A DNA stretch of 64,000 bases, from the NCBI GenBank assembly GCA_024349765.1, contig AP026073.1, positions 5,518,001-5,582,000 on the forward strand, given 5' to 3'. The stretch is from Streptomyces nigrescens. Its GTDB lineage: Bacteria; Actinomycetota; Actinomycetes; Streptomycetales; Streptomycetaceae. Both the position numbers and the translations under genes were made by a program. Shown here in pieces: positions 1 to 64,000 of the stretch; the stretch's first letter is position 1, and every line of letters starts with the position of its first letter. The notes beneath the pieces were generated by a model. That model did not search any database. It was given only the letters and a program-made list of their open reading frames with translations, and had not been told where the DNA came from.

Positions 1-51
1 TGCTACAGGCCGGGCACGACGTTCGCGGTGACCGGGCCCTGGCACCACTGA
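1..51 (+). CDS. C-terminal end of an unidentified protein (partial)
   Basis: Frame 1 is open from the first base and stops with TGA at 49-51, giving a 16-residue C-terminus rich in aromatic and polar residues (ends GPWHH). It converges on the small minus-strand gene at 80-250. The fragment is too short to assign a family, and it could be a chance open frame. Confidence 0.35.
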   Translation, partial: CYRPGTTFAVTGPWHH

Positions 52-79
52 CGCCGCCGCGGCCGCGCCGCCCCACGGA

Positions 80-250
80 TCAGCCGGAGCACGCGGTCCG
101 CTGCGCCTCCTGCCACTCGCACACCGGGCAGAGCACGATCCCCGGCCGGTCGACCGGGTACGCGGTGGGCCGGCCGCAGTGCAGGCAGTCGGCTACGGGG
201 GCGTCGGGGGCCGGGGCAGCGGGATCGGGAGCGGCGGGCGGGTGCGGCAT
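80..250 (-). CDS. Small double-CxxC (zinc-ribbon-like) protein, 56 aa
   Basis: An ATG at 250 opens a 56-residue frame ending in TGA at 80-82. A Pro/Ala-rich N-terminus (about 20 residues) is followed by CLHC (Cys22, Cys25) and CPVC (Cys41, Cys44). Two CxxC knuckles 16 residues apart are typical of a small zinc ribbon. The high third-position GC supports coding. It lies 52 nt downstream of the ABC permease on the same strand, so it may be the last gene of that operon. Function unknown; the motif could bind zinc for protein or nucleic-acid contacts. Confidence 0.6.
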   Translation of the reverse strand: MPHPPAAPDPAAPAPDAPVADCLHCGRPTAYPVDRPGIVLCPVCEWQEAQRTACSG

Positions 251-302
251 GGGGCCGAGGGTACGCCCACCGGTCCCGGGGCGGCCCGCCCTCCCCCGTG
301 GT

Positions 303-971
303 TCAGCTGCGACGGGGCGCCAGGGCGCAGGCGGCGGCGGTGGCGGCGGCCGCGAGCAGGGCGGCCGCGGCGGCCGGGAGCCAGGGGACGGTGATCGTGC
401 CGTGCAGGGAGCCGGTGACCAGGCCCGTCATGGCGGCGTTGGCGGGCGAGCCGCCCAGGACGAGCAGCAGCAGCGAGCCGAGGAGCCCGGCCGGAACGCC
501 CCAGCCCGGGACGCGCAGCACCGGCCAGGTGCACAGCGCGCCGATCGCCAGGCCCGTCAGCAGACAGGCCAGCACGGCGCACAGGCCGGCGCCGGTCGCG
601 GGCAGGACGGGTACCGCCACCCGGCCCTTGGCGGAGTGCGGATCGGACAGCAGCACCACAAGGGCCGTACCGAGCAGCCCGAGCAGCAGCGCGGCACCGG
701 CCGCGGTCAGCACGGAGGCGAGGTGCACGCGGCCGGGCCCGGCGGCGGCCGCCGTGCAACTGCGGGCGGCGGGCGGCTCGTTGGCGACGCAGATCCGGGT
801 CAGCCAGACGGTGACCGGCAGCACACCGACCGCGGCGTAGCCGAACGCGTCGAGGATCGGGCCGCCGCTCTGGATGCCGATGGCCAGGAACGCCGCGTAG
901 AGGATGACCGGCGGCAGCCAGCGGTGCGAGCCGACGAGCAGCGCCGCCTGATAGCGGAGGAGAGCGGTCAC
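303..971 (-). CDS. ABC transporter permease-like membrane protein
   Basis: 222 residues from GTG at 971; the start overlaps the TGA of the upstream ATPase gene (GTGA overlap), indicating translational coupling. The protein is almost entirely hydrophobic, with about six predicted membrane helices interrupted by short charged loops, and ends in a short basic tail (APRRS). It lacks a recognisable binding-protein-dependent EAA loop, so it fits the exporter-type permeases that pair with a stand-alone ATPase. An in-frame ORF extends upstream inside the ATPase gene, but coupling favours the GTG start. Substrate unknown. Confidence 0.7.
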   Translation of the reverse strand: MTALLRYQAALLVGSHRWLPPVILYAAFLAIGIQSGGPILDAFGYAAVGVLPVTVWLTRICVANEPPAARSCTAAAAGPGRVHLASVLTAAGAALLLGLLGTALVVLLSDPHSAKGRVAVPVLPATGAGLCAVLACLLTGLAIGALCTWPVLRVPGWGVPAGLLGSLLLLVLGGSPANAAMTGLVTGSLHGTITVPWLPAAAAALLAAAATAAACALAPRRS

Positions 972-1924
972 GGGAGGGGGGCCTCGTCGGGGTCGGGGGC
1001 GGGCGGGTTTGCCGCAGCCGGCGGTGCGGCCGGGCCGGGGGCGGCGGTGACGGCGCGGATGTGCCACGGCGGACGGGCGGTGAGCAGGGCGCGCAGCAGC
1101 GCGTCGGAGTGGACGGCGGGGACCGTGAGCCGGAACGCGCCGTCCGGACCGGGAGTGATCTCCGGGCCGCCCGGTAGCCGCGGGGCTCCGGGGGGTGTCC
1201 CGGGCGGCCCGGTCGGCGGGGCGGCGCCCGGTGGGCCCTCGGCCTCGACGGTCACCCGGGGGCCGGTCGCGGCGCCCGGATCCGCGGGCGTACCGGGCCG
1301 GTCCTCCTGGGCCAGCAGCCGCCCGTCCGTGACCCGGTAGCGGGCGTCGGCCGCGCCGGCCAAACGCTGCGGGTCGTGGTCGACGAACACCACCGTGCCG
1401 CCGTCCGCGACCCGTTCGGCGACCGCCCGGTCGAGCACCTCACGGGCGCCGCGGTCCAGGCCGGTCCACGCCTCGTCCAGGACGAGGAGTTCGGGCTCGG
1501 CGAGCAGCGCCTGGGCGACCGCGACCTTCTGGCTGGTCCCCTTGGACAGCTCGGCCAGCCGGGTACGGGCGTGCCCGGCCGCGCCGAAGCGTTCCAGCCA
1601 CTCGGCGGCCCGCCGGGCCGCTGCCGCGCCGGTCAGGCCGTGGACGCGGCCGAGGTGGGTGAGGTAGCCGACGGCCGTGAAGGGCATGGCGGCCGGGAAG
1701 CGTTCGGGGACGTAGGCGCGGCGCGGCCGGCCGGTGATGCGTCCGGTGCTGGGCCGGTCGATCCCGGCGAGCAGCCGCAGGAGGGTGGACTTCCCGGTGC
1801 CGTTGGTCCCCTCGATGCGCAGCAACGCGCCTTCGGGCACCGTGAGGTGGACCTCGCGCAGCACCCAGGGGCCGCGGACCCCGTAGCGCCGCCCCACCCC
1901 GTCCAGCCGCATCCGCTCCGGCAT
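968..1924 (-). CDS. ABC transporter ATP-binding protein with long C-terminal extension
   Basis: 318 residues from ATG at 1924 (a second ATG lies at 1912). Walker A GTNGTGKS is at about residues 39-46, the signature LSKGT at about 126-130, Walker B LLVLDE at about 146-151 and the switch His in FVDHD. The ABC domain ends near residue 205. A roughly 110-residue Pro/Gly-rich segment follows and then a short folded stretch, which is unusual for this small exporter type. It is coupled by overlap to the permease gene, so the two likely form one exporter. Substrate not predictable. Confidence 0.85.
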   Translation of the reverse strand: MPERMRLDGVGRRYGVRGPWVLREVHLTVPEGALLRIEGTNGTGKSTLLRLLAGIDRPSTGRITGRPRRAYVPERFPAAMPFTAVGYLTHLGRVHGLTGAAAARRAAEWLERFGAAGHARTRLAELSKGTSQKVAVAQALLAEPELLVLDEAWTGLDRGAREVLDRAVAERVADGGTVVFVDHDPQRLAGAADARYRVTDGRLLAQEDRPGTPADPGAATGPRVTVEAEGPPGAAPPTGPPGTPPGAPRLPGGPEITPGPDGAFRLTVPAVHSDALLRALLTARPPWHIRAVTAAPGPAAPPAAANPPAPDPDEAPLP

Positions 1925-2285
1925 CCGCTGCCTCCCCGTGTCCCCGCGCTGCCCGGCCCGGCATCCGATCGCCCGTGCCGGCCCGCCCGTTGGCGTACGG
2001 CGTCGGTCCACCGCCGTACGGCATCGGTCCCCTGCCGTACCGCGTCGGTCCGCCCGCCGTCCCCGACGGTAGCGGGACCGGCCGCCGGGCGCCCGCTCGG
2101 CGACGCGGCGGGCGACGCGGTGCGGGCGGGCTGGTCCGCGCGGGCGAGCGGGCTGGTCCGCGCGGGCGGGCCTGCGCGCGAAGGGGGCAGCATGGGCGGG
2201 CCCGCGGCGGCGCGTCAGGGGTGCGCGGGCGGGCCTGCGCGGGCCGGGCCGGGGCGTTGTCAGTGGCGGCTGGCAGACTGATCGG
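1925..2285. repeat. Intergenic region with GC-rich tandem repeats
   Basis: This 361-nt stretch separates the divergent ABC operon and PTH2-like gene. Three imperfect copies of a 21-bp unit containing GTAC and CGGTCC lie at about 1992-2054. Two perfect 21-bp copies (starting GCGGGCTGGTCC) lie at 2126-2146 and 2148-2168. A third motif, GCGCGGGCGGGCCTGCGC, occurs near 2161 and 2223. Both promoters should lie here, but no clear -35/-10 pair was found. Long frames crossing it are compositional artefacts. Confidence 0.55.
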
Positions 2286-3038
2286 GTGACCAGGACCGAG
2301 ACCGCCGGACAGTCCGGCAACGATTCCACCAGCCCGTTCCGGCCCGACGAGAGCGACCGGGACGCGGCCTTGCAGTTCGTGCTGCCGCTCGTCGTTCGGC
2401 TGGAGCGGGCCGATCCCCCGGCGCGTACGGACGCGCTGGAGACGGCGGCCCGGGCGGTGCTGGTGCTGCTGTCGGACGAGCGGTCGGCCGGGGACGGCGA
2501 GTGGGCGGCGGCGGTGCGGGACTGGCAGGACGCCAGGATCCGGAAGGTGGTGCGGCGGGCCCGCGGCGCGGAGTGGCGGCGGGCCGAGGCGCTGCCCGGG
2601 ATCACGGTCACCGGGCGCCGGGCCGAGGTGCGGGTCTATCCCCCGGTGCTGCTGGACGGCTGGCCCAAGGACCTGGTGAAGCTCCAGGTCTCCGGCACGG
2701 AGCTGGACGACCCCGAGCCGCCCGGGCCGCCCGCCGACGGCACGCCGGTGCTGTGGCTGAACCCGGCACTGGAGATGTCGGCGGGCAAGGAGATGGCGCA
2801 GGCCGGCCACGGCGCCCAGTTGGCGTGGTGGGAGCTTTCCGAGGCGGAGCGGGCGGCCTGGCGCGCGGCCGGGTTCCCGCTGGCCGTCCGCTCCGCGGAT
2901 CCCGCCCGCTGGGAGGCGCTGACCCGCAGCGGGCTGCCCGTGGTCCGCGATGCCGGGTTCACGGAGATCGCGCCGGGCTCCTGCACCGTCGTCGCGGACC
3001 ACCCGGCGCTGCGCGACGCGCTGTCGCGGGGGCGGTGA
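2286..3038 (+). CDS. PTH2-like (Bit1-type peptidyl-tRNA hydrolase) protein
   Basis: 250 residues from GTG at 2286. The C-terminal part carries the PTH2-type signature: GK and AQ within MSAGKEMAQAGHGAQLA (residues 164-180), preceded by a hydrophobic strand (VLWLNPALE). PTH2 enzymes release peptides from peptidyl-tRNA and are small (about 120 residues). Here an extra N-terminal domain of about 150 residues of unknown role precedes the motif. The next gene (LysE exporter) starts 7 nt after the stop, so they may be co-transcribed. A strict peptidyl-tRNA hydrolase role is inferred, not shown. Confidence 0.65.
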   Translation: MTRTETAGQSGNDSTSPFRPDESDRDAALQFVLPLVVRLERADPPARTDALETAARAVLVLLSDERSAGDGEWAAAVRDWQDARIRKVVRRARGAEWRRAEALPGITVTGRRAEVRVYPPVLLDGWPKDLVKLQVSGTELDDPEPPGPPADGTPVLWLNPALEMSAGKEMAQAGHGAQLAWWELSEAERAAWRAAGFPLAVRSADPARWEALTRSGLPVVRDAGFTEIAPGSCTVVADHPALRDALSRGR

Positions 3039-3045
3039 GTTCGGC

Positions 3046-3720
3046 GTGCTGACCTCCCTGCTCGGCTTCACCCTGGTGGCCGCGGTGCTGACCGTTTCGC
3101 CCGGCCCCGACTTCGCGGTGGTCCTGCGGACCGCGCTCGGCTCGGGGCGGCGCGCCGCGCTGTGCAGTGCGCTGGGCATAGCCGCCGGATGCTTCGTGTG
3201 GGGGCTGGCCGGTGCGGTCGGGCTGACCGCGATGCTCGCCGCGTCGACGACGGCGTACGACGTCCTGCGGGTGGCCGGCGCGCTGTATCTGATGTGGCTC
3301 GGGATACAGGCGCTGCGCAGCGCCCGGCGCCTACGGACCGACGGTGCTCAGGAGGCCGGGGCGGCGCCCGCCGCGGCCCGGGGGCGGTCCCGTGACGGCG
3401 AGGGGCCGCGGCCGGCGACCCCGCTGCGGGCGTTGCGGACGGGCCTGTTGACCAATGTCCTCAACCCCAAGGTCGGGGTGGTCTACATGTCGCTGCTGCC
3501 GCAGTTCATCCCGCACGGCGCGCCGGTGCTCGCGACGACGCTGCTGCTGGTCGCCGTGCATGCCGCGCTGGGCGTGCTGTGGCTCGGCGGGATCGCCGTC
3601 GCGGTGCACCGCGCGCGGGCCGTCTTCCAGCGGCCGCGCATACGGCGGCGGCTGGATCAGGCCACCGGCGGGGTGCTGCTGGCGCTGGGGGCCGCGGTGG
3701 GGTTCGAGACCGCCCGCTGA
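3046..3720 (+). CDS. LysE/RhtB family amino-acid exporter
   Basis: 224 residues from GTG at 3046, directly after the PTH2-like gene. The N-terminal motif SPGPDFAVVLRTALGSGRRA (residues 18-37) is the hallmark of the LysE/RhtB family, and NPKVGVVYMSLLPQF marks the second half. About six membrane helices are predicted, with a charged Ala/Arg-rich loop between the halves. The family exports amino acids or derivatives across the membrane; the substrate here is unknown. An upstream ATG in the same frame would overlap the preceding gene heavily and is less likely. Confidence 0.85.
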   Translation: MLTSLLGFTLVAAVLTVSPGPDFAVVLRTALGSGRRAALCSALGIAAGCFVWGLAGAVGLTAMLAASTTAYDVLRVAGALYLMWLGIQALRSARRLRTDGAQEAGAAPAAARGRSRDGEGPRPATPLRALRTGLLTNVLNPKVGVVYMSLLPQFIPHGAPVLATTLLLVAVHAALGVLWLGGIAVAVHRARAVFQRPRIRRRLDQATGGVLLALGAAVGFETAR

Positions 3721-3865
3721 CCGGCGGAAGCGGCCGGCGGATTCCCATGGGGCGGCGGGGGCCCCGGCGGGAAGCTCAAATGAAGCTCTGAACTCGGCAG
3801 GTGCAGGGTTCGGCCCGTCATGACGTGGCCATGAGTACCCCGACCACGGAGCGAGAGGGGGAACC

Positions 3866-4729
3866 ATGGTGCGTCAAGGAACGGACATCGAGCGCCTGGG
3901 GACGGGCATCGGCTGGCGGCCGGAAATCGCCGCGGAGATCGCCGGGCTACCCGGTGTGGACTGGGTCGAGGTGGTGGCGGAGAACATCTGCCCCGGCCAT
4001 CTCCCGGTCGCCCTGCGGGAGTTGCGCGAGCGCGGGACGACCGTCGTCCCGCACGGTGTCTCGCTCGGTCTCGGCGGCGCCGACCGTCCGGACGCCGGCC
4101 GGCTGGCCGCCCTCGCCGAGCGCGCCGAGGTACTGGGCGCCCCGCTGGTCACCGAGCACATCGCGTTCGTCCGGGCCGGCGGGCCGCTGACCGCCTCGCC
4201 GCTGATGGAGGCCGGGCATCTGCTGCCGGTCCCCCGCACCCGCGACGCGCTGGACGTGCTCTGCGAGAACGTCCGCATCGCCCAGGACGCCCTGCCGGTG
4301 CCGCTGGCCCTCGAGAACATCGCGGCCCTGGTCAACTGGCCGGACGAGGAGCTCACCGAGGGGCAGTTCCTGGCCGAACTGGTCGAGCGGACGGGGGTGC
4401 GGCTGCTCATCGACGTCGCCAACCTGCACACCAACCACGTCAACCGCGGTGAGGACCCGGCCGTGGCGCTGGACGAGCTGCCGGTCGAGGCGATCGCGTA
4501 CGTCCATGTGGCGGGCGGCGTGGAGCGCGACGGGGTCTGGCACGACAGCCACGCCCATCCGGTGACCCGGCCGGTGCTGGACGTGCTCGCCGAGCTGTGT
4601 GCCCGGATCACCCCGCCCGGTGTGCTGCTGGAGCGCGATGACGACTTCCCCGAGGCCGGCGAGCTGGCCGGGGAACTCGACGCGATCCGCACCGTCCTGA
4701 AGGAGGCCCGCCATGTCCAGGCGGCTTGA
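3866..4729 (+). CDS. DUF692 / MNIO family iron-dependent oxidase
   Basis: 287 residues. The family (multinuclear non-haem iron-dependent oxidases: MbnB, TglH, BufB) has a TIM-barrel and oxidises Cys or neighbouring residues in ribosomal peptides. Residues fitting the metal site are His63 (VVPHGVS), His98 (EHIAF), Glu150 (LENIAA), Asp183, Asn186 and His188 (DVANLHTN), His214 (YVHVAGG), Asp227 and His229 (HDSHAH) and Glu256 (LERDDD). The gene overlaps the next by 17 nt, and that one overlaps the third by 1 nt, so the three are translationally coupled. The likely substrate is the Cys-rich tail of the membrane protein at 5243-6286. The family assignment is firm; the chemistry and substrate are inference. 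Confidence 0.9.
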
Positions 4730-5243
4730 GCCCGTACGGGAGCCGGGCACCGGCTCCCGCTCCGCCGTGGCCCCCACCGCCTCGGCCCCCGCCATCCCCG
4801 CCACCGGCACCGACGCGGCGCGGCAGCGGCTGGCGCTGGCGCAGACCGCGCTGCTCTCCGCGCTGGTCGCCGGCACCCCGGCGCCCGAGGGCTTCGACCG
4901 CACCCGGCTGGGCGTGCAGAGCCGGGCGCTGACCGCCAAGCGGTCCGCGGTGGTCGCCAAGGTCGCGCCCGAACTACCCGAGATCCTCGGCGACGACTAC
5001 CGCCCGGCGTTCGCCGGCTATGCCCGCAACCGGCCGATGCGCGGCGGCTACCGCCAGGACGCACTGGACTTCGCGGCGCACCTGCTGGCCCAGGGCCGCC
5101 CCGCGGACCCCGCCGCCCGGCAGCGGCTGACCCGCTGGTGGCGGGACCGCGCGGGCCCCACCCCGCCGTCCGCCGGGCCCGCGGCCCGGCTCGCCCGCGC
5201 CGTCCACGCCGTCCGCCAGGCGCTGAAGGGAAGGTGGCGGTGA
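4713..5243 (+). CDS. MNIO partner protein (DUF2063/SCO6045-like)
   Basis: 176 residues, starting inside the end of the DUF692 gene. After a Pro/Ala-rich N-terminus (about 35 residues), a helical domain runs from about residue 38 to 135, with the pattern [19 protein letters not shown] (residues 90-108) and ALDFAAHLL. This resembles the DUF2063-type partners encoded next to MNIO enzymes (MbnC-like), which help bind the substrate peptide. It ends in a basic Arg-rich tail. The position between enzyme and candidate substrate supports a recognition role. The fold match is by eye and should be tested by profile search. Confidence 0.65.
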
Positions 5244-6286
5244 TGTCCTTCACGCAAGCGGTGTACGTGGGCCTCGGTGCCTCCTCGCTGGTACTGCTGC
5301 TCGGCACGGTCCTGGTGCGGCGCGGCACCCCGTCCGTCCGCAGGGGCGAGGCGCAGGCCCGCAACGTGTGGGAGATGGCGTTCCTCGCCGGCGGCCCCGG
5401 GCGGGTGGTGGACGCCGCGCTCGCCGGGATGTGCGAGGACGGCCGGCTGGCGGTGGGCGGCCCGGGCGTGGTGACCGTCCGCCAGGCCACCGCACAGCAC
5501 GCGGTCGAGTCCGCCGTCCTGGACGCGGTCGCGCGGACGCCCGGCGGGGCGCTGGCCGCGGTGCGCGCCGAGGCGATGCGCAGCCCCGCGGTCCAGGGCG
5601 TCGGCGACCGGCTGGCGGCCCGCGGGCTGATGCGCCATCCGCGGCGGGGCCAGGGCTGGCGCCAGTTCGCGGGCGCCCAGCGGGCCGTGTGCGTGGCGCT
5701 GTTCGTCCTCGGGGTGCTGCTCTCGATCGCGGACGCCGGCCCTGACGACGGTGTCGACGAGGGGTTCGGCCCACCGGTGGTGATCACGATCATGCCCGCG
5801 CTGATCGGCGGTCTGATCGTGGCCTCGCTGTGCCGGAGGGTCTTCCGGAACCGCGTCACCAAGGCGGGCGCCCTCGCGGTGCGCTCCGCGCGGGCCACCC
5901 ACGCCCAGGGCGGCACGGGCGACGCATGGCAGGCCGCCGGGCTGGTGGTGGCGCTCGGCGGTACGGCGCTGATAGCGGACGAACTGCTGCGCCAGCAGTT
6001 CGAGGAGGCCCAGCGGGCCACCGCACTGGCCACCGCCGGCGGCTCGTCGTCGTCCGGCAGCGCGTCGTCCGGCTATGACTCCGGGGGCGGCGCGGGCGGC
6101 GACAGCTCCTTCTGGTGCGGCTCGTCCGACGGCGGCTCCGGTTCGTCCTGCGGCTCCGGTTCGTCCTGCGGCGGCTCGTCCTGCGGCTCCGGTTCGTCGT
6201 GCGGCGGCGGTTCGAGTTGCGGGGGCGGGTCCTCGTGCGGCGGCGGCTCGTCCTGCGGCGGGGGCTCCGGCTGCGGAAGCAGCTGA
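5243..6286 (+). CDS. TIGR04222-type membrane protein with Ser/Gly/Cys repeat tail (candidate MNIO substrate)
   Basis: 347 residues from ATG 5243, which shares its A with the TGA of the partner gene. Hydrophobic segments lie at about residues 5-25, 147-165 and 178-197, with a weaker one at 228-246. The first cytoplasm-sized domain (about 40-145) carries WEMAFLAGGPGRVVDAAL, matching the second protein at 6516. From about residue 267 the chain is nearly all Ser, Gly and Cys. Nine Cys occur at 292, 303, 309, 314, 320, 326, 332, 338 and 344, mostly as SSCGGG hexads, and the protein ends there. I recall that this domain family is often found beside DUF692 genes and before low-complexity Cys tails. 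The tail as a modified, membrane-anchored peptide is inference. Confidence 0.85.
   Translation: MSFTQAVYVGLGASSLVLLLGTVLVRRGTPSVRRGEAQARNVWEMAFLAGGPGRVVDAALAGMCEDGRLAVGGPGVVTVRQATAQHAVESAVLDAVARTPGGALAAVRAEAMRSPAVQGVGDRLAARGLMRHPRRGQGWRQFAGAQRAVCVALFVLGVLLSIADAGPDDGVDEGFGPPVVITIMPALIGGLIVASLCRRVFRNRVTKAGALAVRSARATHAQGGTGDAWQAAGLVVALGGTALIADELLRQQFEEAQRATALATAGGSSSSGSASSGYDSGGGAGGDSSFWCGSSDGGSGSSCGSGSSCGGSSCGSGSSCGGGSSCGGGSSCGGGSSCGGGSGCGSS
6111..6283 (+). repeat. In-frame 18-bp repeats encoding the SSCGGG tail
   Basis: Degenerate 18-nt units (Ser-Ser-Cys-Gly-Gly-Gly) repeat through the 3' end of the membrane protein gene. Synonymous codons vary between units (tcc/tcg/agt, ggc/ggg/ggt), so the peptide repeat is better conserved than the DNA. 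This suggests selection on the protein. The last Cys is followed only by Gly-Ser-Ser and the stop. Confidence 0.75.
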
Positions 6287-6452
6287 GCGACGGCGGCGCA
6301 GGGGGCGCCTCCCCGATCGGACCGGCTCCGGGAGCCGACCACGGCCGGCAGGCCCTACGGCCGGCAGGCTCCTGCGCCCGGGAAGGCCCCTACGCCCGAA
6401 GCTGTCCGGTTTGCGGGCCGCACCGGCCCTGATCAGGGACGGGAGCACGTGA

Positions 6453-6518
6453 TGTGGTCCACACAAGGGGAAAATTAATGGCCATTGTCATGGACCTTCC
6501 CGTAGAAAATGGTCCATG
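6453..6518 (+). promoter_or_regulatory. Inverted repeats and strong RBS upstream of and over the start of the second TIGR04222 gene
   Basis: CATGGACC (6489-6496) and GGTCCATG (6511-6518) form a perfect 8-bp inverted repeat with a 14-nt loop. The right arm contains the ATG start at 6516. A related TGTGGTCCACA lies at 6453-6463. Between them AAGGGG (6465-6470) sits 7 nt before an out-of-frame ATG at 6478. That ATG opens a 67-residue frame beginning MAIVMDLPVENGP which overlaps the gene. The sites could be operators, or a hairpin controlling start-codon access. Confidence 0.4.
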
Positions 6519-7334
6519 TGGCTCCTCTTCCTCCTCGTCGCCGCGGTCGCGGCGGTGTTCTCCTGTGCGCGGGTGTGCCGGGCCGCGGTCGCCGCGGCCC
6601 GGACCGGACGGCCGGCCCGGCCGCCGGCCCCCGCTCCGGCCCCGGACCCGGCCGGTGACGACGGGCACGCGCCCGGACTGACCCTCTACGAGATGGCCTA
6701 CCTGTCCGGCGGGCCGCAGCGGCTCGCCGACGTGGTGCTGGTGCTGATGGCCCAGAAGCGGCGGCTGCTGCTCGCCCACACCGGCTGGGCCACCGTCGTC
6801 GAGCCGGTCGCGCAGGACCCGGTCGAGCGGGCGACACTCAGCGCGATAGGCCCGGACGGACAGCGCCCGATACCCGCGGTGCGGGAGGCCCTGGTGGCCG
6901 ACGAGGCGGTGCGGGCGGTGGCCGACAAGCTGGTGGCCGACGGGCTGGCGCTGCCGGCCGCGGCCCGCCCCGGCATCCGCAGCGGGATCCGCCAGGTGTG
7001 GGCCGCCGCCCTCCTGGTCGTACTGACCGCCGCCGCGGCCTACTGGATGGCGCCGCCCGGCACGGACACCGCGCTGCTCCTGGGGTGGTTCTCGCTGCCG
7101 CTGGTGCTCTGCCTCGGGACCCTGGCCGTGGCCCGCTTCGAGCTCCACCCGTACCGGGACTGGGCCACCGACGAGGGCGAACAGCGCCTTCCGGGGAAGG
7201 CCGATCCGCCCGGCTCACGGCTCCCCTCCGCCCCTCTGGCACCCCTCACCTCCCTCATCTCCCTCGCCCTGCACGGCCCCAGCGCCCTCACCGATCCCGC
7301 CCTTCGCGCCGCGCTCCACTCTTCCGGGGCATAG
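6516..7334 (+). CDS. Second TIGR04222-type membrane protein without Cys tail
   Basis: 272 residues from ATG 6516. An N-terminal membrane helix (1-20) is followed by a Pro-rich linker and then LYEMAYLSGGPQRLADVVL (about residues 57-75), which aligns with the matching motif of the 5243 gene product. Two further helices follow at about 168-186 and 190-210, then a soluble C-terminus rich in Pro, Ser and Leu with no Cys repeat. It is a paralogue of the tailed protein and may be its membrane partner. It lies 229 nt downstream and lacks a clear Shine-Dalgarno, the only strong one serving an overlapping frame. Function unknown. Confidence 0.75.
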   Translation: MWLLFLLVAAVAAVFSCARVCRAAVAAARTGRPARPPAPAPAPDPAGDDGHAPGLTLYEMAYLSGGPQRLADVVLVLMAQKRRLLLAHTGWATVVEPVAQDPVERATLSAIGPDGQRPIPAVREALVADEAVRAVADKLVADGLALPAAARPGIRSGIRQVWAAALLVVLTAAAAYWMAPPGTDTALLLGWFSLPLVLCLGTLAVARFELHPYRDWATDEGEQRLPGKADPPGSRLPSAPLAPLTSLISLALHGPSALTDPALRAALHSSGA

Positions 7335-7418
7335 CGTCCGACACCGGTGCCCGGTGCTTTACATCGCCAATCACCGCCCCAACTATCCCTTTTGTATGCA
7401 CACACGAAGGGACGGCCA

Positions 7419-9104
7419 GTGAGAGCACTTGCGTTGTACGGCACCATCGGGTCGCTGATCGTGACCGCCCTCGCCACTGCCCCGGCGGGCGGCACCACGC
7501 AGGCGGCCGGGGCACCGCCCGCGCCCGTCGCGCACCGCATCGACTTCGGCCGGTGCGCGCCGGTGGAACACCTGCCGTCGTCCGTCGAGTGCGGCAAGCT
7601 CACCGTCCCCCTGGACTACGCGCGCCCCGACGGCAAGAAGATCCAGCTCACGGTCAGCCGGGCGCGCGCCACCGCGCACCGCGAGCGGCAGGGCTCGCTG
7701 GTGTTCAACCCGGGCGGCCCCGGCGCCTCCAGCCTGGAGTTCCCGCTCTACGGCGCACTGCCCAAATGGAGCAGGCTGGCCCGGGCCTACGACTTCGTCG
7801 GCTACGCGCCGCGCGGGGTGGGCCGTTCGGCGCCGCTGTCGTGCCAGGACCCCAAGGAATTCGCCAAGGCGCCCACCGACAGCCGGATGTACCCCGACGC
7901 GGCGTTCAAGCGGAAGAAGCGGGCGCAGGCCATGGCGTACGCCCGCGGCTGCGCCCGGCGGGCCGGCGCGGACCTGCCGTTCTACAACTCGGTCAACAAC
8001 GCCCGGGACCTGGACATGCTGCGGGCCGCCCTCGGCGAGAAGAAGCTGACCTTCATCGGCGCCTCGTACGGGACGTACTTCGGCGCGGTCTACGCGACGC
8101 TCTACCCCGGCCACGTGCGGCGGATGATCTTCGACAGCGTGGTCAACCCGGAGCCGCGGCAGATCTGGTACCGCAACAACCTCGACCAGGACATCGCCTT
8201 CGAGCGCCGCTGGGGCGACTGGCTCGGCTGGGTCGCCAAGCACGACGACCACTACCACCTCGGCACGACCAAGAAGGCCGTGCAGCAGGCGTACGACACG
8301 GTCGCCGGGAAGCTGCGCCGCCACCCGGTCGACGGCAAGATCGGCGCCGGCGAGCTGCAGTCCGCCTTCCTCAAGACCGGCTACAACGACGGCTTCTGGC
8401 CGCTGCGCGCCGAGGCGCTCGCGAGCTATCTGCACGGTGACCCCAAGCCGCTGATCGCCCAGGCCCTGCCCCAGCAGACCGGCGCCAAGGACGCGGAGAA
8501 CGCCAACGCGGTCTACACGGCCGTGGAGTGCAACGACGCGCCTTGGCCGCGGTCCTGGCGGACCTGGGACCGGGACAACACCGACGTCGCCGAGATCGCA
8601 CCGTTCGAGACCTGGGACAACGCCTGGATGAACCTGCCGTGCGCGTTCTGGCCGGAACGGACGCAGTCCGCGGCGGCCGGGGTCGAGGCGGCGGCCCGCC
8701 GGGTGGGGCAGGGCTCGGGCCAGGAGCTGGCGGACGCCGCCGGCCACGCCGCCGCCACCGAGCTGGACGGTGCGCTGCACGGCCGGCGCCTCCCGCTCGA
8801 CGTCCACACGGAACCCGGTGCGCTGCCCCCGGTGCTGCTGCTGGCGGCGGAGCGGGACGCGGCGACGCCGTACCGGGGCGCGCTGGAGCTGCAGCGCCGG
8901 CTGCCCGGCTCGTCGCTGGTCACCGAGAACGGCGCGGGCACGCACGGCATCGGCTTCGGCGAGAACGACTGCGTGAACCGCTACGCCGAGGCGTATCTGC
9001 TGCACGGGAAGATCCCGGCGCACAAGGTGTACTGCGCGCCGCGCGCGGAGCCGGTGCCCGGCGAGCAGACGACCCGGGCCCAGCACGCGCGCCCGGGGAA
9101 GTAG
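7419..9104 (+). CDS. Secreted alpha/beta-hydrolase, tripeptidyl aminopeptidase (SlpD/Tap) type
   Basis: 561 residues from GTG at 7419, with CGAAGGGA just upstream. A signal peptide occupies about residues 1-29. The catalytic triad is Ser216 in GASYGTYFG, Asp480 in AERDAATPY and His509 in GAGTHGIG. The oxyanion region is FNPGGPGAS. The C-terminal TAP-like domain holds the Asp and His. These exported serine peptidases remove tripeptides from secreted protein N-termini. It is transcribed alone: a strong terminator follows at 9117-9156. Confidence 0.9.
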   Translation: MRALALYGTIGSLIVTALATAPAGGTTQAAGAPPAPVAHRIDFGRCAPVEHLPSSVECGKLTVPLDYARPDGKKIQLTVSRARATAHRERQGSLVFNPGGPGASSLEFPLYGALPKWSRLARAYDFVGYAPRGVGRSAPLSCQDPKEFAKAPTDSRMYPDAAFKRKKRAQAMAYARGCARRAGADLPFYNSVNNARDLDMLRAALGEKKLTFIGASYGTYFGAVYATLYPGHVRRMIFDSVVNPEPRQIWYRNNLDQDIAFERRWGDWLGWVAKHDDHYHLGTTKKAVQQAYDTVAGKLRRHPVDGKIGAGELQSAFLKTGYNDGFWPLRAEALASYLHGDPKPLIAQALPQQTGAKDAENANAVYTAVECNDAPWPRSWRTWDRDNTDVAEIAPFETWDNAWMNLPCAFWPERTQSAAAGVEAAARRVGQGSGQELADAAGHAAATELDGALHGRRLPLDVHTEPGALPPVLLLAAERDAATPYRGALELQRRLPGSSLVTENGAGTHGIGFGENDCVNRYAEAYLLHGKIPAHKVYCAPRAEPVPGEQTTRAQHARPGK

Positions 9105-9116
9105 CCGCGCACGACC

Positions 9117-9156
9117 GACGAGCGGGCCGCCCCGGGGCAGGGGCGGCCCGCTCGTC
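9117..9156. terminator. Bidirectional terminator hairpin
   Basis: Perfect 17-bp stem (9117-9133 with 9140-9156) and 6-nt loop between the convergent hydrolase and hemQ genes. There is no U-run, as is common in Streptomyces. Confidence 0.85.
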
Positions 9157-9168
9157 CGTGCCGGGCGG

Positions 9169-9930
9169 TCAGGCCAGCCCGGCGACCAGCTCGGCGACCG
9201 CCTTGCGACGGCCGGTGTAGAACGGGACCTCCTCGCGGACGTGCATCCGCGCCTCGGAGCCGCGCAGATGACGCATCAGGTCGACGATGCGGTAGAGCTC
9301 GTCGGCCTCGAAGGCGAGCACCCACTCGTAGTCACCGAGCGAGAACGACGGCACGGTGTTGGCGCGGACGTCCGGGAAGCCGCGGGCCATCTTGCCGTGG
9401 TCGGCGAGCATCCGGCGGCGGTCCTCGTCGGGGAGGAGGTACCACTCGTAGGAGCGCACGAAGGGGTAGACGCTCACATAGGCGCGCGGCCGCTCGTCGG
9501 CCAGGAAGGCCGGGATGTGCGACTTGTTGAACTCGGCGGGGCGGTGCAGCGCCATGTTGGACCACACCGGGTCGAGCGCGCGGCCGAGCCGGGTGCGGCG
9601 GAAGAGGTTGTAGGCGTCCTGGAGGGCGTCCGAGCTCTCCGAGTGCCACCAGATCATGACGTCGGCGTCGGCGCGCAGGCCGGAGACGTCGTAGGTGCCG
9701 CGGACCACCACGTCCTTGGCGGCGAGCTGCGCGAACAGCTCCTCGACCTCGTCGGCGTAGCCGGTGCGGTCCTCGGGGAGGACGTCGCGCAGCTTGAACA
9801 CCGACCAGAGGGTGTAGCGGATGACCTCGTTCAGGTCCTTGGCCTTCTTGCCGGCGTTCGGTGCCTTGTCGGGCTCCGCAGGGTTCTGCGGTGCGGAAGC
9901 GGGGGTGGAAGCGTCTGTCATGTCGTCCAT
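9169..9930 (-). CDS. hemQ: Coproheme decarboxylase HemQ (chlorite-dismutase-like)
   Basis: 253 residues from ATG at 9930 (an alternative ATG lies at 9921). HemQ converts Fe-coproporphyrin III to haem b by two decarboxylations, the last step of the coproporphyrin-dependent pathway of Gram-positive bacteria. Markers are the conserved start of the fold ([16 protein letters not shown]), the [16 protein letters not shown] region containing the catalytic Tyr, and [14 protein letters not shown] with the haem-ligand His. A charged, Pro/Ala-rich N-terminus of about 30 residues is typical of actinobacteria. The start lies 2 nt after the hemY stop, so the two are co-translated. Confidence 0.93.
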
Positions 9931-9932
9931 TC

Positions 9933-11408
9933 TCACTCGCCGGGGCGGCCGGCCGGCCGCAGGGTGCCGAGGATGTCCTCGGCGGCCTTGCGGGCCGAGG
10001 CGATACAGGCCGGGATGCCGACGCCGTCGTAGAGCGCACCGCACACCCGCAGGCCCGGCAGCCGCCCGACGGCCTCCCGGATGCGGGCCACCCGCTCCAG
10101 ATGGCCGACCGGGTACTGGGGCAGGCCGCCCTCCCAACGGGTGATCCGGGCGGCGACCGGCGCGGCGGTCAGCCCGATCGCCTCGCGCAGGTCGGCGCGG
10201 GCCAGGGCGGCCAGCTCGGCGTCCTCGCGCGCCAGGTCGGCCTCGTCGCCGTAGCGGCCGAGGGAGGTGCGCAGCACGAAGAGATCCGGGGCGGCGCGGT
10301 CGATCCAGCCCCACTTGTTGCCGGCGAAGGTGGCCGCCTTGATCCTCCGGCCGTCCACGGGCGGTACGAGGAAGCCGCTGCCGGTGGGCTGCCGCTCCAG
10401 CTCGGAGCGGCGGAAGGCCATGGTGACCAGGGCCATCGAGGCGTATTCGACGGTGGCCAGTTCGCGGGCGGCGGGCGCGCAGTCCTGGGCGAGCAGCCGG
10501 GCGGTGTCCGGCGCGGGGGTGGCCAGGACGACGGCGTCCGCGGTGAGCGCCGCGCCGTCCAGCTCGATCCGCCAGCCGTCGGCGGACCGCCGGACCCCGA
10601 CGACGGGTGTGCCCGTCCGGATCTCGCCGCCCTTCGCGCGCACGGCCTCGGCGACCGCGCCGGGCAGCGTCCCGATCCCGCCCGCGATCCCCATGAACAC
10701 CGGGGCGCCCTGGCCACCGCCGCCGGCCGCCGGGCCGATCTGGTGCATCGTGGCCGCGGCCCGGGCCTGGATGCCGCGGACGCCCTCCAGCAGCGAGCGG
10801 TGGGCCCGCGCGGCCTCGAACAGCTGCGGTACGGCGGCCCGCATGGAGATCTGGTACGCATCGCCGGCGTAGACCCCGCCCAGCAGCGGCTCCACCAGGC
10901 GGTCGACCACCTCGCGGCCCAGGCGCCGGGCGACGTACGCACCGACCGCGACGTCCGCGCCGATCTCCGTCCGGGGCAGCTCGGTGTCCTCCTCGATGCG
11001 GGCGAGGCCCTCGGGAGAGACGACACCGGAGGCGGCGAGCGGGGCGAGGTCCCCGGGGACGCCCATGACATGGCCCTTGGGCATCGGGCGCAGCGCACCG
11101 CGGGTCCATAGCGAGGCGGTGGCGGTCGTGGGCGGCTGGAGCCGGTCGCCGATCCCGACGGCGCGCGCGAGCTCCACCGCCTCCGGCCGCCTGGCCAGCA
11201 TCGATTCGGCGCCGAGGTCGACCGGGACATCCGCGATCTCACCGGCCCGCAGCTTGCCGCCGAGCCGGTCCGACGCCTCCAGGACGGTCACCCTGGCGCC
11301 GCCCTCGAGCAGCCGGTGGGCGGCGGCCAGTCCGGAGATGCCGCCGCCGATGACGACGACATGCCCGCCGCCGCTCCCGGAGGCCGTACTCGTGTGCGCT
11401 GCGCTCAT
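9933..11408 (-). CDS. hemY: Coproporphyrinogen III oxidase (HemY/HemG, CgoX)
   Basis: 491 residues. The N-terminal FAD-binding Rossmann motif [17 protein letters not shown] (about 17-33) is followed by [12 protein letters not shown], and a C-terminal FAD motif [15 protein letters not shown] (about 451-465) closes the fold. It removes six electrons from coproporphyrinogen III to give coproporphyrin III before iron insertion. Directly upstream of hemQ on the same strand; hemE lies 4 kb away in the same direction. The ATG at 11408 is preceded by GAGAGTGGAGCC. Confidence 0.93.
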
Positions 11409-11548
11409 GGCTCCACTCTCTCAAAGGGCACCGACAGCGCCGTGACCGGATCGCGACCCGGCACAGCGCAACCCCTCTCCGGGCGCCCCCGTCGAAGAAG
11501 CGCCGGTCGAAGAAGCGCCACCGGCACGTCACTTCACGGGGAGCGCAC

Positions 11549-12595
11549 ATGCGGGGAACAGCACGAGCAGGGCGACCGGCGACGGCGGGGCTGCTGCTCG
11601 TCGTCGCCCTCACGGCTGCCGGGTGCGGCGCGTCGGCCGGCCCGAGTACGGACGGGGCTGCGGCGCCCGGCAAGGCGGCGCCGAACCGGGCCGCGGCCGA
11701 CGCCCGGACCGGTGCCCGGGGCGCCGCGGAGGGCGCCGCCGCCCGCCCGGGCGGCACGCCCGCCAAGGTGCCGAGGGCGGCCTCGTGGCAGATCGTCCGG
11801 ACCGCGACGCTCACCGTGCGGGCCGAGGACGTCCCCGGGGCGGTGGACCGGGCGCGGGCGGTCGTCGACGGCGCGGGCGGCTACCCGGCCGCCGAGACCA
11901 CCGACCGGGACCCGGAGGGTCATGAGCGGTCGCGGCTGGTCCTGCGGGTGCCGCCGGCGGAGTACGACGCCGTACTGGTGCGGCTGGCCCGCCTCGGCAC
12001 CGTGGTGTCCCGTCAGGTCTCGGCGAAGGACGTCACCGATCAGGTGGTGGACGTCGACAGCCGGGTCCGGACGCAGCGGGCGAGCGTGGCGCGGGTCCGG
12101 GCGCTGATGGAGAAGGCGACGTCGATCGGCGACATCGTCTCGCTGGAGTCCGAACTGAGCAGCCGGCAGGCGGATCTGGAGTCCCTGGAGGCGCAGCTGA
12201 AGTCGCTCAGGGACCGGACCGCGATGGCCACCGTCACGCTGCTGCTGCGGCAACCGGACGCCGCCCCCGACGGCGCCTCGGACGACGACACGAGGTCCTT
12301 CGGGGACGCGCTGTCCGGCGGCTGGCGCGCCTTCCTGGCGGCCGTGAAGTGGCTGCTGGTGGCGCTCGGCGCGGTGCTGCCGTTCGCGGTGGCCGTGGGG
12401 CTGCTGTACGGCCTGTGGCGGCTGGTCCGCGGCCGGCTGCCGTCGGCGCTCCGCCGCCGGACCCGGGCCGCGGACTCCCGGGACGAGCCGGGACCGGCCG
12501 CCGGGGAGCACGCCGCGGACGACGGGCCGGCGGGCGCCCCGCGGGACCCGGACCGGACCGTGCCGGCCGGGGAGGGTGACCGAGGACCCCGTTGA
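11549..12595 (+). CDS. DUF4349 lipoprotein
   Basis: 348 residues. Signal peptide with lipobox LTAAGC (Cys26). An Ala/Gly/Pro-rich linker is followed by the DUF4349 domain (about 80-290): a beta-rich start (IVRTATLTVRAEDV), then a coiled-coil stretch (about 165-220) containing LESELSSRQADLESLEAQLK. A single membrane helix (about 268-290) precedes a charged cytoplasmic or wall-side tail. Having both a lipid anchor and a membrane helix is normal for the family. Function unknown. It is divergent from hemY across a 140-nt gap. Confidence 0.85.
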   Translation: MRGTARAGRPATAGLLLVVALTAAGCGASAGPSTDGAAAPGKAAPNRAAADARTGARGAAEGAAARPGGTPAKVPRAASWQIVRTATLTVRAEDVPGAVDRARAVVDGAGGYPAAETTDRDPEGHERSRLVLRVPPAEYDAVLVRLARLGTVVSRQVSAKDVTDQVVDVDSRVRTQRASVARVRALMEKATSIGDIVSLESELSSRQADLESLEAQLKSLRDRTAMATVTLLLRQPDAAPDGASDDDTRSFGDALSGGWRAFLAAVKWLLVALGAVLPFAVAVGLLYGLWRLVRGRLPSALRRRTRAADSRDEPGPAAGEHAADDGPAGAPRDPDRTVPAGEGDRGPR

Positions 12596-12691
12596 CAGCG
12601 GGCGGCGGCGGGCAAAGACTCGGTGCGGCGGCGGCGATCTTCGTACCGTCCGCCGACCGTTCGAGAGCCGGGACAGCGAGGACAGCGCCTG

Positions 12692-13888
12692 ATGACCGAG
12701 CCACGCCTGCGGGATGTCTACATCGTCGACGCCGTACGGACCCCCGTCGGCAAATACGGCGGCGCGCTGGCCGGCGTCCGGCCCGACGACCTCGCCGCCC
12801 ATGTGGTGCGGTCCCTGGTCGACCGCGCCCCCGACCTCGACCCGGCGCGGATCGACGACGTGTACTTCGGTGACGCGAACGGCGCCGGCGAGGACAACCG
12901 CAATGTCGCGCGGATGGCCGTGCTGCTCGCCGGGCTGCCGGTGACCGTGCCCGGCGTCACCGTCAACCGCCTGTGCGGCTCCGGCCTGGAAGCGGTCATC
13001 CAGGGGGCCCGGGCGATCGCGCACGGCGACGCGCAGATCGTGGTGGCGGGCGGGGTGGAGTCGATGAGCCGCGCGCCGTACGTCCTGCGCAAGCCCGAGC
13101 GGGCCTTCCCTGCCGGCCACCAGGAGATGTTCTCCTCGACGCTGGGCTGGCGGATGGTCAATCCGCGGATGCGCCCGGAGTGGACGGTGGCGCTGGGCGA
13201 GGGCGCCGAGCTGATCGCCGACGCGCACGGCATCACCCGGGAACAGCAGGACGTGTTCGCGCTGGCCAGCCACCAGAAGGCGGTCCGGGCCTGGCAGGAG
13301 GGCGGCTACGACGCCGAGGTGGTCCCGCTCCCCGGCGTCGATCTGCTCCGGGACGAGACGATCCGTGAGGGCTCCTCCCTGGAGTCGCTGTCCAAGCTGA
13401 AGCCGGTCTTCCGGACGGCCGGGGGCACGGTCACCGCCGGCAACTCCTCCCCGCTCAACGACGGTGCGGCCGCACTCCTGTTGGTCGACGAGGAGGGACT
13501 GCGCGCCACCGGGCGGGAGCCGCTGGCCCGGATCCGGGCGAGCGCGGTGACCGGTATCGAGCCCCAGCTGTTCGGGCTGGGCCCGGTGGAGGCGGTCCGG
13601 CGCGCGCTGGACCGGTCCGGGCGCGGCTTCGCCGACCTGGCCACGTGCGAACTGAACGAGGCGTTCGCGGCCCAGGCGTTGGGCTGCCTGGACCAGTGGC
13701 CGGAGCTCGATCCGTCCGTGGTGAACCCGCGCGGCGGCGCGATCGCCATCGGCCACCCCCTCGGTGCCTCCGGCGCCCGCCTGGCCGGCGCGGTCGCCCA
13801 CCAGCTCGCCGCCGCGGGCTCGGGCACCGGCCTGGCCGCCCTGTGCATCGGCGTCGGCCAGGGCCTGGCACTCGTACTGGAGCGGTGA
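12692..13888 (+). CDS. Acetyl-CoA acetyltransferase / 3-oxoadipyl-CoA-thiolase-like protein
   Basis: 398 residues from ATG 12692. Thiolase markers: nucleophile Cys95 in NRLCGSGLEA, NEAFAAQ, the GHPLGASGAR His loop and the C-terminal CIGVGQG with the second catalytic Cys. The N-terminal YIVDAVRTPVGKYGGALAGVRPDD and GDANGAGEDNRNVARMAVLL resemble PcaF-type beta-ketoadipyl thiolases more than FadA. It could act in aromatic ring-cleavage product or acetoacetyl-CoA turnover. No ring-cleavage genes adjoin it, so substrate is open. Confidence 0.85.
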   Translation: MTEPRLRDVYIVDAVRTPVGKYGGALAGVRPDDLAAHVVRSLVDRAPDLDPARIDDVYFGDANGAGEDNRNVARMAVLLAGLPVTVPGVTVNRLCGSGLEAVIQGARAIAHGDAQIVVAGGVESMSRAPYVLRKPERAFPAGHQEMFSSTLGWRMVNPRMRPEWTVALGEGAELIADAHGITREQQDVFALASHQKAVRAWQEGGYDAEVVPLPGVDLLRDETIREGSSLESLSKLKPVFRTAGGTVTAGNSSPLNDGAAALLLVDEEGLRATGREPLARIRASAVTGIEPQLFGLGPVEAVRRALDRSGRGFADLATCELNEAFAAQALGCLDQWPELDPSVVNPRGGAIAIGHPLGASGARLAGAVAHQLAAAGSGTGLAALCIGVGQGLALVLER

Positions 13889-14072
13889 CGGGACCGTCCG
13901 TCGGCCGGGACCCCCGCGGCCGGCGGCGGCCCGGCGCGCCCGCCCCCGGGCCGATCCGGCATCCGCACGGACACGCGGTAGACGCGAGCGACGACCGGGT
14001 ACCCAGCAAGCGAACAGACCGGCACATCAGGTGCATGCGGCATATCCGGAACATCCGGCGAAGGGACACGGC

Positions 14073-15458
14073 ATGGCGACGGCCGAGCGGCTGGTGATCG
14101 TCGGGGGCGATGCGGCGGGGATGTCGGCCGCGTCGCAGGCGCGCCGGCTGAAGAAGCCCGAGGAGCTCGCGATCACCGCGTTCGAGCGCAGCCACTTCAC
14201 GTCCTACTCCGCCTGCGGCATCCCGTACTGGGTGGGCGGCCAGGTCGACGGGCCGGACGCGCTGATCGCCCGTACGGCGAAGGAGCACCGCGCCCGGGAC
14301 ATCGATCTGCGGATGCGCACCGAGGTCACCGAACTCGACCTGGACCGGGGGCGGGTGCGCAGCCGGGAGCTGGACGACGGCGGGCGGGAGACCTGGACCG
14401 GTTTCGACAAGCTGGTGCTGGCCACCGGCGCGACGCCCAAGCGGCCCCCGCTGCCGGGGATCGACGCCCCCGGTGTGCACGGCGTGCAGACCCTGGACGA
14501 CGGCCAGGCACTCCTGGACACGCTGGAGAGGTCCGCGGGCCGGCGGGCCGTGGTCGTCGGGGCGGGCTACATCGGCGTGGAGATGGCCGAGGCGCTGATC
14601 CACCGTGGTTACGAGGTCACCGTCCTGGAGCAGGCCGGCCAGCCGATGTCGACCCTCGACCCGGACATGGGCGCGCTGGTCCACGAGGCGATGTGCGGGA
14701 TGGGCATCGAGACGGTGCTCGGCGCGACCGTCACGGGCGTACTGACCGATGAGGACGGCCGGGCCCGCGCGGTCACCACCGAGGACGCCGAGTACCCGGC
14801 GGACGTGGTGGTCCTGGGTCTGGGCGTACGGCCGCAGACGGCGCTGGCCGAGGCGGCGGGGCTACCGCTGGGCGAGTCCGGCGGGCTGCTGACCGATCTG
14901 GCGATGCGGGTGCGCGGCCACGACAACGTGTGGGCCGGCGGCGACTGCGTCGAGGTCATGGACCTGGTCTCGGGCCGCACCCGCCACATCGCGCTGGGCA
15001 CCCACGCCAACAAGCACGGCCAGGTCATCGGCGCCAATGTGGCCGGCGGCTACGCGACCTTCCCGGGGGTCGTCGGCACGGCGGTCAGCAAGGTCTGCGA
15101 TCTGGAGATCGCCCGGACCGGACTGCTGGAGAGCCAGGCGCACGCCGCCGGACTGCGGTTCGTCTCGGTCACCGTCGAGGCGACCAGCCGCGCCGGCTAC
15201 TACCCCGGCACCCGGCCGATGCACGTCAAGATGCTCGCCGAGCGCCGGACCGGCCGGCTGCTCGGCGTGCAGATCGTCGGCCGGGAGGGCGCCGGCAAGC
15301 GCGTGGACATCGCCGCGGTCGCGCTCACCGCCGGGATGACGGTGGAGCAGATGACCGCCCTCGACCTGGGCTACGCCCCGCCGTTCTCCCCGGTCTGGGA
15401 CCCGGTCCTGGTGGCCGCCCGCAAGGCCACGGGAGCGGTACGGGCGGCGGGCACCTGA
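14073..15458 (+). CDS. FAD-dependent pyridine nucleotide-disulfide oxidoreductase (CoA-disulfide reductase/NADH oxidase type)
   Basis: 461 residues from ATG at 14073. The N-terminal FAD motif is LVIVGGDAAGMSAASQARR. A single redox Cys48 lies in SYSACGIPYWVGG, as in CoA-disulfide reductases, NADH oxidases and peroxidases. The NAD-binding motif is VVVGAGYIGVEMAEAL and the second FAD motif is VWAGGDCVEV. The C-terminal dimerisation domain has GTAVSKVCDLEIARTGL. The one-Cys active site fits reduction of CoA or low-molecular-weight disulfides, or of O2. It follows the thiolase by 184 nt. Confidence 0.85.
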   Translation: MATAERLVIVGGDAAGMSAASQARRLKKPEELAITAFERSHFTSYSACGIPYWVGGQVDGPDALIARTAKEHRARDIDLRMRTEVTELDLDRGRVRSRELDDGGRETWTGFDKLVLATGATPKRPPLPGIDAPGVHGVQTLDDGQALLDTLERSAGRRAVVVGAGYIGVEMAEALIHRGYEVTVLEQAGQPMSTLDPDMGALVHEAMCGMGIETVLGATVTGVLTDEDGRARAVTTEDAEYPADVVVLGLGVRPQTALAEAAGLPLGESGGLLTDLAMRVRGHDNVWAGGDCVEVMDLVSGRTRHIALGTHANKHGQVIGANVAGGYATFPGVVGTAVSKVCDLEIARTGLLESQAHAAGLRFVSVTVEATSRAGYYPGTRPMHVKMLAERRTGRLLGVQIVGREGAGKRVDIAAVALTAGMTVEQMTALDLGYAPPFSPVWDPVLVAARKATGAVRAAGT

Positions 15459-15503
15459 CCGCGGCGCGGCGGCCGCGCGCCTACCGGTCGGCGTGCCGTC
15501 CGG

Positions 15504-16571
15504 TCAGCGCGCGGTCCGGGTGTGGACGTACTCGACGAGGCGGGTGAGCGCGTCCGGGTCGGTGTTCGGCAGGACGCCGTGGCCGAGGTTGAAGATGTGG
15601 CCTTCGAGGCCGGCGGCGGCGTCGAGGACCTCGCCGGCCTTGGTCTCGACGGCCTCACGGGGGGCGAAGAGGACGGCCGGGTCGAGGTTGCCCTGGAGCG
15701 CCTTGCCGGGGCCGACCCGGCGGGCCGCCTCGTCGAGCGGCACCCGCCAGTCGACGCCGACCACGTCCGCGCCCGCCTCGCCCAGCAGGCCGAGGAGTTC
15801 ACCGGTGCCGACGCCGAAGTGGATCCGCGGGACGCCGTAATCGGCGACGGCCCGGAAGACCTTGGCGGAGGCGGGCATCACGGAGCGGCGGTAGTCGGCG
15901 GGGGCGAGCGCGCCGACCCAGGAGTCGAAGAGCTGCACGGCGCTCGCGCCGGCCTCGATCTGCACCTTCAGGAACGCGGCGGTGATGTCGGCGAGCCGGT
16001 CGAGCAGGTCGGCCCAGAGCTGCGGGTCGCCGTACATCAGCGCCTTGGTGTTCTCGTGGTTGCGGGACGGGCCGCCCTCCACGAGGTAGCTGGCGAGCGT
16101 GAACGGCGCGCCGGCGAAGCCGATGAGGGGCTTGGGCCCCAGCTCGGCGGTGAGCAGGCCGACGGCCTCGGTGACGTAGGAGACGTCCTCGGGGGTCAGG
16201 TCGCGCAGCTGCGCCAGGTCGGCGCGGCTGCGGATCGGGTTCGCGACGACCGGGCCGACACCGGGCTTGATGTCGAGGTCGATGCCGATGGCCTTGAGCG
16301 GCACGACGATGTCGCTGTAGTAGATGGCCGCGTCGACGTCGTGTCGGCGGACCGGCTGCAGCGTGATCTCGGTGACCAGCTCGGGTCGCGCGCACGACTC
16401 CAGCATGGGAATGCCCTCGCGCACCTTGCGGTACTCGGGCAGCGACCGACCCGCCTGCCGCATGAACCACACCGGCGTGTGCGGTACCGGCTCGCGCCGG
16501 CAGGCCCGGAGGAAGGCCGAGTCGTGGGTACCGGTCTGCTGCGTGCCCTCGGGGCTGTCGTTGGCGCTCAC
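15504..16571 (-). CDS. hemE: Uroporphyrinogen decarboxylase
   Basis: 355 residues from GTG at 16571. It decarboxylates uroporphyrinogen III to coproporphyrinogen III. Signatures: [16 protein letters not shown] near the N-terminus with the substrate-binding Arg residues, [13 protein letters not shown] with the conserved Asp, [17 protein letters not shown], and the C-terminal [13 protein letters not shown] with the conserved His. It shares the haem pathway with hemY and hemQ but is separated from them by three plus-strand genes. Confidence 0.95.
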
Positions 16572-16673
16572 GCCCCAAATCTTCGCATGCGCTCCGGCGC
16601 GCCTCCGAATGGGCGACGCGTGTACCGGGTGTCCTCCCCGTATGCGGGCCCGGTTCCGCCTAATCTTCCGGGC

Positions 16674-17330
16674 ATGGCTGCGGCTCACGAACACCTCGCG
16701 GACAGCGCGGACGAGGCCCCGATCCCCTTCCGTCAGGCGGTCGAGGCGCTCCGCGCGGCACGACTGCGGCCGGAGGTCGAGATCGACCCGGCACCCGCGC
16801 CCAGACGGCTCGCCCCGTACGCGTACGCGCTGGAGGCGGCGGTCGTCGAGCGGGCGACGGCGCCGGGCGAGGAGGACCGGGATCTGGCGGACGGCCGGCT
16901 GGTGCTGCTGCACAATCCGGCCGGCGAGGACACCTGGCAGGGCACGTTCCGTCTGGTGACGCTGGTACGGGCGGAACTGGAGCCGGAGATGGGCGCCGAT
17001 CCGCTGCTGCCGGAGGTGTCCTGGTCGTGGCTGACGGGTGCGCTGGAGGCCCGGGGGGTGCGGTACGGCGCGCCGAGCGGGACGGTGACCCGGGCCGGGT
17101 CGCACTACTTCGGGGGGCTCGCGGCGCGCGAGCCGGCGACCCAGATCGAGATCCGGGCGTCCTGGACGCCGGCCGAGGGGCCCGGCGGGGCGCTGGACCT
17201 GGGCGTGCACCTGGTCGCCTGGTGCGATCTGCTGGCGCAGGTGGCGGGACTGCCGCCGGCCGCGCCGGAGGCGGGACCGCGCGGCGGGGTCGTCCCGTTG
17301 CCGCAGCGCCGCGGCGCCCATCCCCGCTGA
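16674..17330 (+). CDS. DUF3000 family protein
   Basis: 218 residues from ATG 16674. It is cytoplasmic, with no signal or membrane segment. Conserved actinobacterial features include [12 protein letters not shown] near the start, [10 protein letters not shown], a central WSWLTGALE and THYFGGLA-like SHYFGGLA. The family is restricted to actinobacteria and has no assigned function. It is divergent from hemE with a 102-nt shared promoter region. Confidence 0.85.
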
Positions 17331-17363
17331 CCACCGTCGGGGCCGGCCGTGCTCCGGCCGTAT

Positions 17364-17467
17364 TGATCACGTTCGCGCCGGCTCTGATCACCTCGGTATG
17401 CACTGGGTGCCCACCTGATCGATCACGCATCCGATTTGCCCGAATTGCCCCTAACTAAATCGTGATC
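17364..17467. promoter_or_regulatory. Cluster of TGATCA palindromes upstream of whiI
   Basis: TGATCA occurs at 17364-17369, 17385-17390 and 17463-17468 (as GTGATCA), with TGATCGATCA at 17416-17425. Four related palindromes in about 105 nt of AT-richer DNA is far above expectation for this genome. They lie upstream of and overlap the -35 side of the whiI promoter. They may bind a sporulation regulator such as WhiI itself with BldM; this is inference. Confidence 0.45.
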
Positions 17468-17473
17468 AAAGTC

Positions 17474-17501
17474 TAAAGTCCCGCCGGATTGCTGCCGAAG
17501 A
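17474..17501 (+). promoter_or_regulatory. Sigma-WhiG-type promoter of whiI
   Basis: TAAA at 17474-17477, a 16-nt spacer, then GCCGAAGA at 17494-17501. The flagellar-type sigma-WhiG consensus is TAAA, 15-16 nt, GCCGATAA, so this matches all four bases of the -35 and six of eight of the -10 at correct spacing. whiI is a known WhiG-dependent gene in S. coelicolor. Initiation would fall about 70 nt before the start codon. Confidence 0.75.
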
Positions 17502-17580
17502 GGTCAGTGACCCTTCAAACACGGATCATTCCGGCTCCCCCCAGTCGGCTTCCGTCCCCGCCACTCCCCCAGGAGGCCCG

Positions 17581-18243
17581 GTGTCTGTTCTCCTTGAGCA
17601 ACCTTCGAGCCTGGTCGCCTACCGCCCGAACAAGCCGACGGCCATGGTCGTCGTGGCCGACCCCCGCGTTCGCTCCACCGTCACCCGCCACCTGTGGGCC
17701 CTCGGAGTGCGTGACGTGATCGAGGCGTCGTCCATCGCGGAGGCGCGCCCCCGCGTTGGCAACCCGCGTGACATCTGCGTTGCCGACGTCCACCTTCCCG
17801 ACGGCTCCGGCCTCACCCTGCTGTCCGAGACCCGGGCGGCCGGCTGGCCCAACGGCCTGGCCCTGTCCGCCGCCGACGACATCGGCGCCGTCCGCAACGC
17901 CCTGGCCGGCGGCGTCAAGGGCTATGTCGTCACGGGAACCCGTACCAATCTGGGCATCCCCGGCCGTCCGGGCGCCTCTCCCATCGGGGCCAACGCGGCC
18001 CGTATGCAGCGCCGTCCTCCGGGCGCCCCCGGGCACCCCGGCGGTTACCGGGAGCTGTCGGGCCGTGAGGTCGAGGTGTTGCGGCTGGTGGCGGAGGGCC
18101 AGTCCAACAAGGCCATCGGCGTGTCGATGGGGCTGTCCGCCCTGACCGTCAAGAGCCACCTCGCCCGGATCGCCCGCAAGCTCGGCACCGGCGACCGGGC
18201 CGGCATGGTCGCGGTCGCGCTGCGCACCGGCATCATCCACTGA
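17581..18243 (+). CDS. whiI: Atypical response regulator WhiI (sporulation)
   Basis: 220 residues from GTG 17581 with AGGAGG at the right distance. The N-terminal receiver keeps Asp69 (CVADVHLPDG) and Lys113 (GGVKGY), but has a single Asp27 where typical receivers have an acidic pair. This fits WhiI as an atypical regulator not driven by ordinary phosphotransfer. The C-terminal LuxR-type HTH (about 156-220) has LSGREVEVLRLVAEGQSNK and LTVKSHLARIARKL. WhiI acts late in sporulation, partly as a heterodimer with BldM. The match to remembered WhiI is very close. Confidence 0.9.
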   Translation: MSVLLEQPSSLVAYRPNKPTAMVVVADPRVRSTVTRHLWALGVRDVIEASSIAEARPRVGNPRDICVADVHLPDGSGLTLLSETRAAGWPNGLALSAADDIGAVRNALAGGVKGYVVTGTRTNLGIPGRPGASPIGANAARMQRRPPGAPGHPGGYRELSGREVEVLRLVAEGQSNKAIGVSMGLSALTVKSHLARIARKLGTGDRAGMVAVALRTGIIH

Positions 18244-18263
18244 CCCGCTTTACACGACCGGCT

Positions 18264-18295
18264 CGCCCGTCGAGGGAACGTTCCCTCGACGGGCG
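18264..18295. terminator. 32-bp perfect palindrome after whiI
   Basis: CGCCCGTCGAGGGAAC (18264-18279) is followed directly by its reverse complement (18280-18295). It starts 20 nt after the whiI stop and ends 27 nt before the RNase D gene, and would fold into a strong hairpin. A terminator is most likely; an operator cannot be excluded. Confidence 0.7.
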
Positions 18296-18322
18296 ACGTG
18301 CATACACAGATACCCTTGACTG

Positions 18323-19603
18323 GTGACCGACGCCCAAAAGACCGCAGCAGACACGACACTGCGAGCCCCCGGAGACTCCCCTCCGGATCCCCGACCGGCG
18401 CCGGTCCCTCTCCTGGAGCCCCGCGAGGGCATCCCCCCGGTGGTCGCGACGGACGAGGCGCTCGCCGAGGTGGTGGCGGCCTTCGCGGCGGGCACCGGCC
18501 CGGTGGCCGTCGACGCCGAGCGCGCCTCGGGCTACCGCTACGGCCAGCGCGCCTACCTCGTGCAGCTGCGCCGCGAGGGCGCCGGCAGCGCGTTGATCGA
18601 CCCGGTCGGCTGCCCCGACCTGTCGGCCCTGGGCGAGGCGATCGGTGACGCCGAGTGGGTGCTGCACGCCGCCACCCAGGACCTGCCGTGCCTGCGCGAC
18701 ATAGGGATGGTTCCCACCCGGCTGTTCGACACCGAGCTGGCCGGGCGGCTGGCCGGCTTCGCCCGGGTCGGCCTGGGCGCGATGGTCGAGAACGTCCTCG
18801 GCTTCGCGCTGGAGAAGGGCCACTCCGCGGTCGACTGGTCCACCCGCCCGCTGCCCGAGCCCTGGCTGCGCTACGCCGCGCTCGACGTCGAACTGCTGGT
18901 GGACCTGCGCGACGCGCTGGAGGAGGAGCTGACCCGGCAGGGCAAGCTGGAGTGGGCCCACCAGGAGTTCGCGGCGATCGCCGCCGCTCCCCCGGCGCCG
19001 CCCCGCAAGGACCCCTGGCGCCGCACGTCCGGTATGCACAAGGTCCGCCGGCGCCGCCAGATGGCGGTCGTACGGGAGTTGTGGACGGCCCGCGACCAGG
19101 TCGCCCAGCGGCGCGACGTCTCCCCGGGCAAGGTGCTGGGCGACGCGGCGATCGTGGAGGCGGCGCTGAACCTCCCGCCCAACAGCCACGCGCTGGCGGC
19201 GCTGCCCGGCTTCGGCCACCGCATGGGCCGTCGCCAGCTGGAGCAGTGGCAGGCCGCCGTCGACCGTGCCCGGGCGCTCCCCGAGAACGAGCTGCCGCAG
19301 CCCGGCCAGCCGCTCAACGGCCCCCCGCCGCCCCGCTCCTGGGCCGACAAGGACCCGGCCGCGGCGGCCCGGCTGTCGGCCGCCCGCACCGCGGTCACCG
19401 CGCTGGCCGAGGAGCTCAACCTGCCGCAGGAGAACCTCATCACGCCGGACACGGTGCGCCGGCTGTGCTGGGAGCCGCCCGCCGCGCCCAGCCGCGAGAC
19501 GGTCGCCGAGATCCTCACCGGTTACGGCGCCCGCCCCTGGCAGATCGAGCAGGTCGCCCCGATCCTCACCGAGGCTCTGCTGACGGGCGGCGAGGACGGC
19601 TGA
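18323..19603 (+). CDS. Ribonuclease D family protein with HRDC domain
   Basis: 426 residues from GTG 18323. The DEDDy exonuclease domain (about 30-210) shows VAVDAER (DxE), AATQDLPCLRD and the YAALDVELLVDL motif with the final Asp. An HRDC-type helical domain (about 240-310) holds LWTARDQVAQRRDVSPGKVL. The C-terminal extension has ITPDTVRRLCW. It trims 3' ends of stable RNAs in related organisms. It may be transcribed with whiI readthrough or from its own promoter in the 80-nt gap. Confidence 0.88.
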   Translation: MTDAQKTAADTTLRAPGDSPPDPRPAPVPLLEPREGIPPVVATDEALAEVVAAFAAGTGPVAVDAERASGYRYGQRAYLVQLRREGAGSALIDPVGCPDLSALGEAIGDAEWVLHAATQDLPCLRDIGMVPTRLFDTELAGRLAGFARVGLGAMVENVLGFALEKGHSAVDWSTRPLPEPWLRYAALDVELLVDLRDALEEELTRQGKLEWAHQEFAAIAAAPPAPPRKDPWRRTSGMHKVRRRRQMAVVRELWTARDQVAQRRDVSPGKVLGDAAIVEAALNLPPNSHALAALPGFGHRMGRRQLEQWQAAVDRARALPENELPQPGQPLNGPPPPRSWADKDPAAAARLSAARTAVTALAEELNLPQENLITPDTVRRLCWEPPAAPSRETVAEILTGYGARPWQIEQVAPILTEALLTGGEDG

Positions 19604-19620
19604 GCCGCCCGGCCCAACCA

Positions 19621-19664
19621 CACGTCGACCAGGACCGATCCGGGGATCAGTCCTGGTCGACGTG
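19621..19664. terminator. Bidirectional terminator between RNase D and PepSY lipoprotein genes
   Basis: A perfect 15-bp stem (19621-19635 with 19650-19664) encloses a second 5-bp stem, GATCC/GGATC. The right arm lies inside the last codons of the minus-strand lipoprotein gene. Confidence 0.75.
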
Positions 19665-20306
19665 CATCCGGAGGACCTTGCGGTTGGTCGCGTCGATGTC
19701 GTAGGTGGTCTTGTTCCAGTCGTCGGTGGTGACCACGTCGACGGACCAGGCGGCCTTCCTGCTGCCGTTGTCGGCCTCGCCCAGCTCGACGGCGCTGACC
19801 GTGCCCTTCGTCTTGGCGGTGGCCGTCTCGACGGCCTGCTGCGCGGTGACGGTGGCCTCGCCGAGCCGGGCGGCCAGTTCCTTCTTGTCGTCGGCGTCGT
19901 CGGACTCGGTGCGCGGCGGATCGGCCTTGCCGGAGACCGCGTTGACGCGGACGGCGTGCGCGGTCCCGTCGGACGTCGCGACCGCCGTCTGCCAGTAGGG
20001 GCTCTTCGGCGTGCCCTTGAGTTCGGCCGCGACCGGCTCCGAGGCCGGCACCGCGGCGACCGCCGCCCGCAGCGCCCGCGCGTAGTCCACCTTGGCGGCC
20101 GGGATCAGCGCCTTCCGTTCGGTCTGGTCCGCGGTCAGCGTGGTGCCCGGTGTGCCAGGGGCCGAGGCGGCCACCGCCCGGGACGGGGCCGCGCTGTCCC
20201 GGCCGGACGTCCCGGTGCCCTTGGTGGTCCCGTTTCCGCAGCCCGCCAGCAGGGCGCCGCCCAGGGCGACGGCGGTGCAGAGCGCCGCACTCCTCTTTGT
20301 ATCCAT
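19647..20306 (-). CDS. PepSY-domain lipoprotein
   Basis: 219 residues. Lipobox LLAGC (Cys23) follows a short signal peptide. After a Ser/Ala/Pro linker come two PepSY-like segments: about 70-125 (VDYARALRAAVAAVPAS ... AVRVNAVSGKA) and about 140-215 (TVTAQQAVETA ... YDIDATNRKVLRMHVD). Such lipoproteins sit outside the membrane and may inhibit or chaperone peptidases. Divergent from the fad operon. Confidence 0.82.
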   Translation of the reverse strand: MDTKRSAALCTAVALGGALLAGCGNGTTKGTGTSGRDSAAPSRAVAASAPGTPGTTLTADQTERKALIPAAKVDYARALRAAVAAVPASEPVAAELKGTPKSPYWQTAVATSDGTAHAVRVNAVSGKADPPRTESDDADDKKELAARLGEATVTAQQAVETATAKTKGTVSAVELGEADNGSRKAAWSVDVVTTDDWNKTTYDIDATNRKVLRMHVDQD

Positions 20307-20484
20307 ACGGTCACTTTAAGTGTGATGTGGTGCGGTTTACGCCAGGACCCGACGGCATCCGGACGTTTTCGATCATCGGTTTCCCGCCGCCCCGTTCCCC
20401 GTCCGCGGCGCACCGTCCCGGCGGCCCCACACCTCCATCCGGTGTGACCTTCACCGCTCCGGCCGGTGGGGGTGGGCAGGTTGG

Positions 20485-20494
20485 TTACCCGTAA
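20485..20494. promoter_or_regulatory. Possible fad operator (TTACCCGTAA)
   Basis: TTAC-CC-GTAA is a perfect palindrome 73 nt before the fadA start. It lies within TTGGTTACCCGTAAGTAGCAT in a promoter region that also serves the divergent lipoprotein gene (261 nt). A TetR-type fatty-acid regulator could bind it; no regulator is encoded nearby, so this is tentative. Confidence 0.35.
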
Positions 20495-20567
20495 GTAGCA
20501 TGTCGGTGGGAAGCGTCCCTGGGGGCGCCCCGCAGCAGTGCCATCCCGCACCTGGAGGAGAGCCAAC

Positions 20568-21794
20568 GTGCCTCGTACCGCTAGGGACGTCGTCTTCGTC
20601 GACGGCGTCCGCACCCCGTTCGGCAAGGCGGGCCCGAAGGGCATCTACCACGAGACCCGCGCCGACGACCTGGTCGTGAAGTCGATCCGGGAGCTGCTGC
20701 GCCGCAACCCCGGTCTCGACCCGGCGAAGATCGACGAGGTCGCCATCGCCGCCACCACCCAGATCGGCGACCAGGGCCTGACCCTCGGCCGCACCGCCGG
20801 CATCCTCGCGGGCCTCCCGCAGTCGGTGCCCGGCTACTCCATCGACCGCATGTGTGCCGGTGCGCTGACGGCCGTCACGACCACCGCGGGCTCCATCGCC
20901 TTCGGCGCCTACGACGCCGTCATCGCCGGCGGTGTCGAGCACATGGGCCGCCACCCCATGGGCGAGGCGGTCGACCCCAACCCCCGCTTCGTCAGCGAGA
21001 AGCTCGTCGACGAGTCCGCCCTGTTCATGGGCATGACCGCGGAGAACCTCCACGACCGCTACCCGCAGATCACCAAGGAGCGTTCCGACGCCTACGCGGT
21101 GCGCTCGCAGGAGAAGGCGGCGAAGGCGTACGCCAACGGGAAGATCCAGCAGGACCTGGTCCCGATCTCGGTGCGCAACACCAACGCCGAGGTGGGCGAG
21201 ACCGGTTGGGGTCTGGTCACCTCCGACGAGCCGATGCGCCCGGGCACCACCCTGGAGAACCTCGCGGGCCTCAAGACCCCGTTCCGTACGCACGGCCGGG
21301 TCACCGCCGGTAACGCCGCCGGTCTCAACGACGGTGCCACCGCCTCGATCATCGCGTCCGAGGACTTCGCCCGGGAGCACGACCTCCCGGTGAAGATGCG
21401 CCTGGTCTCCTACGCCTTCGCGGGCGTCGAGCCCGAGGTCATGGGCTACGGCCCGATCCCGGCGACGGAGAAGGCGCTCGCCAAGGCGGGCCTGTCCATC
21501 TCCGACATCGGCCTGTTCGAGATCAACGAGGCGTTCGCCGTCCAGGTCCTCGCCTTCCTCGACCACTACGGCATCGCGGACGACGACGAGCGGGTAAACC
21601 AGTACGGCGGCGCCATCGCCTTCGGTCACCCGCTGGCCTCCTCCGGCGTCCGGCTGATGACCCAGCTGGCCCGCCAGTTCGAGGAGCAGCCCGAGGTCCG
21701 CTACGGCCTGACCACCATGTGCGTCGGCTTCGGCATGGGCGCGACGGTCATCTGGGAGAACCCGAACCACAAGGACGCCGGAGGCGACAAGTGA
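20568..21794 (+). CDS. fadA: Acetyl-CoA C-acyltransferase (beta-oxidation thiolase)
   Basis: 408 residues from GTG 20568, with GGAGGA upstream. Thiolase hallmarks: the nucleophile Cys in DRMCAGALTAV (about residue 94), NEAFAVQ, GGAIAFGHPLASSGVR and the C-terminal Cys in MCVGFGMG. It cleaves 3-ketoacyl-CoA in the last step of the beta-oxidation cycle. The stop overlaps the fadB start by 4 nt (GTGA), so a coupled fadAB operon forms the trifunctional complex. Confidence 0.92.
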   Translation: MPRTARDVVFVDGVRTPFGKAGPKGIYHETRADDLVVKSIRELLRRNPGLDPAKIDEVAIAATTQIGDQGLTLGRTAGILAGLPQSVPGYSIDRMCAGALTAVTTTAGSIAFGAYDAVIAGGVEHMGRHPMGEAVDPNPRFVSEKLVDESALFMGMTAENLHDRYPQITKERSDAYAVRSQEKAAKAYANGKIQQDLVPISVRNTNAEVGETGWGLVTSDEPMRPGTTLENLAGLKTPFRTHGRVTAGNAAGLNDGATASIIASEDFAREHDLPVKMRLVSYAFAGVEPEVMGYGPIPATEKALAKAGLSISDIGLFEINEAFAVQVLAFLDHYGIADDDERVNQYGGAIAFGHPLASSGVRLMTQLARQFEEQPEVRYGLTTMCVGFGMGATVIWENPNHKDAGGDK

Positions 21795-23923
21795 GCACCA
21801 CCACCGCTGAGCTTCTGAAGGGCGCCGCCGAGCTGTTCCCGGACGAGGTCGTGACGTCGGCGCACGTCCGCCACCTCGACCTGCCCTTCGGTGCGGGCCG
21901 GTTCGCCCTCATCACGCTGGACAACGGCTTCGACCACACCAAGCCGACCACCTTCGGCCCGGGCTCGCTGGCGAACCTCAACGCCGCGCTCGACCAGGTC
22001 GAGAAGGAGGCCGCGGACGGCGAGATCGTCGGCGCCGGCATCACCGGCAAGCCGTTCATCTTCGCGGTCGGCGCCGACCTCAAGGGCGTCGAGCTGCTGA
22101 AGCGGCACGAGGACGCGCTGGCCATCGGCAAGGGCGGCCACGAGGTCTTCAAGCGGCTCTCCGGGCTCGCCGTGCCGACCTTCGCGTACTACAACGGTGC
22201 CGCGATGGGCGGTGGCGTCGAGGTCGGTCTGCACTGCTCGTACCGCACGGTCTCCAAGGCCCTGCCGGCCTTCTCGCTGCCCGAGGTCTTCCTCGGTCTG
22301 GTCCCCGGCTGGGGCGGCTGCGCCCTGCTGCCGAACCTCATCGGTGCGGACAAGGCCGTCTCGGTCATCATCGAGAACTCGCTCAACCAGAACAAGCAGC
22401 TCAAGGGCCAGCAGGTCTTCGACCTCGGCATCGCGGACGCGCTCTTCGAGGGCGCGGACTTCCTGGAGCAGTCGCTGATCTGGACCGCGCAGGTGCTCAA
22501 GGGTGACGTCACCGTCGAGCGTCCCGAGGTCGACCGCGGCGAGGCCTGGGACCAGGCCGTCGCCAAGGGCCGCTTCATCGCCGACGGCAAGGTGCACGGC
22601 GCGGCCCCGGCCGCCTACCGCGCGCTGGACATCATCGCGGCCGCCAAGAGCGGTGACCTGCAGGCCGGTTTCGACGCCGAGGACCAGGCGCTCGCCGACC
22701 TCATCATGGGCGGCGAACTCCGCGCCGGCATCTACTCGTTCAACCTGGTGCAGAAGCGCGCCAAGCGGCCGGCCGGCGCCCCGGACAAGAGCCTGGCCCG
22801 CCCGGTCACCAAGGTCGGCGTGGTCGGCGCCGGTCTGATGGCCTCCCAGCTGGCGCTGCTGTTCCTGCGCCGCCTGGAGGTGCCGGTGGTCCTCACCGAC
22901 ATCGACCAGGAGCGCATCGACAAGGGCGTCGGTTACGTCCACGGCGAGATCGACAAGCTGCTGGGCAAGGGCCGGATCAACCAGGACAAGGCCAACCGCC
23001 TCAAGGCCCTGGTGACCGGTGTCCTCGACAAGGCCGAGGGCTTCGCGGACGCGGACTTCATCATCGAGGCCGTCTTCGAGGAGATCGGCGTCAAGCAGCA
23101 GGTCTTCGCCGAGGTCGAGGCGGTCGCCCCGGCGCACGCGATCCTCGCCACCAACACCTCCTCGCTGTCGGTCTCCGAGATGGCGTCGAATCTCAAGCAT
23201 CCCGAGCGGGTCGTCGGCTTCCACTTCTTCAACCCGGTCGCGATCCTGCCGCTGCTGGAGATCGTGCGCGGCGAGAAGACGGACGACGCGGCGCTCGCCA
23301 CGGCCTTCGGCGTCGCCAAGAAGCTGAAGAAGACCGCGGTCCTGACCAAGGACGCCCCGGCGTTCGTCGTGAACCGCATCCTGACCCGCTTCATGGGCGA
23401 GATCCAGAACGTCATCGACGAGGGCACCCCGGTCGAGGTCGCCGAGAAGGCCATCGAGCCGCTCGGCCTGCCGATGTCCCCGCTGGTCCTGCTGGAGCTG
23501 GTCGGCCCGGCGATCGGTCTGCACGTCTCCGAGACGCTGCACGGCGCCTTCCCCGAGCGCTTCAAGGTGTCGCCGAACCTCAAGGCGGTCGTCGAGGCCG
23601 GCAAGCGCGGCTTCTACGTCTACGACAGCGGCAAGCCGGAGCTGGACCCCGAGGTCGCCGCGCTGCTCAAGCAGGGCGACTCGGTGCTGACCGAGGCCCA
23701 GGTCCGCGACCGGGTGCTCGACGCGGTCGCGCAGGAGATCGGCCTCATGCTCGACGAGGGCGTGGTGGCCGAGGCCCAGGACATCGACCTGTGCCTGATC
23801 ACCGGTGCCGGCTGGCCCTTCCACCTGGGCGGCATCACGCCTTACCTGGACCGTGAGGGCGTCTCCGAGCGGGTGACCGGCAAGAAGTTCCTGGCCCCGG
23901 GCGTGGCGAGCGTGCCCGCGTAA
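21791..23923 (+). CDS. fadB: Fatty-acid oxidation complex alpha subunit (enoyl-CoA hydratase / 3-hydroxyacyl-CoA dehydrogenase)
   Basis: 710 residues from GTG 21791. The N-terminal crotonase domain (about 1-270) contains GKPFIFAVGADLKG (oxyanion strand), GAAMGGGVEVGLHC and SLPEVFLGLVPGWGG. The NAD-binding domain starts at about 335 with VGVVGAGLMASQLAL. HFFNPV and the catalytic HFF His lie near residue 478. The C-terminal 3HCDH domains contain FVVNRILTRFMGE. It hydrates enoyl-CoA and oxidises the product, passing it to FadA. A terminator follows at 23941-23972. Confidence 0.94.
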   Translation: MSTTTAELLKGAAELFPDEVVTSAHVRHLDLPFGAGRFALITLDNGFDHTKPTTFGPGSLANLNAALDQVEKEAADGEIVGAGITGKPFIFAVGADLKGVELLKRHEDALAIGKGGHEVFKRLSGLAVPTFAYYNGAAMGGGVEVGLHCSYRTVSKALPAFSLPEVFLGLVPGWGGCALLPNLIGADKAVSVIIENSLNQNKQLKGQQVFDLGIADALFEGADFLEQSLIWTAQVLKGDVTVERPEVDRGEAWDQAVAKGRFIADGKVHGAAPAAYRALDIIAAAKSGDLQAGFDAEDQALADLIMGGELRAGIYSFNLVQKRAKRPAGAPDKSLARPVTKVGVVGAGLMASQLALLFLRRLEVPVVLTDIDQERIDKGVGYVHGEIDKLLGKGRINQDKANRLKALVTGVLDKAEGFADADFIIEAVFEEIGVKQQVFAEVEAVAPAHAILATNTSSLSVSEMASNLKHPERVVGFHFFNPVAILPLLEIVRGEKTDDAALATAFGVAKKLKKTAVLTKDAPAFVVNRILTRFMGEIQNVIDEGTPVEVAEKAIEPLGLPMSPLVLLELVGPAIGLHVSETLHGAFPERFKVSPNLKAVVEAGKRGFYVYDSGKPELDPEVAALLKQGDSVLTEAQVRDRVLDAVAQEIGLMLDEGVVAEAQDIDLCLITGAGWPFHLGGITPYLDREGVSERVTGKKFLAPGVASVPA

Positions 23924-23940
23924 CGAGGCTCAGGACGAGG

Positions 23941-23972
23941 GCGCGGGCCGGCTCGGCGGAGCCGGCCCGCGC
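23941..23972 (+). terminator. fadAB terminator
   Basis: Perfect 14-bp GC-rich stem (23941-23954 with 23959-23972) with a 4-nt loop, 18 nt after the fadB stop. Confidence 0.85.
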
Positions 23973-24025
23973 TGCCGTATGTCCGGGCGGGGGCCGTCGG
24001 CGCCCCGGCATGGCAGGGTGGCGCC

Positions 24026-24412
24026 ATGGACACCTTGGTCATCGTCGACGCCGCGAACGTCGTGGGCTCGGTCCCCGACGGCTGGTGGCGGGACCGGCGC
24101 GGCGCGGCGGAACGGCTGCGCGACACCCTGCCGGCCTATGCCGCGGACGGGCTGCCGGGACTCGCCGACCCGCCCCTGGAGTTGGTCCTCGTGGTGGAGG
24201 GCGCGGCGCGCGGGGTGACGTCCGTGGAGGGCGTACGGGTGGTGCCGGCACCCGGCAGCGGCGACGACCGGATCGTGGAACTGGTCGCGGACGAGGGCAC
24301 CGGGCGGGACTGCCTGGTGGTCACCGCGGACCGTGGACTGCGCGACCGCGTCCAGGCGCTGGGCGCCCGGGTGGCCGGCCCGCGGTCGGTCCGGGGAGGC
24401 GGACGCGCCTGA
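24026..24412 (+). CDS. Small PIN/NYN-like domain protein
   Basis: 128 residues from ATG 24026. The N-terminus VIVDAANVVGSVPDGWWRD places an Asp and an Asn in the pattern of PIN/NYN nucleases (D-x-x-N). A later TADRGLRDRVQALGARV resembles the conserved strand-helix carrying further acidic residues (DRG, LRDR). It may be a small RNase, though some actinobacterial copies are annotated as NTP pyrophosphohydrolases. It stands alone, convergent with the next gene. Confidence 0.6.
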   Translation: MDTLVIVDAANVVGSVPDGWWRDRRGAAERLRDTLPAYAADGLPGLADPPLELVLVVEGAARGVTSVEGVRVVPAPGSGDDRIVELVADEGTGRDCLVVTADRGLRDRVQALGARVAGPRSVRGGGRA

Positions 24413-24451
24413 CGCCCGCGACCGCGGCCGGAGGCGGCGACGGCGGCCGGG

Positions 24452-25306
24452 TCAGGGCGCCGACGGGGCGGCCGGCGCGTCCGTGAGGCTCAGCAGGAGC
24501 ATCGCGTCGTGGTCCGGGGTGCCGGGCTCGGCCTGGTAGACGACGAGGCGCTGGCCGTCGGTGCGGGCCACCGTGTACGCCTCGTAGCTCAGATCCATCC
24601 GCCCGACCGCCGAATCCGCGAAGCACTTGCGGCCGTTGGTCCGCGAGCGCACGTCGTAGCGCTGCCAGAGGGTCGCGAACTCCCCGCTCTTGACGGTGAG
24701 TTCACCGATCAGGGTGGTGAGGTCGGGCGCGTCCGGGTGGACGCCGGCGACGGCCCGCAGATGGGCCACGGTCGCCGCGGCGACCTCGTCCCAGTTGCCG
24801 TAGAGCGTGCGGGCCCGCGGGTGCAGGAAGGTGTAGCGCGCAGTGTTGCGCTGCCGGACCGGCCACTCCTCGATGCCGGGCAGCAGCCGCATCCCGGCGG
24901 TGTTGGCGGCCAGCAGGTCGTTGGACCGGCCCAGGACGTACGCCGGGCAGGGCGCGACGATGTCGAGCATCCGCAGGACGTCCGGGCGCGGCGTGCGCGA
25001 CGCGGGCCGCGGTTCCCGGGACGGGCCGGGTGCGGGCGCCGGGGACGCCGCGCGGGCGAGCGCGAAGAGATGCGCCCGCTCGTCGCCGTCGAGGCGCAGC
25101 ACGCCCGCGATGGCCTCCAGGACCGCCGCGCTCGGGCGGTTCTGCTTGCCCTGCTCCAGGCGCCGGTAGTACTCGATGCTCACCCCGGCGAGCATCGCCA
25201 CCTCCTCGCGGCGCAGGCCCGCGGTGCGGCGCCGGCCGGTGGTGCCCGGCAGACCCGCGTCCTGAGGGGCCACCCGGGCGCGGCGGGCACGCAGGAACTC
25301 TCCCAA
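24452..25306 (-). CDS. XRE-family regulator with MmyB-like ligand-binding domain
   Basis: 284 residues. An N-terminal HTH (about 10-75) with the typical LRREEVAMLAGVSIEYYRRLEQGKQNRPS is followed by a PAS-like MmyB domain (about 105-270) with PAYVLGRSNDLLAAN and the WDEVAAATVAHLRA region. In Streptomyces these regulators often control a neighbouring short-chain or other dehydrogenase. Here the divergent neighbour at 25480 is a dehydrogenase that is broken. Confidence 0.88.
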   Translation of the reverse strand: MGEFLRARRARVAPQDAGLPGTTGRRRTAGLRREEVAMLAGVSIEYYRRLEQGKQNRPSAAVLEAIAGVLRLDGDERAHLFALARAASPAPAPGPSREPRPASRTPRPDVLRMLDIVAPCPAYVLGRSNDLLAANTAGMRLLPGIEEWPVRQRNTARYTFLHPRARTLYGNWDEVAAATVAHLRAVAGVHPDAPDLTTLIGELTVKSGEFATLWQRYDVRSRTNGRKCFADSAVGRMDLSYEAYTVARTDGQRLVVYQAEPGTPDHDAMLLLSLTDAPAAPSAP

Positions 25307-25357
25307 CCCCGTGTTGTTCTCGACCCGTTGAGTATGCCCCGGCCCGGATCCTGGTGA

Positions 25358-25376
25358 GGGGCCCTGCGAGGGCCCC
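25358..25376. promoter_or_regulatory. 7-bp hairpin/palindrome in the divergent promoter region
   Basis: GGGGCCC, 5 nt, GGGCCCC lies between the divergent MmyB regulator and the broken dehydrogenase, 52 nt upstream of the regulator start. It may be an operator or a chance GC hairpin. Confidence 0.25.
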
Positions 25377-25479
25377 CCTTGGGCGGGTCTCCCACGTCCG
25401 GGGCCCCGCGGCGCAGACTTCTTCCGTACCGAGGAGGTGCCGGACCGCGTCGGCGGGACGGCGGAACGGGAGAGTCGAA

Positions 25480-26108
25480 GTGGCGAGCGTCGCAGTGGTG
25501 GGCCTGGGCATCATGGGCCGGGGCATGGCCGAGAACCTGCTGAGGAACGGGCACGAGGTGGTGGTCTGGAACCGCACCCCGGAGCGGGCCGGGGACCTGG
25601 TGGCGGCCGGGGCCGTGCCGGCGGAGAGCCCGGCGGCCGCGGCCGCCCGCGCCGAGGTCGTCTTCGAGGTCACGGCGGACGACGCCTCCTCCCGCGGGGT
25701 GTGGCTGGGGGCCGACGGCATCCTGGCGGGTGCTCCGGCGTCGGCGGTGCTGATCACCTCGGCGACGCTGTCCGTGGACTGGGTGGAGGAGCTCGCCGCG
25801 GCGTGCGCCGGGCGCGGGTCCGTCTTCTTCGACATGCCGCTCACCGGTGGCGCGGCCGGCGCCCGGACCGGGAACCTGGTGCTGCTGGCCGGTGGCGACC
25901 TGGCCTGGAGCAGCTATCTGACCCACCGGAGCCGGTCAACTTCTCGGCGGAGTGGGCCCACAAGGACCTGGCGTACGCGGCCCGCATGGCCGGCGGACTC
26001 CCGCACCCGGTCCTGGACGGCGTGCTGTCCCTGTTCACCACGGCACTGGCCGAGGGCCGCGGCAAGGAGGCCTGGAGCACGGTCAACCCGACGGCGGCCG
26101 GCTCGTAG
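25480..26108 (+). pseudogene. NAD(P)-dependent 6PGDH/3-hydroxyisobutyrate-dehydrogenase-like protein, broken
   Basis: From GTG 25480 the reading frame gives an intact NAD-binding half (VASVAVVGLGIMGRGMAENL, DMPLTGGAAGARTGNLVLL) to about 25900. After VLLAGGDLA homology stops. It resumes in another frame from about 25920 with PPEPVNFSAEWAHKDLAYAA to AWSTVNPTAAGS (stop 26108). Intact members are about 290 residues. Here about 70-90 residues, covering the linker helix, are missing and the frame is shifted. A deletion is likelier than a base-call error. The gene would have been the regulatory target of the divergent MmyB regulator. Confidence 0.8.
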
Positions 26109-26130
26109 GGGTTGTCGGGCAGGGGGTTCT

Positions 26131-26190
26131 CACGGATCACCCGGGTCGGGCAGGTCCGGTCGGGGTCCCGGCCGGCCCGGGTGATCCGTG
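26131..26190. terminator. Bidirectional terminator
   Basis: Perfect 15-bp arms CACGGATCACCCGGG (26131-26145) and its complement (26176-26190), with a 30-nt GC-rich loop, between the convergent pseudogene and permease gene. Confidence 0.75.
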
Positions 26191-26203
26191 CGACGGGCCC
26201 GCG

Positions 26204-27739
26204 CTAGCCGTTGTTCTGCCGGTTGCGGAGGCCGAGGCGGCTGTGCGATCTGCTGTAGAGGAAGTAGACGACGAAGCCGATGGCCATCCAGATCGCGAAC
26301 CGGATCCACGTCTCGGCGGGCAGGTTGAGCATCAGCCACAGCGAGGCGAGGACCGACACCACCGGCACCACCGGCACCCACGGGGTGCGGAAGGAGCGCG
26401 GCAGGTCGGGGCGGGAGCGGCGGAGCAGGATGACGCCGACGGCGACGACCACGAACGCGAAGAGCGTGCCGATGTTGACCAGCTCGGCGAGCACGTCGAT
26501 CGAGGTGAAGCCGGAGACGATGGCGACGACGACGCCCAGGGCGATGGTCGAGCGGTAGGGCGTGCCGAACCGCGGGTGGGCGACGGAGAACACCCGCGGC
26601 AGCAGGCCGTCCCGGCTCATCGCGAAGAACACCCGGCTCTGGCCGAGCAGCAGGATCATGCAGACCGAGGTCAGGCCGACCGCGGCGCCGAAGCTGATGA
26701 CGTCGGCGAAGAACGGCTTGCCGAGGTCCTTGAACGCGTCCGCGAGCGGGGCGTCGACCGACAGCCTGCTGTACTTCTCCATGCCGGTGACCACGACCGA
26801 GACCGCGACGTACAGGACGGTGCAGATGGCCAGGGAGCCGAGGATGCCGCGCGGTACGTCCCGTTGCGGATGGCGGGTCTCCTCGGATGCGGTGGCCACG
26901 ACGTCGAAGCCGATGAACGCGAAGAAGACCACGGCCGCCCCGGCGAAGATGCCCATGGTGCCGAAGTGGGACGGGGTGAACCCGAAGAGGAGCTCGATGA
27001 GAGGTGCGGACGCCCCGGCACCGGCCCCGCTGGGCTGGCTGGGCGGGACGAACGGGTGGTAGTTGGCACCGCTGATCAGGAAGGACCCGGCGATGATGAC
27101 CAGCAGGACCACGGTCACCTTGACCGCCACGACCACGCCGGTCACCCGGGAGGACAGCTTCATCCCGAGGACCAGGATGACGGTCAGGGCGAGGACGAGC
27201 ACGCAGGCGAGCAGGTCGAACCCGAAGTGCCCCTCGTGCGTGCCGGCAAGGCCGGCGGGCAGGTGCCATCCGGCGGTGTCCAGCAGCGAGCGGATGTAGC
27301 CGGACCAGCCGACCGCGACCACCGCGCAGCCCAGGGCGAGTTCCAGGATCAGGTCCCAGCCGATGATCCAGGCGGGCAGTTCGCCCAGTGAGGCGTAGGA
27401 GAAGGTGTAGGCCGAGCCGGCGACCGGCACGGTGGAGGCGAACTCCGCATAGCACAGCGCCGCCAGCGCGCAGACCACGCCGGCGGCGATGAAGGACAGC
27501 GCGACCGAGGGGCCGGCCTGCTCCTTGGCGATCTTTCCGGTGAGGACGAAGATGCCGGTGCCGATGATGACACCGACGCCGAATACGGTCAGGTCGAGCG
27601 CCGAGAGGGACTTCTTGAGAGTGTGTTCCGGTTCTTCGGTGTCCTGGATCGACTGCTCGACGGACTTGGTGCGGAACAGTCCGTTGTCCCGCCGCGCCGT
27701 GTGTCGTGGTCCGATGTCTGGTCCGTGCTGTGTGCTCAT
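26204..27739 (-). CDS. APC-superfamily amino-acid permease (cationic amino-acid transporter type)
   Basis: 511 residues, about 12-13 membrane helices. The APC signature GVGVIIGTGIFVLTG opens helix 1 (about residues 53-67). CYAEFASTVPVAGSAYTFSY marks helix 3. FFAFIGFDVVATASEETRHPQRDVP is the conserved helix 6-loop. FRTPWVPVVPVVSV precedes the last helices. Imports amino acids with protons; specificity unknown. ATG start at 27739 preceded by GGCGGAGGTTCGCCC. Confidence 0.9.
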   Translation of the reverse strand: MSTQHGPDIGPRHTARRDNGLFRTKSVEQSIQDTEEPEHTLKKSLSALDLTVFGVGVIIGTGIFVLTGKIAKEQAGPSVALSFIAAGVVCALAALCYAEFASTVPVAGSAYTFSYASLGELPAWIIGWDLILELALGCAVVAVGWSGYIRSLLDTAGWHLPAGLAGTHEGHFGFDLLACVLVLALTVILVLGMKLSSRVTGVVVAVKVTVVLLVIIAGSFLISGANYHPFVPPSQPSGAGAGASAPLIELLFGFTPSHFGTMGIFAGAAVVFFAFIGFDVVATASEETRHPQRDVPRGILGSLAICTVLYVAVSVVVTGMEKYSRLSVDAPLADAFKDLGKPFFADVISFGAAVGLTSVCMILLLGQSRVFFAMSRDGLLPRVFSVAHPRFGTPYRSTIALGVVVAIVSGFTSIDVLAELVNIGTLFAFVVVAVGVILLRRSRPDLPRSFRTPWVPVVPVVSVLASLWLMLNLPAETWIRFAIWMAIGFVVYFLYSRSHSRLGLRNRQNNG

Positions 27740-27868
27740 GGGCGAACCTCCGCCTGGACGACCCTGGCAACTCTCCTGAACTGACCGAGTCTCCGCAATG
27801 GCGTGAAACAGTCAGCTTCGGCGGGCCCCCAGGCGGCGGGGATTCACCCGATGGGGTGCGGTTACCGT

Positions 27869-27925
27869 GATGCCGATGGGCCGGGCGGAACATCCGTACG
27901 GATGACCGGCCGGCCCATCGGCGTC
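27869..27925 (-). terminator. dxs terminator with nested palindrome
   Basis: Arms 27869-27884 and 27910-27925 pair over 16 bp with one G-T wobble. Within the loop CATCCGTACGGATG (27891-27904) is itself a perfect palindrome. It lies 12 nt downstream of the dxs stop. Confidence 0.75.
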
Positions 27926-27937
27926 GGTGCGCGGGGT

Positions 27938-29908
27938 TCAGTCGCGGGCGACCTCGGCGGGCTCCGCCGTGCCCTGGGCACCGGCGGCGTCCTCGGTCGC
28001 CGCGGTGCCGGCGGCGTCCTCGTCACGGTTGTCGATCTTGGCGACCAGGCCGGTCACCTGGCGGGCGATGTCGGGGGCGGTGAGCCCGATCTCCGCCATG
28101 ACCTCCTTGCGGGAGGCGTGGTCGAGGAAGCGCTCGGGGATGCCGAAGTCCCGCAGCGGCAGGTCCACCCCGGCGTCCCGCAGCGCCTGCGCGATCGCCG
28201 AACCGACGCCGCCGCTACGGGAGTTGTCCTCGACGGTGATGACGACCCGGTGCCGCGCGGCCAGGCCGGGCAGCGCCTCGTCGACCGGCTTGACCCACCG
28301 CGGGTCCACGACGGTCGTGGAGATGCCCTGCTTGTCGAGGAGGTCGGCGATCTCCAGGCACATCGGGGCGAGCGCGCCCACGGACACCAGCAGCACGTCC
28401 GGCCGCTCGGCCTCGGCGGCGGGCTCGCGCAGCACGTCCATGCCGCCGACCCGGCGCACCGCCTCGACGGCCGGGCCGACCTTGCCCTTGGAGTAGCGCA
28501 CGACGGTCGGCGCGTCCTTGACCTCGACGGCCTCGCGCAGCTGGGCGCGCACCTGGTCGGCGTCGCGCGGGGCGGCGATCCGCAGGCCCGGGACGACCTG
28601 GAGCAGGGACATGTCCCACATGCCGTTGTGCGAGGCGCCGTCGTCGCCGGTGACGCCGGCCCGGTCCAGGACGAAGGTGACGCCGCACTTGTGCAGCGCG
28701 ACGTCCATCAGGACCTGGTCGAAGGCGCGGTTGAGGAAGGTGGCGTAGACCGCGAAGACCGGGTGCAGACCGCCGGTGGCCAGGCCCGCGGCGGAGGTCG
28801 CCGCGTGCTGCTCGGCGATGCCGACGTCGTAGACCCGGTCCGGGAACGCCTTGGCGAACTTGCCCAGGCCGACCGGCTGGAGCATCGCCGCGGTGATCGC
28901 CACGATGTCGTCGCGCTCCCGGCCCAGCTCGACCATCTCGTCGCCGAAGACGGAGGTCCAGCTGGCACCGCCGGAGGCCACCGGCAGACCGGTGTCGGGG
29001 TGGATGACGCCGATGCCGTGGAAGCGGTCCGCCTCGTCCTGCTCGGCCGGCTTGTAGCCGCGGCCCTTCTCGGTGAGGCAGTGCACGATGACCGGGCCGC
29101 CGAACCGCTTGGCGCGCTGCAGCGCGGACTCCAGGGCGTCGAGGTCGTGACCGTCGATCGGGCCGACGTACTTCAGGCCCAGGTCCTCGAACATGCCCTG
29201 CGGCGCGATGAAGTCCTTCAGGCCCTTCTTCGCGCCGTGCAGGGTCTCGTAGAGCGGCTTGCCGACGACCGGGGTGCGCTCCAGCAGGTCCTTGCCGCGG
29301 GCCAGGAAGCGCTCGTAGCCGTCGGTGGTGCGCAGGGTGGCCAGGTGGTCGGCCAGGCCGCCGATGGTCGGCGCGTAGGAGCGCTCGTTGTCGTTGACGA
29401 CGATGACGAGCGGGCGGTCCTTGGCGACCGCGATGTTGTTCAGCGCCTCCCAGGCCATACCGCCGGTCAGCGCGCCGTCGCCGATGACCGCGACGACGTG
29501 GTCCTTCTTCCCGCGCACCTGGTTGGCCTTGGCCAGACCGTCCGCCCAGCCCAGGACCGTCGAGGCGTGGCTGTTCTCGATGACGTCGTGCGCCGACTCC
29601 GCCCGCGAGGGGTAGCCCGACAGACCGCCCTTGGCCCGCAGCTTGGAGAAGTCCTGACGGCCGGTGAGCAGCTTGTGCACATACGACTGGTGGCCGGTGT
29701 CGAAGAGGACCCGGTCCCTGGGCGAGTCGAAGACCCGGTGCAGGGCGATGGTCAGCTCGACCACACCGAGATTCGGGCCGAGGTGGCCGCCGGTCTTGGA
29801 GACCGCGTCGACAAGGAAGGTACGGATCTCCCCCGCCAGCTGCTCCAGCTGCTCCGGGCCCAGTCGGTCCAGATCGCGCGGTCCCCTGATACGGGAAAGC
29901 AACGCCAC
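27938..29908 (-). CDS. dxs: 1-deoxy-D-xylulose-5-phosphate synthase
   Basis: 656 residues from GTG 29908, with AAGGAGG 5 nt upstream. It condenses pyruvate and glyceraldehyde 3-phosphate using thiamine diphosphate, the first step of the MEP isoprenoid pathway. Markers: [18 protein letters not shown], the thiamine-diphosphate motif [31 protein letters not shown] and the C-terminal transketolase domain ([14 protein letters not shown]). A Glu/Ala/Thr-rich tail of about 28 residues is added at the C-terminus. Directly upstream is a short TTGCTGC microsatellite (29919-29944), outside the coding region. Confidence 0.95.
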
Positions 29909-30082
29909 CCCTGCCTCCTTGCTGCTTGCTGCTTGCTGCTGCTGCCGTCGATCGATCGAGCTTGCCGATCAGATGAGTCTAATGTCGCGCCCGCTGCCGC
30001 GACGCCCGGGCCTTGCGATGTATGTCACTCGGGTGAAGCCGTCTTTCGGCCGCCCCTGGAATGCCCCCCGGGAACATGATTC

Positions 30083-30113
30083 GGCCCCCACCGGGACACG
30101 CCCGGTGGGGGCC
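30083..30113 (-). terminator. xylFGH operon terminator
   Basis: Perfect 13-bp stem GGCCCCCACCGGG (30083-30095) with 30101-30113, 5-nt loop. It lies beyond the tandem repeats downstream of the permease gene. The rest of 29909-30082 holds the dxs upstream region and nothing else recognised. Confidence 0.8.
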
Positions 30114-30150
30114 GGTAACCAGCCGTCGGGGGACGACGGCGTGAGGTCAG

Positions 30151-30336
30151 GTGCGCCCAGCAGCGCCGCCGCACCCGAAAGACAACCCGCGGTTACGTGC
30201 GCCCGACGGCGCCGCCGCACCCGAAAGACAACCGCGCGGTTTACGTGCGCCTGGCGGCGCCGCCGCACCCGAAAGACAACCCGCGGTTACGTGCGCCCGA
30301 CGGCGCCGCCGCACCCGAAAAACAACCCGCGGTTAC
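30151..30336. repeat. Four tandem copies of a 46-48-bp repeat
   Basis: Units at 30151-30196, 30197-30244, 30245-30290 and 30291-30336, each starting GTGCGCC and ending TTAC. They differ at a few positions; unit 2 has two extra bases. A partial fifth unit (30337-30349) is the end of the permease gene. Read on the minus strand, each unit begins with the codons that encode the permease C-terminus plus its TAA stop. The array thus arose by duplicating the gene's 3' end. Each unit contains a GC palindrome (GGCGCC core). Confidence 0.85.
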
Positions 30337-31709
30337 GTGCGCCCAGCGGTCTTCTGCGTCCGCCGCGACACCGAGTCGATCACGACGGCGGCCAGCAGCA
30401 CCGCGCCGGTGATCATGTACTGGATCTCACTGGCCATGCCCAGCAGGTTCAGGCCCTGCTGGATGGACTGGATGACCAGCATGCCCAGCAGCGCGGACCA
30501 GATCTTGCCGCGGCCGCCGAAGAGGCTGGTGCCGCCGATGACCGCCGCCGCGATGACGTTCATCAGGGTGTTGCCGGAGCCGAGGTTCTTCGTGGCGCCA
30601 CCGGAGAGGCTGGCGATGAAGAGTCCACCGAAGGCGGCGAGCATCCCGGAGATCGCGAAGACGCTGATCCGGATCTTGTTCACGTTGATACCGGCCCGGC
30701 GGGCCGCCTCGGCGTTGCCGCCGACCGCGAAGATCTGCCGTCCGTACGTGGTGCGGCGCACCACGAAGTCGGCGATGACCAGGACGGCCAGGAACAGCAC
30801 CAGGGCCAGCGGGAGCCCGCGGGCGCCGGCCGGCTCGTTGAGGACGTAGGCGACCACGAAGGCGATCACCGCGACCACGCCGGTGCGCAGCAGGATCTCG
30901 CTGAGCGGCCGGGACGGCAGCGCGGCGGCCTTGCGGCGCTTGCTGTCCAGCAGCAGCGAGCCGGCGTACGCGAGGACCGCGACCAGCGCCAGGCCGTACG
31001 CGGCGGCCTTGTCCTCGAAGTAGTAACCGGTGAGGTTCTCGACCAGGCTGCCGCTCGGCGTGTTGATCGAGCCTTCCTGGCCCATCATCCAGATCTGCAG
31101 ACCGCTCCAACCGAGGAATCCGGCCAGGGTGACGACGAACGCCGGCACGCCGATCTTGGCGAAAAAGAAACCGTGGACGACGCCGATGACCACACCGGCC
31201 GCGATGGCGATCAGGACCGCGAGCCAGTCGTTGACGCCGTGGGTGACGCTGAGCACAGCCCAGACGGCCGCGCCGACACCGGCGACCGAGCCGACGGAGA
31301 GATCGATCTCACCGAGCAGCAGGACGAAGACGATGCCGACGGCCATGATGCCGAGGCCGGAGGTGTAGACACCGATGTTCGCGAGGCTGTCCGCCGACAG
31401 GAAGCTGCTGTTCTTGAGCTGGAAGACGATCGCGATGACGATCAGGCCGATGACGACCGGCAGCGAGCCCAGCTCACCGCCGCGCAGCCGGCGCTTGAAG
31501 TCGGCGAGGTAGCCGGCCAGGCCCGCCTCCCGGACCAGCAGCCGGGGGTCGACGGCGGCGGGCTGGGGGGCGTCGACGGCGGTGGCCTGGGCGGTCTCCG
31601 CCGGGGCCTCGGCCGCGGTCTCCGCAGCGCTGTCGGCCGCGGTCTCCGCAGCGCTGTCGGCCGCGGTCTCCGTAGCCTCGCCCGAAGGCTCCTTGGTGAG
31701 GTCGCTCAT
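30333..31709 (-). CDS. xylH: Sugar ABC transporter permease XylH
   Basis: 458 residues from ATG 31709, overlapping the xylG stop (ATGA). The N-terminal 70 residues are Ala/Glu/Thr-rich with a 24-bp DNA repeat (31609-31656). About ten membrane helices follow. The BPD_transp_2 family markers are LLLGEIDLSVGSVAG, GVPAFVVTLAGFLGWSG and the C-terminal GGTSLFGGRGKIWSALLGMLVI. It forms the membrane channel for a sugar, probably xylose by synteny with S. coelicolor. The last codons and stop are part of the tandem repeat downstream. Confidence 0.9.
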   Translation of the reverse strand: MSDLTKEPSGEATETAADSAAETAADSAAETAAEAPAETAQATAVDAPQPAAVDPRLLVREAGLAGYLADFKRRLRGGELGSLPVVIGLIVIAIVFQLKNSSFLSADSLANIGVYTSGLGIMAVGIVFVLLLGEIDLSVGSVAGVGAAVWAVLSVTHGVNDWLAVLIAIAAGVVIGVVHGFFFAKIGVPAFVVTLAGFLGWSGLQIWMMGQEGSINTPSGSLVENLTGYYFEDKAAAYGLALVAVLAYAGSLLLDSKRRKAAALPSRPLSEILLRTGVVAVIAFVVAYVLNEPAGARGLPLALVLFLAVLVIADFVVRRTTYGRQIFAVGGNAEAARRAGINVNKIRISVFAISGMLAAFGGLFIASLSGGATKNLGSGNTLMNVIAAAVIGGTSLFGGRGKIWSALLGMLVIQSIQQGLNLLGMASEIQYMITGAVLLAAVVIDSVSRRTQKTAGRT

Positions 31710-32497
31710 GCTCCGGCCTCCTTCTTCACCTGGTCCGTGCGCGCCTTGCGGCGGGTCACCGCGTTGTCCGAGGCACCCGTGATGGCGGCGATGATCTCTT
31801 CGTGGGAGGTGCCCTCGACGTCGAAGACACCGTTGTTGCGGCCCAGCCGCAGCACCGCGACCCGGTCCGCGACGGCCTGCACATCGGCCATGTTGTGGCT
31901 GATGAGGATGACGCCCAGCCCGCGCTCGCGCAGCCGCTCGACCAGGTCGAGGACCTGCGCGGTCTGCTCGACGCCGAGCGCGGCGGTGGGCTCGTCGAGG
32001 ATGACGATCTTCGGGTCGCCGATCAGCGCACGGGCGATGGCGACGACCTGCCGCTGACCGCCGGAGAGCGCGGCGACCGGGATGCGGACGCTGGGGATGC
32101 GGATGGAGAGGGTGTCGAGCAGTTCCTTGGCGCGCTTCTCCATGGCGATCTCGTCGAGGACGCCGACGGTGCGGCTCTCGTTGCCGAGGAAGAGGTTGGC
32201 GACGACGTCGAGGTTGTCGCAGAGCGCGAGGTCCTGGTAGACGGTCGCGACGCCGAGCTCCTGGGCGTCGTGCGGCTTGTTGATGCGGACCGCCTCGCCC
32301 TCCCACTCGATGGTGCCGTCGTCGACCGGGTGGACGCCCGAGATGGTCTTGACCAGGGTGGACTTGCCGGCGCCGTTGTCGCCCACGAGGGCGACCACCT
32401 CACCGGGGTGGATCTCCAGCGTGACGTCCGTGAGTGCCTGGACGGCGCCGAACCGCTTGGAGATTCCGCGCAACGCCAGCACAGGCGTAGCGGACAC
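31706..32497 (-). CDS. xylG: Sugar ABC transporter ATP-binding protein XylG
   Basis: 263 residues from GTG 32497, chosen because AAGGAG (32507-32512) lies 9 nt upstream; the ATG at 32506 abuts that site. Walker A GDNGAGKSTLVK, signature ALSGGQRQVV, Walker B KIVILDEPTAAL and the switch His in ISHNMAD are all present. Only one ABC domain is encoded, as in Frc-type systems, whereas Escherichia coli XylG has two in tandem. It energises XylH. Confidence 0.9.
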   Translation of the reverse strand: MSATPVLALRGISKRFGAVQALTDVTLEIHPGEVVALVGDNGAGKSTLVKTISGVHPVDDGTIEWEGEAVRINKPHDAQELGVATVYQDLALCDNLDVVANLFLGNESRTVGVLDEIAMEKRAKELLDTLSIRIPSVRIPVAALSGGQRQVVAIARALIGDPKIVILDEPTAALGVEQTAQVLDLVERLRERGLGVILISHNMADVQAVADRVAVLRLGRNNGVFDVEGTSHEEIIAAITGASDNAVTRRKARTDQVKKEAGA

Positions 32498-32643
32498 GTG
32501 AATCATCTCCTTCGCCGCCGTCACAACGGCGGGGGGCATGGTGGTGCGAAGAGGGGTGCGTGATGAGCGGGGAGAGAAGGGGGGCTCTGCGAGCGGTCAG
32601 AGGGGTGCTCCGCGAGCCGAGGGTGCTGCGGGGGGACGGCCCC

Positions 32644-32672
32644 GCCCGCGCCCGGAACGGGTCGGCGCGGGC
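32644..32672 (-). promoter_or_regulatory. Hairpin between xylF and xylG
   Basis: GCCCGCGCC and GGCGCGGGC (9 bp, 11-nt loop) lie in the 268-nt gap between the binding-protein and ATPase genes. Such a hairpin often gives partial termination or RNA stabilisation so that binding protein is made in excess. The rest of the gap shows no gene. Confidence 0.45.
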
Positions 32673-32765
32673 CGGGGCCTTGAGGCCGGGGGCCTTGCGC
32701 GGTACCGAGTACGTGGTGCCGCGTGTGGTGCCCCGTGGGTGAGGTGAGGTGGGTGCTGCCGTCGG

Positions 32766-33860
32766 CTACTTGATGCCGGCCGCCGCGCAGGCCTTCTTGA
32801 GGTCGCCGGTGCAGATCTGGCTCGCCTTGTAGACCTTGTCCTTGATGATCGTGGAGGCGATGTTGTCCTTGGTCACGATCTGCGCGTCGTAGAGCTTGGC
32901 GGGGATGCCCTTGACCGCGCCGCTGAGGCTGTCGACCTTGGTGGACGTCAGGGAGTCGATCTTCTCGCCCTTGAGCAGCTTGACCGCGATCTCGGCCGTG
33001 GAGTCGGCCTGCGGCTTGATCTGCTTGTAGATGGTGAACGCCTGGTCGCCCTTGAGGATCCGCTGCAGACCCGCGAGCTCGGCGTCCTGGCCGCCGACCG
33101 GGACCTTGACGCCCTTCTGCTTCAGCGCGGTGATGATGCCGCCGGCCATGCCGTCGTTGCCGGAGTAGACGCCCTGGATCCCGTCCTTGCCGAGCGAGTC
33201 GAGGGCGGCGTTCATCTTCTTGTTGGCCTCGTCCGACGACCAGTCCGGGATGTCCTGCTCGTACGCGACCTTCTTGACCTGCTTGTCGAGGACGCTGTGC
33301 GCGCCCTTCTTGAAGAACGGCATGTTCGGGTCGGTCGGCGAGCCGTTGATCATGACGACATTGCTGTCCTTGGCCTTGTCGCCGAGCGCCTTGACCAGCG
33401 CCTGCCCCTGGAGGCGGCCGATCTTCTCGTTGTCGTAGGAGACATAGGCCGAAATTTTGCCCTCGGCCAGACGGTCGTAGGCGATGACCTTGACGCCCTT
33501 CTTGGCGGCCTGGTTCACCCACGACTGGGTCGCCTTGTAGTCGACCGGGTCCAGGATGATCACCTTCACGCCCTGGGTGATCAGCGCGTCGAACTGCTTC
33601 TTCTGGGTCTCGGTCTCCTGCGCCGCGTTGTTGTACTTCACCGTGCAGTCGCTGCACAGCTGCTTGATCTTCGCCTCCATCATCGGACGGTCGAAGGTCT
33701 CGTAACGCGTGGTCTTGTTCTCCGGCAGGAGCAGGCCGATGGTCTTGTTGTCGCCACCGCCGCCCTTGGCGCCGTCTCCGGCCTTGCCGCAGGCGGCCAC
33801 GGAGAGGGCCATCGAGACGGCGGCGGTGCCTATGACGACGCGACGCGTCCAAACGTTCAT
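32766..33860 (-). CDS. xylF: Sugar ABC transporter substrate-binding lipoprotein XylF
   Basis: 364 residues. Lipobox SVAAC (Cys24). Periplasmic-binding fold of the ribose/xylose type: IGLLLPENKTTRYETFDRPM (about 41-60) is characteristic of XylF/ChvE-like proteins, and VIILDPVDYKAT and GVYSGNDGMAGGII line the sugar cleft. It is the first gene of xylFGH and lies next to the ROK regulator, the same arrangement as S. coelicolor SCO6008-6011. Confidence 0.9.
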   Translation of the reverse strand: MNVWTRRVVIGTAAVSMALSVAACGKAGDGAKGGGGDNKTIGLLLPENKTTRYETFDRPMMEAKIKQLCSDCTVKYNNAAQETETQKKQFDALITQGVKVIILDPVDYKATQSWVNQAAKKGVKVIAYDRLAEGKISAYVSYDNEKIGRLQGQALVKALGDKAKDSNVVMINGSPTDPNMPFFKKGAHSVLDKQVKKVAYEQDIPDWSSDEANKKMNAALDSLGKDGIQGVYSGNDGMAGGIITALKQKGVKVPVGGQDAELAGLQRILKGDQAFTIYKQIKPQADSTAEIAVKLLKGEKIDSLTSTKVDSLSGAVKGIPAKLYDAQIVTKDNIASTIIKDKVYKASQICTGDLKKACAAAGIK

Positions 33861-33937
33861 TGGGGTTGCCTCCCTGACGAGGCCGCGTCGTTGCGGCCGA
33901 GGTGGGGGAAGTCAACTCGGCCGCTAGCCGACCGTCA

Positions 33938-33952
33938 AGGAGTAAATCCTTA
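33938..33952 (-). promoter_or_regulatory. Possible ROK operator before xylF
   Basis: AAGGA, 5 nt, TCCTT (AAGGAGTAAATCCTT) is an AT-rich inverted repeat 78 nt upstream of xylF, between it and the ROK gene. It is a reasonable operator candidate for the adjacent repressor; the real ROK consensus was not checked. Confidence 0.4.
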
Positions 33953-33999
33953 ACGAGATGACAACGGTGCCATGCGTTAGCTGTGTGAACGCAGAGCGC

Positions 34000-35199
34000 T
34001 CATGCCAGGGCAGGCGCGTCCACGTTCTGCGCCCCGTCGAGCAGGGTCGAATCGCCCATCTCGCTCAGCACCAGCGCCAGCGCGCCCAGCACCTCGGCAC
34101 GACCGCCGAGCGTGCCGGTGACGATGCCCAACTGCCGTGCGGCGCTGGGAATTGCGTAGCGCGAGACGGACTCGCGGATCGGTGCGAGCACCAGCTCACC
34201 GGCATCGGCGAGATCGCCGCCGAGCACCACTCGGCTGGGATTGAGCAGATTGCAGAGGTTCGCCACACCACTACCGATATGGCGGCCTACGTCCGCGATG
34301 ACCCGCCGGCAGCCCGGGTCGCCCTCGCGGGCCAGCTGGACCACCCGCGCCATGGTCAGATCGGGTCCGTGGCTCGGCTGCAGCAGCGGCAGGACGTACC
34401 GGGCGGCGGTGAAGGTCTCCAGGCAGCCGCGGTTGCCGCACCGGCACACCGGCCCGGACTCGTCCAGCGTGATGTGCCCGATCTCGCCCGCGGTGCCGCC
34501 CGGCCCGCGGTAGATCTGCCCGCTGATCACCAGCCCGGCACCGACACCGCTGGCGACCTTGATGTATGCGAGGTCGGCGGCCCCGCGGCCACCGCCCCAG
34601 ACCAGCTCGCCCAGCGCGCCGAGGTTGGCGTCGTTGTCGACGTACACGGGGACGCCGAGCCGCCCGGACAGCTCCTGGCGGGGGTTCGTACCGGTCCAGC
34701 CCGGCAGGATCGCGGTCGAGCCCAGCGTCCCGGATTCCACGTCGATCGGTCCGGGCACGCCCAGGCCGACGCCGATGACCTTGTCCGCGCCGATCCCGGT
34801 CGCCGCGATCAGCCGGTTGACCAGGTGTTCCGCGCGGTCGAAGCCCTCCGCGGCGGAGGCATCCACATCGATCGGCTCGGCCTCCTCGGCGAGCACCTGG
34901 TGCGCCAGGTTGCCGACCGCCACGCGCAGGTGGGAGTGGCCGAAGTCGACGCCCACGACGATGCCGGCGTCACCCGAGAGCGAGACGCTGCGCGCCCGCC
35001 GGCCGCCCGCCGAGGTGGGGGTGACCTCGACGGTGCCGCCGTCCTTCAGTTCCCGGACGATGTTGGAGACGGTGGCCGCGGACAGCCCCGTGCTCCGGGC
35101 GATCTCCGCCTGCGTGAGCGAGCCCGCCATGCGTACGGCGCGTACCACCCGCTCCAGATTGGCCCGGTGCAGCGAGGACTGCGACCCCGGAGTCTCCAT
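34000..35199 (-). CDS. ROK-family transcriptional regulator (Rok7B7-like)
   Basis: 399 residues from ATG 35199. A winged HTH (about 20-75) with LTQAEIARSTGLSAATVSNIVREL precedes a ROK sugar-kinase-like domain. This shows GVDFGHSHLRVAVGN and the zinc-site motif CRCGNRGCLET preceded by GEIGHI, which defines ROK proteins. It lies upstream of xylFGH in the same direction. The S. coelicolor equivalent (Rok7B7) represses the xylose transporter and affects antibiotic production and carbon control; that role is transferred by synteny. Confidence 0.88.
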   Translation of the reverse strand: METPGSQSSLHRANLERVVRAVRMAGSLTQAEIARSTGLSAATVSNIVRELKDGGTVEVTPTSAGGRRARSVSLSGDAGIVVGVDFGHSHLRVAVGNLAHQVLAEEAEPIDVDASAAEGFDRAEHLVNRLIAATGIGADKVIGVGLGVPGPIDVESGTLGSTAILPGWTGTNPRQELSGRLGVPVYVDNDANLGALGELVWGGGRGAADLAYIKVASGVGAGLVISGQIYRGPGGTAGEIGHITLDESGPVCRCGNRGCLETFTAARYVLPLLQPSHGPDLTMARVVQLAREGDPGCRRVIADVGRHIGSGVANLCNLLNPSRVVLGGDLADAGELVLAPIRESVSRYAIPSAARQLGIVTGTLGGRAEVLGALALVLSEMGDSTLLDGAQNVDAPALA

Positions 35200-35360
35200 C
35201 GACTCATCCACTCCCGCCTGGGACGGACGGCGCGACGACCGCCCGCCGGGCCGGGCCACAACAGCGGGGCCCGGCTTGTCTCCAACATGTGAATCTAAGC
35301 TGAGCTGCCCGGGCCACCTCCCGTCAAGTCCTTCATCGACCCCGAAACCAGCACAGCGCA

Positions 35361-35394
35361 CGTGCCTCCCGCCGGCAATCCGGCGGGAGGCACG
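35361..35394 (-). terminator. ngcEFG operon terminator
   Basis: Perfect 15-bp stem CGTGCCTCCCGCCGG (35361-35375) with 35380-35394, CAAT loop, just downstream of the last transporter gene. Confidence 0.88.
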
Positions 35395-35407
35395 GTCTGA
35401 TCAGGCA

Positions 35408-36376
35408 CTACTTGAGCGCGCCGGCGGTCAGCCCGGCCACCACCTGGCGCTGGAAGATGATGTAGGCGGCGAGCACCGGGAGCATCGCGATCGTCAGACC
35501 CGCGAACAGTCCCGACCAGTCGCCCTTGTATCCCTGGCTCACCGCCAGGGCCACCAGCCCCTGGGTGAGCATCTTCTTGTCCGGGTCGCCGACGTTGAGC
35601 ACCGTCGGCAGCAGGTACTGGTTCCACTGCCCGAGGAAGTTGAAGATCCCGACGCTGATCAGGCCGGGCTTGGCCATCGGCAGCATGACCTGGAAGAAGG
35701 TGCGGGTGTGCGAGGCGCCGTCGATCAGCGCGGCCTCGGCCACCGAGGTGGGCAGCGTCCGGAAGAAGCCGCTCAGGAAGAAGACCGTGAACGGCAGCGA
35801 GTAGGCGATGTAGACCAGGATCAGGCCGTGGTAGCTGTCCAGCAGCGCCATGTTCTTCATGACGAAGAACAGCGGCACCAGCGCCAGGATGACCGGGAAG
35901 CCCATGCCGCCGACGAACAGGAAGTAGAGGAAGCGGTTGCCGGGGAAGTCGAAGCGGGCCAGCACATAGGCCGCCATCGACCCGAGCAGCATCGTGCCGA
36001 TCAGCGAACCGCCCACCACGATCAGCGAGTTGAGGAAGTACTGGCCCATGTTCGCCTTGTCCCAGGCGCGGGCCCAGTTGTCGAAGTGCAGGACCGAGGG
36101 CAGGCTCCAGGGCGAACCGAAGATCTCGGTGTCGTCCTTGAAGGAGCTGACCACCGCCCAGAGCAGCGGCATGGTCACCAACAGGCCCCAGATGACCAGC
36201 ACTCCGTGCGAGAAGACGTTGAGGACCCGGCCCTCGCCACCGCCGTTCCGGCCGGCCGCACCGTCCGTGCCGCCGCGTCCGGCGCGCGGCCCGGGCACCC
36301 GCGAGGCGGCCCCGCCGGGCGGCCCCTGCTCCTTGGTGACGCCCGGGAGGTCCGCGGGGTCGGTCTGCGCGCTCAT
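35408..36376 (-). CDS. ngcG: Sugar ABC transporter permease NgcG-like
   Basis: 322 residues from ATG 36376, sharing one base with the preceding stop (TGATG). After a Gly/Pro-rich N-terminus of about 50 residues, six helices follow. The MalG-type EAA loop is EAALIDGASHTRTFFQVMLPM. It forms a heterodimeric channel with the upstream permease. The system corresponds to NgcEFG, which takes up GlcNAc or chitobiose in Streptomyces; the assignment rests on synteny and the family. Confidence 0.85.
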   Translation of the reverse strand: MSAQTDPADLPGVTKEQGPPGGAASRVPGPRAGRGGTDGAAGRNGGGEGRVLNVFSHGVLVIWGLLVTMPLLWAVVSSFKDDTEIFGSPWSLPSVLHFDNWARAWDKANMGQYFLNSLIVVGGSLIGTMLLGSMAAYVLARFDFPGNRFLYFLFVGGMGFPVILALVPLFFVMKNMALLDSYHGLILVYIAYSLPFTVFFLSGFFRTLPTSVAEAALIDGASHTRTFFQVMLPMAKPGLISVGIFNFLGQWNQYLLPTVLNVGDPDKKMLTQGLVALAVSQGYKGDWSGLFAGLTIAMLPVLAAYIIFQRQVVAGLTAGALK

Positions 36377-37299
36377 CAGAACTCCAGTCGCTCGCGGCGT
36401 CCCAGCCGCATGACGATGCCCGAGAAGATCAGGGTCACGATCAGCAGGGAAACGCCGATGGCGGTCGCATAGCCGGCCTGACCGTCGCGGAACGTCTTCT
36501 GGTACACGTACAGCGGAAGGACCTCGGTCGAATAGTCGGGACCGCCCGGGCCGACGCTCATGATCTGCACGAACGCGAAGGCCGAAACGTCCAGGGCGAG
36601 AATGCCCATGTAGATCCAGCCGGTCTGCACGGTGTCCCACAGCAGCGGCAGGGTGATCCGGAAGAAGGTGTTGAAGCGGTTCGCGCCGTCCAGCAGCGCG
36701 GCCTCGTAGAAGTCCTTCGGAATGGAACTCATACCGGCCGAGAACAGCACGACGTAGAAACCGACATTGGCCCACACCATGGCGGCCATCACGCACCACA
36801 GCGCGAGCTGCGGATCCCCCAGCCAGTCGGGCTGCACACTGTCGAGCCCGATCGCCTGGAAGAACGCGTTCAGGGCGCCGCTCTCCGGGTTGTAGGCGAA
36901 CTGGAACAGCAGCGCCACGATCGGGACCGACAGCACCTGCGGGAAGAAGTAGAGGATTTTGTAGGCGCCCGAGCCGCGCACCCCGCCGATGACCGCCTTC
37001 TTCCGGCGGCGGCCACCGACGTTGAGCATGAACGCGAAGAACAACCCGAGCGAGAGCGTCACCACCGGCAGCAGCAGCAACAGCGTGACGCTGTTGCCCA
37101 CGGCCGCCCAGAACACCTCGTCCTTGAAGAGACGGGCGTAATTGTCGAACCCGACCACCTGCAGGTCCGGACTCAGGCCAGTCCAGTCCGTGAAGGAGTA
37201 GTAGATGGCCTGGAGGAATGGCGAGATCACGAAGATCGCATAAATCGCCAGCGGGAGCACCAAGAACCCCGCGATGAAACGGTACTTACCGTGTTTCAT
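36376..37299 (-). CDS. ngcF: Sugar ABC transporter permease NgcF-like
   Basis: 307 residues, six helices. MalF-type permease with the EAA loop EAALLDGANRFNTFFRITLPL (about 215-235) and the N-terminal YYSFTDWTGLSP periplasmic loop. An insertion of Arg/Lys-rich residues (GGRRRKKAVIGGVRGSG) between helices 2 and 3 is cytoplasmic. It lies in an operon with the binding protein (63-nt gap) and the second permease. No ATPase is encoded here, as expected since such systems share MsiK. Confidence 0.87.
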   Translation of the reverse strand: MKHGKYRFIAGFLVLPLAIYAIFVISPFLQAIYYSFTDWTGLSPDLQVVGFDNYARLFKDEVFWAAVGNSVTLLLLLPVVTLSLGLFFAFMLNVGGRRRKKAVIGGVRGSGAYKILYFFPQVLSVPIVALLFQFAYNPESGALNAFFQAIGLDSVQPDWLGDPQLALWCVMAAMVWANVGFYVVLFSAGMSSIPKDFYEAALLDGANRFNTFFRITLPLLWDTVQTGWIYMGILALDVSAFAFVQIMSVGPGGPDYSTEVLPLYVYQKTFRDGQAGYATAIGVSLLIVTLIFSGIVMRLGRRERLEF

Positions 37300-37362
37300 G
37301 ACTACCGATCCCGCTCTCTGCCTGCGTTCCCACCGCCGGTGACGCGTCGGACGACGTATCGG

Positions 37363-38802
37363 TCAGCGCTTGTACTTCTTCACGCTGGAATCGTCGCGGG
37401 TTTCGTCCGCGTACTTCTGGATCTTCGTGATGGCCTCGTCGGGCGTCATCCGGCCGGCCATCATCTCGCCCAGCGCACCGACCCCGATGCGTTCCTTCTG
37501 CAGCGCCACGTACCAGTCCTGCAGCCGCGGATTGACGATGTTCTGGCCCGCCTTCTGCAGCGCGGCCTGCGCCGATGCCAGGCCCGGCGGCAGCTTCAGT
37601 CCTTCCGTGCCGCCGTTGAGCGAGGTCAGCGAGGACACCTGCTTGATGAAGTTCTGCGCGGACTGCTTGCTGAGCATGATGCGCAGCAATTCCATTCCGC
37701 CCTCGGCGTTCCGTGCCTTCCTCGGGACGATGTACGGCTCGCCGCCGGACGCCCAGATCGTGCCGTACGGCATCTTGTCGGAGGAGGACAGGCTGGACGG
37801 GGCACCGACCGCGAGGTCGAAGTTCGGGTTCTTCGCGATCTGCTTGGCCGACTCGTTCTCCACCCAGGAGCCGTTGGGGATGAACAGCGCCTTGCCCTCG
37901 GCCCAGGCCTTCTGCGACTGGAGGTGGTCCAGGCCGGGCGAGCCCTTCAGCACATAGCCCTTGCGGTACAGCTCGTAATAGGCCTCGAAGGCCGCCTTGA
38001 CCGCCGGGTCCTTCCAGGCGTTGGGCTCCAGATTGTCGATCTTCTTCAGGACCTCTTCGCCACCGATCTTCGCGATGAACGGGTAGAGGCTGAAGGGCAG
38101 GTAGTACGGGTACTTACCGGGGTACGTCCAGCCGGCGACGCCCTTCTTCTTGGCCTTCGCGCAGAGCGCGAGCATGTCGTCCCAGGTTTCGGGGTATTCC
38201 GCGTCGAGCTTCTGCAGATTGCTCCGGGAGTACCACACGCCGTACACCGTGTAGGCGTAGTACAGGATCCAGGTCTCCTTGCCGCCGAACTGCCCCATTT
38301 CGACGACGCCGGGGCGCAGGGTGTCGCGCACCTTCTTGTTCGGGTCGTCGACGGAGGGGGCGTCCAGGAGCGGGGTGAGGTCGGTCAGCTGGTCCTTGGC
38401 CACCAGCGTGCCGAAATCCATCTGCTCGGCGCCGGAGTTGTCGACCAGGTCCGGGGGGTTTCCGCCGTTGAAGCGCGGTTGCAGGGTCGACTGGATCTTC
38501 TGGGTCGAGGACAGCTTGACCTTGCCGTCGGCCTTCGGGAAGGACTTGACGTACAGGGCCTGGGCGTCCTTGGCGTATTTGTCGCCGAATCCGCCGTCGA
38601 AGATGACCACGTCGAGGCCGGCCGAATCGTTGACCGCCAGCGGATTCTTCGCCGACTTCTTGCCCTTTTCGACCTTGTCCTCGTCGCCGCCACCACCGCT
38701 GGCACAGGCGGACAGCACGCTCATGGCCGGTACCGCGACGATCCCCAGGGCGGCGGCTCGCTTGACCAGATCGCGACGATTGAATTCTGAGGTGGATCCC
38801 AT
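37363..38802 (-). CDS. ngcE: Chitobiose/GlcNAc ABC transporter binding lipoprotein NgcE-like
   Basis: 479 residues from ATG 38802. The N-terminus NRRDLVKRAAALG is a twin-arginine signal, followed by lipobox VLSAC (Cys33), so it is a Tat-exported lipoprotein. A large extracellular solute-binding family 1 fold follows (NPPDLVDNSGAEQMD, PETWDDMLALCAKAKKKG, PNGSWVENE). In S. coelicolor the orthologous system takes up N,N'-diacetylchitobiose. Upstream lies a DasR-type site, consistent with chitin-linked control. Confidence 0.87.
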   Translation of the reverse strand: MGSTSEFNRRDLVKRAAALGIVAVPAMSVLSACASGGGGDEDKVEKGKKSAKNPLAVNDSAGLDVVIFDGGFGDKYAKDAQALYVKSFPKADGKVKLSSTQKIQSTLQPRFNGGNPPDLVDNSGAEQMDFGTLVAKDQLTDLTPLLDAPSVDDPNKKVRDTLRPGVVEMGQFGGKETWILYYAYTVYGVWYSRSNLQKLDAEYPETWDDMLALCAKAKKKGVAGWTYPGKYPYYLPFSLYPFIAKIGGEEVLKKIDNLEPNAWKDPAVKAAFEAYYELYRKGYVLKGSPGLDHLQSQKAWAEGKALFIPNGSWVENESAKQIAKNPNFDLAVGAPSSLSSSDKMPYGTIWASGGEPYIVPRKARNAEGGMELLRIMLSKQSAQNFIKQVSSLTSLNGGTEGLKLPPGLASAQAALQKAGQNIVNPRLQDWYVALQKERIGVGALGEMMAGRMTPDEAITKIQKYADETRDDSSVKKYKR

Positions 38803-38985
38803 GCTCAAGTCCTCGCCTTCTTCAGGACTCAGGCGGTGTACCGGAGCCACCCCGGCACCGCGGGTCAGATGAAGCTGAGTTGTACGGGATGTGCACCGGG
38901 CCTGCTAGGGAAATGCGGGTCAATCATCCGTTCCCCGCTTTCCCCCCGGATCCACGGCCTGGGTCGTGCGGCCGGTCGGACGCCG

Positions 38986-39001
38986 ACAGGTATAGTCCAC
39001 T
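38986..39001 (-). promoter_or_regulatory. DasR-responsive element (dre)-like site
   Basis: ACAGGTATAGTCCACT matches 13 of 16 positions of the remembered DasR consensus ACTGGTCTAGACCACT. DasR represses chitin/GlcNAc genes, and NgcEFG is a chitobiose/GlcNAc uptake system. The site lies 184 nt upstream of ngcE, a plausible but not close distance. Confidence 0.55.
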
Positions 39002-39144
39002 TCCAGCCGAAGGGGCAAGATCGAATGCAGGGTTGGACGGGCATCTTTCCCTAGTTGAGACCTCGCGGACATGCGGCGCATCTGCCGCCGGCGGCCCGGC
39101 GGATCACCCGCGACACGATCGGCACCCCGATCGCAGCGACACCC

Positions 39145-39174
39145 TTGACACCAAAGTCCCCACGCACGTTACTT
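39145..39174 (+). promoter_or_regulatory. Vegetative-type promoter of the alpha-mannosidase gene
   Basis: TTGACA at 39145-39150 is a perfect -35 hexamer. TTACTT (39169-39174) lies 18 nt downstream as a weak -10. The LacI-type operator follows 28 nt after it. Confidence 0.5.
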
Positions 39175-39202
39175 ATCTCTGTTTATCTTGGCGCCATTCA
39201 AC

Positions 39203-39216
39203 TGACAACGATGTCA
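39203..39216 (+). promoter_or_regulatory. LacI-type operator before the alpha-mannosidase gene
   Basis: TGACAACGATGTCA is a 14-bp near-perfect palindrome (arms TGACA/TGTCA) of the form bound by LacI/GalR repressors of Streptomyces glycan genes. It ends 20 nt before the start codon, where binding would block transcription. No LacI gene lies in the window. Confidence 0.55.
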
Positions 39217-39236
39217 ATCTGGTTGAGAGGGCTCGC

Positions 39237-42200
39237 GTGCGGATCCGACACCGGCACCGTCATCTGCGGGGCATCACCCGCCCGGCCGCCCTCACGGCGG
39301 CCGTTCTGCTCGTCCTCACCCTCCCCGGCCCGGCCCAGGCCGCGCCGCCCCACACGCCCCGCGCGGACGCGGAGTTCAGCTCCTCCTTCGAACCCGGCCA
39401 GCCCCGGCCCGACTGGACCGACACCGCCGAGACCGGCCCCGACGGCAGGCCCCGGACCTCCGGCGTGAGCCCGGAGACCACCCCGGCGGCGCCCGGCATG
39501 AGCACCCGCCCCGACACCGGCCCCACCGACTCCCCCACCGCCAAGGCCCACGCCGGCTTCACCGGAGGGCACGCGCTGCGGTACGCCGGCACCCACACCG
39601 CAGAGGGCCACGGTTACGCGTACAACAAGATCTTCGACGTCAACGTCCCGGTCACCGCGGCCACTTCGCTCTCCTACATGGTCTTCCCGGAGATGGCCAA
39701 AACCGATCTGTCCTACCCCGCGACCCATGTCGCGGTCGATCTGGCCTTCACCGACGGCACGTACCTCAGCGACCTGTCCGCACTCGACCAGCACGGCGTC
39801 CCGCTGACCCCGCAGGGCCAGGCCGCGTCCAAGACGCTCTACGTCAACCAGTGGAACCACCGCACCTCGCGGATCGGCGCGGTCGCCGCCGGCAAGACCG
39901 TCGACCGGATCCTGGTCGCCTACGACGCGCCCAAGGCCCCCTCCGCCGCGCCCGCCTTCCGCGGCTGGGTCGACGACATCACCCTCCGGCCCGCCCCGCC
40001 GGAGAAACCGCTCGCCCATCTGTCGGACTACGCGCTCACCACCCGCGGCACCCTCTCCAGCGGCGGCTTCTCGCGCGGCAACACCTTCCCGGCCACCGCC
40101 GTCCCCAACGGCTTCAACTTCTGGACCCCGGTGACCAACGCGGGCTCCGCCGACTGGCTCTACGAGTACGCGCGGAAGAACAACGCCGACAACCTGCCCA
40201 CCCTCCAGGCGTTCAGCGCCAGCCACGAACCCAGCCCCTGGATGGGCGACCGGCAGACCTTCCAGGTGATGCCGTCCGTCGCGGACGGCACCCCGGACGC
40301 CTCCCGCACCGGCCGCGCGCTGCCGTTCCACCACGGCAACGAGACCGCCCGGCCGCACTACTACGGCGTGACCTTCGACAACGGCCTCAAGACGGAGATC
40401 ACCCCGACCGACCACGCCGCGCTGATGCGCTTCACCTTCCCCGGCGACCGGGCGAGCCTGATCTTCGACAACGTCAACAACAAGGGCGGGCTGAGCCTGG
40501 ACACCGACCGCGGGGTGGTCACCGGCTTCTCGGACGTCCGCAGCGGGCTGTCCGTCGGCGCCACCCGGCTCTTCGTCTACGGCGTCTTCGACGCACCGGT
40601 GACCGGCGGCGGAAGGCTGGAAGGCGGCGGCGGCAAGGACGTCACCGGCTACCTCCGCTTCCGTCCGGGCGCCGACCGGACCGTGACCATGCGGATCGCC
40701 ACCTCGCTGATCAGCGTGGACCAGGCCCGGGCGAACCTGAACCGGGAGATCCCGGCCGGCACCGCCTTCGGCACCGTCGAGCAGCGGGCGCAGGCGCGGT
40801 GGGACGCGCTCCTCGGCCGCATCGAGGTCCAGGGCGCCGGCCGCGACCAGCTGACCACCCTCTACTCGAACCTCTACCGGCTCTACCTCTACCCCAACTC
40901 CGGTTTCGAGCAGGTCGGTTCGCGCAGCCGCTATGCGAGCCCGTTCTCGCCGCAGACCGGCCCCGACACCCCGACCCGCACCGGATCGAAGATCGTCGAC
41001 GGGGAGATCTACGTCAACAACGGCTTCTGGGACACCTACCGGACCACCTGGCCGGCCTATTCGCTGCTCACCCCGCGGCGGGCCGGGAAAATGGTCGACG
41101 GTTTCGTCCAGCAGTACAAGGACGGCGGCTGGATCTCGCGGTGGTCCTCGCCCGGGTACGCGGACCTGATGACCGGTACGAGTTCCGACGTGGCCTTCGC
41201 CGACGCCTATGTCAAGGGCGTGAAATTCGACGCCGAGGCCGCCTACGCCGCGGCCGTCAAGAACGCCACTGTCGCCCCGCCCGGCTCCGGCGTCGGCCGC
41301 AAGGGCATGGACACCGCGCCCTTCCTCGGCTACACGAGCACCGCCACCCGTGAGGGCATGTCCTGGGCACTGGAGGGCTATCTCAACGACTTCGGCATCG
41401 CCCGTATGGGCCAGGCCCTCTACGAGAAGACCAAGAAGCCCCGCTACAAGGAGGAATCCGACTATTTCCTGGGCCGCGCCCGGAATTACGTCAAGCTCTT
41501 CGACGACCGGATCGGCTTCTTCCAGGGCAAGGACTCCCAGGGCCACTGGCGGCTGCCCCCGGAGAAGTTCGACCCCCGGGTCTGGGGCAACGACTACACC
41601 GAGACCAACGCCTGGACCGCCGCCTTCACCGCGCCACAGGACACCCGGGGCCTGGCCAACCTCTACGGCGGCCGCGCCGCGCTGGCGAAGAAGCTGGACG
41701 GCTACTTCGCCACCCCGGAAACCGCCGCCAAGGAATTCGCCGGCTCGTACGGCGACGTGATCCACGAAATGACCGAGGCCCGCGACACCCGGATGGGCAT
41801 GTACGGCCACAACAACCAGCCGTCGCACCACATCGCCTATCTCTACGACGCGGCCGGGCAGCCCTGGAAGGCCCAGGAGAAGGTCCGGGAGGCGCTCTCC
41901 CGGCTCTACCTCGGCAGTGAGATCGGCCAGGGATATCCGGGCGACGAGGACAACGGCGAGATGTCCGCGTGGTACGTCTTCAGCGCGCTCGGCTTCTACC
42001 CGCTGGTGATGGGCCAGGGCGAATACGCGGTGGGTTCGCCGCTGTTCACCAAGGCCACGATCCACCTGGAGAACGGCCGCGATCTCGTCATCGAGGCCCC
42101 GCGCAACAACGCCCGCAACGTCTACGTACAGGGCCTCCGGGTCAACGGAAAGCCCTGGAATTCCACCGCGCTGCCGCACCGGCTGCTCGCCCGCGGCGGG

Positions 42201-42653
42201 ACCCTCGAATTCACCATGGGCGACCGGCCGTCCTCCTGGGGCACCGGCCCGCACGCCGCGCCCACGTCCCTCACCAAGGACGACGGGGTGCCGGTGCCGC
42301 CGGCGGACACCACCGACCCGTCCGCCGGCCCGCTCTTCGACAACACCTCCGACACGGCGGCCCCGCTCACCGCGGCGCCGATCGACCTGCCCCGGCCGTC
42401 CCGGGTCACCTCGTACACCCTCACCTCGGCCGACCGCGGCACCGCGCCGACCGGCTGGCGGCTGGAGGGCTCCGCGGACGGCAGTCACTGGACGCCGCTG
42501 GACCGCCGCTCCGGTGAGTCGTTCGCCTGGGACCGCCAGACCCGGGTCTTCGCGCTCGCCCACCCCGCGGACTACCGGCACTACCGGCTGGTGCCCGACG
42601 GCGCCGCCACGCTCGCCGAGGTCGAGCTGCTGGGAGCGCCGGACACCCGGTGA
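39237..42653 (+). CDS. Secreted GH92 alpha-1,2-mannosidase with carbohydrate-binding domain
   Basis: 1138 residues from GTG 39237 (GAGAGGG upstream). Signal peptide ends near AQA (about 39). The N-terminal beta-sandwich runs to about 260 and the GH92 (alpha/alpha)6 domain from about 270 to 985. The catalytic-region motif GDEDNGEMSAWYVFSALG (acids near residues 903-905) and GMYGHNNQPSHHIAYLYD match GH92. A C-terminal CBM32/F5-8-like domain occupies about 1025-1135. GH92 enzymes are Ca-dependent exo-mannosidases acting on glycans such as yeast mannan and N-glycans. A LacI-type operator precedes it. Confidence 0.9.
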   Translation: MRIRHRHRHLRGITRPAALTAAVLLVLTLPGPAQAAPPHTPRADAEFSSSFEPGQPRPDWTDTAETGPDGRPRTSGVSPETTPAAPGMSTRPDTGPTDSPTAKAHAGFTGGHALRYAGTHTAEGHGYAYNKIFDVNVPVTAATSLSYMVFPEMAKTDLSYPATHVAVDLAFTDGTYLSDLSALDQHGVPLTPQGQAASKTLYVNQWNHRTSRIGAVAAGKTVDRILVAYDAPKAPSAAPAFRGWVDDITLRPAPPEKPLAHLSDYALTTRGTLSSGGFSRGNTFPATAVPNGFNFWTPVTNAGSADWLYEYARKNNADNLPTLQAFSASHEPSPWMGDRQTFQVMPSVADGTPDASRTGRALPFHHGNETARPHYYGVTFDNGLKTEITPTDHAALMRFTFPGDRASLIFDNVNNKGGLSLDTDRGVVTGFSDVRSGLSVGATRLFVYGVFDAPVTGGGRLEGGGGKDVTGYLRFRPGADRTVTMRIATSLISVDQARANLNREIPAGTAFGTVEQRAQARWDALLGRIEVQGAGRDQLTTLYSNLYRLYLYPNSGFEQVGSRSRYASPFSPQTGPDTPTRTGSKIVDGEIYVNNGFWDTYRTTWPAYSLLTPRRAGKMVDGFVQQYKDGGWISRWSSPGYADLMTGTSSDVAFADAYVKGVKFDAEAAYAAAVKNATVAPPGSGVGRKGMDTAPFLGYTSTATREGMSWALEGYLNDFGIARMGQALYEKTKKPRYKEESDYFLGRARNYVKLFDDRIGFFQGKDSQGHWRLPPEKFDPRVWGNDYTETNAWTAAFTAPQDTRGLANLYGGRAALAKKLDGYFATPETAAKEFAGSYGDVIHEMTEARDTRMGMYGHNNQPSHHIAYLYDAAGQPWKAQEKVREALSRLYLGSEIGQGYPGDEDNGEMSAWYVFSALGFYPLVMGQGEYAVGSPLFTKATIHLENGRDLVIEAPRNNARNVYVQGLRVNGKPWNSTALPHRLLARGGTLEFTMGDRPSSWGTGPHAAPTSLTKDDGVPVPPADTTDPSAGPLFDNTSDTAAPLTAAPIDLPRPSRVTSYTLTSADRGTAPTGWRLEGSADGSHWTPLDRRSGESFAWDRQTRVFALAHPADYRHYRLVPDGAATLAEVELLGAPDTR

Positions 42654-42684
42654 CCCGGGGCGGTGACACCGCCGCACCCACGCG

Positions 42685-42722
42685 GACGGGCCGCACCCCT
42701 CGGTCGAGGAGTGCGGCCCGTC
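42685..42722. terminator. Bidirectional terminator
   Basis: 17-bp arms (42685-42701 with 42706-42722) with one mismatch and a 4-nt loop, between the convergent alpha-mannosidase and acnA genes. Confidence 0.85.
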
Positions 42723-42754
42723 GTGGCGCTGCCGCCGGGTGCGGTTGCCGGGGA

Positions 42755-45560
<2,806 letters not shown>

Positions 45561-45601
45561 GCACGCCTTACTAGCGCGGCCGCGGTACGCCTCTCGGCAG
45601 A

Positions 45602-45619
45602 TATCTCGATGTCGAGATA
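45602..45619. promoter_or_regulatory. 18-bp palindrome upstream of acnA (TamR/MarR-like)
   Basis: TATCTCGA-TG-TCGAGATA is perfect in both 8-bp arms. Palindromes of this size and pattern are typical of MarR-family operators. TamR of S. coelicolor, which controls aconitate-related genes including aconitase, is a candidate. The exact TamR site is recalled only in outline. Confidence 0.55.
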
Positions 45620-45691
45620 ACTCTAGTACATCGCGGCGGCGCGGTCATGCCCTGACTTTCCGGTGCTGCCTTGTCACGCGTCCGGGGCGGG

Positions 45692-46588
45692 TCACGCGTC
45701 CGGGGCGGCGAGGGTGAGCCGGCGCAGGCGGGCCGGATCGGCGATCACCTCGTAGGCGGCGACCCGCTCGTCCTCGACGCGCACGGTCAGGGCCAGGAGC
45801 AGGCGGCCGTGCGGAGCCACCACGATGCCCATGGTCCCGTCGATCAGCGCCGGTGCCGCGAACCGCGCGTTGCGGGCGAGCGCCACCGTCTCCCCGGCCA
45901 CCGCCCGCGCACCCCGGACCAGGGACGCGGCGCCCGGCGGCAGGACGGCGGGGTCGGCCCGGCGTACGACGTCGGGGGCCAGGACGGCCAGCAGCCCGCT
46001 CAGATCGCCCTCGCGCGACGCCGTGAGGAACGCCTCGACGACCCGCCGCTGCCGGGTCAGCTCGGCGGCCGGGACCGCGGGGGTCCCGCGCACCTTGTGG
46101 CGGGCACGGCTGGCGAGCTTCTTCGTGGTGACCGGGGAGCGCTCCACGATGGGCGCGATCCGGTCGAACGGCACGGCGAACAGATCGTGCAGGACGAACG
46201 CGACCCGCTCGGCCGGCCCCAGCGTCTCCAGGACCACGAGCAGGGCCCGGCCGACCGAGTCGACGAGGAGCGCCTCGTGCTCGGGGTCGCTGCCGTCGTC
46301 CGCCTCCCGTGCCTGATCGGACGGCTGCGGCTGCCCGACCAGGTCCTCGCGCCGGGCGGCACGGGCGCGCAGCATGTCGAGGCAGACGCGGGAGACGACG
46401 GTGGTCAGCCAGGCCCCCAGGTTCTCCACACCGTCGGCGCCGGCGCGGCCGAGCCGCAGCCAGGTCTCCTGCACCGCGTCGTCCGCCTCCCCGGGCGAAC
46501 CGAGCATCCGGTAGGCGACGGCCCGCAACCGGCCGCGCTGCGCCTCGAACCGTTCCGCAAGCTCCGCCAGTGCGTCCTGCCCGGCCAT
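45692..46588 (-). CDS. ECF41 sigma factor with SnoaL-like C-terminal domain
   Basis: 298 residues. Sigma region 2 (about 8-75) has FEAQRGRLRAVAYRMLGSPGEADDAVQETWLRL. Region 4 (about 110-165) has ETLGPAERVAFVLHDLFAVPFDRIAPIVERSPVTTKKLASRARHKVR in successive segments. A SnoaL/NTF2-like domain (about 180-295) with VVEAFLTASREGDLSGLLAVLAPDV regulates activity in this group. The group normally lacks a membrane anti-sigma factor. It is preceded by its own ECF41-type promoter. Paralogous to the gene at 47916, across the old-yellow-enzyme gene. Confidence 0.92.
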   Translation of the reverse strand: MAGQDALAELAERFEAQRGRLRAVAYRMLGSPGEADDAVQETWLRLGRAGADGVENLGAWLTTVVSRVCLDMLRARAARREDLVGQPQPSDQAREADDGSDPEHEALLVDSVGRALLVVLETLGPAERVAFVLHDLFAVPFDRIAPIVERSPVTTKKLASRARHKVRGTPAVPAAELTRQRRVVEAFLTASREGDLSGLLAVLAPDVVRRADPAVLPPGAASLVRGARAVAGETVALARNARFAAPALIDGTMGIVVAPHGRLLLALTVRVEDERVAAYEVIADPARLRRLTLAAPDA

Positions 46589-46624
46589 CGGTCACCTTTC
46601 CTCGTCGTGCCCCGTCACCTCTAT

Positions 46625-46650
46625 GACGTATCCGATCCGACCGAGGTGAC
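46625..46650 (-). promoter_or_regulatory. ECF41-type promoter of the minus-strand sigma gene
   Basis: On the minus strand: GTCACC (46650-46645), 16 nt, CGTC (46628-46625). The ECF41 consensus is TGTCACA, 16 nt, CGTC, so this differs at one -35 base (the upstream T is also replaced). It predicts autoregulation. The -35 lies within the ribosome-binding region of the divergent oxidoreductase gene. Confidence 0.7.
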
Positions 46651-46655
46651 CACTC

Positions 46656-47828
46656 ATGACCACCACGACGACGCACCCGACCACGACGACGCACACCGCG
46701 ACGGCCCCGGACGGGGCGGTGGCCGCCACGACGGCGGCCGGCACGGCCCAGCCGCTCCTCCGGCCGGCGGACTTCGGGGACTTCCAGCTGCCCAACCGCG
46801 TGGTGATGGCGCCCACGACCCGGGCGCGCGCCGCCGGCCCCGGCCTCGTACCGACCGACCTGCACGCCGTGCACTACGGCCAGCGGGCCGGCGCCGGCCT
46901 GATCGTCGCCGAGGGCACCTGGGTCAGCGAGCGGGCGATCGGCTTCGTCCACGTCCCGGGCATCTACCACGAGGCGCAGATCGCGGGGTGGCGGCAGGTC
47001 ACCGACGTCGTGCACGCCCTCGGCGGCCGCATCGTGCTCCAGCTCTGGCACACCGGCGCCGCCTCGCACCCCGCGCACCTCGGTGGCGCGCTGCCCGGCG
47101 GACCGTCGGCGGTCAATCCGCACGAGCGGTCGTTCACCGCGACCGGCTTCCAGGACACCGTCACGCCCCGCGAGATGAGCCGGGCGGAGATCGCCACCAC
47201 CGTCGCGGACTTCCGGACCGCCGCGGAGAACGCCCGCCGCGCCGGCTTCGACGGCGTCGAGATCGGTGCGCTCGGCTCGTTCCTGATCGCGCAGTTCCTC
47301 AACCCGCGGCTGAACCTCCGTACCGATGCCTACGGCACGGACCGGGCCGGCCGTCGGCGTCTGCTGCTGGAGATCATCGACGCGGTCGCGGAGCCCTGGG
47401 ACGGGCGCCGCGTCGGCGTCCGGCTGTCGCCGTACTGGACCTCCGGCGACACGTTCACCGCGGATGCGGAGACCCTGGCCGCGTACGACGAGCTGGTGGC
47501 CGAGCTCAACGACCGCCCCGTGGCGTATCTGCACCTGCGCGGGCCGGAGACCGCCGGGGCGGGCGGTACCCCCGACTTCGCCGCGTTCGCCCGCTACCGC
47601 CGGCGGTTCGACGGCCCCTTCATCGCCAACCTGGGCTTCGACCGCGACTCCGGGAACGCCCTCGTCGAGGAGGGCGGCGCCGACGCCGTGTCGTACGCCC
47701 GCCACTTCATCGCCAACCCCGACCTCGTCACCCGCTTCGCCCTGGACCGGGAGCTGGCGGCCGGCGATCCGTCCACGTACTACACCGGCGACGCCCGCGG
47801 CTATGTCGACTATCCGGTCAGTGCGTGA
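46656..47828 (+). CDS. NADH:flavin oxidoreductase, old yellow enzyme (NemA-like)
   Basis: 390 residues. A Thr-rich N-terminus (about 1-30, TTTTTHPTTTTHTATA) precedes an OYE barrel: FQLPNRVVMAPTTRARA, LVVAEGT-like LIVAEGTWVS, LQLWHTGAASH with the FMN/substrate His region, FDGVEIGALGSFLIAQFL and the C-terminal PFIANLGFDRDSGNALVEEG. Uses FMN and NAD(P)H to reduce activated alkenes. It is flanked by two ECF41 sigma genes, a typical arrangement where the sigma factor controls the redox enzyme. Confidence 0.88.
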   Translation: MTTTTTHPTTTTHTATAPDGAVAATTAAGTAQPLLRPADFGDFQLPNRVVMAPTTRARAAGPGLVPTDLHAVHYGQRAGAGLIVAEGTWVSERAIGFVHVPGIYHEAQIAGWRQVTDVVHALGGRIVLQLWHTGAASHPAHLGGALPGGPSAVNPHERSFTATGFQDTVTPREMSRAEIATTVADFRTAAENARRAGFDGVEIGALGSFLIAQFLNPRLNLRTDAYGTDRAGRRRLLLEIIDAVAEPWDGRRVGVRLSPYWTSGDTFTADAETLAAYDELVAELNDRPVAYLHLRGPETAGAGGTPDFAAFARYRRRFDGPFIANLGFDRDSGNALVEEGGADAVSYARHFIANPDLVTRFALDRELAAGDPSTYYTGDARGYVDYPVSA

Positions 47829-47851
47829 GACCCACGTGATGTCGCGTGGCC

Positions 47852-47877
47852 GTCACATCGTGCCGGTCCCGTACGTC
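47852..47877 (+). promoter_or_regulatory. ECF41-type promoter of the plus-strand sigma gene
   Basis: GTCACA (47852-47857), 16 nt, CGTC (47874-47877). This matches the ECF41 consensus (TGTCACA, 16 nt, CGTC) except the leading T. The start codon lies about 38 nt downstream of the -10. Confidence 0.75.
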
Positions 47878-47915
47878 ATCCCCATGACGCACCTCGGCGG
47901 GAAGGCAGGAGAGCG

Positions 47916-48830
47916 ATGACCGACGCCCAGTGGCTGGCGGAGCAGTTCGAGCAGAACCGGGGGCATCTGCGGGCGGTGGCCTACCGGATGCTGGGCTCGC
48001 TCAGCGAGGCGGACGACGCGGTGCAGGAGGCCTGGCTGCGGCTCGGCCGGTCCGGCGCGGACGGGGTGCAGAACCTGGGCGGATGGCTGACCACGATCGT
48101 GGGGCGGGTCTGCCTGGACCAGCTGCGGATGCGCAAGGCGCGCCGCGAGGACCCCCTCGACACGCACGTCCCCGAGCCGATCGTGAGCAGCCCGGACCGC
48201 GTCGACCCGGAACAGGAGGCGCTGCTGGCCGACTCGGTGGGGCTCGCCCTGCTGGTCGTCCTGGAGACCCTCGCCCCCGCCGAGCGGCTGGCGTTCGTGC
48301 TCCACGACATGTTCGCGATGCCCTTCGACGAGATCGCGCCGGTCGTCGACCGTACGCCGGCCGCCACCCGGCAGCTCGCCAGCCGCGCCCGCCGGCGGGT
48401 CCGCGGCACCGCGCCGGCCCCGGACACCGATCTCACCCGTCAGCGGGAGGTGGTCGACGCCTTCCTCGCCGCCTCGCGCGGGGGCGACTTCGACGCGCTG
48501 CTGGCGGTGCTCGACCCGGATGTGGTGCTGCGGGCGGACGCCGGTGCCGCGCCCGGCGGCATCTCGAAGCTCGTCCGTGGGGCCCGGCCGGTCGTCGAAC
48601 AGGCCCTGCTGTTCTCCCGGTTGGCGCTGTCCGCCCGGCCGGCCCTGGTCAACGGCGCGCCGGGGGCGGTCACGGTGCACAACGGCCGGCTCTTCTCCGT
48701 CATGGACTTCACCGTCGCGCGCGGGAGGATCGTCGAGATCAACATCCTGGCCGACCTCGCACGGCTGCGGCGGCTGGAGCTGACCATCCTCGACGAGGGC
48801 GACGACCTGGAGGCCACCGACCGGCCATGA
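47916..48830 (+). CDS. ECF41 sigma factor (second copy)
   Basis: 304 residues. Same architecture as the 45692-46588 product: region 2 with FEQNRGHLRAVAYRMLGSLSEADDAVQEAWLRLG, region 4 with LAPAERLAFVLHDMFAMPFDEIAPVVDRTPAATRQLASRARRRVR in segments, and a SnoaL-like domain with VVDAFLAASRGGDFDALLAVLDPDVVLRAD. The C-terminus ends ATDRP. It may be a recent paralogue; both are preceded by GTCAC-type promoters. Target genes probably include itself and perhaps the oxidoreductase. Confidence 0.92.
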   Translation: MTDAQWLAEQFEQNRGHLRAVAYRMLGSLSEADDAVQEAWLRLGRSGADGVQNLGGWLTTIVGRVCLDQLRMRKARREDPLDTHVPEPIVSSPDRVDPEQEALLADSVGLALLVVLETLAPAERLAFVLHDMFAMPFDEIAPVVDRTPAATRQLASRARRRVRGTAPAPDTDLTRQREVVDAFLAASRGGDFDALLAVLDPDVVLRADAGAAPGGISKLVRGARPVVEQALLFSRLALSARPALVNGAPGAVTVHNGRLFSVMDFTVARGRIVEINILADLARLRRLELTILDEGDDLEATDRP

Positions 48831-48877
48831 GTGGGGTCAACTGGCGTAAGAGGGCGGCGACTTGGCCTCTCCCCGTG

Positions 48878-49747
48878 TCAGCAGTGCGGGACCGTGCCGC
48901 CGCGGGCGAGCGCGCGCAGTGCCTGCACCGCGCTGTTGAGCGTGGTGACGGGGACCAGCCGCAGCCCCGCCGGTGCGGGCTGCACCTGCGCGCACTCCTC
49001 CTTCGGTACGAGGAAGACACTCGCCCCGTCCCGCCGCGCCGCCTGCGTCTTGAGCGCCGCGCCACCGACCGCACCCACCGTGCCGTCGGCGTCGATCGTC
49101 CCCGTACCGGCGATGGTGCGACCGCCGGTGAGGTCGCCGCCGCTGCCGTCGCCGGCCAGCTTGTCGACGATGCCGAGCGAGAACATCAGCCCGGCGCTGG
49201 GCCCGCCCACATCGTCGAGGGTCAGCTTCACCTTCACCTGGTCCGGGTCCTTGTGCAGCAGCCCGAGCGCGGCGGCGACGGCGGACCGCTGGGAGGACTT
49301 CATGTCCGCCGTGTTGTGCCGGGCGACCTGCGCATCGGACTTTCCGGGGGGAAAGACGGCATCCTTGGGCATCACCGCACGATCCGTACGGAACCAGGCG
49401 TCGACCACCTGGCCCAGGTGGGTGTCGACATGCGGACCGGTCGCCTGGATCGCCACCATCCGCAGCTGGCCGCGGGTCTTGCGCACCGGGGCACCGCTGA
49501 CGGAGACGACCTCCCCGCCGCCATGCGTTCCCAGCACGTTCGTGGTCTGCCCGGGCCGCGCGACGGAGTACGGCAGCGGCGCGAAACCCGCCACGGCGAG
49601 CAGCGCCACCGGCGGCACGGCGCCGAGCGCGATCCCCCGCACCCGGGCACGGGACCGGGACCGGCCGGGAGCCGGCGTCGGCGTAGGCGTCTGCGCGGGC
49701 GTCGACGTCGACGTGGGGGCTCCGTCACGGGAGGGGCTGGTGGTCAC
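48878..49747 (-). CDS. Membrane-anchored Lon-like serine protease (PDZ/S16 type)
   Basis: 289 residues from GTG 49747 (a TTG at 49756 would add three). A membrane helix (about 39-58) follows a Thr/Pro-rich N-terminus. The S16 catalytic dyad is Ser in LDDVGGPSAGLMFSLG and Lys in GGAALKTQAARRD. Resembles YlbL-type proteases, in which a PDZ-like segment precedes the protease domain; here that middle part is short. A TAGATT hexamer 9 nt before the GTG would allow leaderless transcription. No partner is visible. Confidence 0.8.
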   Translation of the reverse strand: MTTSPSRDGAPTSTSTPAQTPTPTPAPGRSRSRARVRGIALGAVPPVALLAVAGFAPLPYSVARPGQTTNVLGTHGGGEVVSVSGAPVRKTRGQLRMVAIQATGPHVDTHLGQVVDAWFRTDRAVMPKDAVFPPGKSDAQVARHNTADMKSSQRSAVAAALGLLHKDPDQVKVKLTLDDVGGPSAGLMFSLGIVDKLAGDGSGGDLTGGRTIAGTGTIDADGTVGAVGGAALKTQAARRDGASVFLVPKEECAQVQPAPAGLRLVPVTTLNSAVQALRALARGGTVPHC

Positions 49748-49858
49748 CCGGCCCAATCTAGGTCACGGCAATTGCCCGCTTTCACCGACCCCGGAACGCC
49801 GGGCCCGTCCGGCAGTGCAGGGCCCTCAACGCAGCGCGTGCACCGCGTAGTTGACCCC

Positions 49859-50662
49859 TCAGGCCTGACCCCTTCGGTACGTCGCGAGGGTCCGGTCGAT
49901 GGCCGGGCCGAGGAAGGCCCGGGTGAGGTCGGCGCGGCGGAGGTGCCAGGGCGAGGGACCGGGACCACCCGGGTCCGTGGGGACGACCGGGGGCCGGGGG
50001 CCGTACCGCCGGGTGGTGATGTCGGTGACGACGGCGGCCGGGGCGCCGAGTTCGCCGAGGACGGTCAGCGCCTCGGCCTTGGTGATGAGGCTGCCGTCGC
50101 GCAGGGTCACCGTGGCGCGGGCGAGGGTCAGCAGTCCGAGGTCGACCCAGATGTCCTGGAGCCAGCGCGCCGGGTGGTCCAGGGCGGGCCGCCAGTAGCT
50201 TTGCAGGTCGTCACGGATGTGGGTGGCGAGCTCGGCATCGGTCACGGGCGGGAGCAGCGCACCGGGGGCGTCACCGGAGAGGACGCGGCCGAACGTGTGG
50301 AGTTCGCGTCGGGTGACGGGGGTGACCGGGCGGTGAAACAGTTCCCGGTGGGCCCAGGTGAGGTGGGAGCGCCCGGGGTCGGCGGCGGTGTCGTCGGCGA
50401 CCAGATAGCTGCAGTGCAGATGCGGGGCGAGCGGGTCGGTGGCGTCGAGCGTGCGGTGCAGCGCACCGATGTGCCGTTCGTCCTCGGGGGTGGGGGGACG
50501 GTCCAGGACCGCGATCAGGTCGAGGTCGCTGCGGCCCTCCTGGTAGTCGCCGCCGGCGAGCGACCCGTGCGCCCACAGGGCCCGGAGCGGGAGGCGGGTG
50601 TGCAGGCCGGTGCGGAAGCGCTGGAGGAGGGCGTCGGTGCGGCGATCCTGGGTGGGTTCCAT
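49859..50662 (-). CDS. Nucleotidyltransferase-domain protein (aminoglycoside-adenylyltransferase-like)
   Basis: 267 residues. The polymerase-beta-type motif GSLAGGDYQEGRSDLDLIAV (about 33-52) gives GS and DxD with the metal-binding Asp pair. The second half (about 110-240) is helical, as in streptomycin-type adenylyltransferases, with WAHRELFHRPVTPVTRREL. No evidence of resistance function; the acceptor is unknown. Next to a Lon-like protease gene on the same strand. Confidence 0.7.
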   Translation of the reverse strand: MEPTQDRRTDALLQRFRTGLHTRLPLRALWAHGSLAGGDYQEGRSDLDLIAVLDRPPTPEDERHIGALHRTLDATDPLAPHLHCSYLVADDTAADPGRSHLTWAHRELFHRPVTPVTRRELHTFGRVLSGDAPGALLPPVTDAELATHIRDDLQSYWRPALDHPARWLQDIWVDLGLLTLARATVTLRDGSLITKAEALTVLGELGAPAAVVTDITTRRYGPRPPVVPTDPGGPGPSPWHLRRADLTRAFLGPAIDRTLATYRRGQA

Positions 50663-50743
50663 GGCGGCAGTGTGGCCCGTACGGCCCAGTACGGGGAGGG
50701 GGGCGGAAACGGGCGGACGGCCGGCTCCGCACCCCCTGCCCCC

Positions 50744-51103
50744 TCACCGCCCGTTCAGCCCCACCCGCACCACCCCCACGATCTCCTCGTCCGAGAGCCC
50801 GAGTTGGCGGGCCTCGGCGATCAGGCGGGCGGCGGTCTCCCCCAGGCGGGCGCGGGCCGGCGAGGTGGCGCCGGTGACGACCGCGCCGCGGCCGCGGCGG
50901 AGTTCGATCAGCCCCTCTTCCTTGAGGCGCTGGTAGCCGCGCAGGACCGTGTGCACGTTCACGCCGAGCGACCCGGCGAGTTCACGGGCGGCCGGCAGCC
51001 GCTCCCCGGCGCTGACGGTGCCGTCGGCGATCGCCCCGCGGACCGATGCCGCGATCTGGTCGCCGAGCGGGACGGACGAGCCGGGATCGACCCGGAAGAG
51101 CAC
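50744..51103 (-). CDS. GntR-family repressor, YtrA subfamily
   Basis: 119 residues from GTG 51103, 1 nt after the upstream stop. The winged HTH (about 10-75) is PLGDQIAASVRGAIADGTVSAGERLPAARELAGSLGVNVHTVLRGYQRL in segments. A short effector tail (about 75-119), LSDEEIVGVVRVGL, defines the small YtrA class. It is co-transcribed with the DUF1648 membrane protein and probably represses that operon. Confidence 0.87.
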   Translation of the reverse strand: MLFRVDPGSSVPLGDQIAASVRGAIADGTVSAGERLPAARELAGSLGVNVHTVLRGYQRLKEEGLIELRRGRGAVVTGATSPARARLGETAARLIAEARQLGLSDEEIVGVVRVGLNGR

Positions 51104-51104
51104 C

Positions 51105-52121
51105 TCAGCCTCCTTGCTGCGACCGCGCGCGGTCCGCGTACGTATTGAGCAGGGCGGCCGCGGTGGCCGCGTCGTCGACGGTCACCGCGAACGTCCGGCC
51201 GCCGGTCAGGGTGACCACGATCCCGTCACCCGAGCGCAGTATGAGCCCGCTGCCGCCAGGGCGGATGCGGTAGCCCCAGCCGCCGTACTCCGCCAGCGCG
51301 GCGATCGGCCGGCCGGTGGCCTGCTTGATGCGGTCGAGGGGGACCCGGCGGATGCGGAGGCGCGACGGCAGCAGGGCCGGCGCGACGGTCAGGCCGCGGC
51401 GGTCGACGGTCACCCGCACGGAGGCGAAGGGAAGGACCAGGGCGGCCGCGAGGGTGAGGATCAGGGTCGCCGGCCAGGCACCGAGGACGCCGGCGGCGAG
51501 CCCGGCCCCGAACAGCACGACACCGAGGACGGCCATCAGGGGCGAGCTGACGGTGTGTGACCAGCCGGCGGTCGTGCCGGCCGGGAGATCGAGCCGGGGC
51601 GCCCCGCCGGACGCCGGGTCCGGCTGCCGCGGCGGGGCACCGGCCAGCAGCCGGCCCAGCGCACCGGCGGCCAGGGCGACCACCAGCGCCACGGGCAGCT
51701 GCCACAACGGCAGTCGTACGGTCGAGGCGTCGGCGACGCCGTCATTGAGGAACAGGGTCAAGCAGCTGGGGTAGCCGATGCCCGCCGCCGTGGCGAATCC
51801 GCCGGCGATCAGCCAGGGGGTGGCGGGGCGGAACGCACGCACCTGGAGGAGGGCGCCGAAGACGGCACCGCTTATCAGGAGGAGCGCCGGAACCAGCGTC
51901 AGAAGGTCCTGGGCGGTGCCGTAGCCGTCGGCCCGGCCGCCGGTGGCGAAGTGGGTCGCGAGCGGTTCGGGCAGCCGGTCGGCGACGGCCACGTACACGA
52001 GCACGACGGTCGTGAGCACGGCGACGAACGGGAACGCGGCGATCAGGGCCCACCAGGGACCTTTCGACGCCAACCCGGAACGCGCCCGCGCCCCGACCCC
52101 GACCCCTGACGCACCCTTCAT
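51105..52121 (-). CDS. DUF1648 membrane protein
   Basis: 338 residues from ATG 52121. In-frame GTG codons at 52157, 52148, 52139 and 52130 are alternative starts, each followed by an AAAGG- or AAGGGG-like run, so the start is uncertain. Hydrophobic segments near residues 22-45, 65-85, 90-110, 130-155 and 195-225 suggest five helices. DUF1648 spans LPEPLATHFATGGRADGYGT. A basic C-terminal segment (DRRGLTVAPALLPSRLRIRRVPLDRI) faces the cytoplasm. It forms an operon with the YtrA repressor. Function unknown. Confidence 0.75.
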   Translation of the reverse strand: MKGASGVGVGARARSGLASKGPWWALIAAFPFVAVLTTVVLVYVAVADRLPEPLATHFATGGRADGYGTAQDLLTLVPALLLISGAVFGALLQVRAFRPATPWLIAGGFATAAGIGYPSCLTLFLNDGVADASTVRLPLWQLPVALVVALAAGALGRLLAGAPPRQPDPASGGAPRLDLPAGTTAGWSHTVSSPLMAVLGVVLFGAGLAAGVLGAWPATLILTLAAALVLPFASVRVTVDRRGLTVAPALLPSRLRIRRVPLDRIKQATGRPIAALAEYGGWGYRIRPGGSGLILRSGDGIVVTLTGGRTFAVTVDDAATAAALLNTYADRARSQQGG

Positions 52122-52157
52122 CCCCTTCACGCCTTTCACGCTTTTCACGCCTTTCAC
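52113..52157 (-). repeat. Five tandem 9-bp units, each beginning with a start codon
   Basis: On the minus strand GTGAAAGGC, GTGAAAAGC, GTGAAAGGC, GTGAAGGGG and ATGAAGGGT follow without gaps, all in frame with the DUF1648 gene. Each unit offers a start codon and a weak ribosome-binding motif for the next. Copy-number changes could alter the N-terminus or expression. Confidence 0.55.
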
Positions 52158-52332
52158 GCGCAACGAAGCATTTGTGCGGCATTTAGTACGCCATAGGGGG
52201 TACCAGCCGAAAAGAGCCGCTGGGCGCACGCCCACGACACCGCGCACGCACCGACGCTGACCCACCCTCAACCACCACCCCTACTTATTCGCATACTACT
52301 AGAACAACTCAACCACCATCAATTGCGTATCC

Positions 52333-52348
52333 ATCTCATATCTGAGAT
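52333..52348 (+). promoter_or_regulatory. Operator-like palindrome before the XRE-MurA gene
   Basis: ATCTCA-TATC-TGAGAT, perfect 6-bp arms, 11 nt before the ATG in unusually AT-rich DNA (52270-52360). Its place over the likely transcription start suggests autoregulation by the protein's own HTH. Confidence 0.5.
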
Positions 52349-52359
52349 ACGGTCGCCCC

Positions 52360-53889
52360 ATGGCAGACGACTACCTCGTACGCATCGGCAGGCTCATCCG
52401 TGACGCCCGGCAACACCGTGGCTGGACGCAGACGCAGCTCGCGGAGGCGCTCGGCACCAGCCAGAGTGCGGTGAATCGCATCGAACGCGGGAACCAGAAC
52501 ATCAGCCTTGAGATGATCGCCCGCATCGGCGAGGCACTGGACAGCGAGATCGTCTCGCTCGGCTACGCCGGTCCGATGCATCTGCGGGTGGTCGGCGGCC
52601 GCCGGCTGTCCGGCAGCATCGATGTGAAGACGAGCAAGAACGCCTGTGTGGCACTGCTCTGCGCCACTCTGCTGAACGCCGGACGCACAACTCTGCGCCG
52701 GGTGGCCCGCATTGAGGAGGTCTACCGCATCCTCGAGGTGCTCGGCAGCATCGGCGTACGCACCCGCTGGATCAACGACGGCAACGACCTGGAGATCATT
52801 CCGCCCGCGGAACTCGACCTGGACTCCATGGACTTGGAGGCGGCCCGCCGCACCCGCAGCGTCATCATGTTCCTCGGTCCGCTGCTGCACCGCATGGACC
52901 ACTTCAAACTGCCCTACGCGGGCGGCTGCGACCTCGGCACCCGGACCGTCACCCCGCACATGACGGCGCTGCGGCACTTCGGGCTGGAGATCACCGCGAC
53001 CGACGGCATGTACCTCGCCGAGGTCGACCGCAGCGTCGCCCCCAAGCGCGCGATCGTGCTGACCGAGCGCGGGGACACCGTCACCGAGAACGCCCTGCTG
53101 GCGGCGGCCCGGCACGACGGCGTCACGGTCATCCGCAACGCCTCCTCCAACTACATGGTCCAGGACCTCTGCTTCTTCCTGGAGGAGTTGGGCGTCCGGG
53201 TCGACGGCATCGGCACCACCACCCTCACCGTCCACGGCACCGCGCACATCGAGCGCGATGTGGACTTCGCGCCCTCCGAGGACCCGGTCGAGGCGATGAG
53301 CCTGCTGGCCGCCGCGGTCGTCACCGAGTCGGAACTGACCATCCGCCGGGTGCCGGTGGAGTTCCTGGAGATCGAGCTCGCGGTCCTGGAGGAGATGGGC
53401 CTGGACCACGAGCGCAGCACGGAGTACGCCGCCGACAACGGCCGCACCCGGCTGATCGACCTGACCGTCCGCCCGTCCAAACTCCAGGCCCCGCTGGACA
53501 AGATCCACCCGATGCCCTTCCCGGGCCTGAACATCGACAACGTCCCCTTCTTCGCGGCGATCGCGGCCAGCGCCCAGGGCCAGACCCTGATCCACGACTG
53601 GGTCTACGACAACCGCGCGATCTACCTGACGGACCTCAACCGCCTCGGCGCCCAGGTCAAACTGCTCGACCCGCACCGCGTCCTGGTGGACGGCCCGACC
53701 CGCTGGCGCTCCGCGGAAATGATGTGCCCCCCGGCCCTGCGCCCCGCCGTCGTCGTCCTCCTCGCCATGATGGCCGCCGAGGGCACCTCCGTCCTCCGCA
53801 ACGTCTATGTCATCAACCGCGGTTACGAGGACCTCGCGGCCCGCCTCAACTCGATCGGCGCCCAGATCGAGATCTTCCGGGACATCTGA
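52360..53889 (+). CDS. XRE-HTH / MurA (UDP-GlcNAc enolpyruvyltransferase) fusion protein
   Basis: 509 residues. An N-terminal XRE HTH (about 5-65; WTQTQLAEALGTSQSAVNRIERG) is joined directly to a full EPT/MurA domain (about 72-509). Key enzyme residues are kept: Lys93-Asn94 (TSKNA, the K22 region), Cys190 in YAGGCDLGTRT (the fosfomycin-target Cys position), Asp-Asn-Arg at about 417-419 and an Arg in CPPALRPAV. MurA makes the first precursor of peptidoglycan. The HTH suggests DNA binding, perhaps coupling envelope-precursor levels to transcription. A primary murA probably lies elsewhere in the genome. The fusion is real in the sequence; its role is inference. Confidence 0.88.
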   Translation: MADDYLVRIGRLIRDARQHRGWTQTQLAEALGTSQSAVNRIERGNQNISLEMIARIGEALDSEIVSLGYAGPMHLRVVGGRRLSGSIDVKTSKNACVALLCATLLNAGRTTLRRVARIEEVYRILEVLGSIGVRTRWINDGNDLEIIPPAELDLDSMDLEAARRTRSVIMFLGPLLHRMDHFKLPYAGGCDLGTRTVTPHMTALRHFGLEITATDGMYLAEVDRSVAPKRAIVLTERGDTVTENALLAAARHDGVTVIRNASSNYMVQDLCFFLEELGVRVDGIGTTTLTVHGTAHIERDVDFAPSEDPVEAMSLLAAAVVTESELTIRRVPVEFLEIELAVLEEMGLDHERSTEYAADNGRTRLIDLTVRPSKLQAPLDKIHPMPFPGLNIDNVPFFAAIAASAQGQTLIHDWVYDNRAIYLTDLNRLGAQVKLLDPHRVLVDGPTRWRSAEMMCPPALRPAVVVLLAMMAAEGTSVLRNVYVINRGYEDLAARLNSIGAQIEIFRDI

Positions 53890-53896
53890 CGCGCCG

Positions 53897-53954
53897 CCCC
53901 GGCTGCGGCAGTTCCGGTCGGCCCACCACCGCCACCGGCCGCCGGCAGCCGGGG
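53897..53954. terminator. Bidirectional terminator
   Basis: CCCCGGCTGC (53897-53906) pairs with GCAGCCGGGG (53945-53954), with a nested CCGGT/ACCGG stem inside, between convergent genes. Confidence 0.6.
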
Positions 53955-54020
53955 CGTGCCGTCATTGCCGGTGTCACGCAGTCCGCGCGGCGGGTGTCAC
54001 AACGACCCGCCCGGCGGGCG

Positions 54021-54821
54021 TCACAGCGACCCGTGCGGCGTGAGGATGACGAATTCGGCGCCTGCGGAGTCCGTGCAGACGGCGAGGCGGCCGACGCCCT
54101 CGGCGGTTTCGGGGCCCATGGAGAGGGTGCCGCCGTTGCCGGTCACCAGGCCGACGGTGGCGTCGCAGTCCTTGGAGATGAAGACGGGGTGCCAGTAGGG
54201 CTTGCCCGTGGGGGCGAGGAGGTCGGTGGGGACGCCCATGAGGCCGCCGTGCGTGCGGTCGTCGCCGCAGTGCGCGGGGGTGAGGAGGGTGTAGGTGCCA
54301 CCGCCGGCGGGGAGCGGCATGTCCTGGGTGTGCCAGTCGAAGACGGATCGGTAGAAGGTCTGGGCGGCGGCCGGGTCGGTGGTGTACAGCTCCGTCCAGC
54401 CCAGGCTGCCCGGGGCGTCGGCGGCTTCGAAGCCCGGGTACCGCGCGGGCTGCCAGATGGCGAAGTCCGCGCCCTGCGGGTCCGTGAGCTGCGCGAAGCG
54501 GCCGTCGTCGGTGCCGACCATGACCGGCTGCGAACGGACCGAGCCGCCCGCCTGCTCCACCGCCTTGACCGTGGCGTCCGCGTCGGGGGTGTGGAAGTAG
54601 ATCGTCCAGGCCGACGCGGCGTCGTCCTCGGTGAGCGGGCCGACCGCGCCCACCGCCTTCCCGTCGAGCCGGAAGAGCGTGTATCCGCCCGCCTGCTGGT
54701 CACCGAACGGCTCCGACCGCCAGCCGAACACCGCTCGGTAGAAGGCCGTCGCGACCTCGACGTCAGGCGCACCCAGATCGAGCCAGCACGGGGAGCCGGG
54801 GACGAAGTCAGTAGTGATCAT
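54021..54821 (-). CDS. VOC-family protein with two glyoxalase-fold repeats
   Basis: 266 residues, two homologous halves. First half: PGSPCWLDLGAPDVEVATAFYRAVFGW (about 8-34). Second half: GWTELYTTDPAAAQTFYRSVFDW (about 140-162). Each is the start of a VOC beta-alpha-beta module. The glutamate/histidine metal ligands of true glyoxalases are not clearly kept. Many such double proteins in actinomycetes have no known substrate. It stands alone. Confidence 0.82.
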   Translation of the reverse strand: MITTDFVPGSPCWLDLGAPDVEVATAFYRAVFGWRSEPFGDQQAGGYTLFRLDGKAVGAVGPLTEDDAASAWTIYFHTPDADATVKAVEQAGGSVRSQPVMVGTDDGRFAQLTDPQGADFAIWQPARYPGFEAADAPGSLGWTELYTTDPAAAQTFYRSVFDWHTQDMPLPAGGGTYTLLTPAHCGDDRTHGGLMGVPTDLLAPTGKPYWHPVFISKDCDATVGLVTGNGGTLSMGPETAEGVGRLAVCTDSAGAEFVILTPHGSL

Positions 54822-54944
54822 GGCGTTTCCCTTCGCGGATCCTCTCTGGATTCAGCCTGACATTCGCCACTGACACTCGCCCGTCGGAACGGTGGGTGAC
54901 CGCCGGGCGGCGGGCCGTGCCCGGCACCGGCCCGCCGTCGGCTG

Positions 54945-56072
54945 TCACGTCCGGTAGAGCTCCTTCGCGATGATCGAGCGCTGCACCTCCGTGGCCCCCT
55001 CGTAGATACGGGGAGCCCGGACCTCCCGGTAGAGGTGCTCCAGGAGGTGGCCGCGGCGCAGTGCGCGGGCGCCGTGGATCTGGACGGCGGTGTCGACCAC
55101 GTACTGCGCGGTCTCGGTGGCCAGCAGCTTGGCCATCGCCGAGCGGCGGGCGATGTCGCGGGCCCCGGTGTCGTAGGCGGTGGCCGCCGCGTAGACCAGG
55201 AGGCGGGCGGCCTCGGTGCGGGTGGCCATCTCGGCGAGCTGGTGGCCGACGGACTGCAGGTCCTTGAGCGGGCCGCCGAACGCGGTGCGCGTGCCGGCGT
55301 GTGCCACCGCGGCGTCCAATGCGGCCTGTGCCATGCCGACCGCGAAGGCGCCCACGCTCGGCCGGAAGAGGTTCAGCGTGCCCATCGCGACGGCGAATCC
55401 GCCGTCCACCTCGCCCAGCACGTCCTCGCCGGTCACCGGTGTGCCGTCGAAGACCAGCGTGCCGATGGGGTGCGGGCTGAGCAGGTCCAGGTGCGCGCCG
55501 GTCAGGCCGGGCCGGTCGGCGGGTACCAGGAAGGCGGTGACGCCGCGGGATCCCGGCGCGCCGCCGGTGCGGGCGAAGACGGTGGCGAAGTCCGCCTCGG
55601 GCGCGTTGGAGATCCAGCACTTCTCGCCGGTCAGCCGCCAGCGGCCCGGCCCGTCCGGCTCGGCGGCCAGGGACAGCGCGGCGGCGTCCGAGCCGGCGTC
55701 CGGCTCGCTCAGCGCGAAGGCGGCGACCGCGCGGCCAGCGGCGACCTCGGGCACCCAGCGGGCGCGCTGCGCCTCGGTCCCCGACTGGACGATCGGGTAG
55801 GTCCCCAGCCCCTGGAGGGCGAGGGCGGTCTCCGCCTCCGTGCACTCCTGGGCGAGGGATTCCCGCAGCAGGCACAGGTCCAGGGCGCGCAGCGGCCCGT
55901 CGTCGGGGAACAGGCGGCGCAGCAGGCCGAGTTCGCCGAGTGCCGCCACCAGGGGGCGGTTGACCCGGCCCTCGGTGCCCTTCTCGGCGAGCGGGCTCAG
56001 CCGTTCGGCCGTCATGGCGCGCAACGCGGCGCACCATTCCTGCTCGTCCGGTCCCAGCGCGAATACAGTCAC
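54945..56072 (-). CDS. Acyl-CoA dehydrogenase
   Basis: 375 residues from GTG 56072 (GGGAG 7 nt upstream). FAD-dependent, with FALSEPDAGSDAAALS (FAD/substrate loop), EKCWISNAPEADFATVFARTG and the C-terminal RIYEGATEVQRSIIAKEL carrying the likely catalytic Glu in the YEGAT motif. It is divergent from the aryl-CoA ligase gene, so it probably oxidises the CoA ester formed by that ligase. Confidence 0.9.
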   Translation of the reverse strand: MTVFALGPDEQEWCAALRAMTAERLSPLAEKGTEGRVNRPLVAALGELGLLRRLFPDDGPLRALDLCLLRESLAQECTEAETALALQGLGTYPIVQSGTEAQRARWVPEVAAGRAVAAFALSEPDAGSDAAALSLAAEPDGPGRWRLTGEKCWISNAPEADFATVFARTGGAPGSRGVTAFLVPADRPGLTGAHLDLLSPHPIGTLVFDGTPVTGEDVLGEVDGGFAVAMGTLNLFRPSVGAFAVGMAQAALDAAVAHAGTRTAFGGPLKDLQSVGHQLAEMATRTEAARLLVYAAATAYDTGARDIARRSAMAKLLATETAQYVVDTAVQIHGARALRRGHLLEHLYREVRAPRIYEGATEVQRSIIAKELYRT

Positions 56073-56110
56073 GAGGCGGCTCCCTGGTAGCGGTCCTCTA
56101 TCGCGGTCTG

Positions 56111-56142
56111 TTGACTGCCGTCACGAACACGTTACGCTGACG
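56111..56142 (+). promoter_or_regulatory. Promoter and operator-like repeat before the aryl-CoA ligase gene
   Basis: TTGACT (56111-56116), 16 nt, TACGCT (56133-56138) is a plausible -35/-10. CGTCA (56119-56123) and TGACG (56138-56142) form an inverted repeat across the spacer, a possible site for the PaaX-type regulator. Downstream, three imperfect 18-bp direct repeats with GACAG occur at 56173, 56191 and 56209. Confidence 0.45.
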
Positions 56143-56311
56143 ACGGATCCGAACGGCAGCCCCCGGGGCGAGGGACAGCCCTTGAGCGACGGACAGTCCC
56201 TGAACAACAGACAGTTCTGGAGCAGTCTCGACGGCTCGTCGGCCGGTCCCGGCCGGAGGGACGAGCAGCCGACCGAGCCGGCCACCCGGCCGTCCTAGGG
56301 GGCGCACCGCC

Positions 56312-57961
56312 ATGGAGCCACGGTCCTCGGCCCACACCGACACCTTCGCGCGCGACCGGCTGCCACCCCGCGAGCAGTGGCCGCACCTGACCGACCTGGG
56401 CTATCCCGACCGGCTGAACTGCGGCGCCGAGTTGCTGGACGGCACCCTCGCCCGGCACGGCGCCGACCGCCCCGCACTGCGCGACGCGACCGGCGGGGTC
56501 TGGACGTACGGGGAGCTGCGCGCCCGGGTGGACGCGATCGCGCACGCGCTGACCGGCCCGCTGGGCGTCCGCCCCGGCAACCGCGTCCTGCTCCGCGGCC
56601 CCACCACCCCCTGGCTGGCCGCCTGCTGGCTCGCCGTGATGAAGGCCGGGGCGGTCGCGGTGACGGTGCTGGCCTCGCAGCGTCCCGACGAACTCGCCAC
56701 GATCTGCGGGCTGGCCGAGGTGCGGCACGCCCTGTGCGCGGCCGAGGCGGTGGACGACCTCGCCAAGGCCGGGGTTCCCGGGCTGCGCATCACGACGTAC
56801 GGCGGCGACGGACCGGGCGACCTGCGGCACCTGGCCCGGCCCGGCGGCGCTCCGTACGAGGCGGTGCCGACCGCGGCCGACGACGTCGCACTGATCGCCT
56901 TCACCTCCGGCACCACCGGCCGTCCCAAGGGCTGTCTGCACTTCCACCGGGACGTGCTCGCCATCGCGGACACCTTCTCCGCGCAGGTGCTGCGGCCCAC
57001 CCCGGACGACGTGTTCGCGGGCAGCCCGCCGCTGGGCTTCACCTTCGGCCTCGGCGGCCTGGTCGTCTTCCCGCTGCGGGCCGGCGCCTCGGCCCTGCTC
57101 GCCGACTGGGGCGGCCCCGAGCGACTGCTCGGCGACATCGCCCGGCACCGGATCTCGGTGCTGTTCACCGCGCCGACCGCCTACCGCGCGATGCTGCCCC
57201 GGCTCGCCGGACACGACGTCTCCTCGCTGCGCCGCTGCGTGTCGGCCGGGGAGAACCTGCCCGCCGCCACCTGGCAGTCCTGGTACGAGGCGACCGGCCT
57301 GCGGATCATCAACGGGATCGGCGCCACGGAACTGCTGCACATCTTCATCGCGGCCGCCGACGAGGCGATCCGGCCCGGCACGACGGGCCTGCCGGTGCCG
57401 GGCTTCGAGGCGCGGGTGGTGGACGCGGACGGCGCCCCGGTGCCGGACGGCGAGCCCGGACTGCTGGCGGTCCGCGGCCCGACGGGCTGCCGCTACCTCG
57501 CGGACCCGCGGCAGACCGAGTACGTAAGGGACGGCTGGAACCTCACCGGCGACACCTACGTCCGCGAGCCGGACGGCTACTTCCGCTATGTGGCCCGCGC
57601 GGACGACATGATCATCTCGGCCGGGTACAACATCGCCGGCCCCGAGGTGGAGGACGCGCTGCTGCACCACCCCGACGTGACCGAGGCGGCGGTGGTCGGA
57701 CGGCCGGACGAGGAGCGCGGGCAGGTGGTGGTCGCCCACGTCGTCCTGCGGGCCGGCGTGCCCCGGGGGCCGGACACCGTCGCCGCGCTGCGCGCCTTCA
57801 CCAAGTCCCGCATCGCCCCGTACAAATGCCCGCGAGAGATCGTCTTCCACAGCGCGCTGCCGCGCACCCCGACCGGCAAGCTCCAGCGCTTCCGGCTGCG
57901 CGCGCCGCACGGGGCGGACGCCCCGGCCCGCGGGCCGGACCCGGTCGCCGATCTACAGTGA
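56312..57961 (+). CDS. AMP-dependent aryl-CoA ligase (benzoate/2-aminobenzoate-CoA-ligase type)
   Basis: 549 residues. The P-loop FTSGTTGRPKGCLHFHRDVL (about 203-222), NGIGATELLHIF (A5-type) and the C-terminal TGKLQRFRLRAP with the catalytic Lys are characteristic of the ANL family. The N-terminal SAHTDTFARDRLPPREQWP matches ligases encoded beside salicylyl-CoA 5-hydroxylase genes. It activates an aromatic acid with ATP and CoA. Divergent from the acyl-CoA dehydrogenase and followed 4 nt later by the PaaX-type gene. Confidence 0.9.
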   Translation: MEPRSSAHTDTFARDRLPPREQWPHLTDLGYPDRLNCGAELLDGTLARHGADRPALRDATGGVWTYGELRARVDAIAHALTGPLGVRPGNRVLLRGPTTPWLAACWLAVMKAGAVAVTVLASQRPDELATICGLAEVRHALCAAEAVDDLAKAGVPGLRITTYGGDGPGDLRHLARPGGAPYEAVPTAADDVALIAFTSGTTGRPKGCLHFHRDVLAIADTFSAQVLRPTPDDVFAGSPPLGFTFGLGGLVVFPLRAGASALLADWGGPERLLGDIARHRISVLFTAPTAYRAMLPRLAGHDVSSLRRCVSAGENLPAATWQSWYEATGLRIINGIGATELLHIFIAAADEAIRPGTTGLPVPGFEARVVDADGAPVPDGEPGLLAVRGPTGCRYLADPRQTEYVRDGWNLTGDTYVREPDGYFRYVARADDMIISAGYNIAGPEVEDALLHHPDVTEAAVVGRPDEERGQVVVAHVVLRAGVPRGPDTVAALRAFTKSRIAPYKCPREIVFHSALPRTPTGKLQRFRLRAPHGADAPARGPDPVADLQ

Positions 57962-57965
57962 TCCG

Positions 57966-58817
57966 GTGACCGACCAGCAGACACAGCGCACCCCACGGTC
58001 CCTGATCGTCACCTTCTACGGTGCGTACGGGCGCGAGGAGCCCGGCCCGGCGGACCAGTCGGCCGGGCCGGTGCCGGTCGCCGCGCTGATCCGGCTGCTC
58101 GGCGTGCTGGGCGTCGATCCGCCGTCGGTGCGTTCCGCGGTCTCCCGCCTCAAGCGGCGCGGCCTGCTCGTCCCCGGGCGCACCGTCACCGGGGCGGCCG
58201 GTTACGGGCTGTCGGACGCCGGCCGCCAGCTGCTGGACGACGGCGACCGGCGGATCTTCGGCCGGCCCGCCGCGCGGCTGTCCGACGGCTGGGTGCTGGC
58301 CGTCTTCTCCGTCCCCGAGGAGGAACGGCACAAACGGCACCTGCTGCGCTCGCGACTGGCCCGGCTGGGCTTCGGTACCGCCGCCCCGGGTGTGTGGATC
58401 GCCCCCGCGCACCTCTACGAGGAGACCCGGCACACCCTGGAGCGGCTCGAACTCGCACCGTACGTCGACCTGTTCACCGGTACGCACGCGGGTTTCGCGC
58501 CGACGGCCCGGTCGGTGGCGCGCTGGTGGGACCTGGACGTCATCGCCGCGCAGCACCGCGCCTTCCTGGCGGAGCAGGAGCCGGTGCTGCGCCGGTGGTC
58601 ACGGCGGCGCACGGTGCCGGGCGAGGCTGCCTACCACGACTATCTGCTGGCCCTGGACGCCTGGCGCCGTCTGCCGTACGCGGATCCCGGACTGCCCTCT
58701 CCCCTCCTGCCGGAGGACTGGCCGGGCGGTCGCGCCGCGGAGGTCTTCGGCCGGCTGCACGGCACCTTGCAGGCGGCGGGCGCCCGTTACGTGCGTGAGG
58801 TGACGGCCGGGCCGTGA
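57966..58817 (+). CDS. PaaX-family transcriptional repressor
   Basis: 283 residues from GTG 57966. The winged HTH (about 35-75; LLGVLGVDPPSVRSAVSRLKRRGLLVPGRT) and the following PaaX core (about 90-280, with LLRSRLARLGFGTAAPGVW) match the family, whose members respond to aryl-CoA esters. Placed in an operon with the aryl-CoA ligase, it likely represses it until the CoA ester appears. Confidence 0.88.
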   Translation: MTDQQTQRTPRSLIVTFYGAYGREEPGPADQSAGPVPVAALIRLLGVLGVDPPSVRSAVSRLKRRGLLVPGRTVTGAAGYGLSDAGRQLLDDGDRRIFGRPAARLSDGWVLAVFSVPEEERHKRHLLRSRLARLGFGTAAPGVWIAPAHLYEETRHTLERLELAPYVDLFTGTHAGFAPTARSVARWWDLDVIAAQHRAFLAEQEPVLRRWSRRRTVPGEAAYHDYLLALDAWRRLPYADPGLPSPLLPEDWPGGRAAEVFGRLHGTLQAAGARYVREVTAGP

Positions 58818-58886
58818 AGGACACAGGGCCGGTGAAGGGCCGTCAGCGCGCCTGACCACGCGGCGCACCGTGCGCCGTACCGTGCC

Positions 58887-59669
58887 TCAGCGGCGGCGCT
58901 GCACGGCCCGCGCGGCGCCCGCGGCCCCGGCGGCCATGGCGGGACGCGGCCGGGCGGCGGCGATCACCGACACCACGTCCTTGAACGAACTGCACATCCG
59001 GGTGCCGGCGACCGCGGCCAACTCGCCGAACGTGCCGACCCCGTACGTCACCGCGACCGGCTCCATCCGCGCGGTGACCGCCATCCTCATGTCCCCCACG
59101 GTGTCCCCCACGTACGCGGTCTGCCAGGCCGCGACCCCCAGCCGGCCGGCCGCCCGCAGCACCATCTCCGGGTGCGGCTTGCCGCGCCGGACCATGTCCT
59201 GGCCGATGACCGGCCCGACCAGGTCGCGGATGCCCATGACGTCGAGCAGCGCCTCGGCGCTGCGGGTGGGCTTGGACGTGGCGACCGCCAGCTCGACACC
59301 ATGGGCGCGCAGTGCGGACAGTCCCGCGCTCACGCCGGGGAAGAGCAGCTGCGGCCCCTGGCAGAGCACCTCGTAGGAGAACAGTTCGCGGTAGCGGTTG
59401 ATGGCGGCCTGCACCCGGCCGTCGTCCTCGGGGCGGCCCAGCAGCCGGCCGAAGGCCGGGCCGGGCGGCTTGCCGATGGCCGCCGCCGCCTGCCGCGCGG
59501 TCACCGAGCAGCCCTGCTCCGCAGCCACCTTGACCAACAGTTTGCTGATGGCGGGCAAGGTGTTGGCGAGGGTGCCGTCCAGGTCGAAGACGGCGGCCCG
59601 GAGCGTGTCGACTCCGGTACCCCGTGCGCCTCTCACGGGACGTTCGCGGGCTTCCGTTGCTACGCGCAT
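58887..59669 (-). CDS. HAD-family phosphatase (phosphoglycolate-phosphatase-like)
   Basis: 260 residues from ATG 59669 (a longer frame starts at 59789). Motif I FDLDGTLANT (about 28-37), motif II in VATSKPTRSAE, the Lys of motif III in GKPHPEMV and motif IV YVGDTVGDM are all present, with a helical cap between I and II. These enzymes remove phosphate from small molecules. It lies beside the GBL receptor genes, and GBL biosynthesis includes a dephosphorylation, so a role there is possible but unproven. Confidence 0.85.
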   Translation of the reverse strand: MRVATEARERPVRGARGTGVDTLRAAVFDLDGTLANTLPAISKLLVKVAAEQGCSVTARQAAAAIGKPPGPAFGRLLGRPEDDGRVQAAINRYRELFSYEVLCQGPQLLFPGVSAGLSALRAHGVELAVATSKPTRSAEALLDVMGIRDLVGPVIGQDMVRRGKPHPEMVLRAAGRLGVAAWQTAYVGDTVGDMRMAVTARMEPVAVTYGVGTFGELAAVAGTRMCSSFKDVVSVIAAARPRPAMAAGAAGAARAVQRRR

Positions 59670-60119
59670 GGCTGGAGACCTTTCGGGTTCCGGTGGGGGT
59701 GCGGGTTCGGGTGACGTTGCCGGCTCTGCTGGTGGGGCGGCCCGCGGTCGACGACTCGTTACGGTTGAGGCGGTCTCGCCATGGCGCACCGCTGTCCAAC
59801 GGCGGCACGCGACCGACGGGGCGGCTGCAACGGAAGGGAACGTCCCGTTTACCGCCTTCGGAGATTTAAAAACCGCCTGCGCTGTTTGTCAATGCGCCTT
59901 GGTCACTCCCTGACGGGTCGACAACGCCCTTCCTGGCGTTCAGACTGGGGACACACGCTTCACAGGGGCCGCCGATGCCCCGAACGGGCGGCGGACCGTC
60001 GACTTCCCGTCAGGAGACGCGAGTTCCGGCCAAACCCCTGAAGCATATCGAACCGCATGGTTGGTTTTCTATGTAGACTGCAATCAGCTCGCAGCCGTAC
60101 TAGAGACGGGACGGACACC
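59670..60119. other. Intergenic region between HAD and first GBL-receptor gene
   Basis: 450 nt with no convincing gene. It has mixed base composition: an AT-richer segment at about 59865-59900 (GGAGATTTAAAAACCGCC) and near 60040-60080. The only clear element is the GBL-type operator at 60051-60062. Both promoters should lie here. Confidence 0.5.
60051..60062 (+). promoter_or_regulatory. GBL-receptor-type operator before the first receptor gene
   Basis: AACC-GCAT-GGTT, a perfect 4+4 palindrome (12 bp), followed by TGGTTTT, 58 nt before the start. Its core ACCGCATGGT recurs before the second receptor and the synthase. It would cover the -35 of a promoter with TAGACT at 60074-60079. Confidence 0.7.
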
Positions 60120-60764
60120 GTGCCCACCCAGCATCGCGCCATTCAGAGCCGCCAGTCACTCATCCGCTCGGCCGCCGAGACCTTCCTGGAGAAGGGGGTC
60201 CCGGCCGCGGGCATGGTCGAGATCAGCCGGCGGGCCCGCCTGAGCAAGGGCGCCCTCTACTTCCACTTCACGTCCAAGGACGACCTGACCCTCGCGGTGC
60301 GGGACTCCGCGCTCGCCACCCTCCAGGAGATCGAGGACGCCTTCACCCGCTCCCCGGAGCCGCTGCCGCACGCCGTACGGGACTTCGCCGTCGAGCTGTT
60401 CGGCCGGGTGCGGACCGACGCCGTACTGCGCGCCGGACTGCGGCTGCGGCCCGAGACCGCGCCGGGCCTCGGCATCTACGCCCTGGAGCAGCGCTGGTAC
60501 GCGCTCTTCCTCGACAAGGCGGTCACCTGCGGCACCGGCAGCCCGGGCGGACCGGCCGCGGCGGACGCGCCGGACGCCGAACCGCGGCGCACCGCCCAGC
60601 TGCTGACCTCGGTCGTGGTGGGGCTGCTGCACCTCGGCGGCGAGGACGGCACCTGGTGGGACGAGGAGGCCGTCGCCGGACTGTGGGCGCTGCTGCCGGA
60701 GGCCCCGGACCGGGTGCCGGCCGCCGGCATTCCCGCACCGGCACAACTGCCTGCGGCCGGCTGA
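60120..60764 (+). CDS. TetR-family GBL receptor (ScbR/ArpA type)
   Basis: 214 residues from GTG 60120. N-terminal HTH (about 10-55) QSRQSLIRSAAETFLEKG ... LSKGALYFHFTSKDDLTLAV matches ScbR. The ligand domain keeps a Trp (ALEQRWYALF, about residue 125), the position that contacts butyrolactones in this family. The GBL operator lies directly upstream, so it likely autorepresses. It may be the true receptor or a pseudo-receptor; only binding tests separate these. Confidence 0.85.
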   Translation: MPTQHRAIQSRQSLIRSAAETFLEKGVPAAGMVEISRRARLSKGALYFHFTSKDDLTLAVRDSALATLQEIEDAFTRSPEPLPHAVRDFAVELFGRVRTDAVLRAGLRLRPETAPGLGIYALEQRWYALFLDKAVTCGTGSPGGPAAADAPDAEPRRTAQLLTSVVVGLLHLGGEDGTWWDEEAVAGLWALLPEAPDRVPAAGIPAPAQLPAAG

Positions 60765-60860
60765 CCCCGGGCCACCGCGCCGCACCAGACCGCCGCGCCA
60801 CACCGGGCCGCACCCGCGGCCCGTCTTCATACCTCCGGCGAACGCACGCCACGCCGATGC

Positions 60861-60892
60861 CACCGGGTGTCCGCGTCACCGGGTGTCCGCGT
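60861..60892. repeat. Perfect 16-bp tandem duplication
   Basis: CACCGGGTGTCCGCGT occurs twice head to tail (60861-60876 and 60877-60892) in the 470-nt gap between receptor genes (60765-61234). No gene was recognised in the gap; the GBL operator before the second receptor lies at its end. Confidence 0.7.
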
Positions 60893-61133
60893 GAACACTC
60901 CACGAACACCGCGCCGATGCCGGCACGTTCGATACCGTCCGGCGCCAGCGGCCACCGCCGTCCCCCTCCTCGGCGGTGAACTCCCGTCATCCGCAAGGAC
61001 GGTGGCCAGGTCCACCGGGCATGCAGCCGCCGTGACCCGCGAGCCGCCGCGCGTGCGGCGGCGGGACCGGCCCTCCTCCGCGAAGTGCCCCACGCCCGGC
61101 GGGCCTTGGGCACGGGCGGCGCGCGGGTTCAAT

Positions 61134-61143
61134 ACCGCATGGT
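61134..61143 (+). promoter_or_regulatory. GBL-receptor-type operator before the second receptor gene
   Basis: ACCGCATGGT, followed by TGGCTTC; the 13-base stretch ACCGCATGGTTGG is identical to the one at 60052. It lies 91 nt before the start codon. Confidence 0.7.
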
Positions 61144-61234
61144 TGGCTTCTTTATGATGGCGCAAATAGACTGCGCGGCCACCAGCAGCGGTCGAAGGCT
61201 CAACAACTCCAAGAGTGCATGCGGAGGATGATCT

Positions 61235-61852
61235 GTGGTCAAGCAGGAACGCGCACTGCGCACCCGACGCACGGTCCTCGAAGCAGCGGCTCATGTTATA
61301 GGACATCGCGGTTACCAGGCGGCCACCATGGCCGAGATCATCCAGCGTGCCGGCGTCACCAAAGGGGCGGTGTACTTCCACTTCACGTCCAAGGACGCGC
61401 TGGCCCGTGCCGTCATCACGGAGCAAGCTGAACCGTTCCTCCCGCAGGTCAGCGCGTCCCGCCTGCAGGACGCCATCGACTTCACGCACCAGGTGTCCCT
61501 GGCGCTGCGCAGCGACCCGATGCTGCAGGCCGGCACCCGGATCGCGGTGGAGACGACCTTCAGCGAGGAACCGCTGATGCCGTATCAGGTGTGGACGGAC
61601 ATCATCACGACGATGTTCCGCGAGGCCCGGGACAACGGGGAATTACTGCCCGGCGTGACTCCCGAACGGGCGGCCGAGTTCTTCGTCGCCGCCTACATGG
61701 GCGTGCAGTTGTTCTCGCGGGCCGCGACCAATCGCGCCGACCTCCCCGAGCGGGTCACGGCGCTGTGGAAGCACACCCTGCCGGGGCTGGCCGCGCCCGG
61801 CGCGCTGAGCCAGCTCGATCCGCACGGTCGCCGGACGCAGATCCGCATCTGA
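61235..61852 (+). CDS. TetR-family GBL receptor with TTA codon
   Basis: 205 residues from GTG 61235 with GCGGAGG 8 nt upstream. HTH as in ScbR: RTRRTVLEAAAHVIGHRGYQAATMAEI and VTKGAVYFHFTSKDALARAV (segments of 10-55). The ligand domain keeps Trp in MPYQVWTDI and ends with ELLPGVTPERAAEFFVAAYMGVQLFSRA. Codon 137 (61643-61645) is TTA, needing the bldA tRNA. Likely controls the AfsA-type gene 128 nt downstream. Confidence 0.87.
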   Translation: MVKQERALRTRRTVLEAAAHVIGHRGYQAATMAEIIQRAGVTKGAVYFHFTSKDALARAVITEQAEPFLPQVSASRLQDAIDFTHQVSLALRSDPMLQAGTRIAVETTFSEEPLMPYQVWTDIITTMFREARDNGELLPGVTPERAAEFFVAAYMGVQLFSRAATNRADLPERVTALWKHTLPGLAAPGALSQLDPHGRRTQIRI

Positions 61853-61890
61853 TCCGTGCCGCACTCCGACATGTGGCCCCTGGCAAACAA

Positions 61891-61900
61891 ACCACATGGT
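61891..61900 (+). promoter_or_regulatory. GBL-receptor-type operator before the afsA homologue
   Basis: ACCACATGGT, preceded by CAAACAA, 80 nt before the synthase start. One base differs from the two receptor-gene operators. It sits just before a TATCTT hexamer (61904-61909), a plausible -10, so binding would block the promoter. Confidence 0.65.
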
Positions 61901-61980
61901 CCGTATCTTAGTTCCTCTGGGCCGTCGTCGGTCGTTCGCCCGTGAGGGCGCTGAGCGCCGCACCGCAGAAAGGGACGCCT

Positions 61981-62964
61981 ATGGCCAGCGCCACCCTGAT
62001 GCCCTCCTCCTCGCCCGATCAACACCACCGGCAGCGCCGGTGGGTGGGAGGAAGCCGACCGTCCTCGTCGCACACCCCGGTTCTCGGCGAGTACGGACAC
62101 CCCACCGCCGACTCCGAGGTGTTCCTCACCAACTGGCGGCGCGGTTCCGGCGACAGCTGGGTGGTGAGCGCCCAGTGGCCGCGGGCCCACGGCTTCTACG
62201 CACCGGCCGGCGGGCTGCACGATCCGCTGCTGCTGGTCGAGACCGTACGGCAGGCGGGGATATTACTGAGCCATGTCGCACACCGGGTGCCGCTCGACCA
62301 CCCCATCGCCTGGCAGCACGTCCGCTACGCCCTCGCCCCGCACGCACTGCGCACCGCCGGCGCACCGGCCGAGGTGGAGCTGCGGATCACCGACCATGAC
62401 GTGGTGCGCCGCGGGAAGCGTCTGATCAGCGCCCGCCAGGAGTTCCGCATCCGGTGCGACGGCGCCCACTTGGCCCATGCCCGGCTCATCTCCTCCTGTC
62501 ACAGCCCGGCGGTCTACCGCCGGCTGCGCGGCAGATACAGCGACCTGGCGTTCGCCACCTCCCGTCGGCTGCCGGTGCCGGAGCCGGTCGGCGCGCGGCT
62601 GGTCGGCCGGGACCACGACCGCGATGTGGTGCTCTCCCCCACCGACCTCCCGGACCGCTGGCAACTGCGGGTCGACACCTCCCATCCGGTGCTCTTCGAC
62701 CATCCCGTCGACCACGCCCCCGGCATGCTGATGGTCGAGGCCGCCCGGCAGGCCGCTCAGGCGGTGACGCCCGCCGTGCCGACGCTGCCGGTCGCGCTGG
62801 AATGCTCCTTCGAGCGGTACGCCGAGCTGGACGCGCCGAGTTGGGTGCGGGCGCGCACCCCGGAACCGGCCACGGCCGGCGGCGCGCGGCGGGTCGAGGT
62901 CGACGTGGAACAGCACGGAAGACCGGTGGCCGCCGCGCGGATCACCAGCGTGCCGGTGCCCTGA
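61981..62964 (+). CDS. AfsA/ScbA-family GBL biosynthesis protein
   Basis: 327 residues from ATG 61981 (AAAGGGA at a good distance; an ATG at 61942 in frame is less likely). Two AfsA hotdog repeats: about 45-175 (HGFYAPAGGLHDPLLLVETVRQAG) and about 210-320 (VLFDHPVDHAPGMLMVEAARQAA). AfsA-type enzymes join dihydroxyacetone phosphate to a beta-ketoacyl chain, the first committed GBL step. Codon 95 (62263-62265) is TTA. No BprA-type reductase or P450 is present nearby, so later steps may be encoded elsewhere. Confidence 0.92.
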   Translation: MASATLMPSSSPDQHHRQRRWVGGSRPSSSHTPVLGEYGHPTADSEVFLTNWRRGSGDSWVVSAQWPRAHGFYAPAGGLHDPLLLVETVRQAGILLSHVAHRVPLDHPIAWQHVRYALAPHALRTAGAPAEVELRITDHDVVRRGKRLISARQEFRIRCDGAHLAHARLISSCHSPAVYRRLRGRYSDLAFATSRRLPVPEPVGARLVGRDHDRDVVLSPTDLPDRWQLRVDTSHPVLFDHPVDHAPGMLMVEAARQAAQAVTPAVPTLPVALECSFERYAELDAPSWVRARTPEPATAGGARRVEVDVEQHGRPVAAARITSVPVP

Positions 62965-63012
62965 GGGTCCGGCTCCCCAGCGGCCCCGCCCGCGCTGCCC
63001 GTGCCTCCCCCG

Positions 63013-64000
63013 TCACCGCAGCGTGAGGCGGGGCTTCGGTGCGTCGGTGCGCCCGGTGGGCGGGGTGCGGCTGCCTGCCTGGTAGGGCAGCGGCCAGGGG
63101 GCGCCCGGGCCGGTGTAGCCCTGCTCGGCGGCGGCGTGCAGGGTCCAGTGCGGGTCGTACAGGTGCGGTCGGGCCAGCGCGCACAGGTCGGTGCGCCCGG
63201 CGAGGACGAGGGAGTTCACGTCGTCCCAGGAGGAGATCGCGCCGACCGCGATGACCGGCACGCCGAGGGCGTTGCGGATCCGGTCGGCGAACGGCGTCTG
63301 GTACGAGCGTCCGTAGTCGGGGCGCTCGTCGGAGACGACCTGCCCGGTGGAGACGTCGATGGCGTCGGCGCCGTGCTCGGCGAACGCGCCCGCGATGGCC
63401 ACCGCGTCCTCGGCGGTGGTGCCGCCGTCGGACCAGTCGGTGGCGGAGATCCGGACGGTCATCGGCCGGTCGTCCGGCCACACCTCGCGCACCGCGTCGA
63501 AGACGTCGAGCGGGAAGCGGAGCCGGCCGGCGAGGGAACCTCCGTAGGCGTCGGTGCGTTGATTGGTCAGCGGGGAGAGGAATCCGGACAGCAGATAGCC
63601 GTGGGCGCAGTGCAGTTCGAGGAGGTCGAAGCCGCAGTCGGCGGCCCGTCGCGCGGCGTCGGTGAACTCCCGCCGGATGTCGGCGAGTTCGCCGGTGGTC
63701 AGCTCGTGGGGGCGCTGGCTGCCGGGCTTGTAGGGAAGGGGGGATGCGGCGACGAGTGGCCAGTTGCCGGTGTCGAGCGGTTCGTCGATACCGTCCCACA
63801 TCAGCTTGGTGGAGCCCTTGCGGCCGGAGTGGCCGAGCTGCACGCCGAGCGCCGTGCCGGGCGCCCGGGTGTGCACGAAGTCGGTGACGCGGCGCCAGGC
63901 CGCCGCCTGTTCGGGCGTGTAGAGACCGGCGCAGCCCGGGGTGATCCGGCCGTTTTCGCTGACGCACACCATCTCGGTCATCACGAGCCCGGCCCCGCCG
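63013..64000 (-). CDS. C-terminal old-yellow-enzyme half of a salicylyl-CoA 5-hydroxylase-type protein (partial)
   Basis: The frame is open to the window edge (about 329 residues present). It is an OYE-type barrel: AGLVMTEMVCVSENGRITPGCAGLYTP (in segments), LGVQLGHSGRKGS with the FMN His, FDLLELHCAHGYLLSGFLSP and the C-terminal ALARPHLYDPHWTLHAAAEQG. These features match the C-terminal half of bifunctional salicylyl-CoA 5-hydroxylase/oxidoreductases, whose N-terminal flavin mono-oxygenase would lie beyond the edge. With the aryl-CoA ligase and acyl-CoA dehydrogenase it suggests salicylate or anthranilate breakdown. It could instead be a stand-alone OYE. Confidence 0.75.
   Translation of the reverse strand, partial: GGAGLVMTEMVCVSENGRITPGCAGLYTPEQAAAWRRVTDFVHTRAPGTALGVQLGHSGRKGSTKLMWDGIDEPLDTGNWPLVAASPLPYKPGSQRPHELTTGELADIRREFTDAARRAADCGFDLLELHCAHGYLLSGFLSPLTNQRTDAYGGSLAGRLRFPLDVFDAVREVWPDDRPMTVRISATDWSDGGTTAEDAVAIAGAFAEHGADAIDVSTGQVVSDERPDYGRSYQTPFADRIRNALGVPVIAVGAISSWDDVNSLVLAGRTDLCALARPHLYDPHWTLHAAAEQGYTGPGAPWPLPYQAGSRTPPTGRTDAPKPRLTLR

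Follow-up and report, generated by a model that had tools for sequence, protein, structure and literature searches.

A DUF692 (MNIO) oxidase locus in Streptomyces with a Cys-tailed TIGR04222 membrane protein as probable substrate, predicted to present its tail to the cytoplasm

TglHI and MbnBC act on short peptides. The locus described here resembles both in MNIO homology and in the fold of the partner protein, and differs from them in that the candidate substrate is a protein tail. Bufferins (Buf1 and Buf2, with BufB/BufC) likewise rely on an MNIO and a helical partner that target Cys. Antoine et al., 2025 (PMC12452194) have proposed Cys tails of TIGR04222 proteins as MNIO substrates, with the tail in the periplasm. 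The core idea that such a tail is modified by an MNIO is therefore not new; relative to the sections of that paper on which we draw, the prediction of a cytoplasmic tail, the shared upstream element and the relatives in trans that lack transmembrane (TM) helices appear to be new here.

The window analysed is a stretch of 64,000 nucleotides from Streptomyces nigrescens. Its relevant features, in window coordinates, are as follows:

2286..3038, + strand, PTH2-like protein (PF01981, E 1.7e-8)
3772..3792, + strand, conserved 21-nt element AASCTCAAATNNNNCTCTGAA, operator- or promoter-like, lying ahead of the MNIO gene
3866..4729, + strand, MNIO/DUF692 oxidase, 287 aa (PF05114, E 1.5e-79)
4713..5243, + strand, MNIO partner, 176 aa, a separate gene at this locus, predicted fold of TglI/MbnC
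5243..6286, + strand, Cys-tailed TIGR04222 membrane protein of 347 aa, predicted to have three TM helices (TIGR04222, E 2.2e-35)
5357..5638, + strand, globular domain, first half (aa 39-132), predicted to be cytoplasmic
5852..6016, + strand, globular domain, second half (aa 204-258), past TM3, presumably on the same side
6041..6283, + strand, Ser/Gly/Cys tail, 81 aa with nine Cys, probable MNIO substrate
6516..7334, + strand, TIGR04222 paralogue without tail, 272 aa (TIGR04222, E 1.1e-30)

The MNIO and partner genes overlap by 17 nt, and the ATG of the tailed TIGR04222 gene has one base in common with the TGA of the partner gene; both overlaps, as well as the tail-less paralogue behind the tailed gene, are as the original prediction had described them. 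A genome search found one MNIO gene and two TIGR04222 genes in the whole genome, all at this locus. Like the clusters of PMC12452194, the locus comprises an MNIO, a PME-type 2 partner and a Ser/Gly/Cys-tailed TIGR04222 membrane protein, and the adjamnio-II (PTH2) order in Table 2 of that paper is common to both. The differences are that here the MNIO comes first, that the partner is fused in most Streptomyces, and that the tail is predicted to be cytoplasmic rather than periplasmic. A relative of the PTH2-like protein lies within the fetched span of 71 of the 93 Streptomyces MNIO loci, and tail-less TIGR04222 proteins like the 272-aa paralogue adjoin the MNIO in many of them.

Nearly all Streptomyces have an MNIO (141 of 150 genomes), in most cases fused to the partner. 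The window MNIO scores 267.4 bits against PF05114, above the curated cut-off of 25, and can be aligned with 8hci_D (TglH), 3bww and MbnB. Residues H63, E97, H98, E150, N151, D183, H214, H226, D227, H229, H231 and E256 are invariant in 94/94 MNIO sequences, with the iron-binding residues among them. Among the NCBIfam MNIO models BufB gives the best score, 183 bits, which is below its cut-off of 310.

MNIO and partner form a single open frame in 84 of 93 Streptomyces loci and are separate in the S. nigrescens window. When the AlphaFold model of the partner (pLDDT 87.9) was compared with 528 PDB chains, the top three were 8hi7_A, 8hci_A (TglI) and 7dz9_C (MbnC); the proposal that the gene beside the MNIO encodes its partner is thus borne out by a predicted fold that matches known MNIO partners. 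Bufferin partners are of the DUF2063-RRE type, whereas the window partner is short and falls below the DUF2063 cut-off, which places it outside PME-type 1 (DUF2063-RRE); DUF2063 matches at E ≤ 0.1 occur in 14 of 55 partner relatives (best 4e-4). With a predicted TglI/MbnC/DUF2063-like fold and no Pfam DUF2063 match, it corresponds to PME-type 2.

The tailed protein and its paralogue score 122.4 and 107 bits against TIGR04222, the near_uncomplex profile (curated cut-off 43). The tail, residues 267-347, consists of 32 Gly, 32 Ser, 9 Cys and 8 other residues, with successive Cys spacings of 11, 6, 5, 6, 6, 6, 6 and 6, a regularity equalled in 63 of 20000 random placements. The nine regularly spaced Cys first noticed in a tail of about 80 residues are therefore real, in 81 residues and mostly six apart. 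A chance reading frame was ruled out: among 75613 60-aa windows, taken from 100 neighbourhoods and covering all six frames, 34 (33 ORFs) had at least 80% S/G/C and at least six Cys, and all 33 ORFs were tailed TIGR04222 genes. We also rejected a bufferin-type precursor, since those precursors are small and carry a Sec signal peptide, while this protein has 347 aa, three TM helices and an N-out charge pattern at the first helix. Related tails with Asp or without Cys also occur.

Outside Streptomyces, a Cys tail was found on 26 of 28 TIGR04222 ORFs adjoining an MNIO, on 4/12 where the MNIO lies elsewhere in the genome, and on 1/22 where no MNIO was found in the genome (final rule; a looser first rule gave 5/20 in such genomes). 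Cys tails track MNIO across the class, and Cys-tailed homologues mostly do not occur without DUF692, which the original prediction had named as the finding that would count against it; exceptions are the 1/22 under the final rule (5/20 under the looser one) and, within Streptomyces, a 3-Cys tail in the fragmented genome G293. The tail as MNIO substrate is further supported by the partner fold and the invariant catalytic positions, and the association is incomplete: 42/93 Streptomyces loci have an intact MNIO with no adjoining Cys tail, so the enzyme has some task besides the tail. We regard it as unlikely that the MNIO acts on another substrate altogether, the co-expressed tail staying unmodified and either binding metal through free thiols or being structural. 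Such a reading would account for the tail-less loci, where DUF4142 lies in the fetched span more often (31/42 vs 18/51 at tail loci), and for the tails with Asp or no Cys, but it is at odds with the near-restriction of Cys tails to MNIO genomes.

The original prediction had the tail at the cell surface, and this part found no support. In 52 tailed proteins K+R averages 0.0 before TM1, 3.6 after TM1, 3.2 before TM2, 0.67 in the loop between TM2 and TM3 (D+E 1.96) and 3.75 after TM3. The AlphaFold model (pLDDT 80.5 overall, tail mostly below 50) has three long TM helices, and 14 TM-less TIGR04222 relatives, in which the mean hydropathy of a segment nowhere exceeds 1.86 (TM helices of tailed proteins average 2.0-2.4), keep the domain, most of them with a Gly-rich end. 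Because of the charge bias, the model and the TM-less paralogues, the tail is likely on the cytoplasmic side. It is correspondingly improbable that the tail crosses the membrane after cytoplasmic modification to form a modified Cys array outside, as the first reading and Antoine et al. would have it. PMC12452194 predicts, by TM topology and AlphaFold models, that the tails of Micromonospora and Pirellula members lie outside the cytoplasm, and the window protein has a fourth hydrophobic stretch (231-249, mean 1.68), with one above 1.6 in 5/52 Streptomyces tailed proteins. However, the strong positive-inside pattern indicates N-out and C-in, AlphaFold splits this stretch into an 8-residue helix (232-239) and a separate one, and a comparable stretch is present in TM-less relatives.

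A tentative GPP34/GOLPH3 match to the window protein spans 39-258 over 149 residues, consistent with residues 39-132 and 204-258 forming a single domain. Homology of the TIGR04222 region with DUF2207_C (PF20990) is likely, because TIGR04222 matches below the cut-off of 43 (27-31 bits, E 2e-6 to 1e-7) fall within DUF2207_C of three proteins. In the reverse search 15 of 95 TIGR04222 relatives match DUF2207_C at E ≤ 1, with 0.0048 as the best value. The window protein is not among these 15 and falls short of the curated cut-off. DUF2207 membrane proteins resemble the TIGR04222 proteins in the C-terminal domain and in having a Gly-rich tail; they differ in an extra N-terminal DUF2207 domain and, in six examined, in Gly tails without Cys.

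A small RiPP made from an unannotated short precursor and handled or sensed by the TIGR04222 proteins is highly improbable, for although small peptides are the substrates of most characterised MNIOs (PMC12452194), the overlapping MNIO, partner and tailed genes leave no space for a precursor between them, and inspection by eye of ten orphan elements saw no conserved short Cys ORF behind them.

With up to 3 mismatches allowed, the element AASCTCAAATNNNNCTCTGAA occurs once in the window and never in 100 shuffles; with ≤2 mismatches it is present in the sequence fetched for 87/97 MNIO loci. It also marks 11/14 loci in trans that encode soluble, TM-less TIGR04222 relatives, and these proteins often have a single Cys in the Gly tail; the copies of the element suggest that the soluble relatives belong to the same regulon in many species, and they may be further MNIO substrates. 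A broader reading, which we put forward only tentatively and think rather doubtful, is a near-core Streptomyces regulon marked by this element, in which one MNIO-partner pair modifies Gly-rich-tail Cys on the cytoplasmic side of a GOLPH3-like family, membrane-anchored and multi-Cys in cis, soluble and often single-Cys in trans.

Computation supports the identity of enzyme and partner, the tail-MNIO association and a cytoplasmic tail. In the scheme that we favour, the MNIO and its TglI/MbnC-like partner would meet the TIGR04222 protein in the cytoplasm, bind its C-terminal tail and oxidise the tail Cys successively, the probable product being, as in bufferins, a thiooxazole or a comparable heterocycle. 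A split domain, putatively GOLPH3/DUF2207_C-like and anchored by three TM helices, would carry the tail, so that the modified Cys form a membrane-tethered array facing inward, with a soft metal such as copper as its most likely ligand; bufferin thiooxazoles are described as copper ligands in the discussion section of PMC12452194. Modification of the tail Cys is quite probable. Thiooxazole-like chemistry falls somewhat short of an even prospect, metal binding by the modified tail is similarly tentative, and the scheme as a whole stands at about even.

If the scheme is true, full-size proteins would be modified in place by MNIOs, and MNIO protein modification would belong to almost every Streptomyces rather than to a rare cluster. 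With an inward tail there would be no need to modify a membrane protein ahead of export. The shared element offers a route to the regulator and to substrates in trans, and what else the MNIO does can be tested naturally in the clade that lacks the tail. Should the regulon reading hold, MNIO modification of proteins, not of RiPP peptides, would be part of basic physiology, perhaps as metal buffering inside the cell at the membrane.

The window encodes, in series on one strand, an MNIO (a DUF692 iron oxidase), its partner, a tailed TIGR04222 protein and a tail-less paralogue, all at the positions of the original prediction:

2286–3038, + strand: PTH2-like gene upstream of the MNIO gene (PF01981, E 1.7e-8)
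3772–3792, + strand: 21-nt element upstream of the MNIO gene, AASCTCAAATNNNNCTCTGAA (0 occurrences in 100 shuffles)
3866–4729, + strand: MNIO (PF05114, E 1.5e-79)
4713–5243, + strand: MNIO partner, overlapping the MNIO gene by 17 nt
From 5243, + strand: tailed TIGR04222 protein (TIGR04222, E 2.2e-35), its first base being the final base of the partner's stop codon
6516–7334, + strand: tail-less second TIGR04222 protein

A whole-genome search returned one MNIO and two TIGR04222 genes, all three in the window. The tail, predicted to be a Ser/Gly/Cys stretch with nine Cys, is borne out by its computed composition (residues 267–347, with 32 each of Gly and Ser, 9 Cys and 8 further residues) and by its Cys spacings (11, 6, 5, 6, 6, 6, 6 and 6). 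The residue before a tail Cys is mostly Ser or Gly, the one after it mostly Gly or Ser. Among 75613 sequence windows in all frames, 34 (33 ORFs) pass thresholds of ≥80% S/G/C and ≥6 Cys; because every one of these 33 is a tailed TIGR04222 gene, the tail is no chance reading frame. A Trp-Cys pair stands at the tail start in 43 of 52 proteins of the genus Streptomyces, and a C-x3-C motif lies in the first transmembrane (TM) helix of most tail-less TIGR04222 paralogues listed (e.g. window 6516–7334 and locus L104). Downstream, at 9169–11408 on the opposite strand, HemQ-like and protoporphyrinogen-oxidase-like ORFs were read by eye; a heme gene seems to adjoin the tail-less paralogue in loci L408 and L409 too.

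More than 3500 TIGR04222 proteins, mostly from Actinomycetota, have been described; many carry Ser/Gly/Cys C-terminal tails, often with MNIO genes adjoining, and the tails, predicted to be periplasmic, are proposed as MNIO substrates (Antoine et al., 2025, PMC12452194). The central idea of the original prediction is therefore already known as a proposal. The same paper names PME-type 2 partners and lists a PTH2-like gene, ‘adjamnio-II’, with the gene order adjamnio-II, MNIO, TIGR04222; a PTH2-like gene likewise lies upstream of the MNIO in the window. No experiment on MNIO modification of TIGR04222 tails was found in the open-licence literature searched. As far as the literature was searched, the near-core status with a fused partner and the predicted cytoplasmic tail are new, as are the element shared with relatives encoded in trans and the tail-less clade.

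MNIO genes occur in 141 of 150 genus genomes, in 66 of 296 across the class and in 12 of 198 across the phylum. The corresponding TIGR04222 counts, lower bounds because scoring covered only some of the initial candidates, are at least 131 of 150, at least 100 of 296 (74 above cut-off) and at least 36 of 198 (8 above cut-off). All 80 named relatives kept are Streptomyces. In an alignment from which three distant MNIOs were excluded, H63, E97, H98, E150, N151, D183, H214, H226, D227, H229, H231 and E256 are present in 94 of 94 sequences, and we take the iron-binding positions to lie among these invariant residues. A second MNIO type, different from the first, occurs in some genus genomes (L045–L047; ~358–371 bits against PF05114).

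Cys tail and MNIO occur together. Outside the genus, we assembled the class-sample TIGR04222 places above cut-off, minus genome G426 and plus two below, giving 59 usable regions and 62 ORFs, 54 of them identified by profile and 8 by their coordinates, and scored as tailed those whose last 40 residues were ≥60% G/S/C/D with ≥2 Cys. Tails were found in 26 of 28 ORFs adjoining an MNIO and in 4 of 12 with an MNIO elsewhere in the genome. Cys tails occurring regularly without DUF692, which the original prediction had named as an observation that would refute it, were mostly not seen (1 of 22 ORFs in genomes where no MNIO was found); the exceptions are that ORF, L347, with two Cys outside a repeat and an Asp-rich end, and a genus genome, G293. 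Under a looser first rule the counts were 20 of 23 adjoining versus 10 of 31 not adjoining, five of these 10 coming from genomes without MNIO. Adjacent and MNIO-less ORFs differ at Fisher p 5e-9 (54-ORF set, relatedness ignored); a tree test gave four independent pairs on well-supported branches (median p 0.125), with the tail changing the same way as MNIO in 3.6 and the opposite way in 0.1 on average. Gly tails not adjoining MNIO often have Asp in place of the Cys of MNIO-linked tails, and several have it at similar spacing (L324, L337, L353, L357, L360 and others). Within the genus, three of the nine sampled genomes lacking MNIO have a TIGR04222 gene: two encode a protein without a tail (L191, L192), and in the third, G293, the Gly-rich end of the protein contains three Cys; an MNIO may be missed in this genome because the assembly comprises 1420 contigs.

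Across 93 genus MNIO loci, 51 have a Cys tail and 42 have none, two of the latter (L134, L199) with a contig end within ~1.6 kb of the MNIO. In the MNIO tree, a single group of 40 (SH-aLRT 90) gathers 39 of the no-tail loci, its only tailed member being L183. MNIOs of no-tail loci keep the listed catalytic positions, so the enzyme has work other than an adjoining tail. A DUF4142 protein, just a candidate for this other task, lies in the fetched span of 31 of 42 no-tail versus 18 of 51 tailed loci; the one scanned (PF13628, E 5.7e-20) has no Cys. The MNIO nearest to the window's (91% identity; L194/L411, genome G282) stands with a partner and a seemingly damaged paralogue, the tailed gene not being found at the locus.

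At ≤2 mismatches, the upstream element occurs in 87 of the 97 MNIO stretches fetched, from tailed and no-tail loci alike (79 by a cruder distance test), and it is present in 56 of 61 genus genomes (reversed control, 0 of 61); an Rfam search gave no match. By coordinate comparison, 51 of 83 listed places precede an MNIO, 31 lie elsewhere and one (G224) is unplaced. Among 29 of these 31 examined, the element heads a TIGR04222-like gene at 12, shows a related arrangement at four, and at six marks a single locus beside a convergent gene, by eye a glyoxylate carboligase, with no TIGR04222-like gene left (L442, L443, L446, L448, L449, L453); the remaining seven are all two-mismatch matches at other places. 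At the carboligase locus, the element is followed by conserved sequence that includes a GC-rich inverted repeat.

A profile built from five TM-less TIGR04222 relatives matched strongly in 14 of 33 no-tail genomes (L378–L391, the first three being profile-building sequences), hence not in all, and in none of nine MNIO-less genomes searched. The element is found at 11 of these 14 loci (absent at L380, L381 and L388) and at 9 of 11 outside the profile-building set. Of the 14 proteins, 11 carry Cys in their final 40 residues, and in nine of these 11 it is a single Cys. Because the element precedes both kinds of gene, it looks like a control site common to MNIO and TIGR04222-like genes, and the TM-less relatives may be MNIO substrates in trans.

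The system most likely works as follows, the chemistry, metal and purpose being a proposal. Translational coupling would allow joint production of enzyme, partner and substrate; in the cytoplasm, the partner would bring the disordered tail to the MNIO, which would oxidise the tail Cys one after another. The cell-surface location originally assigned to the tail is probably wrong, since the tail is predicted to be cytoplasmic. As in bufferins, where thiooxazoles of Buf1 chelate copper (PMC12452194), the product may be a metal-binding heterocycle, and the outcome would be a putative inward-facing, membrane-bound metal buffer or sensor.
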